A stretch of 49,746 bases of DNA, taken from contig CACYUI010000019.1 in assembly GCA_902777605.1 (NCBI GenBank), positions 1 to 49,746 of the forward strand. Reading direction: 5' to 3'. The DNA comes from an uncultured bacterium. Its GTDB lineage: Bacteria; Cyanobacteriota; Vampirovibrionia; Gastranaerophilales; Gastranaerophilaceae. Of the stretch, positions 1 through 49,746 are shown piece by piece; the stretch's first letter is position 1; each line of letters begins with the position of its first letter. The position numbers and the translations under genes are program-made. The notes under the pieces were generated by a model. It searched no databases and was not told where the DNA came from. It saw only the letters and a program-made list of their open reading frames with translations.

Positions 1-96
1 TTCAAACGCATCCTGAATTTCTTTTGCAAACTTTTTTCTAAATTCAGAATACGGAATATCTAGTGTTTCTTTAGTCAATTTATTTTTCAAAATCAT
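1..96 (-). CDS. Unknown protein, N-terminal fragment (runs off left edge)
   Basis: An ATG on the minus strand at base 96 opens a frame of 32 codons that stays open to the window edge. It starts MILKNKLTKETLDIPY and is rich in Lys, Phe and Glu. The start overlaps the 3' end of the upstream 66-aa gene by 17 nt in another frame, which suggests translational coupling in a two-gene unit. No family is recognisable from this fragment. Confidence 0.4.
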   Translation of the reverse strand, partial: MILKNKLTKETLDIPYSEFRKKFAKEIQDAFE

Positions 97-280
97 CTTT
101 AAAACCTCTTATGTTATCAAGTTCAATGTTGTAGCGTTTGCCGTTTTTATCAACACAAGTTGCAAAATCGACTGTTTTATCGGCGTATTTGTTTTCCCAG
201 AAGCAAATCAGTAGTCCGATTTCTTGTGTTTTTAAGTTTAAAATTTTTGTTCCATATAGCATATAATCTTTTTCAACCAT
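80..280 (-). CDS. Hypothetical protein, 66 aa
   Basis: I do not recognise this small protein. It begins MVEKDYMLYGTKILN and has alternating hydrophobic and charged residues, with no membrane segment or known motif. A good ribosome binding site (AAGGAG, 6 nt before the ATG) supports the start. It lies first in a minus-strand pair with the fragment at the left edge and is divergent from the DUF2971 gene. It is probably an accessory-island gene; a function cannot be assigned. Confidence 0.5.
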   Translation of the reverse strand: MVEKDYMLYGTKILNLKTQEIGLLICFWENKYADKTVDFATCVDKNGKRYNIELDNIRGFKDDFEK

Positions 281-394
281 AATTTGCTCCTTTCAAGCTA
301 CACCATTCATCGCTCTATAATCGGCAAACATCAAGTCTATGTGTCTAAAAAGTTATCATTTCAACACAAAAATGTGAGTTCAAGCTGTTTATTA

Positions 395-400
395 TATAAT
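395..400 (+). promoter_or_regulatory. -10 element of leaderless DUF2971 gene
   Basis: Perfect TATAAT ending 6 nt before the chosen ATG at 407. There is no Shine-Dalgarno in between, and the -35 region is weak. Confidence 0.45.
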
Positions 401-406
401 CAAGAT

Positions 407-1435
407 ATGGCAAAACAAATATCAAGCAGTCTTAGATTTAAAGAAATATTAGAAAATACTGTTCTTAATAATTATGACAATAAAATTGTCTATGATAAGA
501 AAATTAAGGACTTTAGTCAACAGATTGAAGCTATTAAACCTAATAGTTTTTTTCGGTATAGAACTTGTGGCGAATGGGCAATTAATGCTATGGGGCAAAA
601 CATAGTTACCTTTTCAAAACCAAGCGAATTTAACGATCCATTTGACAGCCTTGTATATGTCGATACTGATCTTATAATTAAAAACCTATTTAATCCTAAA
701 ATACAACATCAATTGGCACAATGGTTAAATATAAACAAAAATCTTGAAAACATCCTACCGAAAGAGAAACTTAATAATATATTATCTGTTATCAATGAAC
801 CAGTTCCAGAGTATCAAACCACAATAAAGCTTGCTAAACCACAAATTGAAAACATGATAAATTATATTGTATCTGACAGTTTAATTTTTTTAAAAAATTA
901 TCCATACATTGCGTGTTTCTCTGAAACACCCTACTCTCCAACAATGTGGGCGCACTATGCTGACAGCCACAAAGGATTTGTTTTAGAATACGACAAAAAT
1001 CTGGGAACACATTCTTGTATAAATTGTCAAAACAGGTGTTCATATGAACATTTTGACCTATTGCTTCCGGTAATTTATTCTGAAGATAGATTTAATGCTA
1101 GTAATTTTGTATTGTCATATCTGTCAGCAAAAATGTTTAGGAATACAACGGATATGTTTTTGCCGGAAGATGATAAGTTGGCTATGCATAAAGTTTTATT
1201 ATATAAATCTATGGATTGGGAGTATGAAAAAGAATGGCGTTTAATTTCCCTTTGTAAAACGACACCTAGAGTAGTGCAAAAACCAATTGGAATTTATTTA
1301 GGTATAAATATGCCTGTTAACGTAAAGAAAGAGTTCTGTAATTTTGCATTTAAAAATGATATCAAAGTTCATGAAATGTACATAGATCAAACATCTAAAA
1401 TATACAAAATAAATAGTAGAGAGATTAAAAATTGA
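407..1435 (+). CDS. DUF2971 family protein
   Basis: About 342 aa. The DUF2971 signature is clear: an N-terminal block FFRYRTCGEWAINAM, then SKPSEFNDPFDS, then a central core containing ACFSETPYSPTMWAHYAD followed by HKGFVLEYD, and a late EYEKEWRL motif. DUF2971 proteins are common in defence islands and near mobile elements, but their biochemical role is not established. A longer frame begins with TTG at 284, but that codon overlaps the ribosome binding site of the divergent gene. I prefer ATG 407, which has no Shine-Dalgarno but sits 6 nt after a TATAAT box (395-400), as expected of a leaderless mRNA. Confidence 0.75.
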   Translation: MAKQISSSLRFKEILENTVLNNYDNKIVYDKKIKDFSQQIEAIKPNSFFRYRTCGEWAINAMGQNIVTFSKPSEFNDPFDSLVYVDTDLIIKNLFNPKIQHQLAQWLNINKNLENILPKEKLNNILSVINEPVPEYQTTIKLAKPQIENMINYIVSDSLIFLKNYPYIACFSETPYSPTMWAHYADSHKGFVLEYDKNLGTHSCINCQNRCSYEHFDLLLPVIYSEDRFNASNFVLSYLSAKMFRNTTDMFLPEDDKLAMHKVLLYKSMDWEYEKEWRLISLCKTTPRVVQKPIGIYLGINMPVNVKKEFCNFAFKNDIKVHEMYIDQTSKIYKINSREIKN

Positions 1436-1464
1436 ACACAATTTGAACACCGATTAAACACCTT

Positions 1465-1698
1465 TTAAACGGCATTTAAATCTTTAACTTCTTTTTCGTG
1501 GTCGATAAAGAATGCGTTTAGAACATCTGCATCATTTCGCAGATGCTTAACTACCGGCGCAAGATTATAGCATTCTTCAATCTCAAGTTGGTTTGCAACA
1601 AAATAATCAATAACAACTGCTGTGTTATAAATATTTTCTGACCACTTGCTTAATTGCTTAAATTCTTTTGGAGTAATATTCAATCCAGTTTTTTCCAT
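1465..1698 (-). CDS. Hypothetical protein, 77 aa
   Basis: Small acidic, apparently helical protein, beginning MEKTGLNITPKEFKQLSKW and ending KEVKDLNAV. The start is backed by a strong ribosome binding site (AAGGAGG, 4-5 nt upstream). No motif that I recognise. It lies between the DUF2971 gene and vsr, on the opposite strand to both, and could be a small regulator or an antitoxin-like partner, but nothing in the sequence proves that. Confidence 0.5.
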   Translation of the reverse strand: MEKTGLNITPKEFKQLSKWSENIYNTAVVIDYFVANQLEIEECYNLAPVVKHLRNDADVLNAFFIDHEKEVKDLNAV

Positions 1699-1752
1699 AC
1701 AACCTCCTTCTGGGTGTCATATACATCACTCTTATATGGACAGAAGTCAAGT

Positions 1753-1780
1753 TTTACACATAGTATTTTAATATTAGAAT
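1753..1780 (+). promoter_or_regulatory. Promoter of vsr (TTTACA-N16-TAGAAT)
   Basis: TTTACA at 1753-1758 and TAGAAT at 1775-1780. The -10 ends 6 nt before the vsr ATG at 1787, so the predicted transcript begins at or next to the start codon. Confidence 0.5.
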
Positions 1781-1786
1781 ATACTT

Positions 1787-2206
1787 ATGGCAGATAATCT
1801 AACAAAAGAACAGCGTCATAAGAATATGACAAATATTAGAAGTACGAATACGAGGATAGAAAAAGATGTTACAAAAGCATTGTGGAATCTTGGTTATCGT
1901 TTTCGCAAGAATGTAAAAACTTTACCAGGTAAGCCTGATATTGCGATACAAAAGTATAAAATAGTCATATTTTTAGATTCTTGTTTTTGGCATAAATGTC
2001 CTGAACACTTCAAAAAACCAAAGTCTAATTTAGAGTATTGGGAGCCGAAAATAAAAAGAAATATTGAAAGAGATGCTGAAATCAATCAATATTATAAAGA
2101 CAATAATTGGCATATATTAAGAATCTGGGAACACGAAATTAAGAAAACAAATTTTCAAAATACAATTGAAAAAATTAAAAACTTTATAGAAACCTATAAA
2201 CTATAG
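1787..2206 (+). CDS. vsr: Very-short-patch-repair (Vsr) mismatch endonuclease
   Basis: 139 aa, normal length for Vsr. Vsr nicks 5' of T in T:G mismatches that arise by deamination of 5-methylcytosine, so it partners C5-methyltransferases. The sequence shows the N-terminal NIRSTNTRIE block, LGYRFRKN, GKPDIA with Asp51, and SCFWHKCPEHF with His69; these two positions coincide with the catalytic Asp51 and His69 of E. coli Vsr. It is convergent with the cytosine methyltransferase gene, with a 3-nt gap, as in many type II systems. No Shine-Dalgarno; predicted leaderless. Confidence 0.95.
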   Translation: MADNLTKEQRHKNMTNIRSTNTRIEKDVTKALWNLGYRFRKNVKTLPGKPDIAIQKYKIVIFLDSCFWHKCPEHFKKPKSNLEYWEPKIKRNIERDAEINQYYKDNNWHILRIWEHEIKKTNFQNTIEKIKNFIETYKL

Positions 2207-2209
2207 GTA

Positions 2210-3217
2210 TTAAACAGCAATTAGTTCTTTATTTCGTTGCTTATCAGGTATTAAGTTGTCTTGGCAGCTTTTCTCAATTTCTTCTGCAATTCTTTTTATA
2301 ACGGATACACAAACAGAATTACCTGCCTGTTTGTATAATTTAGCATCACTCATATTCTTAGGTAACTTAAAATCTTTACTAAAACCTTGCGTATTAAAGC
2401 ATTCATGAGGCGTCATCTTTCGTATTCCATATTTAGTTTTAACGATGCAAACATTATGACCGCCTTCCCCTTGATTTGCTGTTAATGTCGGGACAACCCC
2501 GCTTTTATTTTTTCTAACGTATTTTCTTCTCCATTGATATATTGCAGAATCATCATCCATTGCTTCTACAAGTTTTTCATACAAATTACCTTTGTACTTA
2601 TCTTTAGTATAATAATACTTTTCTTCATATTTTCCTTGGAAATTAATTATATCGCTTAGTTTAGTAGTTAGTTTAATCGGTAACGGGAATTCAAAATCTT
2701 TCCATTGCTCTTTATTTTTAAATGCAACTATATAAATTCGTTCTCTATTTTGAGGGATATTACCGTACTCCATTGCATTTAAAACAGCATATTTAACGTG
2801 ATATCCTTGTTTTTTTAATTCATTAATAATTACTAAAAAAGTGTTCCCATTGTCGTGGCCAACTAAATTTTTAACATTTTCTAAAAATATAATTTTTGGC
2901 TTTTTGTCTTTTATTATACGTGCCAATTCAAAAAATAGTGCGCCACGGCCTTTTTCGTCATCAAAACCCTGGCGTCTTCCAGCAATACTAAAAGCTTGAC
3001 ATGGAAAACCAGCCAGCATTACGTCAAAATCAGGAATTTCAGATGCTTTTACGTCTCTAATGTCACGGCAATCTACTTTTAAATCAAAGTTTTCTTCGTA
3101 TGTTTTAACTGGATAAGGATCAAATTCATTGGCATATATAGTTTTAAAGAAGCCCGTTTCTTCAAAACCAAGATCAATTCCTCCAACGCCAGCAAAAAAT
3201 GACGCACATGTTAACAT
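2210..3217 (-). CDS. dcm: DNA (cytosine-5-)-methyltransferase
   Basis: 335 aa with all main C5-methyltransferase motifs in order: SAM-binding FFAGVGGIDLGFE (7-19), catalytic GFPCQAFSIAGRRQGF with Cys73, ENVKN (113-117), QNRERIYIV (156-164) and C-terminal GNSVCV. The variable target-recognition region lies at about 190-270, so the recognition sequence cannot be read from the sequence alone. The start has a strong GGAGG 7 nt upstream. It lies just downstream of the putative endonuclease gene on the same strand and tail-to-tail with vsr, forming a type II restriction-modification cassette that methylates host DNA. Confidence 0.96.
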   Translation of the reverse strand: MLTCASFFAGVGGIDLGFEETGFFKTIYANEFDPYPVKTYEENFDLKVDCRDIRDVKASEIPDFDVMLAGFPCQAFSIAGRRQGFDDEKGRGALFFELARIIKDKKPKIIFLENVKNLVGHDNGNTFLVIINELKKQGYHVKYAVLNAMEYGNIPQNRERIYIVAFKNKEQWKDFEFPLPIKLTTKLSDIINFQGKYEEKYYYTKDKYKGNLYEKLVEAMDDDSAIYQWRRKYVRKNKSGVVPTLTANQGEGGHNVCIVKTKYGIRKMTPHECFNTQGFSKDFKLPKNMSDAKLYKQAGNSVCVSVIKRIAEEIEKSCQDNLIPDKQRNKELIAV

Positions 3218-3292
3218 ACGAATACCTCCTTCTCATTTTATTTTATATCAAAAATCGCGGCGCGTTGCAATTAATTTACAATTTTATACATT

Positions 3293-3841
3293 TTATTTTT
3301 TACGATTATCTTCTATAATTGCACAGCGCCTAATATCGAAAATAATATCAGGAGAAAGATTTTTAGCATCAACAAATAATTTTTGAAGGCTTACATGCGG
3401 CCGGCGTCCTTCATCTTTTTGTTCTTGAATTGATTGTTTTTTATTAGCAGAATATTTGCTAAATTCCTCAGAATTAATTTTTAAGTCATATATATACAAT
3501 AAATTATCATCCAGTTTAAATCTTAAATAAACAAGATCGTCAAATTTACATTTAGGGCCAAAAGAGGATAAATCACCATCAAATCTTGAAGTTGCTTTAA
3601 ATTCTATCTTTTGTTTTGTGACGGGATCTGTTGCATCTCCGCATTCTGAGCCTCTATTCCATAATAGTCCTAAGCAATAACATCCCATTGGTTCGCTTAT
3701 TGCATCAGGCATATTTATACCGCGATGGCTTGTATTTGATATATATGTATTTAAATCTTTCCATTTAAAATATGCATTGCAAGTTTCATTAATTCTCGCA
3801 TCGTCAATAGCAATTTGTCCAAATTTTTTAAATTGAGCCAT
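3293..3841 (-). CDS. Putative type II restriction endonuclease (PD-(D/E)XK type, possibly Bsp6I-like)
   Basis: About 182 aa, starting MAQFKKFGQIAIDDARINE. The stretch QKIEFKATSRFDGDLSSFGP contains a plausible E-x-K nuclease core, and its position directly upstream of the cytosine methyltransferase implies it is the cognate endonuclease. The short length and SSFGP-type motif recall the Bsp6I family (GCNGC), but that is from memory and only moderately sure. The frame extends upstream to 3874, but GGAG spaced 9 nt before the ATG at 3841 favours the shorter start. About 75 nt separate it from dcm, and both read leftward. Confidence 0.65.
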   Translation of the reverse strand: MAQFKKFGQIAIDDARINETCNAYFKWKDLNTYISNTSHRGINMPDAISEPMGCYCLGLLWNRGSECGDATDPVTKQKIEFKATSRFDGDLSSFGPKCKFDDLVYLRFKLDDNLLYIYDLKINSEEFSKYSANKKQSIQEQKDEGRRPHVSLQKLFVDAKNLSPDIIFDIRRCAIIEDNRKK

Positions 3842-3955
3842 TATAGTAATCTCCACCATTCGCTTTTCCCACATGAATTATTATATGCGAATTTTTTTAT
3901 ATGCACAATGCAATGAAGAAAGATTAAGATATTTCAATAAAAACTTTTTAAATAA

Positions 3956-6157
3956 TTATAAAACTTCTTTTTTTAAACGTTCGTATTCATAATTTGATAG
4001 TAGTTCGCTTCTTACTATATCTTGATGATGTTGCTTTATATATTGAACAAATTCTTCGTCTTTAATATGTTCTGGTACATAATAATCTATTTTTCTAATT
4101 GCAGTTTTGGGCAAATCAAATTCCATTAATAAACTTGCCCTTTGCGACATATAATCATTTTCAAGCATTGCTATAAATAAAGAGTAGTCACCTGGTGTAA
4201 GATTGTATAACTTGCATACATATTTCTGCAATTCATTAAAACAACCAAACCATTTTGGAAGCTTATAATCAAACCAGTGTCGTTGAATCTGGAAACCAGA
4301 TGTCAATGCATAGTTGTAATCATTACTATTATCTTCATGTAAGTATTTAACTTCGTTTTTTACAACAGCATAAAGATTGTGCACTATATTGCATTTTTTT
4401 ATTAATACCGCTAATTTTTTAGGAGTTATATTGCCTCCCGTTTCTGTTGGTTTTATTAGATTCTGAAAACAGAGTTCTAATATGTTTAAAGACTGGTTAT
4501 AGTTTGGATAATATGTCCAATTAATTAAATTGTAATCCCTTTTTATATTTGTTTTTAAATAATCTAAGATATTTTTTTGTCCATCTATACTAAGACCATT
4601 TTTCTTAAACAATTCAAGTTCTTCTTCTGGTATTGATTGCAATTCTTTATATTCTTGAGATTCTTTATCTTTTATCTCTTCTTCTGGAGTATTTGCTAAT
4701 ATTTCTTTACTTAGAGGTTTTTCCTGATCTACAAAAGGAATGTCAATTTCTATTGCTTCTTCTTCAAATTTTTGGTAGAAAGAATGCAAATTCCCAACAT
4801 AATGTTTGAACATCCTACCTGAACGTCCTTTAATGTTTTTATAATCAAAGTAGTCTATTTTCTTTTGTTTAGGACCTCTCCAATTGTTATATATAATTAC
4901 ATTTTTTGCTGTTGTGTTAACGCCTTCGATTATAGTTGAAGTACAAAATAAATATAATAATTTACCATCATTAAAATAATCAATTATTGATGCATTTATA
5001 TGTTTCGGGAAAACTCCATTATGGACTCCAATTTTATGACGTAAACACGATGTTATTTCCCACTTATATGAAATACTGTCATTTATCCATTGAATCAGAG
5101 ATACATCCCTCTCAGTATTTAAATTGCGAGAATCTAAACTTTCTAGGTACTTTGCGAAATTTATCGCAGTTTCAGTAGATTTTTGAGGAGAAGAACAATA
5201 AATAATAGTTTGATCATTACATCTTACAAGTTCTTCAAACAAACGTTTTTCTTTTATTTCATTTTCATTATAGTACGAATTTCCATTTTTAATTTCATTT
5301 TCTTCATTAACTACTAATGTATAATCATATTTTTTAAATATAACATTATATTTATCAATAAATTCTTGAGATATATTGTCAATATGCGGGCCAAGAAAAT
5401 AAAATCTAGCCTTATGTTTGTTTAACATTTTATTACAAGCGTTATTTAAAACTTCATATCGTTCATCATCTCTTTTTTGGCTAATTTTATAAAATTCATC
5501 AAGAATGAACATATTAATTTTAGGCATCTCTTTATATTCCATAACTCTTTCTGCGGTCAATAGGAACAAATTACCTTTCTCTTCTGATGGTTTATCTGCA
5601 ACTCTAACAATAATTTTATATTTGTCGTCATATTTTCTTAAATTATTTCTTGTTTCATTTAATAATGCTAATGTTGGTTGAATTACAACAATATTCTTAT
5701 ATTTATTACTTGCCACTAATTCTTCTATTAATAAACTTTTACCAAAACTTGTAGGAGCGCTAATTACAAGATTGGTTTCCGTATTTAACAATAAATCACA
5801 AACTTCTTGTTGTGCAGAATGAAAATATATATTTCCCTTTAAATAATTAGCTTTATGGAATTCTTTAGAGATTTCTCCCCTTAAATTATCAAGATAAAAA
5901 TTTTCATTTTCTTTTTCGAGATATGGGTAAAAACCACACTTTGTAACAATATCAGTATATAATTTTCGCAATTCTTGTGGAATACTAATCCAATTATCAA
6001 TGATATAAATTACAATATTCCTTGCCAATTGCTTATCAGATGAATCTTCGGTGTCTAAAATAAGATTAAGCTCTTTCGCTAAAGAAAAATAATCTGACCA
6101 AGTAAAAGACCTATTTCTAATCTGGCTTATGATGTTGTTGTACTCTTCTGCAAACAT
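3956..6157 (-). CDS. hamB: Hachiman system helicase HamB
   Basis: 733 aa superfamily 2 helicase. The sequence shows Walker A APTSFGKS (134-141), motif Ia QPTLALLNETR (160-170), a DExH-like LDEFYK (219-224), TSTIIEGVNT (406-415) and motif VI GRSGR (444-448). A long C-terminal part has no motif I know. The gene starts 1 nt after hamA stops, so the two are translationally coupled. In Hachiman and the related AbpAB system, the helicase surveys DNA and releases or activates the HamA nuclease during phage infection. That role is inferred from family and gene pairing. Helicase identity is certain; the HamB assignment rests on the partner. Confidence 0.85.
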   Translation of the reverse strand: MFAEEYNNIISQIRNRSFTWSDYFSLAKELNLILDTEDSSDKQLARNIVIYIIDNWISIPQELRKLYTDIVTKCGFYPYLEKENENFYLDNLRGEISKEFHKANYLKGNIYFHSAQQEVCDLLLNTETNLVISAPTSFGKSLLIEELVASNKYKNIVVIQPTLALLNETRNNLRKYDDKYKIIVRVADKPSEEKGNLFLLTAERVMEYKEMPKINMFILDEFYKISQKRDDERYEVLNNACNKMLNKHKARFYFLGPHIDNISQEFIDKYNVIFKKYDYTLVVNEENEIKNGNSYYNENEIKEKRLFEELVRCNDQTIIYCSSPQKSTETAINFAKYLESLDSRNLNTERDVSLIQWINDSISYKWEITSCLRHKIGVHNGVFPKHINASIIDYFNDGKLLYLFCTSTIIEGVNTTAKNVIIYNNWRGPKQKKIDYFDYKNIKGRSGRMFKHYVGNLHSFYQKFEEEAIEIDIPFVDQEKPLSKEILANTPEEEIKDKESQEYKELQSIPEEELELFKKNGLSIDGQKNILDYLKTNIKRDYNLINWTYYPNYNQSLNILELCFQNLIKPTETGGNITPKKLAVLIKKCNIVHNLYAVVKNEVKYLHEDNSNDYNYALTSGFQIQRHWFDYKLPKWFGCFNELQKYVCKLYNLTPGDYSLFIAMLENDYMSQRASLLMEFDLPKTAIRKIDYYVPEHIKDEEFVQYIKQHHQDIVRSELLSNYEYERLKKEVL

Positions 6158-6158
6158 T

Positions 6159-7028
6159 TTATTCTACAACCTCATTAATGCGTTTATAATACTCTTCAAT
6201 GAGAACATCTTTGGAGGGAACTGGAAAGAGCATTAGTAAAATATTTAAACAGGCAGGTCGTATTATACCCTTATTGTCAAAATAATTATATAATTCTCCT
6301 ATATGAGCTTCATATTCTTTTATAAATTCTTCACAAATATTTGAATATTTTCCATACTCATCATAATTATATGTACAAAGTAAAGGAACATAAAGTGAAT
6401 CAATAACATTTTCCAATGTCTTTTCTGTTCTTAACAGGTATTCCCAATCATCAATGGTTCTTCTCATTGGTTTGATAATAGTTTCTTGGTCTACTAAGCT
6501 GTCACTTGAAACCGCTTCAGAAATTTTTACAAATTGTTTTCTTACGTAATCGGCTGTAAAATGTTTTTTTATATCATCGGCTAAAGCATCAATTCCGCCC
6601 TTGGCATCAGCATACATTTTACTTTCACCTAAAACAAGTATGTTTTTAGTTTCGTCAGGCAATATATGGACAATATCAAAACTTTTCGGACTTGTATTTT
6701 TATCTACAGCAAAATAAAAACGGCCAGCAAAAGGAATTGTTCCTAAATATTTTCTTAATAATGTATGTAGTATAATTTCTCCAAGATCGCCTTCTCTTTT
6801 TGAATTTCTTGCATTAGGATCCTTATATAATTTTTCGCAAGCATTAAAAAATCTTTGGTGTTCTTTAGGATTCTGTATATGCCGATATTTTATTCCGAAT
6901 ACAAATTCTAGTAATGAATCCATAAGAACATCAAGAAGTTCAGAAGATTTATCTCCACTTTCATCAAAATATAAGTAATATGATTTTAATGTTTCTTGAT
7001 TTATATGCTGAGGAACAATGTCTTTCAT
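6159..7028 (-). CDS. hamA: Hachiman nuclease effector HamA (DUF1837 family)
   Basis: 289 aa with DUF1837 features: an EGDLGEIILHTLL block (79-91), Asp118 in FDIVHI and Glu135-Ser-Lys137 in LVLGESKMYADAKGG. Together these form a plausible PD-(D/E)XK nuclease site. HamA is the DNA-degrading effector of the Hachiman anti-phage system, held in check by HamB. The pairing with a SF2 helicase one nucleotide downstream is the defining gene order. There is no Shine-Dalgarno; TACAAT at 7035-7040 ends 6 nt before the ATG, suggesting a leaderless operon mRNA. Active-site residues appear intact. Confidence 0.87.
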   Translation of the reverse strand: MKDIVPQHINQETLKSYYLYFDESGDKSSELLDVLMDSLLEFVFGIKYRHIQNPKEHQRFFNACEKLYKDPNARNSKREGDLGEIILHTLLRKYLGTIPFAGRFYFAVDKNTSPKSFDIVHILPDETKNILVLGESKMYADAKGGIDALADDIKKHFTADYVRKQFVKISEAVSSDSLVDQETIIKPMRRTIDDWEYLLRTEKTLENVIDSLYVPLLCTYNYDEYGKYSNICEEFIKEYEAHIGELYNYFDNKGIIRPACLNILLMLFPVPSKDVLIEEYYKRINEVVE

Positions 7029-7034
7029 AAGTTA

Positions 7035-7045
7035 ATTGTATTATA
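7035..7045 (-). promoter_or_regulatory. -10 region of hamAB
   Basis: On the minus strand overlapping boxes TATAAT and TACAAT lie just upstream of hamA. TACAAT ends 6 nt before the ATG, and no ribosome binding site is present. Confidence 0.4.
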
Positions 7046-7078
7046 AATATAGCCAATATACTTTTATTTGGCATTTAA

Positions 7079-7618
7079 TCATAAATAAAAATTCATATAG
7101 CTTTCATCAATAATATCTTGTTCGATGCCGATGTAGCGGAGGGTGATGGCGGAATAGGAATGGTTGAAAATCTTCTGCAGGAGTTCAATATTATCAAACT
7201 GTTTATAGTGGTGGTAGCCGAATGTTTTGCGCAGTGAATGTGTGCCGATTTTGTCCTGAAGATTCAATGTTTTTGCAGCCTTATTCAAAATCCTATATGC
7301 CTGGTTACGGTCAAGCCTGTTGCCTTGTTGCGTAATAAATAGCGGCTCATCTTCCGGACGGTCTTTTACAAAATCTTCAAGCACAACCTTTAGTTCCGGA
7401 TTTAGCGGAAAACGTTTGTTTTTCTTCGTCTTTTTCTCTTTAATTTCAACAAAATCCCTGCCCTTAACATCTCCGACATCAAGTTTCAAAATATCAGAAA
7501 TCCTGAGTCCGCAATTTATCCCGAAAATAAAAAGCACAAGATCTCGCTTTTTGCGTTTCAAGACCGCCTTCATTTTCTCAATATCCTCTCTATTCCTTAT
7601 CGGCTGGACAATATTCAT
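7079..7618 (-). CDS. Tyrosine recombinase/integrase, catalytic-domain-only
   Basis: 179 aa, about half the length of a full phage integrase and lacking a separate N-terminal arm/core-binding domain. The catalytic set is visible: Arg in CGLRISDIL, a Lys-rich beta-turn (EKKTKKNKR), HSLRKTFG (H-x-x-R), His in IFNHSYSAITLRYIG and a Tyr in the same segment. A strong AGGAGG precedes the ATG. It lies 8 nt downstream of an XRE regulator gene in the same operon and beside the Mu-like module. It could resolve or integrate the island. G+C looks higher than in the neighbouring Hachiman genes, suggesting a separate origin. Confidence 0.88.
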   Translation of the reverse strand: MNIVQPIRNREDIEKMKAVLKRKKRDLVLFIFGINCGLRISDILKLDVGDVKGRDFVEIKEKKTKKNKRFPLNPELKVVLEDFVKDRPEDEPLFITQQGNRLDRNQAYRILNKAAKTLNLQDKIGTHSLRKTFGYHHYKQFDNIELLQKIFNHSYSAITLRYIGIEQDIIDESYMNFYL

Positions 7619-7626
7619 ACTTCCTC

Positions 7627-7893
7627 CTATATCCCAAAATAGTCTACCCCCAAGTTGTATCGCACGAAAAACTCAAAATCCTTGCTATATCTTTCGCCCG
7701 TAATGAGCTTTGAAATATAGCTTTCGGTCATTTTGAGCCGTTTTGCAAGCTTCATTTGAGTAAATTCTTTTTGCCTCAAAGCGAACCGTATCGCAAGTTC
7801 CCGCCTGTATAAAAACACGCTTTTCGTTTTTGCCAAATTTTCATCGGCACGTTCTTTAATATAATCAATGCTTTGTAGCTCTTTGTTCTTCAT
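7627..7893 (-). CDS. XRE-type HTH transcriptional regulator
   Basis: 88 aa. A helix-turn-helix is visible in FTQMKLAKRLKMTESYISKL near the centre, typical of Cro/C1 or XRE proteins. A perfect GGAGG 5 nt before the ATG at 7893 argues against an upstream in-frame ATG at 7923. It is divergent from the MuA-like transposase gene, in the place where Mu keeps its repressor, and co-directional with the recombinase. Palindromes at 8011-8023 and 8078-8089 in the divergent region are candidate operators. Confidence 0.75.
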   Translation of the reverse strand: MKNKELQSIDYIKERADENLAKTKSVFLYRRELAIRFALRQKEFTQMKLAKRLKMTESYISKLITGERYSKDFEFFVRYNLGVDYFGI

Positions 7894-7927
7894 AAAAACC
7901 TCCGAAACACTCTGGGGAAACACATCT

Positions 7928-7993
7928 AAGCCTGCCCGCAGGCTTTTGTTCGGCGCCGTAAGTGAGTAAAAACAAGTTTTTCTCGTTTACGGC
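7928..7993 (+). other. Two strong hairpins upstream of transposase gene
   Basis: First hairpin: AAGCCTGC/GCAGGCTT (7928-7945) followed by TTTTGTT, which resembles an intrinsic terminator on the plus strand. Second hairpin: GCCGTAA (7955-7961) pairs with TTACGGC (7987-7993), with an inner AAAAAC/GTTTTT stem. They lie between the XRE regulator and the transposase, where a leader attenuator or small RNA could sit. Confidence 0.45.
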
Positions 7994-8010
7994 TTTCTCA
8001 CAATAACTCT

Positions 8011-8089
8011 GTTTCCAAGAAACATCAAGTCCTTAAATTTTTATGTCGAAATGATACAAAAGGGATAAATATTAGTCGGAAACAGTTCC
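8011..8089. promoter_or_regulatory. Candidate operator palindromes between XRE and transposase genes
   Basis: GTTTC-CAA-GAAAC at 8011-8023 and GGAA-ACAG-TTCC at 8078-8089 are small palindromes. Their cores CTGTTTCC and GGAAACAG are reverse complements of each other. They lie in the divergent control region and may bind the XRE regulator; no binding data are available. Confidence 0.35.
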
Positions 8090-8105
8090 AATTTAAGGTC
8101 GGAAG
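8073..8105 (+). repeat. GTCGGAA repeats, candidate transposase-binding sites (left)
   Basis: TAGTCGGAA at 8073-8081 and GGTCGGAAG at 8097-8105 lie just before the transposase gene. The first matches the inverted TTCCGACTA at 13178-13186 beyond the retron. Opposite orientation at the two sides fits transposon-end binding sites. Confidence 0.35.
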
Positions 8106-8109
8106 AGTG

Positions 8110-10092
8110 ATGAATGTGAGTAAGATGAATAAAGACAAATACATTTCAATTCAAGAATTAGCAGACCTTAAAGGTGTGAGTGCCCGAGCGATTCGGATGT
8201 CGCGTGATAAATATGTCACCCGCGAGATAATTGTCAGAGGCGGAAAAAGTTTTGAAATTCTCTTATCAAGTATTGAGTTGGATTTACAGGAAAAATATTT
8301 TGAACAAAAGACACAAATAACGTCTGAATCAACGGCTTTGATACCTATTTTACCTGTTAAAAATCTTCCGACAAAAGTGAATGAGATTGCACTTGCGCGT
8401 TTGGATTTGCTCCGCGAATGGCAAAAATACAGAAAACATCACCCTGGGGGTAAAACCCGTGCCGGAGTTGAGTTTATTGAAAGCTACAATACCGGCATGT
8501 TGTATCCGCATATTTTTAAGGTGCTCGGCAAAACTTCAATCGGCTCGGTTGAGCGTTGGAAACGCAAGCTTGGAAATACGACGGATTATCATTTATTGCT
8601 GCCAAAATATGAGTATGCGACAAAGTTTCGCACCTCTTTGACCGATTATGAAAAACAGGTGTTTTTGAAAATTCTGTTGCACCCGAACAAATTTTGTGTC
8701 GGGAAAGCCATCTCGATAACCAAGCACATTTTGTCAAAAGAAGGACCAATAAATGTTCAGGATGCGACATTTCGCCGTTATGCGAATTGGTTTCGGGATA
8801 ATCATTATGACATTTGGACGTTAGCTCGGGATGGCGAAAAGGCTTTGAAAGACAATGTTGAGCCTTACATTTTGCGCGACATTTTAAAACTTGAGGTAGG
8901 GGATGTACTTGTAGCAGACGGGCATAAGCTATCGTTTCTGGTGCAAAATCCATTTACAGGGAAACCTACAAGAGCGACTTTAATCGGTTTTTTGGATTGG
9001 AAATCGACAGCACTTGTCGGGTACGAGATTATGCTTGAAGAAAATACCCAAAGTATCGCATCCGCCCTGCGTAACGCCATAATCAACTTGCAAAATATCC
9101 CAAAAATCGTTTACCAGGATAACGGCAGGGCGTTTAAAGCGAAATATTTTGTGAACACGGATTTTAAGGAAACAGGATTTGAAGGGATTTATGCACGGCT
9201 TGGGATTAAGACGGTTTTTGCTCGACCGTATAACGCAAGAGCAAAAGTCATTGAACGGTTTTTTAAAGAGTTTCAGGAAAGTTTTGAAAAGCTTTTGCCG
9301 ACTTATTCAGGTTCAAGTATTGAGAATAAGCCGGCGCATTTTAAGCGAAACGAGAAGTTTCATAGGCAGTATTTCAAGCCAAATTATTACCCGACGATTG
9401 ATGAGGTTAAAATGCTTGTGGATAAATGGCTTGAGTTTAAGAACTCTCAGCCTTGCCCGAACGATAAAAACCATACGATAACGCAAGTGTTTGAAAACAG
9501 GACGAAAATCAAAATTGACACGGTTCGGCTTGATGATTTAATGATGACGGCTGATATCAAGACGATTTATCAAAACGGGATTCGGTTCCTCGGCACGTTT
9601 TATTATTCAGATAAACTATATGGGCTCAAAACTCAGGTTATGATTCGATATTCACTTTTTGATTTATCCGAGATTAAAGTTTACACAGTCAAAAATCAGT
9701 TTTTATGTACCGCAAAACGCGTAACAAAAGCTCATCCGATGGCTTATCATCTCGGCGATATCAAAGACGTTGAGGATTTGAAACAAAAAATTCAAAAGCA
9801 AAAACGGCTTAAAAATAAGACGATTAAAGAATTACAGAAGTTTTTGCCGAATGTGGATTTGAAATTTATTGAGCAAGATATTGAAGAAGATATTCAAGAT
9901 GCAATCGAAGTTAAGCCTGTTAAAGCTAAAAAGCAAATACCGAGAGAAGTACAGATGAATGTGCCTGTGTTTTTAAATAAGTATGAAAAGTTTGAATGGC
10001 TTATGAAAAACGGCTGCACTTGTGAAGATGACAGGGTGTGGCTTGCGGAATACAAGCAAAGTGAGGAATATCGAGGTCTTTATGAAACGTAA
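8110..10092 (+). CDS. Mu-like (MuA family) DDE transposase
   Basis: About 660 aa, the size of phage Mu transposase A. N-terminal HTH KYISIQELADLKGVSARAIR, a linker, then the RNase H-like catalytic core with Asp in VLVADGHKL (about 270), Asp in VYQDNGRAF (about 337) and Glu in AKVIERFFKEF (about 382). This spacing is close to MuA D269/D336/E392. The C-terminal part is basic, as expected for MuB contact. An in-frame GTG lies just before the ATG. It overlaps the ATPase gene by 11 nt. No phage structural genes follow, so this is a transposon rather than a Mu prophage. G+C is visibly higher than in flanking genes. Confidence 0.93.
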   Translation: MNVSKMNKDKYISIQELADLKGVSARAIRMSRDKYVTREIIVRGGKSFEILLSSIELDLQEKYFEQKTQITSESTALIPILPVKNLPTKVNEIALARLDLLREWQKYRKHHPGGKTRAGVEFIESYNTGMLYPHIFKVLGKTSIGSVERWKRKLGNTTDYHLLLPKYEYATKFRTSLTDYEKQVFLKILLHPNKFCVGKAISITKHILSKEGPINVQDATFRRYANWFRDNHYDIWTLARDGEKALKDNVEPYILRDILKLEVGDVLVADGHKLSFLVQNPFTGKPTRATLIGFLDWKSTALVGYEIMLEENTQSIASALRNAIINLQNIPKIVYQDNGRAFKAKYFVNTDFKETGFEGIYARLGIKTVFARPYNARAKVIERFFKEFQESFEKLLPTYSGSSIENKPAHFKRNEKFHRQYFKPNYYPTIDEVKMLVDKWLEFKNSQPCPNDKNHTITQVFENRTKIKIDTVRLDDLMMTADIKTIYQNGIRFLGTFYYSDKLYGLKTQVMIRYSLFDLSEIKVYTVKNQFLCTAKRVTKAHPMAYHLGDIKDVEDLKQKIQKQKRLKNKTIKELQKFLPNVDLKFIEQDIEEDIQDAIEVKPVKAKKQIPREVQMNVPVFLNKYEKFEWLMKNGCTCEDDRVWLAEYKQSEEYRGLYET

Positions 10093-10771
10093 ATTTGTTG
10101 TAACGCAGAATGTGAAACGATTTGTGGATTTGATGGATACGCTAAAAAATGCGCCCGCGAATCTGCCGAAGATGGCACTTGTGTATGGCGATTTCGGGCT
10201 CGGGAAGTCGCAAACGATTATGTGGTGGGTTACGAATAACGATGCGATTTATGTACGGTGTAACCACAAAATGTCTGCGCGTTGGCTTTTGACCGAGATT
10301 GTTGAGGAGCTTGATGATGTGCCGACATACCTGACCTCGCTCTTGTTTAAGCAGATTGAGGATAAACTGCGCGAGCGGCCAAAGGTTTTGGTGGTGGATG
10401 AGGTTGATTTTCTTTTGAATAACTCGTCTGCGATTGAGATTGTCCGCGATTTGCACGACAAAATTGGGATTCCCGTTGTACTTGTCGGAATGAGCCTTGC
10501 GGAAGCAAAACTCAAACGACACAAGCACATTTATGACAGACTTTTGGGTGTGTTGAAGTTTGAAACTTTTAATAAAGATGATGTGGCAAAAATCGTGAAT
10601 GAAATTTCGGATGTCGAATTTGAGCCTGATGCATTGGAACTTGTTTGTACAAAATTTAATCAGTTCAGGCAGATTGTGAAATTTTTAAATAAAGTCGAAA
10701 ACGTTGCCGAGATGAACAATTTGAAAACGATTACGCTGCCGGTTTTGGAGGGAATTTTGAATGAAAAATAA
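10082..10771 (+). CDS. MuB/TniB-like AAA+ transposition ATPase
   Basis: About 229 aa. Walker A is GDFGLGKSQ (36-44) and Walker B is VLVVDEVDFL, followed by a sensor region VVLVGMSLAEAKL. MuB-type ATPases bind target DNA and deliver it to the transposase. The ATG at 10082 overlaps the transposase stop; the frame continues upstream of it, but the overlap and a GAGG favour this start. Its 3' end overlaps the third gene by 11 nt, so the three form one translationally coupled operon. Confidence 0.9.
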   Translation: MKRKFVVTQNVKRFVDLMDTLKNAPANLPKMALVYGDFGLGKSQTIMWWVTNNDAIYVRCNHKMSARWLLTEIVEELDDVPTYLTSLLFKQIEDKLRERPKVLVVDEVDFLLNNSSAIEIVRDLHDKIGIPVVLVGMSLAEAKLKRHKHIYDRLLGVLKFETFNKDDVAKIVNEISDVEFEPDALELVCTKFNQFRQIVKFLNKVENVAEMNNLKTITLPVLEGILNEK

Positions 10772-11417
10772 GATTTTGAAACTCGCTAAAAGGCTTGAAA
10801 CATTCAGTCTTGAAGACATTGAATCTATTATGGGCGAAGGGATAGAAGACGTTTTACAAGAACTCGTTGATGACAGACAGTTGAATTTGGTTGGCGAAAT
10901 TTATTCATATAAAGCCGAGCAAAATTTACCACTGCCGTTTTGTTTCAAATTCCATTCGCAGGAAAAAATTGAGATGATAACAAAGTGTTTTTGTGCCGGG
11001 GTGAAGTCGAAACAGGCGAGTTTTCTTTTGGATATCGGGGATGCGACAATGCAGAATTTTTATAAACATTTTCGGCAGATGATTTATGAACGGCAATTGA
11101 ACGCCCTTAAAACGCACTTTGAACAAAATCCTAAAATTGCCAAGATGCGGAGGTTTTACGATATACCTGTTTGTTTTTATCTATATGACAACGAGCTTTT
11201 TGTAGTCGATAAGCCGCTAAAAACAAAACGGAAGAAACTTCCACACACAAAGGAAGAATCTTTGCGAATAAAAGTTCTCTACTCCCGCCTCCGCCGTTCA
11301 ATAAATCATTCCCAAATGAAACAAAACCTTGCACAGCATGTGGCTGAGCATATATTTCGTTACAGAAAAAAGCTGACTACATATTTTGAGAAATTCTATT
11401 TTCATGCTACATTTTAA
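10761..11417 (+). CDS. Unknown third protein of Mu-like transposition operon
   Basis: 218 aa, not recognised. The N-terminus (about 1-55) looks like a winged-helix fold (KLAKRLETFSLEDIESIMG, then VLQELVDDRQLNLVGEIYSY). The middle has an HTH-like AGVKSKQASFLLDIGDATMQ, and the C-terminus is very basic. It has no zinc-finger pattern and so does not resemble TniQ. Its 11-nt overlap with the ATPase gene says it belongs to the transposition machinery, perhaps as a target-choice or DNA-binding factor. It ends 2 nt before the retron inverted repeat starts. Confidence 0.65.
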   Translation: MKNKILKLAKRLETFSLEDIESIMGEGIEDVLQELVDDRQLNLVGEIYSYKAEQNLPLPFCFKFHSQEKIEMITKCFCAGVKSKQASFLLDIGDATMQNFYKHFRQMIYERQLNALKTHFEQNPKIAKMRRFYDIPVCFYLYDNELFVVDKPLKTKRKKLPHTKEESLRIKVLYSRLRRSINHSQMKQNLAQHVAEHIFRYRKKLTTYFEKFYFHATF

Positions 11418-11419
11418 TT

Positions 11420-11551
11420 GCAAGCTTAATTGACTTTTCATTGGTCGGTTCGCAATGAGTTTTAACAATGTTAGGAACATAGTGCCTACAGCCTTACAAT
11501 CACTAAATATTTATACTGGTACACAGTTGCAATAAGTAGAATTAAGCTTGC
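11420..11551 (+). ncRNA. Putative retron msr-msd RNA
   Basis: A perfect 12-bp inverted repeat (GCAAGCTTAATT at 11420-11431, AATTAAGCTTGC at 11540-11551) brackets 108 nt directly upstream of a retron-type RT. This is the arrangement of retron a1/a2 arms. The base after a1 is G (11432), the expected branch-point base. Inside is a hairpin CATTG/CAATG (11439-11457) with a 9-nt loop holding GGTTCG, and a short TAAC/GTTA hairpin. A possible outer extension of the arms (ATTTTAA with TTAAAAT) exists. I do not see the long msd hairpin of well-known retrons, so the msd boundary is open. Confidence 0.65.
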
Positions 11552-11567
11552 TTTTTAAAATAAAAAG

Positions 11568-13169
11568 ATGAAACATAATTTAAAAAGAAAACCTAAAGAC
11601 ATAATAGAAAAATTTAAAGCACTCTCTTCGAGAGAAGATGTTGCCGATTTACTTGAAATATCAGATAAACAACTTCGGTATTACTTGTATAGTCTTTCAG
11701 ATACAGAAAAATATACTAAATTTAATATTCCTAAAAAGAATGGTGGAAGCAGAGAGATTACTGCTCCAATAAAAAATTTTAAATTAATACAAAAAAATCT
11801 TGCACACATATTATACTTAATTCATAATCCGAGAATATGTTCATATGGTTTTGAAAAAAATTATAAAAATAAGGAGCAAGAAACCGTTTATAAAGGAATC
11901 TGCCCAAACGCCAAATTACATATTAATAAAAATAATGTATTAAATGTTGATTTAAAAGATTTTTTTACTTCTATAAATTTTGGCCGTGTAAGAGGGATGT
12001 TTATGGCATTACCTCACAATTTTAGTTCTGATGTTGCTACCGTAATTGCACAAATATGCTGTACAAATAATGCTTTACCTCAAGGAGCACCAACATCTCC
12101 TATAATTTCAAATATGATTTTAAAAAGTTTTGACTCAAAAATGCTTAAATTAGTTAAACCATTAAAATGTACTTATTCAAGATATGCTGACGATATAACT
12201 ATATCAACTAATTTAAAAACTTTACCTAAAGAAATATATGATTATACTCAAAATTCTATATCTACAGATTTGAATAGCATAATAGAAGATAATGGTTTTG
12301 AAGTTAATAAACAAAAAATTCGATTACAAACAAAAATACAAAGACAATCTGTAACGGGCCTAATTGTGAATAAAAAAACTAATGTACCTCGAGATTATAT
12401 AAAAAATGTCAGAGCATTACTATTTAGATGGGAAAAAGATGGAGAAGAAAACGCAGATAAATATTTTCAAGAACATTTTAAAAAATGTAAATTGAGAAGA
12501 GTCTTATTAGGAAGAATTTCTCACATAGGAAATGTTAGAGGTGTTGAAGATCCTATATTTATTAAACTATGGAATAAATATCATATACTAATTGGACAAT
12601 CTGATAAGATAAAAGCATTAATTAGCGAAGACAAAGAAATATTAACTCTAATATCAAAAGGTGAAAATAGTGAACTAGAATTTAAGCAAGCTTATGAGTA
12701 TTCCCAAGATGAGAAAAGATGCAACAATAAATTATATTACAGACCACAAGGCAAAAAAGAAGATATTCCTACAATGAAACATAAGGTTCTTAAAACAGTT
12801 TGTGCATTTCTTAACTCAAATTCTGGGGGAACACTTCTTCTTGGTGTCGAAGATAATTCTACAATACGAGGCTTGAAAGAAGATATAAAAAATAACAAGA
12901 ATAATTTAGATAGTCTCGCTTTATCAATAGACCATGCAATAAAAGACAATATTACTCCTTCTCCAATTGGAAATATAAAAACCAAATTTTATAAGATTCA
13001 TAATAAATATATATGCAAAATCGATATTGAACCCTACTACGATCCAGTATACTTAAAAACGCATGGTGGAATTTTTTATGTAAGAAATGATGTAGAATCT
13101 GTTGAGATTAAAGATAAAGATAAAATAGATCAATGGATAAGAGCACACAATAAGTTACAAAGAAACTAA
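11568..13169 (+). CDS. Retron reverse transcriptase fused to C-terminal AlbA_2/Schlafen-like domain
   Basis: 533 aa. Retron RT hallmarks: NAKLH (NAxxH, 114-118), motif A NVDLKDFFTSI (126-136), PQGAPTSP (171-178), YADD (206-209) and VTG in SVTGLIVNK (261-269). About residues 365-515 form a second domain: SELEFKQAY, TVCAFLNSNSGGTLLLGVED and a late GGIFYVRND. This pattern is typical of AlbA_2/Schlafen-type putative nucleic-acid or NTP-binding domains. The RT would copy the upstream RNA to msDNA, and the fused domain is the likely effector; that is inference. The gene is more AT-rich than the transposition genes before it. Confidence 0.88.
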   Translation: MKHNLKRKPKDIIEKFKALSSREDVADLLEISDKQLRYYLYSLSDTEKYTKFNIPKKNGGSREITAPIKNFKLIQKNLAHILYLIHNPRICSYGFEKNYKNKEQETVYKGICPNAKLHINKNNVLNVDLKDFFTSINFGRVRGMFMALPHNFSSDVATVIAQICCTNNALPQGAPTSPIISNMILKSFDSKMLKLVKPLKCTYSRYADDITISTNLKTLPKEIYDYTQNSISTDLNSIIEDNGFEVNKQKIRLQTKIQRQSVTGLIVNKKTNVPRDYIKNVRALLFRWEKDGEENADKYFQEHFKKCKLRRVLLGRISHIGNVRGVEDPIFIKLWNKYHILIGQSDKIKALISEDKEILTLISKGENSELEFKQAYEYSQDEKRCNNKLYYRPQGKKEDIPTMKHKVLKTVCAFLNSNSGGTLLLGVEDNSTIRGLKEDIKNNKNNLDSLALSIDHAIKDNITPSPIGNIKTKFYKIHNKYICKIDIEPYYDPVYLKTHGGIFYVRNDVESVEIKDKDKIDQWIRAHNKLQRN

Positions 13170-13553
13170 AATTTACCTTCCGACTAGCTTCCGAGTTTGG
13201 GAATGGGTAAATTCAAAGCGGACTTTTTGTCCGGAAAGTGTCATCGGGAAATGTAGCGATATATTTAGGTTATAGCGATTTGGGTGGATTTATTGTGGAA
13301 AGTTGCTGCCAAATTGTGGACAATAAAGTGACTTTCTGAGTAGTTTCAGTCAACCACTCGGAAGAGGGTGTAATTCAAACGTAAAGCCGAAAGTCGGCAG
13401 AAAAATCTTTTTTCAAATGTCCCATTAAAACCCAATAATCTACAATAATCTACAATAGTATGTTCGAACTTTTCTTATGACGGTTCAAACATAGTCATAG
13501 AGCCTAATCCATTATTTAAGGCCGTCATTAAGAACGGCCTTTGCAATAAAAAA
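13170..13553. other. Non-coding stretch after the retron: candidate transposon right end and island edge
   Basis: No convincing gene. It holds inverted TTCCGACTA (13178-13186) and CTTCCGAG (13188-13195), a CGGAC/GTCCG hairpin (13219-13233), a further TCGGAAGAG (13358-13366) shared with 8099-8107, and a GCCGA/TCGGC hairpin (13386-13398) followed by A- and T-rich DNA. It also has a tandem AATAATCTAC duplication (13434-13453) and the 8-bp hairpin at 13518-13541. G+C of the first half resembles the transposition genes rather than the retron. No exact terminal repeat or target duplication could be fixed. Confidence 0.4.
13518..13541. terminator. Hairpin beyond the tRNA-Asn 3' end
   Basis: AAGGCCGT pairs with ACGGCCTT across an 8-nt loop. 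It lies about 12 nt past a T-run that follows the tRNA on the minus strand. There is no strong U-tract after the stem in either direction, so terminator function is only possible. Confidence 0.35.
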
Positions 13554-13625
13554 CTCCCCAGGTTGGACTCGAACCAACAGCCTACCGGTTAACAGCCGGT
13601 TGCTCCGCCATTGAGCTACTGAGGA
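13554..13625 (-). tRNA. tRNA-Asn (GTT)
   Basis: Cloverleaf on the minus strand: acceptor TCCTCAG/CTGGGGA (with T-G wobble), D-arm AGCTCAATGGCGGAGC, anticodon arm CCGGCTGTTAACCGG with GTT, T-arm TTGGTTCGAGTCCAA, discriminator G. CCA is not encoded. A TATAAT box lies upstream near 13653-13658. Its 3' end faces the accessory island, the usual side for integrative elements. Confidence 0.95.
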
Positions 13626-13727
13626 TTATCGCAAGAACTATTCGTCCTCACATCTATTATACTAACAGATAAATTTATTTTGTAAAGAGTTTTTTTACCT
13701 ATAAGATTATTTGACTACATGAAATCC

Positions 13728-14171
13728 TTATGTTATATCGCATAACTGCGTTGTTTCAATATTTTTAAACATCTTTTCCGTTGCTAAATCTTGTGATATA
13801 GGACTTCGTCCCACAAAATTTCTGTGCTGGGCATATTTTTGGGAATAATCTGCCCAACTAATTTTTGCATACGATACATGCTCAAATTGATTATAATTAC
13901 TCCCTTTTGGTGTTTCATGAAAATGTATAAAAGTATCAAATTTTTCAGCTAATTCTTTTATAAACGGTATTTCAGAAAATTTGTCTTTAATTTTTTGCGG
14001 TATTTGAGTATCTTTAATATACCGACTACCTTCTTTGGAAACATTTATAACAGAATTTGTTGCATATTTTATTGTTGGATCCTGATTAAACAGAACGCTG
14101 GAAGTTTTTGTAAAATATAAACCGGACTTCATAGAAGGTGCATGATAATTTTTAATTGATTGGATACGCAT
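13728..14171 (-). CDS. Hypothetical protein, 147 aa
   Basis: I do not recognise this protein. It starts MRIQSIKNYHAPSMKSGLYF and has a middle segment ELAEKFDTFIHFHETPKGS. No signal peptide or membrane segment is seen. The N-terminal style (short basic, Asn/Tyr-rich, hydrophobic-aromatic) recurs in lineage-restricted proteins of such genomes. An AGGGAAG lies about 7 nt before the ATG. It is divergent from the Mini-III gene. Confidence 0.5.
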   Translation of the reverse strand: MRIQSIKNYHAPSMKSGLYFTKTSSVLFNQDPTIKYATNSVINVSKEGSRYIKDTQIPQKIKDKFSEIPFIKELAEKFDTFIHFHETPKGSNYNQFEHVSYAKISWADYSQKYAQHRNFVGRSPISQDLATEKMFKNIETTQLCDIT

Positions 14172-14220
14172 AGATACTTCCCTATATTAATTATTGCTGA
14201 AATGATTTTAACATAATTCA

Positions 14221-14229
14221 TGCTAAAAT
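14221..14229 (+). promoter_or_regulatory. Extended -10 of mrnC (TGC-TAAAAT)
   Basis: TG-C-TAAAAT is an extended -10 box that ends 6 nt before the mrnC ATG at 14236. There is no ribosome binding site, so a leaderless transcript is predicted. Confidence 0.5.
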
Positions 14230-14235
14230 AAAACT

Positions 14236-14601
14236 ATGGAAACTTTAGCGCTAAAAAATTATGCGCATCTCGGTGATGCTGTATGGGAAGTTTTTGTTAG
14301 AAATTATGTTATTCAACATACATCTAACTCAAAACTTTTGCACAAATTAACAACAGATAGGGTAAATGCATCATTTCAAAAAAACATGCTTGAATATATT
14401 ACAGACGACCTAACAGATGAAGAAAGAGAACTTGCAAGAAGGGCTAGAAATCTCCCTATACCTATCGGCAGGCGTTCAATTCAACATGACTATCGTTTAG
14501 CAACAGCTTTTGAAGTTTTAATTGGTTATTGGTATTTGCATGACAAAGAACGGCTGACATTTTTTTATAACTTAATTTCTGCTAATAAAGAGTTTTTCTA
14601 A
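14236..14601 (+). CDS. mrnC: Mini-ribonuclease III (MrnC)
   Basis: 121 aa, single RNase III-like domain without the dsRNA-binding domain. Seen: the catalytic-type HLGDAVWEVFVRNYV with Asp14, LTTDRVNASFQ, a LTDEERELARRARN block and YRLATAFEVLIGYWYLH with the second acidic site. Mini-III trims the ends of 23S rRNA precursors in Bacillus and occurs in cyanobacterial relatives. It stands alone here, between two opposite-strand genes. Confidence 0.92.
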   Translation: METLALKNYAHLGDAVWEVFVRNYVIQHTSNSKLLHKLTTDRVNASFQKNMLEYITDDLTDEERELARRARNLPIPIGRRSIQHDYRLATAFEVLIGYWYLHDKERLTFFYNLISANKEFF

Positions 14602-14633
14602 TTTTTAATTTTATTTTTTATAATTCCTTTAAT

Positions 14634-15047
14634 TCAATTTATTTTTTTTATTCCTATTAAATTTAGCTTATCTTTTTTTGCATCTTCTTTATTTGAATTA
14701 ATAATAACTAAAACCTCATCTTCTCCAGACATTTTTAAATTATTTCGCGCTATTGCTTCTAAGCCTGATATATTTGAAAAGTTTTTTATATTATCTTTCA
14801 ATTGGTCATTTAATGCCATTGCTGCATCTCTGGTTTTTGTTATTTGAACAATTTTAGCTTGATAAGAAATTATTTTTGACACATTCAATACTGCACTTAT
14901 TGTAATTTGAATCAAGCACAAGATTAAAACTACTGTAAGAAAAGAATAATAAAATCCACTGCCGGAAGAAGATGCAGTCCTGATTTTCTTAGATTCTGCA
15001 TTTGCACTTCCTTTTATTTTTTCGTTAAATTTTTTATTCTTTATCAT
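14634..15047 (-). CDS. FtsB/DivIC-like septum formation protein
   Basis: 137 aa. A basic cytoplasmic N-terminus (1-30) is followed by one membrane segment (about 31-55, FYYSFLTVVLILCLIQITI). A periplasmic coiled-coil follows, then the family signature LEAIARNNLKMSGEDEVLVII, matching the LEEIARxxLxM end of FtsB/DivIC proteins of the divisome. It lies 12 nt after a probable outer-membrane protein gene in the same direction. The ribosome binding site is weak. Family assignment is good; the exact ortholog is unclear. Confidence 0.75.
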   Translation of the reverse strand: MIKNKKFNEKIKGSANAESKKIRTASSSGSGFYYSFLTVVLILCLIQITISAVLNVSKIISYQAKIVQITKTRDAAMALNDQLKDNIKNFSNISGLEAIARNNLKMSGEDEVLVIINSNKEDAKKDKLNLIGIKKIN

Positions 15048-15059
15048 AAACTTATTTTC

Positions 15060-15776
15060 TTATAATTTAAATCCTGTCGAAAAACTTACACTTTCGGAAC
15101 GGTTACCATTTGCATAATATGACTGAGCTATTCCCAATTCAAATTTTAAAGAATCAGCATATTTTTTTAACGAAGGTGTATATACTAAAGTTAATTCGTT
15201 TTTATTTTTTCTATATTGAACATAGTTAGAAAAAGAATCTTTTAGTGTTAATTTGTCTGTAATATGCCACTCCGGTGTTATTCTTATAGAACTCCATTGA
15301 CTATCCTCAAGTTCCCTATTTGCTGACTGCCTTATGGATGTTTCAAAAGAATAATGTCTTGGTGAATCATATCTCAAAAAAAAAGAAGCAGTTGATTCTA
15401 CTTGTGAATATGATAATTCTTCTCCGAATTTAGAGCCATAAGAAAAAGAACCTGCATGAGCAACAACACTACCTGACAACGGCAAAATATCACCAAGGGC
15501 GTTTCTTGTAACCATAACTCGAGCTAGCGCGCTCCTTTGAGTATTGGTATTTGAAGTTATATTTAAGACCCCCACCGGCAGGGTCAATGTTCGCTGGGGG
15601 ATGTTCACCTCCGGTTTTTCAATGTTTTCGTCGAGATAAATTGTCTCAACGGGGTTGTCATCATATTCGACCTGTCCGTTAATTTTATATGTTTCTTTGA
15701 CTTGCTTCTCTTCAGCCGATGTGACAAGCAAATTCATAAACAATATAAACGAAATTATTAGTAATCTCTTGAACAT
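15060..15776 (-). CDS. Secreted, probable outer-membrane beta-barrel protein
   Basis: 238 aa with a clear signal peptide (MFKRLLIISFILFMNLLVTSAEE; cleavage near residue 21). The mature part has a short N-terminal region with an Asp/Glu-rich linker. It then has alternating amphipathic strands rich in Ser, Tyr and Arg (for example SFETSIRQSANRELEDS, SVSFSTGFKL at the end), as in small barrels. Specific function unknown. The start is 6 nt after TAAAAT with TTGTAA 17 nt upstream: a textbook promoter and no Shine-Dalgarno. A GC-rich patch at 15563-15605 resembles the tsaB-tail repeat. Confidence 0.65.
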   Translation of the reverse strand: MFKRLLIISFILFMNLLVTSAEEKQVKETYKINGQVEYDDNPVETIYLDENIEKPEVNIPQRTLTLPVGVLNITSNTNTQRSALARVMVTRNALGDILPLSGSVVAHAGSFSYGSKFGEELSYSQVESTASFFLRYDSPRHYSFETSIRQSANRELEDSQWSSIRITPEWHITDKLTLKDSFSNYVQYRKNKNELTLVYTPSLKKYADSLKFELGIAQSYYANGNRSESVSFSTGFKL

Positions 15777-15782
15777 ATCTAC

Positions 15783-15811
15783 ATTTTATTTCAAAGAGGT
15801 AAATATTACAA
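15783..15811 (-). promoter_or_regulatory. Promoter TTGTAA-N17-TAAAAT of leaderless OMP gene
   Basis: On the minus strand -35 TTGTAA (15811-15806), a 17-nt spacer and -10 TAAAAT (15788-15783), ending 6 nt before the ATG at 15776. Confidence 0.6.
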
Positions 15812-15840
15812 ATATGTTACCAAGAATTAATATTTTTGAT

Positions 15841-16416
15841 TTACAAAACAATTTCGCCTTGTCTGAAAATTATTGGATTACCTTCCTTAAATCCGGCAAC
15901 TGTAGAGGCTCTGCCTTGTGCTTTGTAACCATAATCCTCTATCACCAGATCAACTTTATCTCCAATGTATTTAACGGCTTCTTCATAAGTTAAGGCTGGC
16001 GGTTCTCCTGAAATATTTGCGCTTGTTGTAGCAAGAACATGACCGTCAATATTTTTGCAGATATTTGAAAATGTTTCATTATCAGGCACACGAATTCCTA
16101 CAGTCGGTAAATTTGAAGTCATATAGTCAGGTGTATTTACTGATTTAGTGAGTACAAGAGTTAATGCCCCCGGAAAATGTCTTTTAATTAATCGTTGCGC
16201 CTCTTTTTCTATGGGCTGCCGAACATAATCAAACAAGGGATAGATGTCATAACTCATGAGTATGAGCGGTTTTTGTGCTTCCCTATTCTTGATTTCATAA
16301 ATCTTTTTTACGGCTTTTTCACTATTTGGCAAACATCCGAGTCCCCATACAGTATCTGTTACAAAAGCTATAACTCCGTCATTTTTAAGTATTTCATTTA
16401 TTCGTTTGTAATTCAT
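15841..16416 (-). CDS. tsaC: L-threonylcarbamoyladenylate synthase (TsaC/YrdC)
   Basis: 191 aa YrdC-domain protein, short TsaC form without the Sua5 extension. It makes threonylcarbamoyl-AMP from Thr, bicarbonate and ATP for t6A37 modification of ANN-decoding tRNAs. Visible: PTD-like FVTDTVWGLGCLP, KIYEIKNREAQKPLILM, FPGALTLVLTKS, VGIRVPDN and ATTSANISGEPPA. The tsaB and tsaE genes for the next step lie 5-6 kb away in the window. An AAGGGG lies about 12 nt before the ATG. Confidence 0.95.
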   Translation of the reverse strand: MNYKRINEILKNDGVIAFVTDTVWGLGCLPNSEKAVKKIYEIKNREAQKPLILMSYDIYPLFDYVRQPIEKEAQRLIKRHFPGALTLVLTKSVNTPDYMTSNLPTVGIRVPDNETFSNICKNIDGHVLATTSANISGEPPALTYEEAVKYIGDKVDLVIEDYGYKAQGRASTVAGFKEGNPIIFRQGEIVL

Positions 16417-16481
16417 TTTTCTATCTTTACCCCTTCTGCCTTTTATATTATAATACGATTGTAAAAAAGAAGGAGAACATT

Positions 16482-16739
16482 ATGGTTCAACAGTACGGAA
16501 CACCACAAGGTCCACAAAAAACAAGACAAGCAGTTATTTTATTTTTAAAAGGCTCGGCAACGCCAGTTGTTATGTATTTTGATAACCCGCAAGCAGTTTA
16601 TGCAGAACTAAAACAGCTTATGAAAAGTCCTACACCTGTTTTAGTTGAAAAAGAACCTATAGGACCGATTAAAAAACTTTGTTTTGTATCTACTCAAATT
16701 GCAGGTTTAGTTCTTCAGGAAGAACCGTATGTCGGATAA
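16482..16739 (+). CDS. Hypothetical protein, 85 aa
   Basis: Small protein starting MVQQYGTPQGPQKTRQAVILF, with a compact beta/alpha pattern (TPVVMYFDNPQAVYAELKQLM; PVLVEKEPIGPIKKLCFV). I do not know the family. A strong AAGGAG is 6 nt before the ATG. It overlaps the start of the YceD gene by 11 nt and thus heads the YceD-rpmF-plsX operon. Probably lineage-specific; possibly linked to ribosome or envelope-lipid production by context only. Confidence 0.6.
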   Translation: MVQQYGTPQGPQKTRQAVILFLKGSATPVVMYFDNPQAVYAELKQLMKSPTPVLVEKEPIGPIKKLCFVSTQIAGLVLQEEPYVG

Positions 16740-17139
16740 AAAATATTTGGTAAGCATTGAAGATATTGAACAAGATGGTCATGTAGAATTTGAGTTTGAT
16801 GATAACATCAAAGAACTTGAGAATTGTCATATATGGGCAGATATTGAATTTCGACCAATGGGAGATTTTGTTCAAGCCTTAGGGCATGCCCAAGGTCAAG
16901 TAACTTTAGAATGCGATAGATGTTTGAAGAAATTTGAACATGAACTTGATTTTGACATTGATGAAACCTTTGCAAAAAACTCTCTTCTTGATGAGTACGG
17001 GCAAGAGGTAGAACTCTCCAACGGACAGTTCGTTACCGATTTAGAGGGCGCAGAAGAAATTGATGTTTATGACCTTTTGTATCAATCTGTAATATTAGCT
17101 TTACCAAATAAAAAGGTTTGTGGTATAAATTGTAATTAA
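16729..17139 (+). CDS. yceD: YceD/DUF177 family protein
   Basis: 136 aa. DUF177 signature CDRCLKKFEHELDFDIDETF and the acidic middle EIDVYDLLYQSVILALPNKKVC. The second Cys pair is present (KVCGINCN), but the usual C-terminal tail is cut short right after it. Members are linked to 23S rRNA accumulation and are almost always encoded just before rpmF, as here (42 nt gap). It overlaps the preceding 85-aa gene by 11 nt. Confidence 0.9.
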   Translation: MSDKKYLVSIEDIEQDGHVEFEFDDNIKELENCHIWADIEFRPMGDFVQALGHAQGQVTLECDRCLKKFEHELDFDIDETFAKNSLLDEYGQEVELSNGQFVTDLEGAEEIDVYDLLYQSVILALPNKKVCGINCN

Positions 17140-17181
17140 TTAACCCAAAATATAAATAGTAAAAAAGAAAGGTATAAGAAA

Positions 17182-17523
17182 ATGGCAGTACCAAAGAAAA
17201 GAACAGGGCACAGCGCTCAAGGTAAAAGAAGATCAAATTGGAAGGCTACAAAGCCTACATTAACTAAATGTCCAAATTGCGGTCAAGCGGTTTTGGCACA
17301 CACTGTATGCACAGCATGCGGAACTTACAAAGGAAAAACTGTTTCTAAGAAAGGTCAACCTGAAGTAGTTGAAACTCCGGTTGAAGAAGTAAAAGAAACA
17401 AAAAAAGCTAAAAAATCTACAAAGAAAGCTAAAGTTGAAGCTCTTGAAGAAGCTCCTAAAGCTGAAGTAGTAGAAGAGAAAACTGAAGAAGCTAAAGAAA
17501 CTTCTGAAGAAAAAGCAGAATAA
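17182..17523 (+). CDS. rpmF: Ribosomal protein bL32 with long acidic/lysine-rich tail
   Basis: 113 aa; the first about 58 residues are normal bL32: MAVPKKRTGHSAQGKRRSNW, then zinc pairs CPNC and CTAC, ending GTYKGKTV. Residues 59-113 are an unusual tail made of Lys, Glu, Ala, Val and Thr (KKAKKSTKKAK, then EEKTEEAKETSEEKAE). The tail roughly doubles the normal length. A good AAAGGTATAAGAAA leader precedes the ATG. It sits between yceD and plsX, the conserved order. Confidence 0.93.
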   Translation: MAVPKKRTGHSAQGKRRSNWKATKPTLTKCPNCGQAVLAHTVCTACGTYKGKTVSKKGQPEVVETPVEEVKETKKAKKSTKKAKVEALEEAPKAEVVEEKTEEAKETSEEKAE

Positions 17524-17527
17524 CAAG

Positions 17528-17595
17528 TTAAAAGTGGAAAGTGGAAAGTGGAAAGTTAATTAAATAACTTTCAACTTTCAATTTTCAACTTTACA
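17528..17595 (+). repeat. GTGGAAA tandem repeat with inverted partner
   Basis: Three GTGGAAA units followed by GTT, a short AT spacer, then CAACTTT-type units in opposite sense. The arms can fold into an imperfect long hairpin with about one mismatch per repeat. It sits between rpmF and plsX and could attenuate or stabilise the mRNA. Confidence 0.55.
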
Positions 17596-17618
17596 CTTAA
17601 TAAAGGGGATAGAGTTTA

Positions 17619-18674
17619 ATGACAAGAATAGCTGTAGATGCAATGGGAGGAGATCACGCACCTTTCGAAATAGTCGCAGGTGCTGTATGGGCTGCTGCTG
17701 AATATGGTGTAGCTCTTGAATTGGTCGGGAAACAAGATCAAATAGAAGATTGTTTAGAGAGAATCCAGAAAGAAGGCTTTTTATCAGATTGCGGTAAAGC
17801 CGGCAGAAGGCATAGAATACGCGTAGATGTCAAATCTCTTGACATTAAGATAACTCATGCATCTGAAATTATTGAAATGGGCGAAGCTCCGGGACAGGCT
17901 ATTCGTAAGAAGAAAAATTCATCAATTGTTTTGACAGTTAATGCAGTAGCATCAGGTAGTTCAGAAGCTCTTGTTGCAGCAGGTTCAACGGGTGCTGCGA
18001 TGGCAGCCAGCCTGTTTGGATTAGGAAGAATTCCGGGAATTGACAGACCTGCAATTGCCGTTACACTCCCAACAATGAAAAAACCGATTGTTGTAATTGA
18101 CGGTGGTGCTAATTCAAATTGTACTCCGCAAATGCTCAGACAATTTGCTATTATGGGCAGAATTTTTGCTAAGAATGTTTTGGACATCGACAATCCTAAA
18201 ACAGGTGTTGTAAATATCGGTGAAGAAGCAGGAAAAGGTAACGAATTGGCACAAAGTGCTTACAACCTTTTAGAAGAAGAAAAGGAAAGATTTAACTTTA
18301 TTGGTAATATCGAAGGCAGAGAACTTTTCATGAATCATTGTGATATTGTTGTTTGCGATGGTTTTGTAGGAAATGTTGTTCTAAAAGTTACGGAAGGTAC
18401 TGCATCAATGTTGTTTAGAATGATAAAGAGTGAATTTAAGTCAGACTTTATTGGCATGATTATCGGACTTCTTGCAAAACCATTTATGAGAAGAATTTAT
18501 CAAAAAATTAACTATGAAGAATTTGGCGGGATGCTTCTTTTGGGTGTTAAGGGAATAACTGTTATTTCTCACGGCAGAAGCCGAGCTTATGCAATTAAGA
18601 ATGCTGTTCGTGTAGCGAAAGAAGCTGTTGAAACGCAAGTAAACAGTAAAATTGCAGAGAGTTTGGAATCATAG
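17619..18674 (+). CDS. plsX: Phosphate acyltransferase PlsX
   Basis: 351 aa. PlsX makes acyl-phosphate from acyl-ACP for phosphatidic acid synthesis. Signature parts: MTRIAVDAMGGDHAP at the start, KKNSSIVLTVNAVASGSSEALVAAGSTGA, GIDRPAIAVTLPT, NIGEEAGKGNELAQ, FIGNIEGRELF and CDGFVGNVVLKVTEG. A small insertion (SDCGKAGRRHRIRVDVK, about 54-70) explains the slightly long size. It is last in the 85aa-yceD-rpmF-plsX unit and is followed by a strong terminator. Confidence 0.96.
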   Translation: MTRIAVDAMGGDHAPFEIVAGAVWAAAEYGVALELVGKQDQIEDCLERIQKEGFLSDCGKAGRRHRIRVDVKSLDIKITHASEIIEMGEAPGQAIRKKKNSSIVLTVNAVASGSSEALVAAGSTGAAMAASLFGLGRIPGIDRPAIAVTLPTMKKPIVVIDGGANSNCTPQMLRQFAIMGRIFAKNVLDIDNPKTGVVNIGEEAGKGNELAQSAYNLLEEEKERFNFIGNIEGRELFMNHCDIVVCDGFVGNVVLKVTEGTASMLFRMIKSEFKSDFIGMIIGLLAKPFMRRIYQKINYEEFGGMLLLGVKGITVISHGRSRAYAIKNAVRVAKEAVETQVNSKIAESLES

Positions 18675-18695
18675 AATTTACTAATTTTTAAAATA

Positions 18696-18722
18696 AAAAG
18701 TCGGCAAAATGCCGACTTTTTT
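18696..18722 (+). terminator. Intrinsic terminator after plsX
   Basis: AAAAGTCGGC-AAAAT-GCCGACTTTTTT: a 10-bp perfect stem and U-run, 22 nt after the plsX stop. Confidence 0.92.
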
Positions 18723-18749
18723 ATTGGAAAGTATTGTATAATATAACCT

Positions 18750-19520
18750 ATGAGAAATTGTTTAAATGATTTAAAAAATAATTTTGATTTTTTTCTAAGA
18801 AATCACATAACACTTTCACGCAAAAATTATACTGAAAAAGCGGAAGACATAGGCGATATAGTTATAGAAGACGATAATAAAAATTTTCTGGAAAAATTAA
18901 AAAAATCATACGATTTAGAGCTATTAAAACCTTCTACAAAAAGAAACTTTCTGGAAAACTTATATTTTTTGAACTTGTTTAATAAACATTTTTCTAAAAA
19001 TAATAGACAAAATAATTTTATACTAGATATAGGTTCAAAAAATTGGTCTTATGTAAAAAGCGAATATGTATTTTCAAAATCAGTTAGTCAAAGTTTTGTA
19101 TTAAACGGAATAGAGATTGATCCATATAGATTATGCAGCAATTTATACAATAGATTAGAGATTGCAAAGTATTATACAAAGGGACTTGAAAATACAAATT
19201 ATATAATAGGAGATTTAATGACACATAATCAAAAATATAATTATATCATTTGGATTTTGCCTTTTATAACAGAGTATCCGCTTTTAAGATGGGGATTGCC
19301 TCTCAAATATTTTAAACCTAAAGAAATGCTTGAGCATGCTTACAACTTATTAAATAAAAATGGCGAAATGCTTATTATTAATCAAGGTGAGCATGAATAC
19401 GATATTCAAAAGAACTTAAATAGAACTCTTAAATTAAATGCAGAGTATTTTGGTGAAACAGAGGATATCTTCGGTCTTTTTAAAAACAAACGATATTGCT
19501 GCAAAATAACAAAAAGTTAA
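18750..19520 (+). CDS. Putative SAM-dependent methyltransferase
   Basis: 256 aa. A Rossmann-like motif I is seen in FILDIGSKNWSYV (about 89-101), then an acidic-loop candidate VLNGIEIDPYRL, NYIIGDLM and YNYIIWILPFITEYPLL, then LLNKNGEMLIIN, which fits late strands of class I methyltransferases. The substrate is unknown. No Shine-Dalgarno; a TATAAT at 18737-18742 ends 7 nt before the ATG. It is convergent with the MmcQ/YjbR-like gene, with a 4-nt overlap. Confidence 0.65.
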   Translation: MRNCLNDLKNNFDFFLRNHITLSRKNYTEKAEDIGDIVIEDDNKNFLEKLKKSYDLELLKPSTKRNFLENLYFLNLFNKHFSKNNRQNNFILDIGSKNWSYVKSEYVFSKSVSQSFVLNGIEIDPYRLCSNLYNRLEIAKYYTKGLENTNYIIGDLMTHNQKYNYIIWILPFITEYPLLRWGLPLKYFKPKEMLEHAYNLLNKNGEMLIINQGEHEYDIQKNLNRTLKLNAEYFGETEDIFGLFKNKRYCCKITKS

Positions 19521-20209
19521 ACCTTTCGACTGATTTTCTTTTTCTTAACTGTATAAGAGTGACTTTCTTCAATATATTCCATTATTTTTTTATCAGAAAG
19601 AGTTTCATCAAGAATCAGTGTTATCCACGACTTTTTATTCATATGCCATGCCGGATAAAAACCGTCTTTTTTTAAAAGCTCAATAATTTCTTCTTTATCC
19701 AGCTTTATGTTTATAACTTCTATCCAACCCTCTCTTTTTACATCAAGTTTTGCCCAAGGTATATACATCATAAGCCCATACCATTTGTCACTTTCAGGGT
19801 TCTTAAAAACACCTAATGTCGGGTATTCCTCCCACATAAAAATTGGTTTGTCTCCATATTTTTTGCATATCAAATCTGAAATTCTATTTCCTTGATTTGA
19901 TGCAAAATAGTTTTTTATAAAACATTTATCCCTTATTTCTTCAAGCGTTGTTGAATAAGTTTCTCTTACTTTCCCAACAAAAGAACCTTCCTGATTTTCT
20001 AATCTTAAAGGCAAATACTCATCACCGTTTTCTGTATCATAAACAATGCCCTTGATTTTTCCATCGTCATAAACTTTTATCACTGCTCGAAAACCATCCA
20101 GAAAAAACTTTTCGATTGTGTATACTTTAGATTTTTTAGCAAAGCCATAATCTATAAGCTTTTTGAAATCAGGCGTATACTTTAGAAAGATTTCACTTTC
20201 TATACTCAT
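19517..20209 (-). CDS. MmcQ/YjbR family protein with extra N-terminal domain
   Basis: 230 aa. The C-terminal half carries the MmcQ/YjbR CyaY-like fold: KPIFMWEEYPTLGVFKNPES, then WYGLMMYIPWAKL, EVINIKL, GFYPAWHMNKKSWITLILDE and DEIxxxI-type ending SDKKIMEYIEESHSYT. The N-terminal about 90 residues (DGFRAVIKVYDDGKIKGIVYD) form an additional beta-rich region also seen in longer members. Function of the family is not settled. SD AGAGG precedes the ATG; it lies 3 nt after glf ends upstream. Confidence 0.8.
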   Translation of the reverse strand: MSIESEIFLKYTPDFKKLIDYGFAKKSKVYTIEKFFLDGFRAVIKVYDDGKIKGIVYDTENGDEYLPLRLENQEGSFVGKVRETYSTTLEEIRDKCFIKNYFASNQGNRISDLICKKYGDKPIFMWEEYPTLGVFKNPESDKWYGLMMYIPWAKLDVKREGWIEVINIKLDKEEIIELLKKDGFYPAWHMNKKSWITLILDETLSDKKIMEYIEESHSYTVKKKKISRKV

Positions 20210-20212
20210 TTT

Positions 20213-21331
20213 TTATACCTCTTTTCCAAAATTTTCTTCAAAAAACTCTAATGCTCTTAGTATTGCTTTATCTATGTCATAGTACTTGTAATCACCAAGA
20301 CGGCCTAAAAAATATACATTTTTTTCCTGTTTTGCAAGTTCTAAATATTTGTTATAAAGCTCTGTATTTTCCGTCTTTGGAATCGGATAATAACGCTCAT
20401 TTTTACCAAGCTCGAAATTCTCGGAATATTCTTTCGCTATAACCGTCTTGTCAGATTTGTCATCTAAATAATATTTATACTCATGAATTCTTGTAAAATC
20501 TTCGCTTGTAGGGTAGTTTACGACAGAATTTGATTGAAAATAGGGCTTATTAAAAGTTTCAAACTTAAAATTTACACTTCTATAAGGTAATTCGCCTAAC
20601 TTGTAATCAAAATACTCGTCAATCGGTCCTGTGTAAAAAATTCTATCATATTCTGAAGGGTTAATATTCTTAAAATCAGTATTTAACTTAATTTCTATAT
20701 TTTTATGATTTAGCATTTTTTCAACAACTTTTGTATATCCGTCTTTTGGTATTCCTTGATATTTATCTTGAAAGTACCCATTATCCCTGCTTAAATAAAC
20801 GGGAACTCTTGCTGTAACAGAACCATCAACCCCCTCGGGTGCAACACCCCACTGCTTTGTTGTATAGTACAAAAAGATTTTTTTGTACACAAATTGTGCA
20901 AGCTCTTTTAAATCTTCGTCATTTTGTTTTTGAAACTCTAAAATTGGAACTTTTGCTTCTTTATTAAAATTTGCACATAGCTTTTCTTCAAGCTTCATTG
21001 CTTTTTCTTTGGAAAAAACATCATATAAAGTATTAAAATTGAAAGGAATATGAGTAATAATTCCATCTATATTACCCAAAACCATATGTTTATAATTGTT
21101 AAATTCTGTAAAATTTCGAATATAATTCCATACTTTATCTGAATTTGTATGAAAAATATGAGAACCGTATTTATGTATCATAATACCGTTTTCATCACGG
21201 TAATCATAGCAATTTCCGGCTATGTGCTCTTTTTTATCAATAACAACAACAGTTTCATCAAGCTTTGCTGCTAAAAGATTTGCAATTACTGCTCCCGAAA
21301 AACCTGCGCCTACAACTAAATTTTTTTTCAT
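20213..21331 (-). CDS. glf: UDP-galactopyranose mutase
   Basis: 372 aa flavoenzyme that converts UDP-galactopyranose to UDP-galactofuranose for surface polysaccharide. FAD-binding GAGFSGAVIANLLA near the N-terminus, KYGSHIFHT, TKQWG, ARVPVYLSRDNGYFQD, GYTKVVEKML, and the C-terminal FLGRLGDYKYYDIDKAI are all family signatures. The length is normal. Upstream lies the tsaB-derived repeat cluster. Confidence 0.96.
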   Translation of the reverse strand: MKKNLVVGAGFSGAVIANLLAAKLDETVVVIDKKEHIAGNCYDYRDENGIMIHKYGSHIFHTNSDKVWNYIRNFTEFNNYKHMVLGNIDGIITHIPFNFNTLYDVFSKEKAMKLEEKLCANFNKEAKVPILEFQKQNDEDLKELAQFVYKKIFLYYTTKQWGVAPEGVDGSVTARVPVYLSRDNGYFQDKYQGIPKDGYTKVVEKMLNHKNIEIKLNTDFKNINPSEYDRIFYTGPIDEYFDYKLGELPYRSVNFKFETFNKPYFQSNSVVNYPTSEDFTRIHEYKYYLDDKSDKTVIAKEYSENFELGKNERYYPIPKTENTELYNKYLELAKQEKNVYFLGRLGDYKYYDIDKAILRALEFFEENFGKEV

Positions 21332-21346
21332 AATCGAATCTCTTTT

Positions 21347-21540
21347 TATTTACCAAACACGGGTTGTGGTGGGGGTAAATATATCCCCCTTTTTTGTCTT
21401 TATTTACCAAACACGGGTTGTAGTGGTAAATATTTCTCCTATATTTTACCCCTATTTCCCAAACACTGGCGGTGGGGGTAAATATATCCCCCTTCTTCTT
21501 GTATTTATTTCCCAAATACAGGTGGTGGTTGGATATATAG
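21347..21540 (-). repeat. Four degenerate about 52-bp tandem units derived from the tsaB 3' end
   Basis: Units begin near 21347, 21401, 21453 and 21503 in plus coordinates. Each has TATTT(A/C)CCAAA(C/T)AC at one end and a GGTGG(GGG)TAAATATATCC-type segment. The last unit is the actual coding end of tsaB (IQPPPVFGK-stop on the minus strand). The other three are non-coding copies downstream of the stop. GGGGGTAAATATATCCCCC in two units is palindromic. Confidence 0.8.
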
Positions 21541-22119
21541 TGGTTTCAATTTCCTCCAATCAGTTTCTTCTTTTGTTAAAGATAGTCTCGCAAGAATTTC
21601 ACCCATAGGGTAAGAACCTTCCTGATAAGAAACAACTTCTGATGCGTTTGCTCTAATACGCTCAATCAAACTGTTATCTGTAATAACCTTTCTACCTTTT
21701 ACAAGCTCATCTACTTTTTCTAATTCTATTGCTCCGAGAATTGCACTGTCATATACATAAGCTTTATTTTTTCTTGCATCAAGTATAACCAAGTCATTAC
21801 TGCCTAAAATATTTGATAATACTTCAAGCGAAGATACTCCGACTGCTTTAATATCTAATTGTTGTGCCAAAACCCTTGCAACGGTAACGCAAGCCCTTAT
21901 TCCCGTAAAACTCCCAGGGCCGATGTCTGTTGCAATCATATCTATATCTTTTGGTGTTAAATTTTCTTCTTTCAATATTTTAACTATTGTAGATAACAGA
22001 TATGCAGAGTGATAATTTTCACTATCAGAAAAAATTGTTTCGCTTTTTAAAACTTTATCGTTTTCACTAAGTGTAATATATGTTTTATCAAGACAAGTAT
22101 CAAATGCTAATATTTTCAT
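21505..22119 (-). CDS. tsaB: tRNA t6A biosynthesis protein TsaB
   Basis: 204 aa, typical length. Family features: MKILAFDTCLDKTYITLSEN, NYHSAYLLSTIVKIL, DMIATDIGPGSFTGIRACVTVARVLAQ and the tail LKPLYIQPPP. TsaB is the structural partner of TsaD in the threonylcarbamoyl transfer complex. Its start overlaps the tsaE stop (TAATG), so the two are coupled. The last about 30 bases are repeated downstream. Confidence 0.94.
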   Translation of the reverse strand: MKILAFDTCLDKTYITLSENDKVLKSETIFSDSENYHSAYLLSTIVKILKEENLTPKDIDMIATDIGPGSFTGIRACVTVARVLAQQLDIKAVGVSSLEVLSNILGSNDLVILDARKNKAYVYDSAILGAIELEKVDELVKGRKVITDNSLIERIRANASEVVSYQEGSYPMGEILARLSLTKEETDWRKLKPLYIQPPPVFGK

Positions 22120-22592
22120 TAATCTTGTTTCAATCCTTCTATAACTTTTTTATTTTTATCACCTATAGACTTAAACTCATAAATTCTTGAATCATCGTCG
22201 TCATATGTAACATTTATTTCTATTCTTTCAAACGGAAGTTCACCTTGTGAAAACTCCGCCCACTCAACAAAAGTAATTTTTCTGCCTTCGGAATATTCTC
22301 TGAGTTCTTCTGTTATTGTACTTATTCCCGTATGTTCAAGTCTATACAAATCAAAATGATAAACAGGAATTGAAGCGCTATGATATTCATTTAGTATAAC
22401 AAAGCTTGGACTTGTGACTTTTTCTTTTATGCCAAGAGCTTCTGCAACCAATTTTACAAAAGCAGTTTTTCCTGCTCCGATTTCGCCAAAAAGATTCACG
22501 AAACAACCTTCACTTTCAACAAGTTTTGCAAACTTGTATGCGAGTTTTTTTGTATCTTCAATCGTTCCACATTTTTGAATAAAATCAGTCAT
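22119..22592 (-). CDS. tsaE: tRNA t6A biosynthesis ATPase TsaE
   Basis: 157 aa P-loop ATPase. Walker A GEIGAGKTAFVK (about 41-52), TSPSFVILNEYHS, then VYHFDLYRLE and FVEWAEF, all TsaE signatures. It drives the TsaBD complex in t6A synthesis. SD GAGG about 6 nt before the ATG. It is preceded by an 11-bp perfect hairpin. Confidence 0.95.
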   Translation of the reverse strand: MTDFIQKCGTIEDTKKLAYKFAKLVESEGCFVNLFGEIGAGKTAFVKLVAEALGIKEKVTSPSFVILNEYHSASIPVYHFDLYRLEHTGISTITEELREYSEGRKITFVEWAEFSQGELPFERIEINVTYDDDDSRIYEFKSIGDKNKKVIEGLKQD

Positions 22593-22603
22593 ACAATTCC
22601 TCT

Positions 22604-22627
22604 ATCTATGCTAATTTTAGCATAGAT
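22604..22627. other. Perfect 11-bp intergenic hairpin upstream of tsaE
   Basis: ATCTATGCTAA and TTAGCATAGAT flank 2 bases. It has no U-run on the minus strand, so it may be an mRNA-stabilising or processing element between the 719-aa gene and tsaE rather than a classic terminator. Confidence 0.5.
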
Positions 22628-22637
22628 ATAAATAAAT

Positions 22638-24797
22638 CTACATACCTTCAAAATTACCGGCAAGAACTTTAAGAGCATTTGCTTCTGCTCTTGATGCTCT
22701 ATCTAATGCAGATTGAAGCCCTGAATTGTCATATTCGTTTTTAATATTTGCCGCTGCTTGAGATGGAATATATGAGCGCTTGTTTTTATTTTCTTCCTTG
22801 TCAGCTTTAATAGTAGAATTTTGCGATGGAATATATGTATAATTATCTCGCTTATTTGTTTTTGTTTGAGAAGCTATAGTATTATTCTGAGATGGAATAT
22901 ATGTATAGTTATCAACTTTTTCCTTTTGCACCTGAGGAATTGAGGCACTGTTCAAATCCCTGCCATGAGCTGCCATAGCATTTCCATATTTTTGAGCATT
23001 TGAAACATTTTGAGCATCATTTTGCTGCTGTTTTATTGCCGTTTGCATAATTCTTTGGTTCAAATCTTCTTTAGTGAACTTTTTCTGTTCTTTTTTTGCT
23101 TCTTTGCGTTCTTCTTCTTTCATATAATCATAAGATTCACCAAACACAAGCTTGATACCTTTATTGATAATTGAATCCAAAAGCCCCATTGATAACAAAC
23201 CAAAGATTACAAATCTCATCGGAACCCCTAACAAGTTACGAGGTAAATTTTTGAGCTTTGTAAACTGCTTTGTTACAAAGTTTCCTGTGTTTCTGCCGTC
23301 AAATCTGCCTAAATCCATTGTCATAAATCTTGCAAGTTTTGATACACATTTTGTTAAGAAACCTGTTTTCTTAGCAGGATTTTTAGCAATCTTTTCAATA
23401 TCTTCTTTAGCAGTTTTTAGAGCATCTTTGTAAACAGATTTTTCTGCGTACAACCCTTTTTTATTATTTTCGTTAAATGTATCCCTTATATTTCTTATTT
23501 TAGCAACCTGATCTTTAGAAAGTCCTGCATACTGAGCGCCGCCAAATGTATGCATCATCTTTAGTGCAAGCGGGAATGTAAATACCCAAGATATGTGGTT
23601 TACAACTGTGCTTACTGCCGTTCCTACTTTTTGGTCGTTATCAGCTTTCTTTGTATTAATAGCCGCTTCAACAAGAGCAGGTGCTACGAATAACAGAACA
23701 CCAATCTTTCCGCCGCCGAATGTCAAGCCTCTATGCGTCATCTGAACAAATTTTGATAAGAAACGACCTGTCGCGGTATGAACGCCTTCGCGCAAGCTAT
23801 GTAATCTATTGTGAACACTGTCAAACCCCATAGTTCTTTCTATTGGTTTTGTTAAGAAACCAAGGTTTATTCCCAAAGGTTTAAATTTGCCCAAACCTAT
23901 TTTAACTTTACCGCCAACTTTTCCGGCAGCTTCTTCAACTTCTTTTATATTTTCTGCAAGCCCGACTGTATCGCTTTTAATTTTCTTGTACCACTCTTTG
24001 TCTCTACCCATTGCTTTTAATATTGCATCTTTTGTAGCAGAAACTCCACTATCGCTCTGAGCTAATATTTTATTAATCTCAGTTTGAGTCATACCCAATC
24101 TCGACAACTGAACCTGTACAGATGCTTTTGCTTCAGGAATGTCAGAAATGTTTTTAACCTTAAACACATCTTTTAACATATCCTTTTCTTTGTTAGTTAA
24201 ACCAAGCTTATGCAATTTTGCGACTTCTTCATCTCCAAAATGAAGAGCATCACCGATTTGAGTAAAATCGTGCACAATTCTTTGTCTTTGGTTGAGCATT
24301 TCAGAAGTTACCATCTCCAACTCAGGTCTCGATGGAGTTTCTTTCATTGCTCTAAATAACTCAACTTTATCTGTTAATTTTGCACCCTGTTTAGAGCCTT
24401 TGCTAAACCAACTCAAAACAGTTTGAGAAGGCTTGCTTTGGACAAAATTAGAATTCTGTATTCTGTCACCAAAAGATGCAATCTTTTTTATTAAACTTTT
24501 GTTGTACTCCCCTCCACAAGCTTCGGAATATCTGTCAAGCAAATACCCGCACCCAAGCCAAGTTGCTAATGATGCAATCGGATGATCAATTAATGGTCCG
24601 AAAAATGCTTTTATTCCCATTGAATAAACAGGATTTTCTTCCAAAGCTTCTTTTACGCTCATAGGTTTATTGTCAGGCATATAATAGCCGGGGATTTTGA
24701 CAGGTATAGGTTTTTGCTGCACCATTTGAGAAGGCATTGTTCTTTTTTGCCCCTGAACAGCATAATTATTATTATAATTTTGATTAATTTCAGTCAC
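22638..24797 (-). CDS. Large hypothetical membrane-associated protein with YIPSQ repeats
   Basis: 719 aa, not recognised. GTG start with AAGG 8 nt upstream. Residues 1-60 are Gln/Pro/Asn-rich. Hydrophobic segments are seen at about 70-90 (PIASLATWLGCGYLL), 365-385 (GGGKIGVLLFVAPALVEAAI), about 400-420, and at FVIFGLLSMGLLDSIINKG. The middle is helical, with a GxxKFKPLGINLGFL region. The C-terminus has three YIPSQ motifs in Asn/Lys-rich linkers and ends ALKVLAGNFEGM. It looks like a lineage-specific envelope or scaffold protein; only size and repeats can be described. Confidence 0.6.
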   Translation of the reverse strand: MTEINQNYNNNYAVQGQKRTMPSQMVQQKPIPVKIPGYYMPDNKPMSVKEALEENPVYSMGIKAFFGPLIDHPIASLATWLGCGYLLDRYSEACGGEYNKSLIKKIASFGDRIQNSNFVQSKPSQTVLSWFSKGSKQGAKLTDKVELFRAMKETPSRPELEMVTSEMLNQRQRIVHDFTQIGDALHFGDEEVAKLHKLGLTNKEKDMLKDVFKVKNISDIPEAKASVQVQLSRLGMTQTEINKILAQSDSGVSATKDAILKAMGRDKEWYKKIKSDTVGLAENIKEVEEAAGKVGGKVKIGLGKFKPLGINLGFLTKPIERTMGFDSVHNRLHSLREGVHTATGRFLSKFVQMTHRGLTFGGGKIGVLLFVAPALVEAAINTKKADNDQKVGTAVSTVVNHISWVFTFPLALKMMHTFGGAQYAGLSKDQVAKIRNIRDTFNENNKKGLYAEKSVYKDALKTAKEDIEKIAKNPAKKTGFLTKCVSKLARFMTMDLGRFDGRNTGNFVTKQFTKLKNLPRNLLGVPMRFVIFGLLSMGLLDSIINKGIKLVFGESYDYMKEEERKEAKKEQKKFTKEDLNQRIMQTAIKQQQNDAQNVSNAQKYGNAMAAHGRDLNSASIPQVQKEKVDNYTYIPSQNNTIASQTKTNKRDNYTYIPSQNSTIKADKEENKNKRSYIPSQAAANIKNEYDNSGLQSALDRASRAEANALKVLAGNFEGM

Positions 24798-24928
24798 AAT
24801 AATAACCTTTATAAACCTAACTACTTATATAAAGATTTTTTTATGTCCAAAATTGCCTAAAAATCATGGTTTTAATCACTTTTGTAAAGAAAATTTACAA
24901 AAAGAGTATGCAGAAAAAGTCAAAATAA

Positions 24929-24962
24929 AAAAAGAGATGTCAAAATAAAACATCTCTTTTTG
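24929..24962 (-). terminator. Intrinsic terminator of glnA (works in both directions)
   Basis: AAAAGAGATGT pairs with ACATCTCTTTT across a 9-nt loop, with T-runs on both strands. It lies 15 nt beyond the glnA stop. Confidence 0.88.
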
Positions 24963-24977
24963 TATTTTTATAGATAT

Positions 24978-26342
24978 TTAGTATCTTGCGAGATATTTAT
25001 CAATTTCCCACTTAGAAACATATGTTCTAAAATTATCCCACTCAATTTCTTTAGCGGTTACAAATTCATCTAAAATATGAGGGCCAAGAGCAGTTTTAGC
25101 GATTAGTGACCTTTCAAAATAATCAAGCGCCTCTTTTAGACTTCCGGGAAGTGATTCTATTCTCATTTTCTTTCTTTCTTTATCAGAAAGTTTATAAATA
25201 TTTGCTTCTACTGGTTTTGGAGGTTCAATTTTATTCCTTACACCATCTATACAAGCAGCTAAAATTGTTGCAAATGCCAAGTACGGATTGCAGCTTGGAT
25301 CAGGAGAACGAAGTTCTACACGAGTAGAAACACCTCTTTTTGCAGGAACTCTTAACAGCGCACTTCTGTTTGCAAGCGACCAAGCCATATAAACAGGAGC
25401 TTCATACCCCGGAACCAATCGTTTATAACTGTTTACCGTTGGATTTAAAATAGCAGTTATACTTTTTACATGTTTAAGCATACCGCCTATTGCATATCTT
25501 GCAGTATCTGAAAGCTGATACTCACCTTTTGGATCGTAAAAAGCATTTTTTCCTTTAAGATCTGATAGCGAAATGTTACAATGCATACCAGAACCGTTAA
25601 TACCGTAAACAGGTTTTGGCATAAATGTTGCATGAAGACCATACATAGCAGCAATAACTTTTACTGCAACTCTAAAAGTAACCACATTATCCGCAGTTGT
25701 AAGAATATCTGAATACTTAAAATCAATTTCGTGTTGTCCGTCAGCAACTTCATGGTGAGATGCTTCTATATCAAACCCCATGTCTTGAAGAGTGCTAACA
25801 ATATCAGCTCTCACGGATTCTCCTAAATCATCAGGGCCTACATCATAATATCCGGCTCTGTCATGAGTCCTTGTCGTTATATGTCCGTCTTCGTCTTTTT
25901 CAAACAAGAAAAATTCTGCTTCAGGACCTACATTCATTGAAAAACCAAGTTTTTTTGCTTCTGCCATCAAGCGTTTTAAATTACATCTCGGACATCCTTC
26001 AAAAGGTGTTCCGTCAGAATTATAAATATCGCAAATTAAACGAGCTGAATTTCTACCCTCATGTTCTTGCCAAGGCATAATTTGAAAAGTATTTTTGTCG
26101 GGATAAAAGAACATATCAGAAGTTTCAATATTTCTAAAACCTTTAATTGATGAACCGTCAAGCATAATTTCGTTATTTAAAACTCTATCTATATGTTCAG
26201 ATGGTACAGCCAAATTTTTCACCTGACCATTAATATCTACAAATTGCAATTTTATGAATTGAATTGCATTTTCTTTAATCATTTTTTTAATATCTTCGTC
26301 AGTATAGTTTTTACCGCTCATTGGTTGGTGTTGAAAATCCAT
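24978..26342 (-). CDS. glnA: Glutamine synthetase type I (GSI-alpha)
   Basis: 454 aa. Makes glutamine from glutamate, ammonia and ATP. Seen: IMLDGSSIKGFRNIETSDM, ICDIYNSDGTPFEGCPR, NVGPEAEFFLF, HHEVADGQHEIDFKY, GINGSGMHCN, NSYKRLVPGYEAPVY and VELRSPDPSCNPYLAFA. The region NIYKLSDKERKK lacks the adenylylation Tyr of the beta type. In the FVRIEESDM-like loop, the Arg that senses glutamine in Bacillus (R62) aligns with Asn here, by my hand alignment. GGAGGG 5 nt before ATG 26342 sets the start. Confidence 0.96.
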   Translation of the reverse strand: MDFQHQPMSGKNYTDEDIKKMIKENAIQFIKLQFVDINGQVKNLAVPSEHIDRVLNNEIMLDGSSIKGFRNIETSDMFFYPDKNTFQIMPWQEHEGRNSARLICDIYNSDGTPFEGCPRCNLKRLMAEAKKLGFSMNVGPEAEFFLFEKDEDGHITTRTHDRAGYYDVGPDDLGESVRADIVSTLQDMGFDIEASHHEVADGQHEIDFKYSDILTTADNVVTFRVAVKVIAAMYGLHATFMPKPVYGINGSGMHCNISLSDLKGKNAFYDPKGEYQLSDTARYAIGGMLKHVKSITAILNPTVNSYKRLVPGYEAPVYMAWSLANRSALLRVPAKRGVSTRVELRSPDPSCNPYLAFATILAACIDGVRNKIEPPKPVEANIYKLSDKERKKMRIESLPGSLKEALDYFERSLIAKTALGPHILDEFVTAKEIEWDNFRTYVSKWEIDKYLARY

Positions 26343-26370
26343 AAACTCCCTCCATTCTCTCAATGGTTCT

Positions 26371-26400
26371 ATAATATCTTATTTTCGGTAGTTTGGTCAA
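26371..26400 (-). promoter_or_regulatory. Promoter of glnA
   Basis: On the minus strand TTGACC (26400-26395), an 18-nt spacer and TATTAT (26376-26371), about 30 nt before the ATG. Confidence 0.5.
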
Positions 26401-26514
26401 TAGAGTTTGTATAAAGATTAAGTAAAGAATTGTTGATACATTTTTTGTTAAATATTTGTAACAAATAGTGGAAATTTAAAAACTTATTATATAGAATGTG
26501 AAAAGGAGAAGAAT

Positions 26515-27051
26515 TTGAGGGGAATTTTGGGCATGAATGCTGATACAAACAAGGTTTTATTACCTAATGATGTAAGAAAATTATTAAATGTTGATAACAG
26601 AGAGATAGTTGAATTATGTAAGAAAACTTCAGTAACCCCGAAGAAAGACCAAAAAGGTCAAATATATTTTTCTATAGATGAAGTTAAGAAGTTGAGAAAC
26701 GCAAAAAGCGCTTTATTGAGAGATAGTATGAATAAGGAAAAGAAAGTGGCATTACCCGTTATGACAAAGCCGAACTCACAAGTGGTTGTAAATGGTTTAT
26801 TAGATACATTAAATAAAATGGAAAATAATATAACATCCTCTATGACAAAACTTATTGATGAAAAGCTTGAAGGTATGGATGATGTTGTGTTGGAACTTGT
26901 ACGATGCAAAACTGAAAATGAAAATCTTAAGAACAAAGTTAACGAGCTAAATAAAGAAAACTTTAAATTAAAAAATGTTCTTAACAGTTTCAAACCGCTC
27001 GTAGCCGGGTTCTACATCAAAAAAGAAGAAGAAAACAATATTTTATTATAG
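26515..27051 (+). CDS. MerR-like HTH and coiled-coil protein
   Basis: 178 aa with a TTG start, supported by AAGGAG 7 nt upstream; an in-frame ATG lies at 26533. The N-terminus (LLPNDVRKLLNVDNREIVELC, then GQIYFSIDEVKKLRNAK) resembles the DNA-binding half of MerR-type or plasmid/chromosome-partition HTH proteins. The rest is a helical linker and a coiled coil (ENENLKNKVNELNKENFKL). It might bind DNA and oligomerise. It lies upstream of recA in the same direction. Confidence 0.6.
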   Translation: MRGILGMNADTNKVLLPNDVRKLLNVDNREIVELCKKTSVTPKKDQKGQIYFSIDEVKKLRNAKSALLRDSMNKEKKVALPVMTKPNSQVVVNGLLDTLNKMENNITSSMTKLIDEKLEGMDDVVLELVRCKTENENLKNKVNELNKENFKLKNVLNSFKPLVAGFYIKKEEENNILL

Positions 27052-27106
27052 TAATTTTTTGGGGGAGCATCCCCACAAAAGTTAGATGAAATTTGGGGAA
27101 AAGATT

Positions 27107-28135
27107 ATGGCAAAAGATGAAACAACTGCAACTCTTGAAAAACCTTCTGATGAGAGAGTTAAAGCACTAAAACTTGCTATTGATAAAATTGAAAAAGATT
27201 TTGGAAAAGGCGCAATAATGAAGCTTGGCGACAAACCTGTTGTCAGCGTTGATGTAATTCCGACAGGAGCACTTGCGCTCGATGTAGCATTAGGTGTTGG
27301 AGGGATTCCAAGAGGTAGAATTATTGAAATATACGGACCTGAATCATCCGGTAAAACAACATTAGCACAGCATATTGTTGCTGAATGCCAGAAAAAAGGT
27401 GGAATTGCAGCTTTTGTTGATGCAGAACACGCTCTTGATCCTGAATATGCGCGCAATTTGGGTGTAAATATTGATGAATTATTGATTTCTCAACCCGATA
27501 CAGGAGAACAAGCACTCGATATTACGGAAGAATTGGTTCGCTCAGGCGCAGTTGATATTATAGTTGTTGACTCTGTTGCAGCCCTTGTTCCAAAGGCAGA
27601 AATTGAAGGCTCAATGGAAGATCAACAAATGGGCTTGCAAGCAAGACTAATGTCAAAAGCTTTAAGAAAACTAACAGGTGTTATTGGAAAAACTAATACA
27701 ACAGTTATTTTCATTAACCAATTAAGACAAAAAATTGGTGTCATGTACGGAAACCCTGAAACAACTACAGGTGGTAATGCACTAAAATACTATGCGTCTG
27801 TCCGTATGGAAATAAAGAGAGTTGAAGGCTTAAAAGGTGATGGCGAAGATGTAGGTAACCATGTTCGTGTAAGAGTACTTAAAAATAAAGTTGCTCCGCC
27901 ATTCAGAACTGCAGAATTTGATATTATCTTTGGTAAAGGTATTTGCAAAATAGGTAATATCTTAGATGTAGCTGTTGATTTGGATATTGTAAAAAAAGCT
28001 GGTTCTTGGTTTAGTTTCAATGATGAAAAACTTGGCCAAGGAAGAGATAAAGCTAAAGAATTTCTAGCTGCTAACCCTGACATTTTAAATACAGTTGAAA
28101 AACTTGTTAGAGAAAAACTTGCAGAAAATGCATAA
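27107..28135 (+). CDS. recA: Recombinase RecA
   Basis: About 342 aa. Full Rec[11 protein letters not shown], Walker [42 protein letters not shown], Walker-B-linked [30 protein letters not shown] (given here only as the L2 region), and a short acidic-free C-terminus [11 protein letters not shown] longer in-frame ATG at 27086 exists; GGGGAAA before ATG 27107 and the conserved MAKDE start favour the shorter form. No SOS box is obvious upstream. Confidence 0.97.
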
Positions 28136-28150
28136 TAAAAAAACTATTTG

Positions 28151-28186
28151 AAAAGCGACATGTATTTGTATCACATGTTGCTTTTT
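28151..28186 (+). terminator. Intrinsic terminator after recA
   Basis: AAAAGC-G-ACATGT pairs with ACATGT-T-GCTTTT (one G-U), 9-nt loop, followed by T-rich DNA; 15 nt beyond the recA stop. Confidence 0.85.
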
Positions 28187-28198
28187 ATTTGCATGGGG

Positions 28199-28228
28199 TT
28201 GACAAAAATATATAACATGTGGTATAAA
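28199..28228 (+). promoter_or_regulatory. Promoter TTGACA-N18-TATAAA for ACT-domain gene
   Basis: Perfect -35 TTGACA (28199-28204) and TATAAA (28223-28228), predicting a start near 28235 and an about 87-nt 5' leader. Confidence 0.65.
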
Positions 28229-28254
28229 TTTAGTGGGGTAAATGTATATTTTTG

Positions 28255-28285
28255 AGTCTTGCACATTCTGCAAGACTTTCCTTTT
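28255..28285 (+). promoter_or_regulatory. Leader hairpin with U-rich tail (candidate attenuator or small RNA)
   Basis: AGTCTTGCA/TGCAAGACT perfect 9-bp stem with 5-nt loop followed by TTCCTTTT, inside the 5' leader between the TTGACA promoter and the ACT-protein gene. It looks like an intrinsic terminator placed before the gene. Confidence 0.55.
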
Positions 28286-28321
28286 AATACTACAAATAAA
28301 AATTACCCGAGAGGATAGATA

Positions 28322-28603
28322 ATGGATGATTATAAAATAATAATTACAGTTTCCGGCTCAGATAAAGTTGGAATTGTTGCAAGTATTTCTACAGTGCTTG
28401 CGAAATATAAAGTTAATATTGAAGATATTAAACAAACTCTTATGCAAGGGCATTTTGTAATGTTTATGCTCTGTGATATTGAACACGCTGAACTAAATTT
28501 TAAAGAACTGAAAAATGCATTAGTCGAAGAGGGTAATCGCTTAGAAGTAGAGGTTTGGGTTCAGAAAAAAGGTATTTTTGAAAAAATGCATACCGTAGGT
28601 TAA
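28322..28603 (+). CDS. ACT-domain protein (UPF0237 family)
   Basis: 93 aa, one ACT domain: YKIIITVSGSDKVGIVASIST, NIEDIKQTLMQGHFVMFMLCDI, then an amphipathic helix FKELKNALVEEGNRLEVEV. UPF0237 proteins are small regulatory ligand-binding units (GcvR-like); the ligand is unknown. A GAGAGG lies 7 nt before the ATG. Expression may be controlled by the hairpin in its leader. Confidence 0.88.
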   Translation: MDDYKIIITVSGSDKVGIVASISTVLAKYKVNIEDIKQTLMQGHFVMFMLCDIEHAELNFKELKNALVEEGNRLEVEVWVQKKGIFEKMHTVG

Positions 28604-28644
28604 ACATATTCCCTCTCCGAGGAAGAAGGTTTGAGAACTGGTTA

Positions 28645-29109
28645 ATGGAAGAAGAGTTAAAAAAACTAAACGAATTGTCCGAATACTTTAGAAGGATAAA
28701 CACAAAAATCACTCTTTTAAAACTTATTGAAAGTGCTAAAAGCGAATACGACAAGTATCATTTTGAAGAAGCAGAAAAATCTTTGAGAGAGGGTTACACA
28801 ATTGACCCCAAAAATTCTACAATTCTTCGAGGCTTAGGCTGTATAGAACAGTTTAAAGGTAATTATGACAAAGCTTTAGAATATTATTTTAGCGCCCTTG
28901 AGCATTCGAAAACTAAAGAAATAGAGCTTACCCTTATTGGAATGGCATACTATTTGCAAGACAAATTAGATGATTCCATAAAATATTTTAATCATGCAAT
29001 TGACGCTAATGACAATTATCCAAATGCTTATGAAGGCAGAAACCAAGCAATGCTTGAAAACCACCTTAAAATTATTGATTTGCAAGAGTCTTTAAAAAAA
29101 TATTTCTAA
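28645..29109 (+). CDS. Tetratricopeptide repeat protein
   Basis: 154 aa with about three TPR units: YHFEEAEKSLREGYTIDPKN, YDKALEYYFSALEHS and LDDSIKYFNHAIDANDNYPNAYEG. No signal peptide is seen, so it should be a cytoplasmic protein-interaction scaffold. It follows the ACT gene in the same direction by 41 nt and may be co-transcribed. A Shine-Dalgarno is not evident near the ATG. Its partner cannot be inferred. Confidence 0.75.
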   Translation: MEEELKKLNELSEYFRRINTKITLLKLIESAKSEYDKYHFEEAEKSLREGYTIDPKNSTILRGLGCIEQFKGNYDKALEYYFSALEHSKTKEIELTLIGMAYYLQDKLDDSIKYFNHAIDANDNYPNAYEGRNQAMLENHLKIIDLQESLKKYF

Positions 29110-29217
29110 GTTTAAAGATATAAATATTTACTCTTATTTTTTCTATAAATCTAATTTAAGTACAAAACAAAATATTTTAGTATAACTTTGGAAATGTTTA
29201 CCCTCAAAGGAGATACT

Positions 29218-29877
29218 ATGAATATTAAAATATTACTTGTCGAAGATCAAAAACTTATGCGAATCGGCATAAAATCACTTTTTAATGATTATCCTGAAAT
29301 GGAAGTCATAGGAGAAGCTATAAATGGAAAAGAAGCCATAGAAAAAGCAAAACTTATTAAGCCCGATATTGTGCTTATGGATATAGGTTTGCCTGATATT
29401 TCAGGAATTAGTGCTACAAAACAAATTTTAGAACATAATAATAATATTAAAGTTATAATTCTTACAGCACACATTAACGAAGATGAGCTGAATTCTGCAC
29501 TAACTGCCGGAGCAAATGCCTATGTTATAAAAGATATTTGTACGGATTATTTGATGTATGTCATAAGAATGGTGCGCGATGGTGCCATGTGGATAGACCC
29601 TCATGTAGTCCCGTTTATAAGAGATAAAAACAATGGTATAATTCCGTCAAGACAAATTTCAAGGAGTACTTTTAAACAAAATCACTCTAACTTAACTCAA
29701 AGAGAGTATGAAGTTTTGAAACTTGTTGTAGACGGTCAATCCAACAGTGAAATTGCTCAAACTCTTACTATAAGCGAACATACTGCAAAAGCGCATGTAT
29801 GTAACATTATCCAAAAACTTGTTGTTGATGATAGAACACAAGCTGCTGTTAAAGCTCTAAAAGAAGGTTTAGTGTAA
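29218..29877 (+). CDS. NarL/LuxR-type response regulator
   Basis: 219 aa. Receiver domain: LLVEDQKLMRIGIKSLF with acidic pair, phospho-Asp in PDIVLMDIGLPDISG, Thr in VIILTAH and Lys in AYVIKDI. The C-terminal LuxR HTH is NLTQREYEVLKLVVDGQSNSEIA followed by TISEHTAKAHVCNIIQKL. AAAGGAGA is 4 nt before ATG 29218, so the upstream in-frame ATG at 29188 is rejected. No sensor kinase is adjacent (orphan). Confidence 0.93.
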   Translation: MNIKILLVEDQKLMRIGIKSLFNDYPEMEVIGEAINGKEAIEKAKLIKPDIVLMDIGLPDISGISATKQILEHNNNIKVIILTAHINEDELNSALTAGANAYVIKDICTDYLMYVIRMVRDGAMWIDPHVVPFIRDKNNGIIPSRQISRSTFKQNHSNLTQREYEVLKLVVDGQSNSEIAQTLTISEHTAKAHVCNIIQKLVVDDRTQAAVKALKEGLV

Positions 29878-29964
29878 CCATTTAATGTTTGTGCATGATT
29901 GACAATACAAAACAATATTTTATAATAATAGTATAGTGCGCATTTTATCATTTAGGAGATAGCT

Positions 29965-31011
29965 TTGAAAAAGAAAGCATATACTTTAGCGGAAACACTA
30001 ATTACACTTGCTATTATTGGTGTTATAGCAGCTGTAACATTGCCCTTAATCGGTAAAATTAAACCTGATGAAAAAAAAGTTATGTATTTAAAAGCCTATG
30101 ATTCTTTATCATCAGCCGTAAAATATTTGGTACAAGATTCTTCGCTATATCCTGCTACATATGAATTTATGTATAACAATCGACGCTGCATAGCTGATGT
30201 CAGCCAATATCCACTATATAACATTTGGCAAACAAAAGATCAAAAACATAGCACTATAACCGGAGAGTCAAAGCTATGTAAGCTCCTTGCTGAGGCAATG
30301 AACGGTCAAAATGAAAACTGTGATAACACCAGTGATGCCTCAGATGGAGCAACAAAAAATTGGGCACGTCCGAGTTTTACTACACAAAATGGTATGGCAT
30401 GGTATATTGGTAATAATGATAGCGGCATAGTATCGCCAAATATGGTAAATGGCAGATGGGAAGCTAGATTTGATAATGCTGTTTGGGTAAAAATTAAACC
30501 TAACGGCAATGAATGTGTTTACTCTGCAAATTGCCAAGAACCAAATGTATACAAATTCGTTATTACGGCTGATGGTCAAGTACATGTTGCGGACCGAAAA
30601 GGTGCAGATTATATTAGCAAAAGACATTCTTGGCTGAAACTTGGTATGGCAAACAACCAAAACAATGTGGGCAATCCCGATGCCAGTGGTAACATATTCT
30701 ACCCACCGGTGCATATTGCTTGTGCTGCTAATGAATATTGGAACGGCAATGCCTGTGTAGCAAGCAACAATAACAATAACAATAATAACAATAACAATAA
30801 TAACAATAACAATAACAATAATAATGCATCATCAGAACCATCTACATCTACAACAGAACCTTCAAATACTTGCGCAAATGATGGCGGTCATTGGTATAAT
30901 GGTCAGTGTAAATATTGTAATGGTTGGGAATATTGGAGTGGAACCTCTTGTGTGGGGGGAACCGCTCTTTCGCTTAAAGAAACTGTCTACGGCAGCTGGG
31001 TTTATGAATAA
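29965..31011 (+). CDS. Type IV pilin-like/pseudopilin with poly-Asn tract
   Basis: 348 aa, TTG start with AGGAGA upstream. Class III-type N-terminus MKKKAYTLAETLITLAIIGV: prepilin peptidase would cut before Tyr6 (Ala at -1), leaving Glu at +5. The hydrophobic helix is followed by a large secreted domain with several Cys. Residues 268-287 are 20 Asn, then a Ser/Thr/Pro linker and a Cys-rich tail (CANDGGHWYNGQCKYCNGW). It is probably a surface minor pilin or adhesin. The tract is encoded by alternating AAC/AAT. Confidence 0.82.
   Translation: MKKKAYTLAETLITLAIIGVIAAVTLPLIGKIKPDEKKVMYLKAYDSLSSAVKYLVQDSSLYPATYEFMYNNRRCIADVSQYPLYNIWQTKDQKHSTITGESKLCKLLAEAMNGQNENCDNTSDASDGATKNWARPSFTTQNGMAWYIGNNDSGIVSPNMVNGRWEARFDNAVWVKIKPNGNECVYSANCQEPNVYKFVITADGQVHVADRKGADYISKRHSWLKLGMANNQNNVGNPDASGNIFYPPVHIACAANEYWNGNACVASNNNNNNNNNNNNNNNNNNNNASSEPSTSTTEPSNTCANDGGHWYNGQCKYCNGWEYWSGTSCVGGTALSLKETVYGSWVYE
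30766..30825 (+). repeat. AAY trinucleotide microsatellite (20 Asn codons)
   Basis: Sixty bases of uninterrupted AAC/AAT codons, mostly AACAAT pairs, within the pseudopilin gene. Slippage in units of three would alter linker length without shifting the frame. Confidence 0.9.
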
Positions 31012-31056
31012 TGATCATCTTATGCCAAATTTTTAAACTCGACTTTTTTAAATTGT

Positions 31057-31896
31057 TTATTTCCCCTTTATATCTTCTGCACAATATATTTTTTTTGTTC
31101 CCAAAATCTGCGTTATTTGTATATGATGTAGACATGCACTATCGTATAGATTTTTACAATCAAAAAAATATGGTACTGATAAATTATTGAGCTGATTAAT
31201 AATATCGTCGTATTTTTCTTTAGGACAATCAATAATGAGATCTAAATCTGATGCATATGTGCCGGTATTGTATGCCCTTGACCCATGCAACCATACATTT
31301 TTAATGCAAGAATTTGCACGGAATGTCCGCATTATAATTTCATAAGAGCGTTCAGATATACCTATTTCTTTTGCTTGATAAATTGGTTTATTATTATCAA
31401 GCGTTATATTATCTTTTTTTAGTTTTATTATTTTATCAATAGTATTTTCATACAGTTCTAAGCGTTTTGGATTACAAAATTCATCACAAGATTTGTAAAC
31501 ATATGAGCGAAACTGCTCTATAATATTTTTTGCTTGCTCCATTGTTTGTTTTTTATCTTGGAGATTAAAAAACTCATTCATATATTCAATATACAAAAAC
31601 TCATTCATATATTCAATATACAAAAGCCAAGCATCTCCAAAACTAATTTTTTTATCCTTTTGTGCCTCTTGAAATAATTGCTTTGGCATATGAATTCTAC
31701 GCCCTTCCATTCTATATAAAAATTTTATTGCTCTAAAATAATAGGTATAAAAGTCTTTTAAAGCCAAAAAAAGTTCCATTATTTCGGTATCAGGCAAAAC
31801 CCCGGACATATATTGTTTATCTAAGTTTTGGAAAAATTTTTTCCGGTACCTTACTGTACTAATTTTTTGGCACAAAATAATTATATTATTATCCAT
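31057..31896 (-). CDS. HEPN-like + nucleotidyltransferase protein (second half of split copy)
   Basis: 279 aa. The N-terminal about 150 residues are helical, like the substrate-binding/HEPN part (FLALKDFYTYYFRAIKFLYRMEG, GDAWLLYIEYMNEF). The C-terminus has a minimal nucleotidyltransferase: VWLHGSRAYNTGTYASDLDLIID with GS and DxD, then a C-terminal KKIYCAED. It matches the last two thirds of the 416-aa neighbour at 32312-33562. The ATG at 31896 overlaps the stop of the first half by 8 nt and has GGAG 4 nt upstream. This is coupled split genes rather than an obvious frameshift. Confidence 0.75.
   Translation of the reverse strand: MDNNIIILCQKISTVRYRKKFFQNLDKQYMSGVLPDTEIMELFLALKDFYTYYFRAIKFLYRMEGRRIHMPKQLFQEAQKDKKISFGDAWLLYIEYMNEFLYIEYMNEFFNLQDKKQTMEQAKNIIEQFRSYVYKSCDEFCNPKRLELYENTIDKIIKLKKDNITLDNNKPIYQAKEIGISERSYEIIMRTFRANSCIKNVWLHGSRAYNTGTYASDLDLIIDCPKEKYDDIINQLNNLSVPYFFDCKNLYDSACLHHIQITQILGTKKIYCAEDIKGK
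31568..31621 (-). repeat. Perfect 27-bp tandem duplication inside the NTase gene
   Basis: The 27-base unit occurs at 31568-31594 and 31595-31621, giving LYIEYMNEF twice in frame. The homologous 416-aa protein has only one equivalent (LSYIEHMNVF), so this is a recent in-frame duplication. Confidence 0.95.
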
Positions 31897-32290
31897 TGTT
31901 CTCCAACATAGATTCAAATTGTTCATTCAATTTACTAAAAATATAACAATTTGTCTTACAGAATTTTACAACAACATCCATTTTTAAATTTTGACGAGAA
32001 TATATTATGTCACCAAATTGTATCCAAGTATCCCCATCTTGTAATAAATTGAATTTAAAAAACTCTTTTATAGTATCTCTTAATTTATTAGGAAAACTTC
32101 CATTATTGTACAAATAATACTGCATACATTTTAATGAAGCATAAAAAACTGCCTCCATAGCTTGCAAAAACGCAGAAACAAGCGCATCATTTGTTAATTC
32201 TAATGCTTTTTGAGCATCTCTTGCCGTTTCATAGGCTGGTACAAAAGACTCTCGATAATAATCTTCCCAATGAATATATTTAAGCTCCAT
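31889..32290 (-). CDS. HEPN-like substrate-binding protein (first half of split copy)
   Basis: About 133 aa, starting MELKYIHWEDYYRESF. The helical core ALVSAFLQAMEAVFYASLKCMQYYLYNNG resembles nucleotidyltransferase substrate-binding (HI0074-type/HEPN) proteins. It corresponds to the first third of the 416-aa neighbour (HWEDYFKGDYTKIY, LELFLRNNGYF). An upstream in-frame ATG at 32296 exists, but the extended -10 box TGC-TAGAAT ends 7 nt before ATG 32290, arguing for a leaderless start there. It is coupled to the NTase half downstream. Confidence 0.65.
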   Translation of the reverse strand: MELKYIHWEDYYRESFVPAYETARDAQKALELTNDALVSAFLQAMEAVFYASLKCMQYYLYNNGSFPNKLRDTIKEFFKFNLLQDGDTWIQFGDIIYSRQNLKMDVVVKFCKTNCYIFSKLNEQFESMLENNG

Positions 32291-32297
32291 AAACATT

Positions 32298-32306
32298 ATT
32301 CTAGCA
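32298..32306 (-). promoter_or_regulatory. Extended -10 (TGC-TAGAAT) of split HEPN/NTase unit
   Basis: TGCTAGAAT on the minus strand, 7 nt before ATG 32290; no ribosome binding site in between. Confidence 0.45.
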
Positions 32307-32311
32307 TGAAT

Positions 32312-33562
32312 TTACTGCTTTGAGAAATTACTTGTACAGTATATTTTCTTTGTACACAAACATTGTACTTTTTTAATATAAGTTAAGTCTTTCTTACTGT
32401 TTATATTCTTACAATCTATATAATAAGGTATTGGTAAAAATTCCATGGCAAATCGGAATTCGTCATAAAAATCAATAGGACAATCCACTATTATATCTAT
32501 ATCAGAACCATTTGTGTATGTGCCGTATGCTCTTGAACCGTGTATCCAAACTGATTTAAGATTTTTTATACTGCTAAAAAATTTGATTAGTATTTTATAA
32601 GATTTTTCACTTATCCCAATTTCTCTATAATCATATGTAGGTAAATTGTCAGCAAGGCATATATCTTCTTTTTGATAATTGTCAATAATTGGCTTAAACT
32701 GTTTTATAAATTCTTTGCGCTCATCGTTGTTAACAAATAAGCAAACATCTTGTATTGCCTGTGTAAAATTGTCAACTATATATAGCATAAGCTTATATTT
32801 TTCATCAGTATTCTGCTTGTCATAAAAAACATTCATATGTTCTATATATGAGAGCCAAACATCTCCATCCGATATTATATTTTCTTTTTGCGCTTGCTTT
32901 ATTATATCTTTCGGCAATAATACCTTTACACCCTTTTGCTTTAGCAAAAATTTTAAAAATTTATAATAATAAATATATGAAGATTTTAATTCCCAAAACA
33001 CAGGAGAAATATACTTTTCATTTTCATATTGGTTTAAAGTATAGTCTTCAACTAATTTTTGAAATGTATTATACTTCCAATTAAAAGTTTCCATTTTAAA
33101 ATATTTAATTATATCTTCTTGTTTATCATCTGTTGGTTTACATTTTGTCAAAAGAATAATCTTTTGTTCTATTTCTTTTTTTAACTGATTTTTTAAGTTT
33201 TCAAATATATAAAAATTTTTAACAATAAATTCTACTAAATATTGTAAATTTATTGTTTGCTCTGAATATAATATATTTTTAAATTCCATCCATTCTTCAC
33301 CGTCAGGTAAAAAATCAACTGAAAACGCATGCCACAATATATCTTTTGTACTAACCTGAAAATATCCGTTGTTTCTAAGAAATAATTCTAAAAGGTGGCA
33401 TGATGCATCAAAAATTCTTTTTGCTGAGCCTACAAGAACATTAACATCCCCGCCGTTTGCATTAACCAGCGAAGAATAAACCTCCTGCTCTTTATTGTAA
33501 ATCTTTGTATAATCGCCCTTAAAATAGTCTTCCCAATGTTCGTATTCTAAGCAAAAATCCAT
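32312..33562 (-). CDS. HEPN-like + nucleotidyltransferase fusion protein (full-length copy)
   Basis: 416 aa in three parts. Part 1 (1-130) is HEPN/substrate-binding-like (EYEHWEDYFKGDY, AKRIFDASCHLLELFLRNNG). Part 2 (about 165-300) is a second helical unit (SYIYYYKFLKFLLKQKG, GDVWLSYIEHMNVF). Part 3 (from about 325) is a minimal nucleotidyltransferase, SVWIHGSRAYGTYTNGSDIDIIVD, with intact GS and DxD. NTase/HEPN pairs often act as toxin-antitoxin or AMP-transferring modules, so an intrinsic pair in one chain is possible. It is paralogous to the split pair just downstream. Confidence 0.78.
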   Translation of the reverse strand: MDFCLEYEHWEDYFKGDYTKIYNKEQEVYSSLVNANGGDVNVLVGSAKRIFDASCHLLELFLRNNGYFQVSTKDILWHAFSVDFLPDGEEWMEFKNILYSEQTINLQYLVEFIVKNFYIFENLKNQLKKEIEQKIILLTKCKPTDDKQEDIIKYFKMETFNWKYNTFQKLVEDYTLNQYENEKYISPVFWELKSSYIYYYKFLKFLLKQKGVKVLLPKDIIKQAQKENIISDGDVWLSYIEHMNVFYDKQNTDEKYKLMLYIVDNFTQAIQDVCLFVNNDERKEFIKQFKPIIDNYQKEDICLADNLPTYDYREIGISEKSYKILIKFFSSIKNLKSVWIHGSRAYGTYTNGSDIDIIVDCPIDFYDEFRFAMEFLPIPYYIDCKNINSKKDLTYIKKVQCLCTKKIYCTSNFSKQ

Positions 33563-33578
33563 TTTTTAAGCCTAATGT

Positions 33579-34373
33579 TTATTTTTCTAACCATGTCTTG
33601 TGTAATCTATTGATTACATTTTTTTGTTTCATATCTTGAATCGCCTCATCTATAACTTCTTTCAATTTAGCGGTAGATTTGCCCTTCTTCATACCGATTC
33701 CATACGGTTCTCGTGAATACCTTTTCGGAAGCAATTTTACATCTTTATCTTGAATAGCAAAGCTGCTCAAAATTGTATCATCGGAGGTTATGGCATTGAT
33801 TTGGTTCTTTTTTAGAGCCTGATAAGCTTCGCCATATGTTTTAAAGCCGATAACATTAGCTGTCGGAACTAAACTCAACAGGTTTTTTTCCGCAGTAGTA
33901 CCCCAAATTACACCTACATTTTGACCTGCCAAATCACTTATTGATGTAATTTTACTTGAAGAATTTACTAAAAGCGCTTGTCCTGCGCTATCGTACGGAA
34001 TTGAAAAATCAATAATTTCTTCTCTTTGCGGAGTAATTGTCATTGTAGCAATCACAATATCAACTTCGCCGGTGGAAGCTTTAATCATTCTATTGGCGGG
34101 AGTTACTGCTACAAACTCGACTCTTTTAGGATTTTTAAGAATATATTGCGCAATATACCTTGCTAAATCAGCATCGTACCCAACAATGCTGCCATCACTG
34201 TTAATAAATCCAAAGGGTTTGGAGTCTGTATTTATACCGACTTTTATCACTCCGCGTTCCAAAATTTTCTCATACAAATCAATCTCTTCATACTTTTCAG
34301 GCCTTAGTATGAAAAAATAAAAAGCAACCATGCATAAAAATATAAGACTAAAAACTATAGCAAGCTTTTTCAT
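33579..34373 (-). CDS. Amino-acid ABC transporter substrate-binding protein (family 3)
   Basis: 264 aa. N-terminal membrane anchor or uncleaved signal (KKLAIVFSLIFLCMVAFYFFI) without a lipobox. Family-3 solute-binding signature: GVIKVGINTDSKPFGFINSDG, GYDADLARYIA, NRMIKASTGEVDIVIATMTITPQREE, DFSIPYD, VGVIWGTTAEKNL and YGIGMKKG. It captures a polar amino acid for an ABC importer, but no permease or ATPase is adjacent. ATG 34373 overlaps the thyX stop (ATGA). Confidence 0.9.
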   Translation of the reverse strand: MKKLAIVFSLIFLCMVAFYFFILRPEKYEEIDLYEKILERGVIKVGINTDSKPFGFINSDGSIVGYDADLARYIAQYILKNPKRVEFVAVTPANRMIKASTGEVDIVIATMTITPQREEIIDFSIPYDSAGQALLVNSSSKITSISDLAGQNVGVIWGTTAEKNLLSLVPTANVIGFKTYGEAYQALKKNQINAITSDDTILSSFAIQDKDVKLLPKRYSREPYGIGMKKGKSTAKLKEVIDEAIQDMKQKNVINRLHKTWLEK

Positions 34374-35065
34374 TGAGCTAATTTTGGTTTCCTTCCGCAA
34401 GATTTATCTTCATCGCAATAACCGAGTCTTTCGCATTTCGGTACAAGATATGGTTTTAACCACGGTTCTACTTTGATTAATTCATCACACATTGCTTTTA
34501 CCATCATTCTTATTTCATATTGAGCTCTTGAACATAGTCTTAAATTGGCAATATGAATAAGTTCTCTGAGGTTTAAGCTCGCAACAATAGATGTCGCGGC
34601 TGCATTAGGAAGGACTGCTCTTGCATCTTCTGCAGGAATTCCAGCTTCTGTGAATTCACAGTAAAGCTTTGATATTTCCCCCATAAAATCAACAAATTTT
34701 GCTTTTAACTTTTCATCTCGTTCAATAGTCGGAGGAATAAGATAGTCAAATTGACCTTTTTCTTTAACATATCTTTGAGATTTTTGTGAAAAAGACATAT
34801 GTCTGTGTCTGACAAGTTGATGAGTACATGCTCTTGATACATTGGAAATTGCAAAAGAAACTTGCACATGCTCAATTACTGAATAATGTCCTGAACCTAC
34901 GACTCTCTCAATTAATTTGAGCATTTTTTCTTCATCATCTGCGCCATTATAAATATTTATAGGCATGTCTGCGCTATAACAAGTTCTTGCTGCTGTATAA
35001 ACAGTTTTCAGCATATTATCGGGCCTTGAAATCAAGTGCACGACAGGCTTATTATTTCCTTCCAT
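34370..35065 (-). CDS. thyX: Flavin-dependent thymidylate synthase ThyX
   Basis: 231 aa. Contains the ThyX signature RHRHMSFSQKSQRY (RHRxxS), plus TCYS near the N-terminus, HYSVIEHVQVSFAI and the C-terminal NLRELIHIANLRLCSRAQYEIR. It uses FAD and methylene-tetrahydrofolate to make dTMP. GAGAGGG just before ATG 35065 favours this start over upstream in-frame ATGs. It is coupled to the solute-binding gene by an ATGA overlap. Confidence 0.95.
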   Translation of the reverse strand: MEGNNKPVVHLISRPDNMLKTVYTAARTCYSADMPINIYNGADDEEKMLKLIERVVGSGHYSVIEHVQVSFAISNVSRACTHQLVRHRHMSFSQKSQRYVKEKGQFDYLIPPTIERDEKLKAKFVDFMGEISKLYCEFTEAGIPAEDARAVLPNAAATSIVASLNLRELIHIANLRLCSRAQYEIRMMVKAMCDELIKVEPWLKPYLVPKCERLGYCDEDKSCGRKPKLAQ

Positions 35066-35122
35066 ATTCCCTCTCTTCATCTGGTAATGAGAAATTATCA
35101 GCTTTCTCATTATTCTATTTTG

Positions 35123-35446
35123 CTATACCCCTGTAGAAAAAGTCGAAGCCTCTTCATAAGGGTTTTCTATGCCTGCATCTTGAGCAGCTTTTAGAGCTGT
35201 TTCAAACATTTTGTCCGAATTTTCAGCAAGCTGAGGATTTTTTAATAATGCATTAAGATCGTGATCAGTATTATCTACATCCTTAATAAGCATCGAACGA
35301 CCGAGAGCTTCAGCTTTTGGATCAGAAAAATCTTTTAACTTTGGGCTTTCTTCTTCGACAGCTGGTGCAGTATCAGGAGTTTGTTTTTGAATATTTTTAA
35401 AATTTACCTGATTAACACTGAATTTAGGACCATTAATTTCACTCAT
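35123..35446 (-). CDS. Hypothetical protein, 107 aa
   Basis: Soluble acidic protein, starting MSEINGPKFSVNQVNFKNIQ. It has a Pro/Glu-rich linker and a helical C-terminal half (SDKMFETALKAAQDAGIENP). I know no family. GAGG 6 nt before the ATG and a TATAAT about 35 nt upstream support expression. It stands upstream of thyX by about 57 nt in the same direction. Confidence 0.5.
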   Translation of the reverse strand: MSEINGPKFSVNQVNFKNIQKQTPDTAPAVEEESPKLKDFSDPKAEALGRSMLIKDVDNTDHDLNALLKNPQLAENSDKMFETALKAAQDAGIENPYEEASTFSTGV

Positions 35447-35564
35447 TTATTACCTCGCTTTATTTATTAAATTATACCATGTTTTTTGATTAATCAACCA
35501 TCCAATTAGTCTAAACCGTGTAAATAAAAATTTTTGCTAGTTGGTCATTAGTTTGTTACAAAAA

Positions 35565-35593
35565 TTTACATGTAATCTAACCTTTGTTATAAT
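35565..35593 (+). promoter_or_regulatory. Promoter TTTACA-N17-TATAAT of TPR-recN operon
   Basis: -35 TTTACA (35565-35570), a 17-nt spacer and perfect -10 TATAAT (35588-35593). It ends 6 nt before ATG 35600: predicted leaderless. Confidence 0.7.
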
Positions 35594-35599
35594 TATTTT

Positions 35600-36808
35600 A
35601 TGGACGAGGATATAGAAAAACTTCAGAATATTTTAAAAGAAGATCCTTCTAACTTTCAGGCAAGAAGAGAATTGTCAATTTTACTTGTTAACAAAGGTTT
35701 TAATGAGGAAGCCGAAGGGAATTTGAAGTATTTGATAAAATATTTTCCTGAGGATGCGGAATTATACTTTAATATTGGCATTGTTTATGAAAAACTCAAA
35801 AATTTTGAAGAAGCAAAAAAATCATATAAAAAAGCAATTGAACTATCTCCGCAAGAAGATTTTTATTATAACTACGGAGAAGTTCTTGTAGAACTGAAGG
35901 AATGGGAGCAAGCTGTATCTGCATTCAAAAAAGTTTTGAATACAGATACTAATGACGGAAATTGTTATTTTAATTTGGGTGTTTGTTACTACAATCTTGA
36001 AGAAAAAAACCTTGCGCTGGATGCTTTCCAAAAAGCCGTACAATTAAATCCAAAAGATGTATTTGCATATTTCTACTTAGGATATATTTATCAAAATGAC
36101 GGTTTAACTAATTTTGCAATTGAAAACTATAATAAAGTTTTGGAAATTTCTCCTGATTATAGTTGGGCATATTTTAATTTAGCCTCAATTGCGTACAAAA
36201 ATAATAATATTGATGATGCTAAAGAATATCTTAAAAAAACAGTTTTTTATAATCCATTTGATATTGAGGCGTATAAATTATTGGTAAAAATTTGTCTGAA
36301 ACAAAATGAAACAGATGAGATTTTGGAAATAATTTATAATGCATTAGATAAAAGTGAAAATGGAGATTTATTCTATTGTCTTGCCCGTATATATAAATAT
36401 ATAGGCGATACCGAAGAATACTATGACTCCTTAAAATCTGCTCTCAGTCATCCTATGTCACTAACCTTTCCAAAAGAAGCAGTAAAAGCCGAGTTTGATA
36501 AATTGACAGAAGTATTGGGAAAACATGAAGATATTGAGCCTGAAAACGAAATAGAAGAATATTCGGAAGAAGATAGTGAAACTGGTGACGAAGAGTATAA
36601 TGATTCAGAAAAAGATTATGACGATGAAGAAAATTATAATGAAAATGACGAAGAAAATGTAGAAAACGATACTGAATACGAAGATGACGAATACGACTAT
36701 GACGACGAAAATGAGGAGTATTCTGATGAAGATGAAATCGAAAACGAAGAAGAATTAGACGAATATGATGATTCCGGCGATGATTGGAACGATGAAGTAG
36801 AGGAATAA
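35600..36808 (+). CDS. TPR protein with acidic C-terminal tail
   Basis: 402 aa. About eight TPR units run from residue 5 to about 300 (for example NFEEAKKSYKKAIELSPQED, KNLALDAFQKAVQLNPKD). From about 315 to the end there is an extreme acidic tail of Asp, Glu, Tyr and Asn (DEEYNDSEKDYDDEE and similar). It is probably a scaffold; the tail may bind basic proteins. It has no Shine-Dalgarno and a strong promoter 6 nt before the ATG. recN follows 10 nt later, so they are co-transcribed. Confidence 0.85.
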   Translation: MDEDIEKLQNILKEDPSNFQARRELSILLVNKGFNEEAEGNLKYLIKYFPEDAELYFNIGIVYEKLKNFEEAKKSYKKAIELSPQEDFYYNYGEVLVELKEWEQAVSAFKKVLNTDTNDGNCYFNLGVCYYNLEEKNLALDAFQKAVQLNPKDVFAYFYLGYIYQNDGLTNFAIENYNKVLEISPDYSWAYFNLASIAYKNNNIDDAKEYLKKTVFYNPFDIEAYKLLVKICLKQNETDEILEIIYNALDKSENGDLFYCLARIYKYIGDTEEYYDSLKSALSHPMSLTFPKEAVKAEFDKLTEVLGKHEDIEPENEIEEYSEEDSETGDEEYNDSEKDYDDEENYNENDEENVENDTEYEDDEYDYDDENEEYSDEDEIENEEELDEYDDSGDDWNDEVEE

Positions 36809-36818
36809 ATAGCCAAAA

Positions 36819-38471
36819 GTGTTATCAAAAATTTTAATAAAAAACTATATTTTAATAGATGAACTGGAGCTTGATTTAGGGAATGGTTTAAATATTATAA
36901 CCGGCGAAACAGGTGCCGGAAAAAGTATACTGATTAGCGCTATAGATTTAGCCTTCGGTTCACGCGCCGGTAAAGAAATTATAAAAGCAGGCATGGATAA
37001 AGCCGTAATTGAAGTTACAATCATCAACAAAAAACAAGATATAAATGCTCTTTTTGACGAATATGGTATTGATAATACAGGCGAAGAAATTATTTTATCA
37101 AGAGAAATTACCCCAACCGCATCTCGTTCAAGAGTAAACGGTTGTCTTGTTAATCAAGATTTTTTGAAAAATTTTCGTGAACTCTTTTTAGATATTCACA
37201 CACAACATCAAACATATACTATTTTAAAACCGTCTTGCCACCTATCGCTTTTAGATTCATATATTCAAAACACATGTGAAAAACTTTTGGAAGAATATAA
37301 ATTAGGTTTTTCAAAATATAAAGAAATGTGCGCAAAGCTTGAAGAATTGAAAGCCAATGCAAACAAAACAGAAGACCAAATAGATTTTCTAAAGTTTCAA
37401 GTAGGTGAAATAGAAGGCGCTGAAATTACCGAAATTGACGAAGATGAAAAGCTAAACAATGAACTTGCGGTTTTAGAAAATGTAGAAAAACTTAAAGAGC
37501 TTACAGGCTCAGCATATTGGTCACTATCAGGTGATGATTCTTCGATACTGGATGCTTTATTAAAAATTAAGTCTAATCTCTCTAAAGCTTGCTCAATGGA
37601 TACCAAGCTGGAAGATACAGAGGAAGAATTTATTAACGCAATAGAGGGACTTAAGAATGTTTCTTCGCTTTTAAGAGATTATTCATCTTCTTTGGAAAAT
37701 GATGAAGAGAGAATAAATACCATTCAAGAACGACTTTTTTTGTTGGATAAACTCAAAAGAAAGTATGGCGGAACATTAGAAAGTGTAATAAAAGAAGGCG
37801 AAAAATTACGACAAGAACTTGATGGAATTGAATTTTCTACTCAAAATATTGAAGAATTGGAAAATGATATTTCAATATTAAAAACAGAGCTTTTGAAAAT
37901 GGCAGAAAATCTTTCGGAAGAAAGAAAAAAATATGCAGAAGTTCTTTCTGCTCTAATTGTTGAAAAGCTTGAAAAATTGGAGCTTCCAAAAGTTAAATTT
38001 GAAATTGCGTTTGAAAAATGTGAACTATGCAGCCAAGGTATCGATAAAGTTGAATTTATGATTTCAACCAATGTTTCAGAAGGACTTAAACCACTTGCAA
38101 AAGTCGCTTCAGGTGGTGAAATATCAAGAGTAATGCTTGCTCTAAAAACAATTTTTGCACAGAGTGATAATATTGACACAATTATTTTTGATGAAATTGA
38201 CACGGGAATTTCGGGCAAAGCTTCGCAATCTGTAGCTGATGAAGTAAAAGAGCTTTCTAAATACATGCAAATAATAATGATTACACATCAAGCTATTATT
38301 GCATCAAAATCCGATACACATATCTATGTCAAGAAAACACAAAATGACAGAACAAGTGTTGATATATCTATCTTGAAAGGCAATGATAAACTTAATGCAA
38401 TCGCGGAACTTGCCGGTGGAGAAATTAATACCGAATCCTTAACTTTTGCAAAAATGCTCGTAGAGGGATAA
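36819..38471 (+). CDS. recN: DNA repair protein RecN
   Basis: 550 aa SMC-like protein in double-strand break repair. Start is GTG 36819, giving LSKILIKNYILIDELEL with Walker A GETGAGKSIL. Other motifs: HTQHQTY, a central coiled coil (about 150-350), the ABC signature VASGGEISRVMLALK, Walker B TIIFDEIDTGISG and a D-loop/H-loop region ITHQAIIAS. The length is normal. It lies 10 nt after the TPR gene. Confidence 0.95.
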   Translation: MLSKILIKNYILIDELELDLGNGLNIITGETGAGKSILISAIDLAFGSRAGKEIIKAGMDKAVIEVTIINKKQDINALFDEYGIDNTGEEIILSREITPTASRSRVNGCLVNQDFLKNFRELFLDIHTQHQTYTILKPSCHLSLLDSYIQNTCEKLLEEYKLGFSKYKEMCAKLEELKANANKTEDQIDFLKFQVGEIEGAEITEIDEDEKLNNELAVLENVEKLKELTGSAYWSLSGDDSSILDALLKIKSNLSKACSMDTKLEDTEEEFINAIEGLKNVSSLLRDYSSSLENDEERINTIQERLFLLDKLKRKYGGTLESVIKEGEKLRQELDGIEFSTQNIEELENDISILKTELLKMAENLSEERKKYAEVLSALIVEKLEKLELPKVKFEIAFEKCELCSQGIDKVEFMISTNVSEGLKPLAKVASGGEISRVMLALKTIFAQSDNIDTIIFDEIDTGISGKASQSVADEVKELSKYMQIIMITHQAIIASKSDTHIYVKKTQNDRTSVDISILKGNDKLNAIAELAGGEINTESLTFAKMLVEG

Positions 38472-38516
38472 GGAGTAAATATACAAAGTTATCAAGGTGA
38501 TACCTGCTGACAAAGT

Positions 38517-41273
38517 TTATTTAATTCTTTTTAGTGAAGAAATAAAGTTAAAATTAATTATATCTCCATCAATTTTAGTCAAGAAAACTTGCGCTTTGTC
38601 ATCATTCGTTTCAAGTTTTGGAATCATTTCCAGTTCGTTAGCATAATAATTGCTTTCGTTTCTTGAGCTTATAGAAATTTTGCTTGCGAGAGAATTTAAA
38701 GATATATTCCTGAGCATTCCCGCAAACCCTTTTCCTTTGTCGGTAAATTTTGTATAAACCCTCAAAGAAGCATCATTTGTGCTCAAATTATATCTGCCGA
38801 AAATAAGTGTAGCAAGTTCAGGCGCAGTAGATTGGATTTTCATCCTCTCTACAATATTATCTTTTAGTTTCATTTCGCCGTTGATTTCGTCAAACTTACC
38901 TTCTGGAATATTTACTAAATCAAACACCATTGAAGGACTAATCATTGCAAGAGGATTTCTAAACAAAGAAGCTACTTTCAGAATATATTCAACATACCCT
39001 ACTTGCGCAATTGTTCCGTTTTTTACTTTGAACTTAATATCACCATTCAATTTTAGTGTTTTATCGGCAGTTAGTTCTATCAACCCCATTGCTTTTCCGC
39101 TAATTTGTTTAGGCATTCCCAAAATTGCCGTTGCCATAATGTTTGAATCGACATCCTTAACACCAAGTCTTAAGTAATAATTTTGTTTTACCAAATCTGC
39201 TTTTACTTTCAAAGTAGAAATACCTTCTGCTATATCAAATTTATTAGACTTTAAATCTAAAACCCCATTCTTATCAAGTGTCATGTCAGCGTGAAGATTA
39301 GCAAAATTTATTTCTTTATAAACACCTTTAACTAAGTCTAATCCGCATTTTTCTATTACTATTAAACCTTTCTCAAACGGAGGCATAACATCACTGTCTT
39401 CTTCTCCCTCTACAGAAGTTACAAGCGCCTCTACTTTGTTCTGTTCCTCTCCTTGTGGTGGTGTCGGCTGCTCCAATATTTTTTCGACATCAATATTGTC
39501 AATATTTAAATTAACATCTTTGACTATTATTGGTAATTTAAGTTCATTTAAAACATTTCCGTCAAATATATAGTTTGCACGCCTAAATCTTCCTTCTGAT
39601 TTTAGTGCAATTCTTTTACCTTCCGCTTTTAATTTCGCCGAGCGAATAAACAATCTTTGCGCAGGAACAAGAACTTTATCAAAAACAAACTCCCCTGTCA
39701 TTGTCGGTACTTGATTATAATTATTAATATACATTTTCCCTGAAACCATACCTTTTTTGAAGATTTTTTGGCAGGCAATAAAGTTTAAAAATTCACTTGG
39801 AAGAGGACGAGGCATATTCAAATCTAAATCCAATATTTTCATATTGTCAGCCATATCAATATTACCGGCAATTGTTACCAGAGGTGTCATTCCGCGTTTT
39901 AATTCGCTTGTTATATAATAATTTATCGTATTAATCTTTAAAATATTTTTAAGAATACTCAAATCGACTTTGAAAGCTGTTTTATAATCTTTTAAAACCA
40001 TTGATTGGTCGCCAAATTTGAATCCTTCATTTTCTTTAAGTAAAAAATACCATCTTATATCGCAAGAACCGTTCTTTGATTCCACAATCAGCTTAGAATC
40101 CGCATCTCCAACAAGTCCTACCGGGGAACCCAGCATTTTGGAAAGATAATTTTTGAAGAAATCATTTGTAACAAAAACATCTGATTTAATTTTTGTTTCA
40201 CAAGTTTTTTGATAATCTTTTGTATAACCTTCCATTTTTAGGGTATTTTTTTTATTTTCGTTATAATATCCTTCAAAATTTTTATATTCAATATCATTAT
40301 TACCTATTTCTACCGTACCTTGCTTAACCCTAACAGGAATGTTCAAAAGCGGCTGAATTTCAAAAGTTACATCATGAATATTTATAGTACCGTTTGTTGT
40401 GTTTTTAGCCAGTTTCAAATTAAAATCAACATTTCCTTGAACATTTTCAACAGGTGCAATCATTTCGCGCAAATTAGGTACAAAAATATTAGATTTTACA
40501 ATGTCATGTATATCTGATGCTTTAAAGTTTTTTGCGGAAATATTTAATTCATAAACTCCCTTGTTAGTCATAAAGGCATTTATAAGAACGGATGATTTAT
40601 CTATGTTTATTGGGAAATTCACTATATAAGCGGCATGATTTTCCATGAAGAATCTGTTCATATCATTTGCAGAAACTTTGATTTTATGTCCGTCTCTTTC
40701 AAGAACAAAGTCGAAATCAAAGTGCAAATACTTTCTCTCTTTTGTTCTGTCAAAAATCATATGTGATGCATCAAAATCTAAATCAAAATTGGGCGCATTA
40801 TAAATAATATGACAATTTTTTACACCCATTAAGACATTGTACATATCTACAAAAAAGAAAGATTCTTTTTTCTCTTTTTTCTTTTTTTGCTCGGGCATTA
40901 ATGTGATTAAATCATCAACATCCGCATAAATCTTTTTCGCAAGAAGTTTTTTGACAACTATTCGTCTTTTAAAAATTTCTTTTAAAGATACTAAAGTATC
41001 AAGTTCTTCTAGAGTCAAAATATTTTTATTATTTTGTAAAATTGAGAACTTTTCTAAAGTAAAAGCAATACTTTCACCAGTTTGTAGTTTTGGATTTAAT
41101 ATTTTTATATCAGCATTCAGCATTTTCCCGCTTTGCTGCTCAACTAAATTTATAATTTGCGAATTGGAAACTATTGCCGGCAAAATATATTTATAAACAA
41201 CACCAACAAAAACAATTGCAGAAAAAAATATCAACAAAAATATTTTTATACATTTTATACAAAAGCTCTTCAT
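38517..41273 (-). CDS. AsmA/TamB-like envelope protein
   Basis: About 918 aa. N-terminal membrane anchor (KCIKIFLLIFFSAIVFVGVVYKYIL) then a very long beta-rich periplasmic region of DUF3971/AsmA style. The C-terminal third has the AsmA_2-like run KLNGDIKFKVKNGTIAQVGYVEYILKVASLF (described by its ends only) followed by FDLVNIPEGKFDEINGEMK. Such proteins bridge inner and outer membranes and move phospholipids. A start at 41282 exists, but TGC-TACAAT ends 7 nt before ATG 41273 and there is no Shine-Dalgarno. Confidence 0.78.
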   Translation of the reverse strand: MKSFCIKCIKIFLLIFFSAIVFVGVVYKYILPAIVSNSQIINLVEQQSGKMLNADIKILNPKLQTGESIAFTLEKFSILQNNKNILTLEELDTLVSLKEIFKRRIVVKKLLAKKIYADVDDLITLMPEQKKKKEKKESFFFVDMYNVLMGVKNCHIIYNAPNFDLDFDASHMIFDRTKERKYLHFDFDFVLERDGHKIKVSANDMNRFFMENHAAYIVNFPINIDKSSVLINAFMTNKGVYELNISAKNFKASDIHDIVKSNIFVPNLREMIAPVENVQGNVDFNLKLAKNTTNGTINIHDVTFEIQPLLNIPVRVKQGTVEIGNNDIEYKNFEGYYNENKKNTLKMEGYTKDYQKTCETKIKSDVFVTNDFFKNYLSKMLGSPVGLVGDADSKLIVESKNGSCDIRWYFLLKENEGFKFGDQSMVLKDYKTAFKVDLSILKNILKINTINYYITSELKRGMTPLVTIAGNIDMADNMKILDLDLNMPRPLPSEFLNFIACQKIFKKGMVSGKMYINNYNQVPTMTGEFVFDKVLVPAQRLFIRSAKLKAEGKRIALKSEGRFRRANYIFDGNVLNELKLPIIVKDVNLNIDNIDVEKILEQPTPPQGEEQNKVEALVTSVEGEEDSDVMPPFEKGLIVIEKCGLDLVKGVYKEINFANLHADMTLDKNGVLDLKSNKFDIAEGISTLKVKADLVKQNYYLRLGVKDVDSNIMATAILGMPKQISGKAMGLIELTADKTLKLNGDIKFKVKNGTIAQVGYVEYILKVASLFRNPLAMISPSMVFDLVNIPEGKFDEINGEMKLKDNIVERMKIQSTAPELATLIFGRYNLSTNDASLRVYTKFTDKGKGFAGMLRNISLNSLASKISISSRNESNYYANELEMIPKLETNDDKAQVFLTKIDGDIINFNFISSLKRIK

Positions 41274-41280
41274 AGAAAAC

Positions 41281-41289
41281 ATTGTAGCA
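41281..41289 (-). promoter_or_regulatory. Extended -10 (TGC-TACAAT) of AsmA-like gene
   Basis: TGCTACAAT on the minus strand ends 7 nt before ATG 41273. It is the same extended -10 design as at 14221 and 32298. Confidence 0.45.
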
Positions 41290-41492
41290 TAAAAATTTTT
41301 CCTTAAAACCTGATGAAAAGCTTAATTCACAAGCTTTAGAAGTTTTATGTAACAAATTGTAAAATTTTATATAAAAACTCTAAAGTTTTTCTAAAAATTG
41401 CCGATAACAAATTTGTAAGAAAAATGAACGAAAGTAAATTAGTTGTTTTTTAGGGAATTTGTAAAAAAGTCACATTTTAGAAGGAGTATGTA

Positions 41493-41672
41493 ATGGAACG
41501 CGACGAACACGAAATGCTAATCGAATATTCAGAAATGACAGCATTCAACTTCAACTCTAAGGAGTTTCAAGAAGTAAAGAATGATTACATTGAGTGCAGA
41601 AACAAAATATCTAATTTTGCGTGGACCGTACAAGGTATCGTTGATTACTTTAAACCGGCAAAAAATTATTAA
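41493..41672 (+). CDS. Small hypothetical protein, 59 aa
   Basis: Begins MERDEHEMLIEYSEMTAFNF and ends IVDYFKPAKNY; acidic at the start, aromatic at the end, no known family. AGAAGGAG lies 6 nt before the ATG. The next gene (102 aa) follows 14 nt later with its own CGGAG, so this is likely a two-gene operon. The genuine ribosome binding site and the operon arrangement are the reasons to call it. Confidence 0.6.
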   Translation: MERDEHEMLIEYSEMTAFNFNSKEFQEVKNDYIECRNKISNFAWTVQGIVDYFKPAKNY

Positions 41673-41686
41673 TCGGAGTTATATTA

Positions 41687-41995
41687 ATGAACAAAAAAGA
41701 TTTTCAAAACGGATGCTTTTCTCCAAATTGGATAGAAGTTGATTTGGAAGAAGTACAAAAAGTTTCAAGTAGTTCAACCGCATGGTATGAAGAGAAAGGA
41801 GCTGAAGAAGGCTTGGTTGAACAAAACAGAGCAGAACATAATAAGGAGGTACGCCTAGAGAGCAATAGACGCAAGGATTTAAATACATTATTAAAAGAAC
41901 TTGATGAAATCAAGCAAAGCATTGAAAAAGCTGCCGAAAAGCAGCACCGATTGACAAATCTTATGGTGAGATATACCGGTAATTTTGCGCAATAA
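41687..41995 (+). CDS. Small coiled-coil protein, 102 aa
   Basis: Begins MNKKDFQNGCFSPNWIEVDLEE. From about residue 55 to 88 it forms a charged coiled coil (LNTLLKELDEIKQSIEKAAEK). No membrane segment or known motif. It is encoded just after the 59-aa protein and is followed by a strong bidirectional terminator, so the pair is a closed transcription unit. It may be a small chaperone or an oligomerising partner of the 59-aa protein; that is only inference. Confidence 0.65.
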   Translation: MNKKDFQNGCFSPNWIEVDLEEVQKVSSSSTAWYEEKGAEEGLVEQNRAEHNKEVRLESNRRKDLNTLLKELDEIKQSIEKAAEKQHRLTNLMVRYTGNFAQ

Positions 41996-42021
41996 AAGTC
42001 CATAAGTGTCAAGATAGAATT

Positions 42022-42064
42022 AAAAAAAATAGGGTATAGGTTATGAGACTATACCCTATTTTTT
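42022..42064. terminator. Bidirectional intrinsic terminator
   Basis: AATAGGGTATAG pairs with CTATACCCTATT, flanked by A- and T-runs, between the convergent 102-aa and 145-aa genes. Confidence 0.95.
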
Positions 42065-42076
42065 AAAGTAATAATT

Positions 42077-42514
42077 TTAATCTACTGGAGAGGCCTTGCC
42101 CATTCCAAAACCTTCTTTTAGAACCATATAAACAGAGTATGCAGCAAGTCCTAATACGCCGAATTTACGCCACTTTGGACCGCCTCCAAGCGCCATTGCG
42201 GAGAATGTAACAGGCACAATGTTATCACCTGCCGATGTTAAAAATCCTTTAAAATATCCTGTAATTTTGCCTACAAACGGTACTATAGGGTTTGAGGTTC
42301 TTAACTCTGCTACTTTAGCCTGCATGGCATTTGTTGTAGCGCTTGAGGCACCCATTGTTCGTTTCGTAGCAATAACACTTTCAAATGTATCGGCGGTTGC
42401 TTTTTGTTCTCCGACTTTAGAAAATACTTTTGCTTTTCCTAACGCATCATAAGTTGCCAGGCTTAATCCTGCTATACCTGCTGTTTTACATATTATATTC
42501 GATGCAAGTCCCAT
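42077..42514 (-). CDS. Hypothetical membrane-associated protein, 145 aa
   Basis: Contains two or three hydrophobic stretches: the N-terminus (IICKTAGIAGLSLATYDAL), PFVGKITGYFKGFL, and WRKFGVLGLAAYSVYMVLKEG near the C-terminus. Gly/Ala-rich, with no known family. It follows the HEAT-repeat-like gene by 6 nt in the same direction and so forms a unit with it. Its style resembles hydrophobic segments of the 719-aa protein at 22638-24797, hinting at a shared envelope role. Confidence 0.55.
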   Translation of the reverse strand: MGLASNIICKTAGIAGLSLATYDALGKAKVFSKVGEQKATADTFESVIATKRTMGASSATTNAMQAKVAELRTSNPIVPFVGKITGYFKGFLTSAGDNIVPVTFSAMALGGGPKWRKFGVLGLAAYSVYMVLKEGFGMGKASPVD

Positions 42515-42520
42515 ATTTAC

Positions 42521-43486
42521 CTACTGTTCTTGTTTTGGATTTTCTTTCACTTTAGGATTTGGTATGTTTTTTATTTCTGTTCCTGCTGACATTTTAAGCA
42601 GTATGTCAGCTGCTTGTAAAACATCTTCTTTGTCTGCATTAGGATTAGATTGAATGTTGTGCAACAATTGCACTGTATAATCATTTCCGCTTGCAAGTTG
42701 AGATGCAAATGCTGATAATGCAGCTACTCTTATAAGCTTAGATGGATCTTGAAGCATTTTATTTAATAACGCATTTAGTGCTGCGTCATCATATCGTTCT
42801 TTATCTTCATCCAATCTCGTTAAAATTTCTTTGGAAGCCATTAGTCTAATTTCTTGATTAGGATTGTTTAAATAATTTTCCAATGATTTAATGTATTCAT
42901 CTGTTAATGCTACAATTTTTGTTTCTTTTGTATTCCTTTTTTCTTCTTCTATAGTAGCTTCTCTATTTTCTATATCACCAATTATATTTTGAGAAGTTGT
43001 CAAATCAGCTTCTTGTTGAACTTCAGATTTGGCAAAATTACTGTATTTATTGGCAATACCTGCTCCGGCATTAGGGTTTGTTTGATTATTTTCAAATAAT
43101 GCTTCATTATCTGCATTTTCCACTACATTTTCGCTTTTTTCTTGTTCGCTCATTATGGCATTATCTTGTTCCTGTTTTTTAGAATCTGATACATTATTTT
43201 GATAATTATAATTGTTCAAATAATATTGAGCAGGATAGGCATTTGGATAGCCCGTTTGAGTTTTTTGACTTTGCTCTTGACCTTGCTCTGCAGCATTATT
43301 TATTTGCATAGGATTTGTCATGTATTGTGGTTGTTGAGCATATGGAGTGGCATTTGGTATAGAATACTGGGTATTTCCGCTATTACAATTACAGTACCCG
43401 CCATTTGGTGCAACATTAACAGCAGGATTTGCAATTTGTATAGTTACTCCCGAATAATTCGGTTGAGGATTAATAAATGGATTTGT
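42521..43486 (-). CDS. HEAT-repeat-like protein with Asn/Gln-rich N-terminus
   Basis: About 321 aa. The first about 130 residues are low complexity (Asn, Gln, Tyr, Pro; for example NPQPNYSGVTIQIANPAVN). From about 185 there are helical-pair repeats resembling HEAT: IKSLENYLNNPNQEIRLMAS, ALNALLNKMLQDPSKLIRVA and LHNIQSNPNADKEDVLQAAD. This suggests a protein-binding surface. An in-frame GTG at 43510 exists; AAGG 9 nt before ATG 43486 is preferred. It lies in an operon with the 145-aa gene. Confidence 0.6.
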   Translation of the reverse strand, partial: TNPFINPQPNYSGVTIQIANPAVNVAPNGGYCNCNSGNTQYSIPNATPYAQQPQYMTNPMQINNAAEQGQEQSQKTQTGYPNAYPAQYYLNNYNYQNNVSDSKKQEQDNAIMSEQEKSENVVENADNEALFENNQTNPNAGAGIANKYSNFAKSEVQQEADLTTSQNIIGDIENREATIEEEKRNTKETKIVALTDEYIKSLENYLNNPNQEIRLMASKEILTRLDEDKERYDDAALNALLNKMLQDPSKLIRVAALSAFASQLASGNDYTVQLLHNIQSNPNADKEDVLQAADILLKMSAGTEIKNIPNPKVKENPKQEQ

Positions 43487-43581
43487 CATACAATCAAACC
43501 TTCTTTTCACACTTATATATTAATATAAAGTATACTAAAGCTCAGAAATTGCCATGATAAGGGGGTGTTTGTAAAGAAATG

Positions 43582-44496
43582 TTACAAGCCGGAAATCGTT
43601 GTTTTTATAAAACCAACTTCTTTACCTGAAATTGTATGTATTTTGTCATCATATTGAATATTTCCCCAGCCGAGAAAGTTAATCATTTCAAAAATAGCAA
43701 TTCTTCTTGCATCCATAGAACAATCGTTAATTTTAAGAGCAAACGCACATTTTTCCTTAATATTTAGAACTACACAAAGCCCTCCTGCTCCAACCTTTGC
43801 TATAAGATTATTTGTTTTTTGTATGATTTCAGTATCGGTTCTGTTTTCGCCTCCAAAAATATAAGGATTTGTTTTTATTGCATTAATTATCAGCGGATAA
43901 TTAATTAAGTTTTCAAACCCTTTTGCCATGTTAGAAAGAGGCATGCTTAAAATAGGAACACCACACCCATCCGTAGTTAAAGGATAGACATTTTTAACAC
44001 AACACATATTATTAATTTTATTTTTAATTTCTATTTGCAAAGGATGAGTCGGTTCATAATATGTTTCCATATCCCAACCGTTAAGTTTGCAAAGAATAAG
44101 AAAACCTATATGTTTGCCTGAACAATTGTTATGTATAGCAGAAGGTTTTTCTCCCTTTAATAGCATTTTATCTTGCATGGATTTTGATAATGGTGCATGA
44201 ATTCCACACTTTAGCATGTTTTCACTTATTTCAAATTTTCTAAGAAGAGTTCGTGCTATTTCTATGTGACATTCTTCACCCGCATGTGAACCACATACAA
44301 GAGCAAGCTCTTTGTCATCCAATTTTACTCCGTAATCTAGTAAAAGAGTTGCTTGTAAAGGTTTGGCGCACGAGCGCAGAAAATAAGGTTTCTCAAAATC
44401 TAAGCAATTTGAAAAACTATATATCCCATCATGAAATTCTTCTACAAGACCGTCGCGTATATAACTAACTTCCCATTTTCCGCTTTTCATATACAA
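43582..44496 (-). CDS. Asparaginase (Rhizobium type II-like family)
   Basis: 304 aa. Resembles the PF06089 asparaginase family: FLRSCAKPLQATLLLD, ALVCGSHAGEECH, NNCSGKHIGFLILCK, TTDGCGVPILSMPLSNMA, and AKVGAGGLCVVLN. It would hydrolyse L-Asn to Asp and ammonia. It is encoded 7 nt after the 249-aa gene in the same direction, so the two are co-transcribed. An alternative start is the third codon ATG. Confidence 0.88.
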   Translation of the reverse strand: MYMKSGKWEVSYIRDGLVEEFHDGIYSFSNCLDFEKPYFLRSCAKPLQATLLLDYGVKLDDKELALVCGSHAGEECHIEIARTLLRKFEISENMLKCGIHAPLSKSMQDKMLLKGEKPSAIHNNCSGKHIGFLILCKLNGWDMETYYEPTHPLQIEIKNKINNMCCVKNVYPLTTDGCGVPILSMPLSNMAKGFENLINYPLIINAIKTNPYIFGGENRTDTEIIQKTNNLIAKVGAGGLCVVLNIKEKCAFALKINDCSMDARRIAIFEMINFLGWGNIQYDDKIHTISGKEVGFIKTTISGL

Positions 44497-44503
44497 CTGA
44501 AAA

Positions 44504-45253
44504 CTAGTCCTCTTTATGCTCTTTAATAAATGTCAATAAAGCATCTATTTTTTCTCTTAAAATTTCATTTTCTTCTTTAAGTCGAGTATTTTCCACTCTT
44601 ATATCATAACTTTCTCTTTCTAAAGCTACAGATGGCATTTCTTTAGGATCAAGAGAAAATCTTTTTCCTGCTTCTTCTTTCATAAAAATAATACTTTTAA
44701 CATCAAGTTCGCGCACAAAGCCAAGTTGAACCATAAGCTCTGCAATAAATACATGTTTTCCTGATGCATTGATTTCTTGCTGTTTTGTTAAAACCTCATC
44801 AAGCTGTTCTATTGTCATTTTTCCTGCACGAATAAAATACTCACCTGTTCTGTACTTACCGGCTATAAAACCAGCAAGTGCGCTTATTAAGTTTGGGACT
44901 TCCCTTGAAAATAAACCGGATGTTTTGCAAAAAGTAAAGGCTTTAGCAACCTCTTCCATAGTAAAATTATTTTCTATCGCAATTTCTATTAACGACATGC
45001 CTTTTGCACAACAATTCATAAAAGAATATATAGTTTCATCGTAGTTTGATTCTTTCGAAAATAGTTCATTTTGTCCTTTTTGTGAGAGAGCTGGTTTATA
45101 AACATGAAACAATTCTCCTTCTTCAACATCCATAAATTCACTACTCAAATAAGTTGCAAGATCAGCGGACAAATCTAAGAATATTGACTGCTTTACCCAC
45201 AAAGGAAAAGCAAGCATCTTATCCATATAATCTATAAATAAACTCTTACTCAT
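44504..45253 (-). CDS. Hypothetical protein with PilB/GspE N-domain-like segment and coiled coil
   Basis: 249 aa. Residues about 135-185 (EYFIRAGKMTIEQLDEVLTK, then FIAELMVQLGFVRELDV) look like the MshEN/GspE-N fold (xxGELLxxxGLITxEQLxxAL). The C-terminus is a coiled coil (ESYDIRVENTRLKEENEILRE). The first half is helical and unknown. AAGAAGGG lies about 8 nt before the ATG. It could be a cyclic-di-GMP- or motor-related adaptor by analogy; the binding motif is not evident. Confidence 0.6.
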   Translation of the reverse strand: MSKSLFIDYMDKMLAFPLWVKQSIFLDLSADLATYLSSEFMDVEEGELFHVYKPALSQKGQNELFSKESNYDETIYSFMNCCAKGMSLIEIAIENNFTMEEVAKAFTFCKTSGLFSREVPNLISALAGFIAGKYRTGEYFIRAGKMTIEQLDEVLTKQQEINASGKHVFIAELMVQLGFVRELDVKSIIFMKEEAGKRFSLDPKEMPSVALERESYDIRVENTRLKEENEILREKIDALLTFIKEHKED

Positions 45254-45342
45254 AAAAATAACCCTTCTTTTATATGATGTTTTACAATAGATTATAGCAT
45301 AATATTGTGTTAAGTATAAATATGTGAAGGAATTTTTATACT

Positions 45343-45792
45343 ATGGGCATGGATGGTTTTTCAATCGCAAGTACCGGAATACGAGAACAAACATCTGCAG
45401 AAATGAACGCAAGAACAGAGCAGATAATTGTCAACGACCCAACAAACTCTGCACAACAAGTTCAGGGCTTAAGTGACAATGAACGCATCAGAGAAAAGGA
45501 AGAAGAAGAAAAATCCGGCGGTCAAAACGGTAAAACCCTTACACAAGAAGAATTTCAAGACGGTCTTGTAGAAGATAATATTGAAGAAAATCCATTAGAA
45601 GAATTTGATGTTGAAGATATAGAAAACCCAAATAAAGAATTTTATGTTAAATTAAATATAAAAGATGATATAATAGAATTATATGATAGTGCCACGAACA
45701 GATTAATCGAAACAATATCCGGAAATGAATTAGGAGAATTGGTTCAAAAGCTCAACATGGCATCAGGAATATTTGTAAATAAGAAGGTATAA
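45343..45792 (+). CDS. flaG: FlaG-like flagellar protein
   Basis: 149 aa. The C-terminal about 60 residues match FlaG: FYVKLNIKDDIIELYDSATN followed by RLIETISGNELGELVQKL and GIFVNKKV. The N-terminal part is Glu/Gln-rich and disordered. FlaG influences filament length. The stop codon abuts the fliS ATG (TAAATG), so it is coupled to fliS and the FliT-like gene. GAAGG lies 13 nt before the ATG. Confidence 0.75.
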   Translation: MGMDGFSIASTGIREQTSAEMNARTEQIIVNDPTNSAQQVQGLSDNERIREKEEEEKSGGQNGKTLTQEEFQDGLVEDNIEENPLEEFDVEDIENPNKEFYVKLNIKDDIIELYDSATNRLIETISGNELGELVQKLNMASGIFVNKKV

Positions 45793-46278
45793 ATGCCACC
45801 AGGAAATCCATACGCTAAATATATAAAACAATACCAAACAAGTAATATTACAACGGCAACACCGGAAAAATTAATGATACTGCTTTTTGACGGTGCTATT
45901 CAATTTTTGCAAAAAGCAAAAACCGCTATTGCAGAAAAAAAATTACAAGAACGCTCTCAAAATATAGATGGCGCAAGAAAAATTATCAGAGAACTTATGC
46001 GAACAATAGACCTAGAAAACGGAAATGATGTTTCTAAAAATTTATTCAAACTATATAATCGCATGGCAATGGATTTAATAAAGGCAAATATTCAAAAAAA
46101 TGCAAATAAAATAGATGAAGTAATTACTGATTTAACAAACATAAGATGGGGTTTTCAAAAAGCCATAGAAATTCAAAGCGGTGTTACTACTCTTGACGAG
46201 GTAATGAAAGAACAGGAAGCGCAAAATGCAACAGCAAATCCAGCACCGCAAAATGGAGATGAAAACAATGCAGGATGA
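45793..46278 (+). CDS. fliS: Flagellin export chaperone FliS
   Basis: 161 aa. FliS signature: NPYAKYIKQYQTSNITTATPEKLMILLFDGAI (described by its ends), QFLQKAKTAIAEKKL, and ELMRTIDLENGNDVSKNLFKLYNRM. It binds flagellin C-termini. The C-terminal tail (EEAQNATANPAPQNGDENN-like) is disordered and longer than usual. It starts at the flaG stop and overlaps the next gene by 11 nt. Confidence 0.93.
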   Translation: MPPGNPYAKYIKQYQTSNITTATPEKLMILLFDGAIQFLQKAKTAIAEKKLQERSQNIDGARKIIRELMRTIDLENGNDVSKNLFKLYNRMAMDLIKANIQKNANKIDEVITDLTNIRWGFQKAIEIQSGVTTLDEVMKEQEAQNATANPAPQNGDENNAG

Positions 46279-46639
46279 AAAACAATATGAGCAGCTGTTG
46301 CTCCAATACCAACAACTTAAAAATGGAGCCGAAGATATTTCCCGCATGATTGATAATGAAGATTTTGATAGCGCAATTACCATGATAAATTCCAGAGAAA
46401 AGTTATACATGAGCTGTAAAACCATGCGCAGATATCTTGATCTCACTCCTGTGCAACAAAAAGAAGCAGATGCTATTTTTGATGAACTAAGAGACATGGA
46501 AATGATGAATATTAAAAAACTCCAAAAAAACATGGCAATAGTCCAAGCAGAGCTTGCAAAATCGCAAAAGGCAGAAAAAATACAACAAGCATATGGAGAC
46601 GGCAACGATTCCGGCAATTTAATAAATATTCAAGAATGA
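46268..46639 (+). CDS. FliT-like small helical protein
   Basis: About 123 aa, all-helical, Gln/Met-rich: QYEQLLLQYQQLKNGAEDIS, DNEDFDSAITMINSREKLYM. Position after fliS and four-helix style suggest a FliT-type chaperone. Sequence identity to FliT is not evident, so the call rests on context. ATG 46268 has GGAG 9 nt upstream and overlaps fliS by 11 nt; an in-frame ATG at 46226 lies inside fliS and is less likely. Confidence 0.6.
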   Translation: MQDEKQYEQLLLQYQQLKNGAEDISRMIDNEDFDSAITMINSREKLYMSCKTMRRYLDLTPVQQKEADAIFDELRDMEMMNIKKLQKNMAIVQAELAKSQKAEKIQQAYGDGNDSGNLINIQE

Positions 46640-46761
46640 AAATTCTCTAAAAACATATATTGCAACATTATGAATGCTCTAAACATCACTCTTTTTACTT
46701 GTTTCGATATATACCATGCGCCAAATTCCAACTATATATAGTATTTTAAGAAAAGTAGTAC

Positions 46762-46789
46762 TTGCATTCTTTTATTAAAGCGCTATAAT
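46762..46789 (+). promoter_or_regulatory. Promoter of HU gene (TTGCAT-N16-TATAAT)
   Basis: TTGCAT at 46762-46767 and TATAAT at 46784-46789, followed by an about 25-nt leader with AAGGAG. Confidence 0.6.
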
Positions 46790-46820
46790 ATAACTCGAAA
46801 ACTTAAGAAAGGAGTTTTAT

Positions 46821-47099
46821 ATGAACAAAGAAGAATTAGTAGCAGAAATTTCAAAAAAATCAAAAGTTACTCAAAAAGAAGCTAATGAAGTATTATCAGC
46901 ATTAATTGAAACCGTTGAAAAAACTGTATCAAAAGGTAAAAAAGTAACTTTAGTTGGTTTTGGTACTTTTGAACCACGCAAACGCGCTGCAAGAAACGGC
47001 AGAAACCCACAAACAGGTAAAGAAATTAAGATTCCTGCTAAGACAGTTCCTGTATTCTCAGCTGGTAAAAAATTCAAAGAAGTTGTTAACGGCAAATAG
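46821..47099 (+). CDS. HU family nucleoid DNA-binding protein
   Basis: 92 aa, typical HU: MNKEELVAEISKKSKVTQKE, VTLVGFGTFEPRKRAARNGR, then NPQTGKEIKIPAKTVPVFSA and KFKEVVNG. The beta-arm RNPQTG is intact. AAAGGAG precedes the ATG. It has its own promoter and a strong terminator, so it is monocistronic. It compacts DNA and may bend it for recombination. Confidence 0.97.
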   Translation: MNKEELVAEISKKSKVTQKEANEVLSALIETVEKTVSKGKKVTLVGFGTFEPRKRAARNGRNPQTGKEIKIPAKTVPVFSAGKKFKEVVNGK

Positions 47100-47123
47100 T
47101 TTTTAACTTCTGAAAAATATTGG

Positions 47124-47157
47124 AGGCGCAGACTTTTAGTCTGCGCCTTTTATTTTT
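47124..47157 (+). terminator. Intrinsic terminator after HU gene
   Basis: AGGCGCAGAC-TTTTA-GTCTGCGCCT followed by TTTATTTTT; a 10-bp GC-rich stem. Confidence 0.95.
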
Positions 47158-47213
47158 ACCTTATGTAAAAATTTAACAACCATGATATTATTAAAATATC
47201 GAAAAGGGATTGC

Positions 47214-48257
47214 ATGCAACAAGAATATTTGCCAAGAAGAATAACCATAGAAGAAATGTCGCCTCATGTACATTCTTTTGGTGTTGGAGAAAATAAAGTT
47301 AATAAAATTGCAGACTGGCTTTCTTCATGGATAATAACCTCTTTGAAAACCGGTAAGATTAAGGCATACGATTTTTTACCGCTAAAAGGTGATTTAGCAT
47401 TTCATATTGGTGTCAGCTCTGGAACAATACAAAATGCATATAGGATTTTAGAGGATAAACACCTTGTTGCATCAAAACAACGCGTTGGGACATATATAAA
47501 AGCTCAAGCAATTTCAGAAGAACCCACAAAACTAACTTCAAAAAGAGAAGAAGCGTGCGCGATAATAAAGAAATATATTATTGACAATAATATTTCTGAA
47601 GGAGAATTGCTTATACCATCCAGAGAGCTTGCAAAAGAAACAAATATTTCAGATACAACATTAAGGCTGGCAATTAACCATTTAATTCTTGAAGGCATTG
47701 TAGGAAAACAAAAAAACAGATATAAAGTTATAAATCGCAATTTTTATGCTCAGGATGTTAAATCGGAAACTCTTGTAAAAAAGATTGCGGATAACATATG
47801 GGAAGAGATTAAAAATACTACAAAGACAGGAAATAAGCTTCCATCAAATACTACACTTGCAAAAAAGTATAATGTCAGTGTCAAAACCATATATGATGCT
47901 ATAAGGATACTTATCAAAAAAGGAATTGTATTTACTAAACGCGGTCGCTACGGAACAATTGTTGCAGGTGATGATATTGAGCGTAAACCATATTTTTACC
48001 AGACTGTAGAAACAAAAATAAAAAATTATATAATAGAAAATTGTAAAATAAACGATAAATTACCCTCAATAAAAGAATTCAGCAAAAAATATTCTGTAAG
48101 TCCCAAAACAATAAAGAAAGCTTTGGATGAACTTCAATCGGACGGATATGTCAATTTTTTACGAGGAAAGTTTGGCGGAACATTTGTAACAGACATTCCG
48201 GGAACGAATGAAGGGTACACATGGCTTGCAATAAGTCAGGATTATATAGACAATTAG
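47214..48257 (+). CDS. Multi-winged-helix GntR-type regulator (four tandem HTH units)
   Basis: 347 aa consisting of four GntR-like winged helices: about 28-96 (LAFHIGVSSGTIQNAYRILE...VGTYI), 110-172 (ELAKETNISDTTLRLAINHL), 184-251 (LAKKYNVSVKTIYDAIRILI...GRYGTIV) and 263-326 (FSKKYSVSPKTIKKALDELQ...GGTFV). No ligand-binding domain is seen at the C-terminus. Ordinary GntR proteins have one such unit. AAAGGG about 8 nt before the ATG. It lies between HU and infC; targets unknown. Confidence 0.8.
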   Translation: MQQEYLPRRITIEEMSPHVHSFGVGENKVNKIADWLSSWIITSLKTGKIKAYDFLPLKGDLAFHIGVSSGTIQNAYRILEDKHLVASKQRVGTYIKAQAISEEPTKLTSKREEACAIIKKYIIDNNISEGELLIPSRELAKETNISDTTLRLAINHLILEGIVGKQKNRYKVINRNFYAQDVKSETLVKKIADNIWEEIKNTTKTGNKLPSNTTLAKKYNVSVKTIYDAIRILIKKGIVFTKRGRYGTIVAGDDIERKPYFYQTVETKIKNYIIENCKINDKLPSIKEFSKKYSVSPKTIKKALDELQSDGYVNFLRGKFGGTFVTDIPGTNEGYTWLAISQDYIDN

Positions 48258-48329
48258 TCTAAATCACTTGAAAATTGCTGAAAGCATGGTATTATAAGAA
48301 ATGTAAACTAAATAAAAAGGAGAATAGTT

Positions 48330-48872
48330 ATTTCAAACGAAGACAGAAACCTAAATAAAGGTAAGGATAAGCCCCTTATAAATGAAAGAATCAGGGCAAA
48401 AGAAGTAAGATTAATTGATGCAGATGGTAATAATTGCGGAGTTGTTCCAACATCAGAAGCATTAAGAATGGCAGAGGATGCAGATTTGGATTTGGTAGTA
48501 ATCAGTCCAAACCAAGCACCTCCGGTAGCAAAAATTTTAAATTTCGGAAAGTATCGCTACGAACTTGAAAAAAAAGCAAAAGAAGCTAAGAAAAAACAAC
48601 ATACGGTTGATATAAAAGAGGTTAAAGTTCGTTATAAGATTGATACTCATGACTATGAAGTCAGATTAAAAAATATAAGAAAGTTTATCTCACAAGGTAA
48701 TAAAGTTAAACTTGTAGTAATGTTAAGAGGTCGTGAAATGCAGCACTCAAGCCTTGCAGTAGATTTGGCAAACAGGTTTATTACAGACTTGGCAAATGAT
48801 CCGATAACAATCGAGAAAAAGCCTATGATAGAGGGAAGAAATGTCACAGCATGGCTTGCTCCGCAGGGGTAA
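48330..48872 (+). CDS. infC: Translation initiation factor IF-3 (AUU start)
   Basis: 180 aa. Typical IF-3: INERIRAKEVRLIDADGNN, NQAPPVAKILNFGKYRYELE, KEVKVRYKIDTHDYEVRLKN and LRGREMQHSS. AAGGAG lies 8 nt before ATT 48330. The frame has a stop at 48309-48311 and no ATG, GTG or TTG before 48468, which lies inside the conserved N-domain. The ATT start is as in E. coli infC, where IF-3 represses its own AUU-initiated mRNA. Here rpmI and rplT do not follow; a terminator and tRNA-Phe do. Confidence 0.95.
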   Translation: MSNEDRNLNKGKDKPLINERIRAKEVRLIDADGNNCGVVPTSEALRMAEDADLDLVVISPNQAPPVAKILNFGKYRYELEKKAKEAKKKQHTVDIKEVKVRYKIDTHDYEVRLKNIRKFISQGNKVKLVVMLRGREMQHSSLAVDLANRFITDLANDPITIEKKPMIEGRNVTAWLAPQG

Positions 48873-48900
48873 ATAACAATTATAAAATGTTGATTTTAAT

Positions 48901-48935
48901 AAAAACAGACTTTGAGTAAAAAGTCTGTTTTTATT
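48901..48935 (+). terminator. Intrinsic terminator after infC
   Basis: AAAAACAGACTT pairs with AAGTCTGTTTTT, followed by ATTTTG; 28 nt after the infC stop. Confidence 0.9.
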
Positions 48936-48999
48936 TTGACTCTTGATTAAAAATATTTAGCAAGTAAAATAAAGACATTAAGAAGAAAATAATGTTTAT

Positions 49000-49072
49000 G
49001 CCGCAATAGCTCAGTTGGTAGAGCAAGGGACTGAAAATCCCTGTGTCCTTGGTTCAATTCCGAGTTGCGGCA
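49000..49072 (+). tRNA. tRNA-Phe (GAA)
   Basis: Acceptor GCCGCAA/TTGCGGC, D-arm GCTCAGTTGGTAGAGC, anticodon loop CTGAAAA (GAA), variable loop, T-arm with GGTTCAATTCC, discriminator A; no CCA encoded. A T-run follows (TTTTTT after 49074). Confidence 0.95.
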
Positions 49073-49395
49073 TATTTTTTTGTTCAATAATAACGGACAT
49101 TACAGGCTTATTGATATAAATTACCTTTTAACAGGACATTTGGTAGGAAGGAGTAAATATTTTAGGTTTGTAAAATCGCTAATTTTAGTAAATTATAGCA
49201 ATTTTATAAGGTCGGAAATTGGATGACTGCAATTGTCCGAAATGTCCGATTTTGGTAACAAAAATGTCCGCAAAAAGACTTTTGAAGGGGTAAATATTTG
49301 GCTCAAATATAGACAAAACCTATATGACACAAACGGACAAAAATAGGTAATTTGAAATAATTGATTATATGCGAAAATTTTGATAAAATCAGCAT
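49073..49395. promoter_or_regulatory. Non-coding stretch with clustered CGGACA/TGTCCG motifs
   Basis: No gene seen. CGGACA or its complement occurs at 49094, 49234, 49243, 49265 and 49334, with AGGACA at 49133, dense for such AT-rich DNA. Two GGRGTAAATATTT motifs lie near 49150 and 49289. The stretch separates tRNA-Phe from an ORF6N-type gene and may hold operators or transposon-end sites. Confidence 0.45.
49382..49389 (+). promoter_or_regulatory. Extended -10 (TGA-TAAAAT) of ORF6N gene
   Basis: TG-A-TAAAAT ends 6 nt before ATG 49396; no ribosome binding site. Confidence 0.45.
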
Positions 49396-49746
49396 ATGAA
49401 TAGCTTAATTGAAGTAAAAAATCTTATATATGAAATCAGAGGGTATAAGGTCATGTTAGATAGTGACCTTGCAGAACTTTATGAAGTTCAAACTTTCAGA
49501 TTGAATGAAGCAGTGAAACGTAATATTGAACGATTTCCAAGTCATTATATGTTTCAATTAACAAAAGATGAGTACAAACTTTTGACATCGCAAATTGCGA
49601 TATCAAAAAAAGGACGAGGAGGAAGAAGAACAATGCCCTATGTTTTTACAGAACAAGGTGTTGCGATGCTATCTTCCGTTCTTAATTCTGCAAGAGCTAT
49701 TCAAATAAATATCAAAATCATTGATACATTTGTTCAAATGCGTCAA
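49396..49746 (+). CDS. ORF6N-domain protein, N-terminal part (runs off right edge)
   Basis: 117 codons are visible and open at the edge. ORF6N signature: [40 protein letters not shown], then [20 protein letters not shown] and [23 protein letters not shown]6N domains are found in phage antirepressor-type (KilA-N-like) proteins and in many chromosomal accessory genes. It is probably a DNA-binding accessory gene acquired next to tRNA-Phe. The start is predicted leaderless. Confidence 0.88.

What the first reader, a model, noticed from the sequence alone, without database searches (positions are those of the whole stretch)
11420..11551. Perfect 12-bp inverted repeat encloses a putative 132-nt msr-msd RNA
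GCAAGCTTAATT and its complement bracket the gap between the transposition operon and the RT, with G as the first base after the left arm. Size, place and arm length fit retron a1/a2. The interior is short and lacks an obvious long msd hairpin, so the msDNA would be small or the fold unusual.
Basis: seen in the sequence. Interest (0 to 1): 0.65.

Follow-up and report, generated by a model that had tools for sequence, protein, structure and literature searches.

The report
Retron RNA beside RT-Schlafen fusion gene
The inverted repeat is the folded ends of the RNA of a retron, a bacterial anti-phage device that copies part of its own RNA into DNA; here the copying enzyme is fused to a Schlafen-type nuclease domain that no retron profile in the libraries searched contains, and the whole unit is swappable cargo of a transposon.

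Summary
GCAAGCTTAATT/AATTAAGCTTGC brackets 11420-11551, and it is the only perfect repeat of 12 bp or more with that spacing in the window (20 of 5000 shuffles of the region have one). Its reading as a retron a1/a2 pair is supported. Three independent relatives carrying the same RT fusion have a repeat at the same place with different arm sequences; 7 of the window's 12 pairs differ from one or more relatives on both sides. A covariance model built without the window finds 11416-11555(+) at E=5e-8. Between the arms lie a G in the branch position, an msr hairpin shared with Ec67/Eco2-type retrons, and a conserved 3-nt-loop hairpin. The RT has NAxxH, YADD and VTG; its nearest solved relative is Retron-Eco2. 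Its C-terminal effector is SLFN_AlbA_2 (Schlafen), absent from the PADLOC and NCBIfam retron models it matched and found here only in Gastranaerophilaceae. Promoter, RNA and RT-effector form one cassette, exchangeable cargo of a TnsB/TnsC-type transposon beside tRNA-Asn; the same slot holds PARIS or a PD-T4-7-like gene in relatives. Best reading: a retron with a fused Schlafen nuclease effector, making a weakly folded msDNA of about 70 nt. No msDNA, transcript or defence has been shown.

The parts
11386..11413 (+). putative promoter TTGAGA-16-TACATT with TGC before the second hexamer, ending 6 nt before a1
   Evidence: pattern match, weak alone; in 7 of 13 relatives a 5-6/6 TATAAT lies 6-8 nt before a1
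11420..11551 (+). retron ncRNA (msr-msd), a1 to a2
   Evidence: inverted repeat, covariation, covariance-model hit 11416-11555 E=5e-8
11420..11431 (+). a1 arm
11432..11432 (+). candidate branch G (2'-5' priming site)
   Evidence: position matches rG15 of Eco2; conserved AATT-G in all RT-SLFN relatives
11438..11458 (+). msr stem-loop TCATTG-GTCGGTTCG-CAATGA
   Evidence: one double change within the RT-SLFN set; same hairpin in RT-protease, cyanobacterial, Listeria and Ec67-family relatives
11468..11480 (+). short 3-nt-loop hairpin ATGTT-AGG-AACAT, probably at or near the 3' end of the cDNA
   Evidence: unrelated stem sequences but a 3-nt-loop hairpin at the same place in L008, L009, L040
11481..11539 (+). 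rest of the msd template; TGC...GCA closing pairs; conserved TAAGT.GAATT before a2
   Evidence: extent of the cDNA is inferred by analogy with Eco2
11540..11551 (+). a2 arm
11568..13169 (+). RT-SLFN_AlbA_2 fusion, 533 aa: retron RT (about 1-345; NAKLH 114, YADD 206, VTG 262) plus Schlafen AlbA_2 domain (366-513; candidate acidic residues E366, E371, D429)
   Evidence: Pfam, PADLOC, PDB search, fold search, alignments, positions
11336..13050 (+). exchangeable cassette (promoter, ncRNA, RT-effector); right limit approximate
   Evidence: nearly identical to SIG27/G440 inside, 6-10% divergent outside; absent from the same transposon in L083 and L084, whose homology stops at 11353 and resumes at about 13172
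8107..11417 (+). TnsB-like transposase, TnsC/TniB-like ATPase and third gene: the vehicle
13172..13434 (+). right-end region of the transposon with TTCCGA repeats
   Evidence: 86% identical in L083 (two copies) and L084; repeats

Best explanation
11420-11551 is the ncRNA of a retron whose RT carries a fused Schlafen (SLFN_AlbA_2) domain. Transcription probably starts at or next to a1. a1 and a2 pair, the RT binds the msr hairpin and primes from the 2'-OH of G11432, and it copies from just before a2 (about 11538) back to about 11468, giving a branched msDNA with a weakly folded DNA of about 70 nt. The RT-SLFN protein and msDNA form an inhibited complex. Phage damage to or loss of the msDNA frees the SLFN domain, which cleaves RNA (tRNA or similar) and stops the infected cell. 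Shown here by computation: RNA architecture, covariation, RT family, effector domain, cassette unit. Inferred from Eco2 and SLFN13: branch base, cDNA ends, inhibition, trigger, nuclease activity, defence. The confidence given is for retron ncRNA plus fused SLFN effector; the nuclease-release steps alone deserve about 0.6.
For: Repeat rare by chance. Same-place repeats in relatives with different arms, 7 of 12 pairs changed on both sides. Out-of-sample covariance model E=5e-8, + strand only; across 383 genomes of the family 6 of its 7 hits lie directly upstream of retron RTs. Msr hairpin shared with Eco2-type retrons, including an Ec67-family locus of E. coli. RT: NAxxH/YADD/VTG, Retron Ec67 E=1.8e-58, Eco2 as top fold match. 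SLFN_AlbA_2 E=1.3e-19 in the window and 4e-14 to 3e-19 in three relatives, E366/E371/D429 invariant in the four, in line with the SLFN13 E205/E210/D248 triad (PMC5862951). Cassette moves as a unit and the same slot holds other defence genes.
Against: No transcript or msDNA data. The window's msd folds no better than shuffles as DNA, unlike L008 and L009. The single-sequence RNA fold does not show the msr hairpin and the whole is only mildly stable (z=-1.94). The window's -10 hexamer is poor (4/6). The SLFN domain was modelled with pLDDT under 50, so its active site rests on sequence alone. With the stricter whole-genome filters the model did not recover the window in its own genome.
Confidence: 0.9

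Rival explanations
1. It is a retron ncRNA, but the SLFN_AlbA_2 domain acts mainly as a nucleic-acid-binding module (AlbA-like) that holds msDNA or a regulator, not as a nuclease effector.
For: AlbA_2 domains are named for nucleic-acid binding; no structure was obtained for the domain and nuclease activity is inferred from three residues.
Against: The two glutamates and the aspartate are invariant in four diverged fusions; close RT relatives carry a fused catalytic domain at the same place (trypsin-like; PADLOC I-C and XII models).
Confidence: 0.25
2. The repeat is a transcription attenuator or terminator, or a recombination site of the transposon's cargo slot, unrelated to reverse transcription.
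For: It lies 2 nt after the stop of the transposition operon and close to a cargo boundary.
Against: The repeat travels with the RT and is absent from the same transposon carrying other cargo; RT-SLFN relatives L008 and L040 have it with no transposition gene in the fetched flank; no terminator-like site there; interior hairpins and AATT-G are conserved.
Confidence: 0.03
3. A decayed or inactive retron: an intact-looking RT with an msd that no longer makes a useful msDNA.
For: Weak msd folding and a poor promoter match.
Against: Open 533-aa frame with all RT motifs; the cassette is present with 99% identity in a second genome, with a single change in 132 nt of RNA.
Confidence: 0.06

Closest known systems
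Retron-Eco2 (Ec67), type I-C RT-Toprim
   Same: Single fused protein; a1-G-short linker-msr stem-loop-msd-a2 upstream of the RT; same loop motif TCG-CAA; top solved relative of the RT; msDNA of similar size (67 nt).
   Different: Effector is SLFN_AlbA_2 instead of Toprim; NCBIfam Ec67 model scores below its cut-off (345.7 of 450 bits); msd lacks the long DNA hairpin.
RT-protease retrons (PADLOC type XI)
   Same: Related RTs in the same bacterial family with the same msr hairpin and repeat spacing (L004-L007).
   Different: Trypsin-like domain instead of SLFN; their base in the branch position is A rather than G.
RT-TIR retrons (PADLOC type XII)
   Same: Best PADLOC score for the whole protein.
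   Different: No TIR domain; NCBIfam Retron_TIR score is below cut-off (343 of 600 bits).
Schlafen RNases (SLFN11/13/14)
   Same: Weak sequence match of the C-terminal domain (E about 0.002) with candidate acidic triad.
   Different: One AlbA_2 domain instead of the vertebrate two-lobed core; fused to an RT; activity untested.
Defence cargo of Tn7-like transposons (PMC8649781)
   Same: TnsB/TnsC-type transposon carrying exchangeable defence genes; that survey also counted retrons among the cargo.
   Different: Here the slot was compared across three copies: RT-SLFN retron, PARIS and a PD-T4-7-like gene.

Membership tests
retron | Retron-clade RT with NAxxH, YADD and VTG motifs | tested here: met
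   NAKLH at 114, YADD at 206, VTG at 262; PADLOC, PDB and NCBIfam retron hits
retron | Structured ncRNA next to the RT with pairing a1/a2 ends | tested here: met
retron | G at the end of a1 followed by an msr stem-loop | tested here: met
   G11432, conserved AATT-G; hairpin 11438-11458
retron | msDNA joined by a 2'-5' bond to the branch G | not testable with these tools
   needs msDNA isolation
retron | Associated or fused effector protein | tested here: met
   SLFN_AlbA_2 fused to the C-terminus, E=1.3e-19, in four diverged loci; effector function itself not tested
retron type I-C (RT-Toprim) | C-terminal Toprim domain | tested here: not met
   Pfam finds RVT_1 and SLFN_AlbA_2 only; NCBIfam Ec67 below cut-off
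retron type XI (RT-protease) | C-terminal trypsin-like protease | tested here: not met
   no protease domain; PADLOC match ends at residue 357
retron type XII (RT-TIR) | C-terminal TIR domain | tested here: not met
   no TIR in Pfam; NCBIfam Retron_TIR below cut-off
Schlafen-type nuclease | AlbA_2 fold with E/E/D metal-binding triad | tested here: inconclusive
   residues conserved but the domain was not modelled; assignment by motif and spacing
Rfam RNA families | match to a curated family | tested here: not met
   no match at E<=1

The most novel reading that the evidence does not exclude
A retron type not yet catalogued, in which the RT is fused to a Schlafen-type nuclease that the msDNA holds inactive, restricted so far to Gastranaerophilaceae and spread between their transposons as a defence cassette; it would link the Schlafen antiviral RNases of animals to a bacterial msDNA-controlled switch.
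Probability: 0.5. Interest if true: 0.65.

Novelty: new variant of a known kind. Interest (0 to 1): 0.52.

Why it matters
It adds an effector class to retrons with a defined RNA, and places a Schlafen-like domain under likely msDNA control, which makes the general question of how one RT-msDNA core drives unrelated effectors testable by comparing close relatives (SLFN, trypsin, AAA and Toprim) with the same msr. It also shows a defence slot in a transposon of non-photosynthetic cyanobacterial relatives, where PARIS, a PD-T4-7-like gene and a retron replace each other.

Tried and rejected
Rfam at E<=1: nothing. Close relatives or AlbA-domain relatives in viral contigs: none; a scan with an RT-domain alignment gave many retron RTs, none with an AlbA domain by a home-made profile. 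A strict motif scan of the msr hairpin in those viral loci matched only 2 of 40, because the pattern was too tight; not used as evidence. The covariance-model hit in G283 (E=0.004) has no related RT and is taken as chance. An AlphaFold model gave the RT (pLDDT mostly over 90) but not the SLFN domain. RT tree: the window's place among RT-SLFN proteins is not firmly resolved (AlbA group one side of a branch in 92% of bootstrap trees, support 57/84), so a single origin of the fusion is likely but not shown. Literature: no paper in the held library joins retron with Schlafen or AlbA_2 as an effector, but the main retron classification paper (10.1093/nar/gkaa1149) is not held, so novelty of the fusion is not proven.

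Full report
What is there. The 12-bp arms at 11420-11431 and 11540-11551 are exact. A perfect repeat of this length and spacing occurs in 20 of 5000 shuffles of the 300 bases before the RT, and nowhere else in the window. The left arm starts 2 nt after the stop of the third transposition gene; the right arm ends 16 nt before the RT start.

Neighbour gene. ORF 11568-13169 (533 aa) is a retron-clade RT: PADLOC's best models are RT-TIR XII, RT-Protease XI and RT-Toprim I-C, the nearest solved protein is Retron Ec67/Eco2 (E=1.8e-58), and the predicted RT domain matches Eco2 structures first. NAKLH, YADD and VTG are at residues 114, 206 and 262. The C-terminus is SLFN_AlbA_2 (Pfam E=1.3e-19), not Toprim, TIR or protease; both NCBIfam retron fusion models score below their cut-offs. 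It is the only Pfam RVT_1 match in the genome.

Relatives. The same fusion was found in G239 (L008), G076 (L009), G397 (L040) and, nearly identical, in SIG27/G440 (L001, L043), all in the window's own family (Gastranaerophilaceae; the family name is my inference from the SIG27 record and gene content, the tool gives only kinship labels). Sampled genomes of the class and phylum, plasmids and viral contigs gave other retron RTs but not this fusion. RT-protease relatives live in the same family (L004-L007).

The RNA. Each of these loci has an inverted repeat spanning 121-150 nt and lying 8-22 nt before the RT start (L040's start codon is less certain), with different arm sequences. Aligned from inside out, the window and the three diverged RT-SLFN loci keep every pair; 7 of the window's 12 pairs differ from one or more relatives on both sides, and the inner AATT followed by G is constant. 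RNAalifold on the four gives 9 pairs with double changes, in spite of a 2-nt register shift of the window's outer arm in that alignment. A covariance model from L008, L009 and L040 alone finds the window at 11416-11555(+), E=5e-8, and the RT-protease RNAs L005-L007. In 383 genomes of the family six of its seven hits lie directly before retron RTs; the window itself was missed there under stricter filters, so that screen is less sensitive than the local one.

Inner parts. G11432 sits where Eco2 has branch rG15; Eco2 has a 4-nt linker then the msr stem-loop. Here a 5-nt linker is followed by TCATTG-GTCGGTTCG-CAATGA, whose counterpart folds in the 12 relatives tested, including an Ec67-family locus of E. 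coli. Next comes a 3-nt-loop hairpin (ATGTT-AGG-AACAT) whose stem sequence is different in relatives while the shape is kept. The remaining template folds no better than shuffles as DNA (z=0.21), while L008 and L009 have clear hairpins. By analogy with Eco2, whose cDNA ends about 10 nt after the msr stem-loop, the cDNA would run from about 11538 to about 11468, some 70 nt; this is inference.

Transcription. Seven of 13 relatives have a 5-6/6 TATAAT ending 6-8 nt before a1; the window has TGC-TACATT at 6 nt. So a1 probably starts the transcript; no RNA data exist.

Cassette and transposon. Between window and SIG27 the transposition genes differ by 6-10%, but from 11336 to about 13000 only about nine bases differ; the 132-nt RNA differs by one. 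In G188 and G697 the same transposon matches up to about 11353 and again from about 13172 to 13434, with other cargo between: PARIS AriA/AriB in G188, a PD-T4-7-like gene in G697. The G188 copy lies next to the same tRNA-Asn flank. So promoter, RNA and fusion gene are one exchangeable defence unit. Tn7-like transposons are known to carry defence genes, retrons included (PMC8649781).

Mechanism. In Eco2 the msDNA is proposed to keep the fused Toprim RNase shut, and phage DenB to degrade the msDNA and open it (PMC12405507). SLFN13 cleaves tRNA/rRNA with E205, E210 and D248 (PMC5862951). In the four fusions two glutamates five apart (366, 371) and an aspartate (429) are invariant. The most likely working is the Eco2 scheme with a Schlafen nuclease as effector. 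Architecture is shown; inhibition, trigger, substrate and defence are inferred.

Verdict. The larger point is the effector. I call it a new variant of a known kind; whether the fusion has been listed before could not be checked, as the main classification paper is not in the library.

Noticed in passing
L004:1358-1481, L005:2384-2505(-), L006:103-225, L007:2416-2536(-), L057, L059: RT-protease relatives (L004-L007, L057) and the unclassified L059 have A or T where retrons carry the branch G; in L005-L007 there is no G between the a1 arm and the msr stem. Either priming is from another base or the branch lies elsewhere; worth an msDNA test.
   Followed up: partly
3956-7028 (-): Hachiman defence pair HamB (733 aa) and HamA (289 aa) next to a short tyrosine recombinase (7079-7618).
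   Followed up: no
L083:4528-7569: In G188 the transposon right end is present twice, with a Fic/HTH pair and a ClpP-like SDH protease gene between the copies: nested or tandem cargo.
   Followed up: partly
10761-11417: Third transposition gene has no Pfam, NCBIfam or PADLOC match; its last 20 residues differ with each cargo because the cassette boundary (about 11353) lies inside it.
   Followed up: partly
L037:2276-2370, L069: RT fused to an AAA_5 ATPase in Nostoc (L037) and a close homolog in a second cyanobacterium (L069), with a very short ncRNA (about 95-110 nt): possibly another retron effector class.
   Followed up: no
L085:1 and L001:5621: Both records of SIG27/G440 break 18 nt after the RT stop, at the transposon right end, as expected for a repeated sequence.
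   Followed up: no
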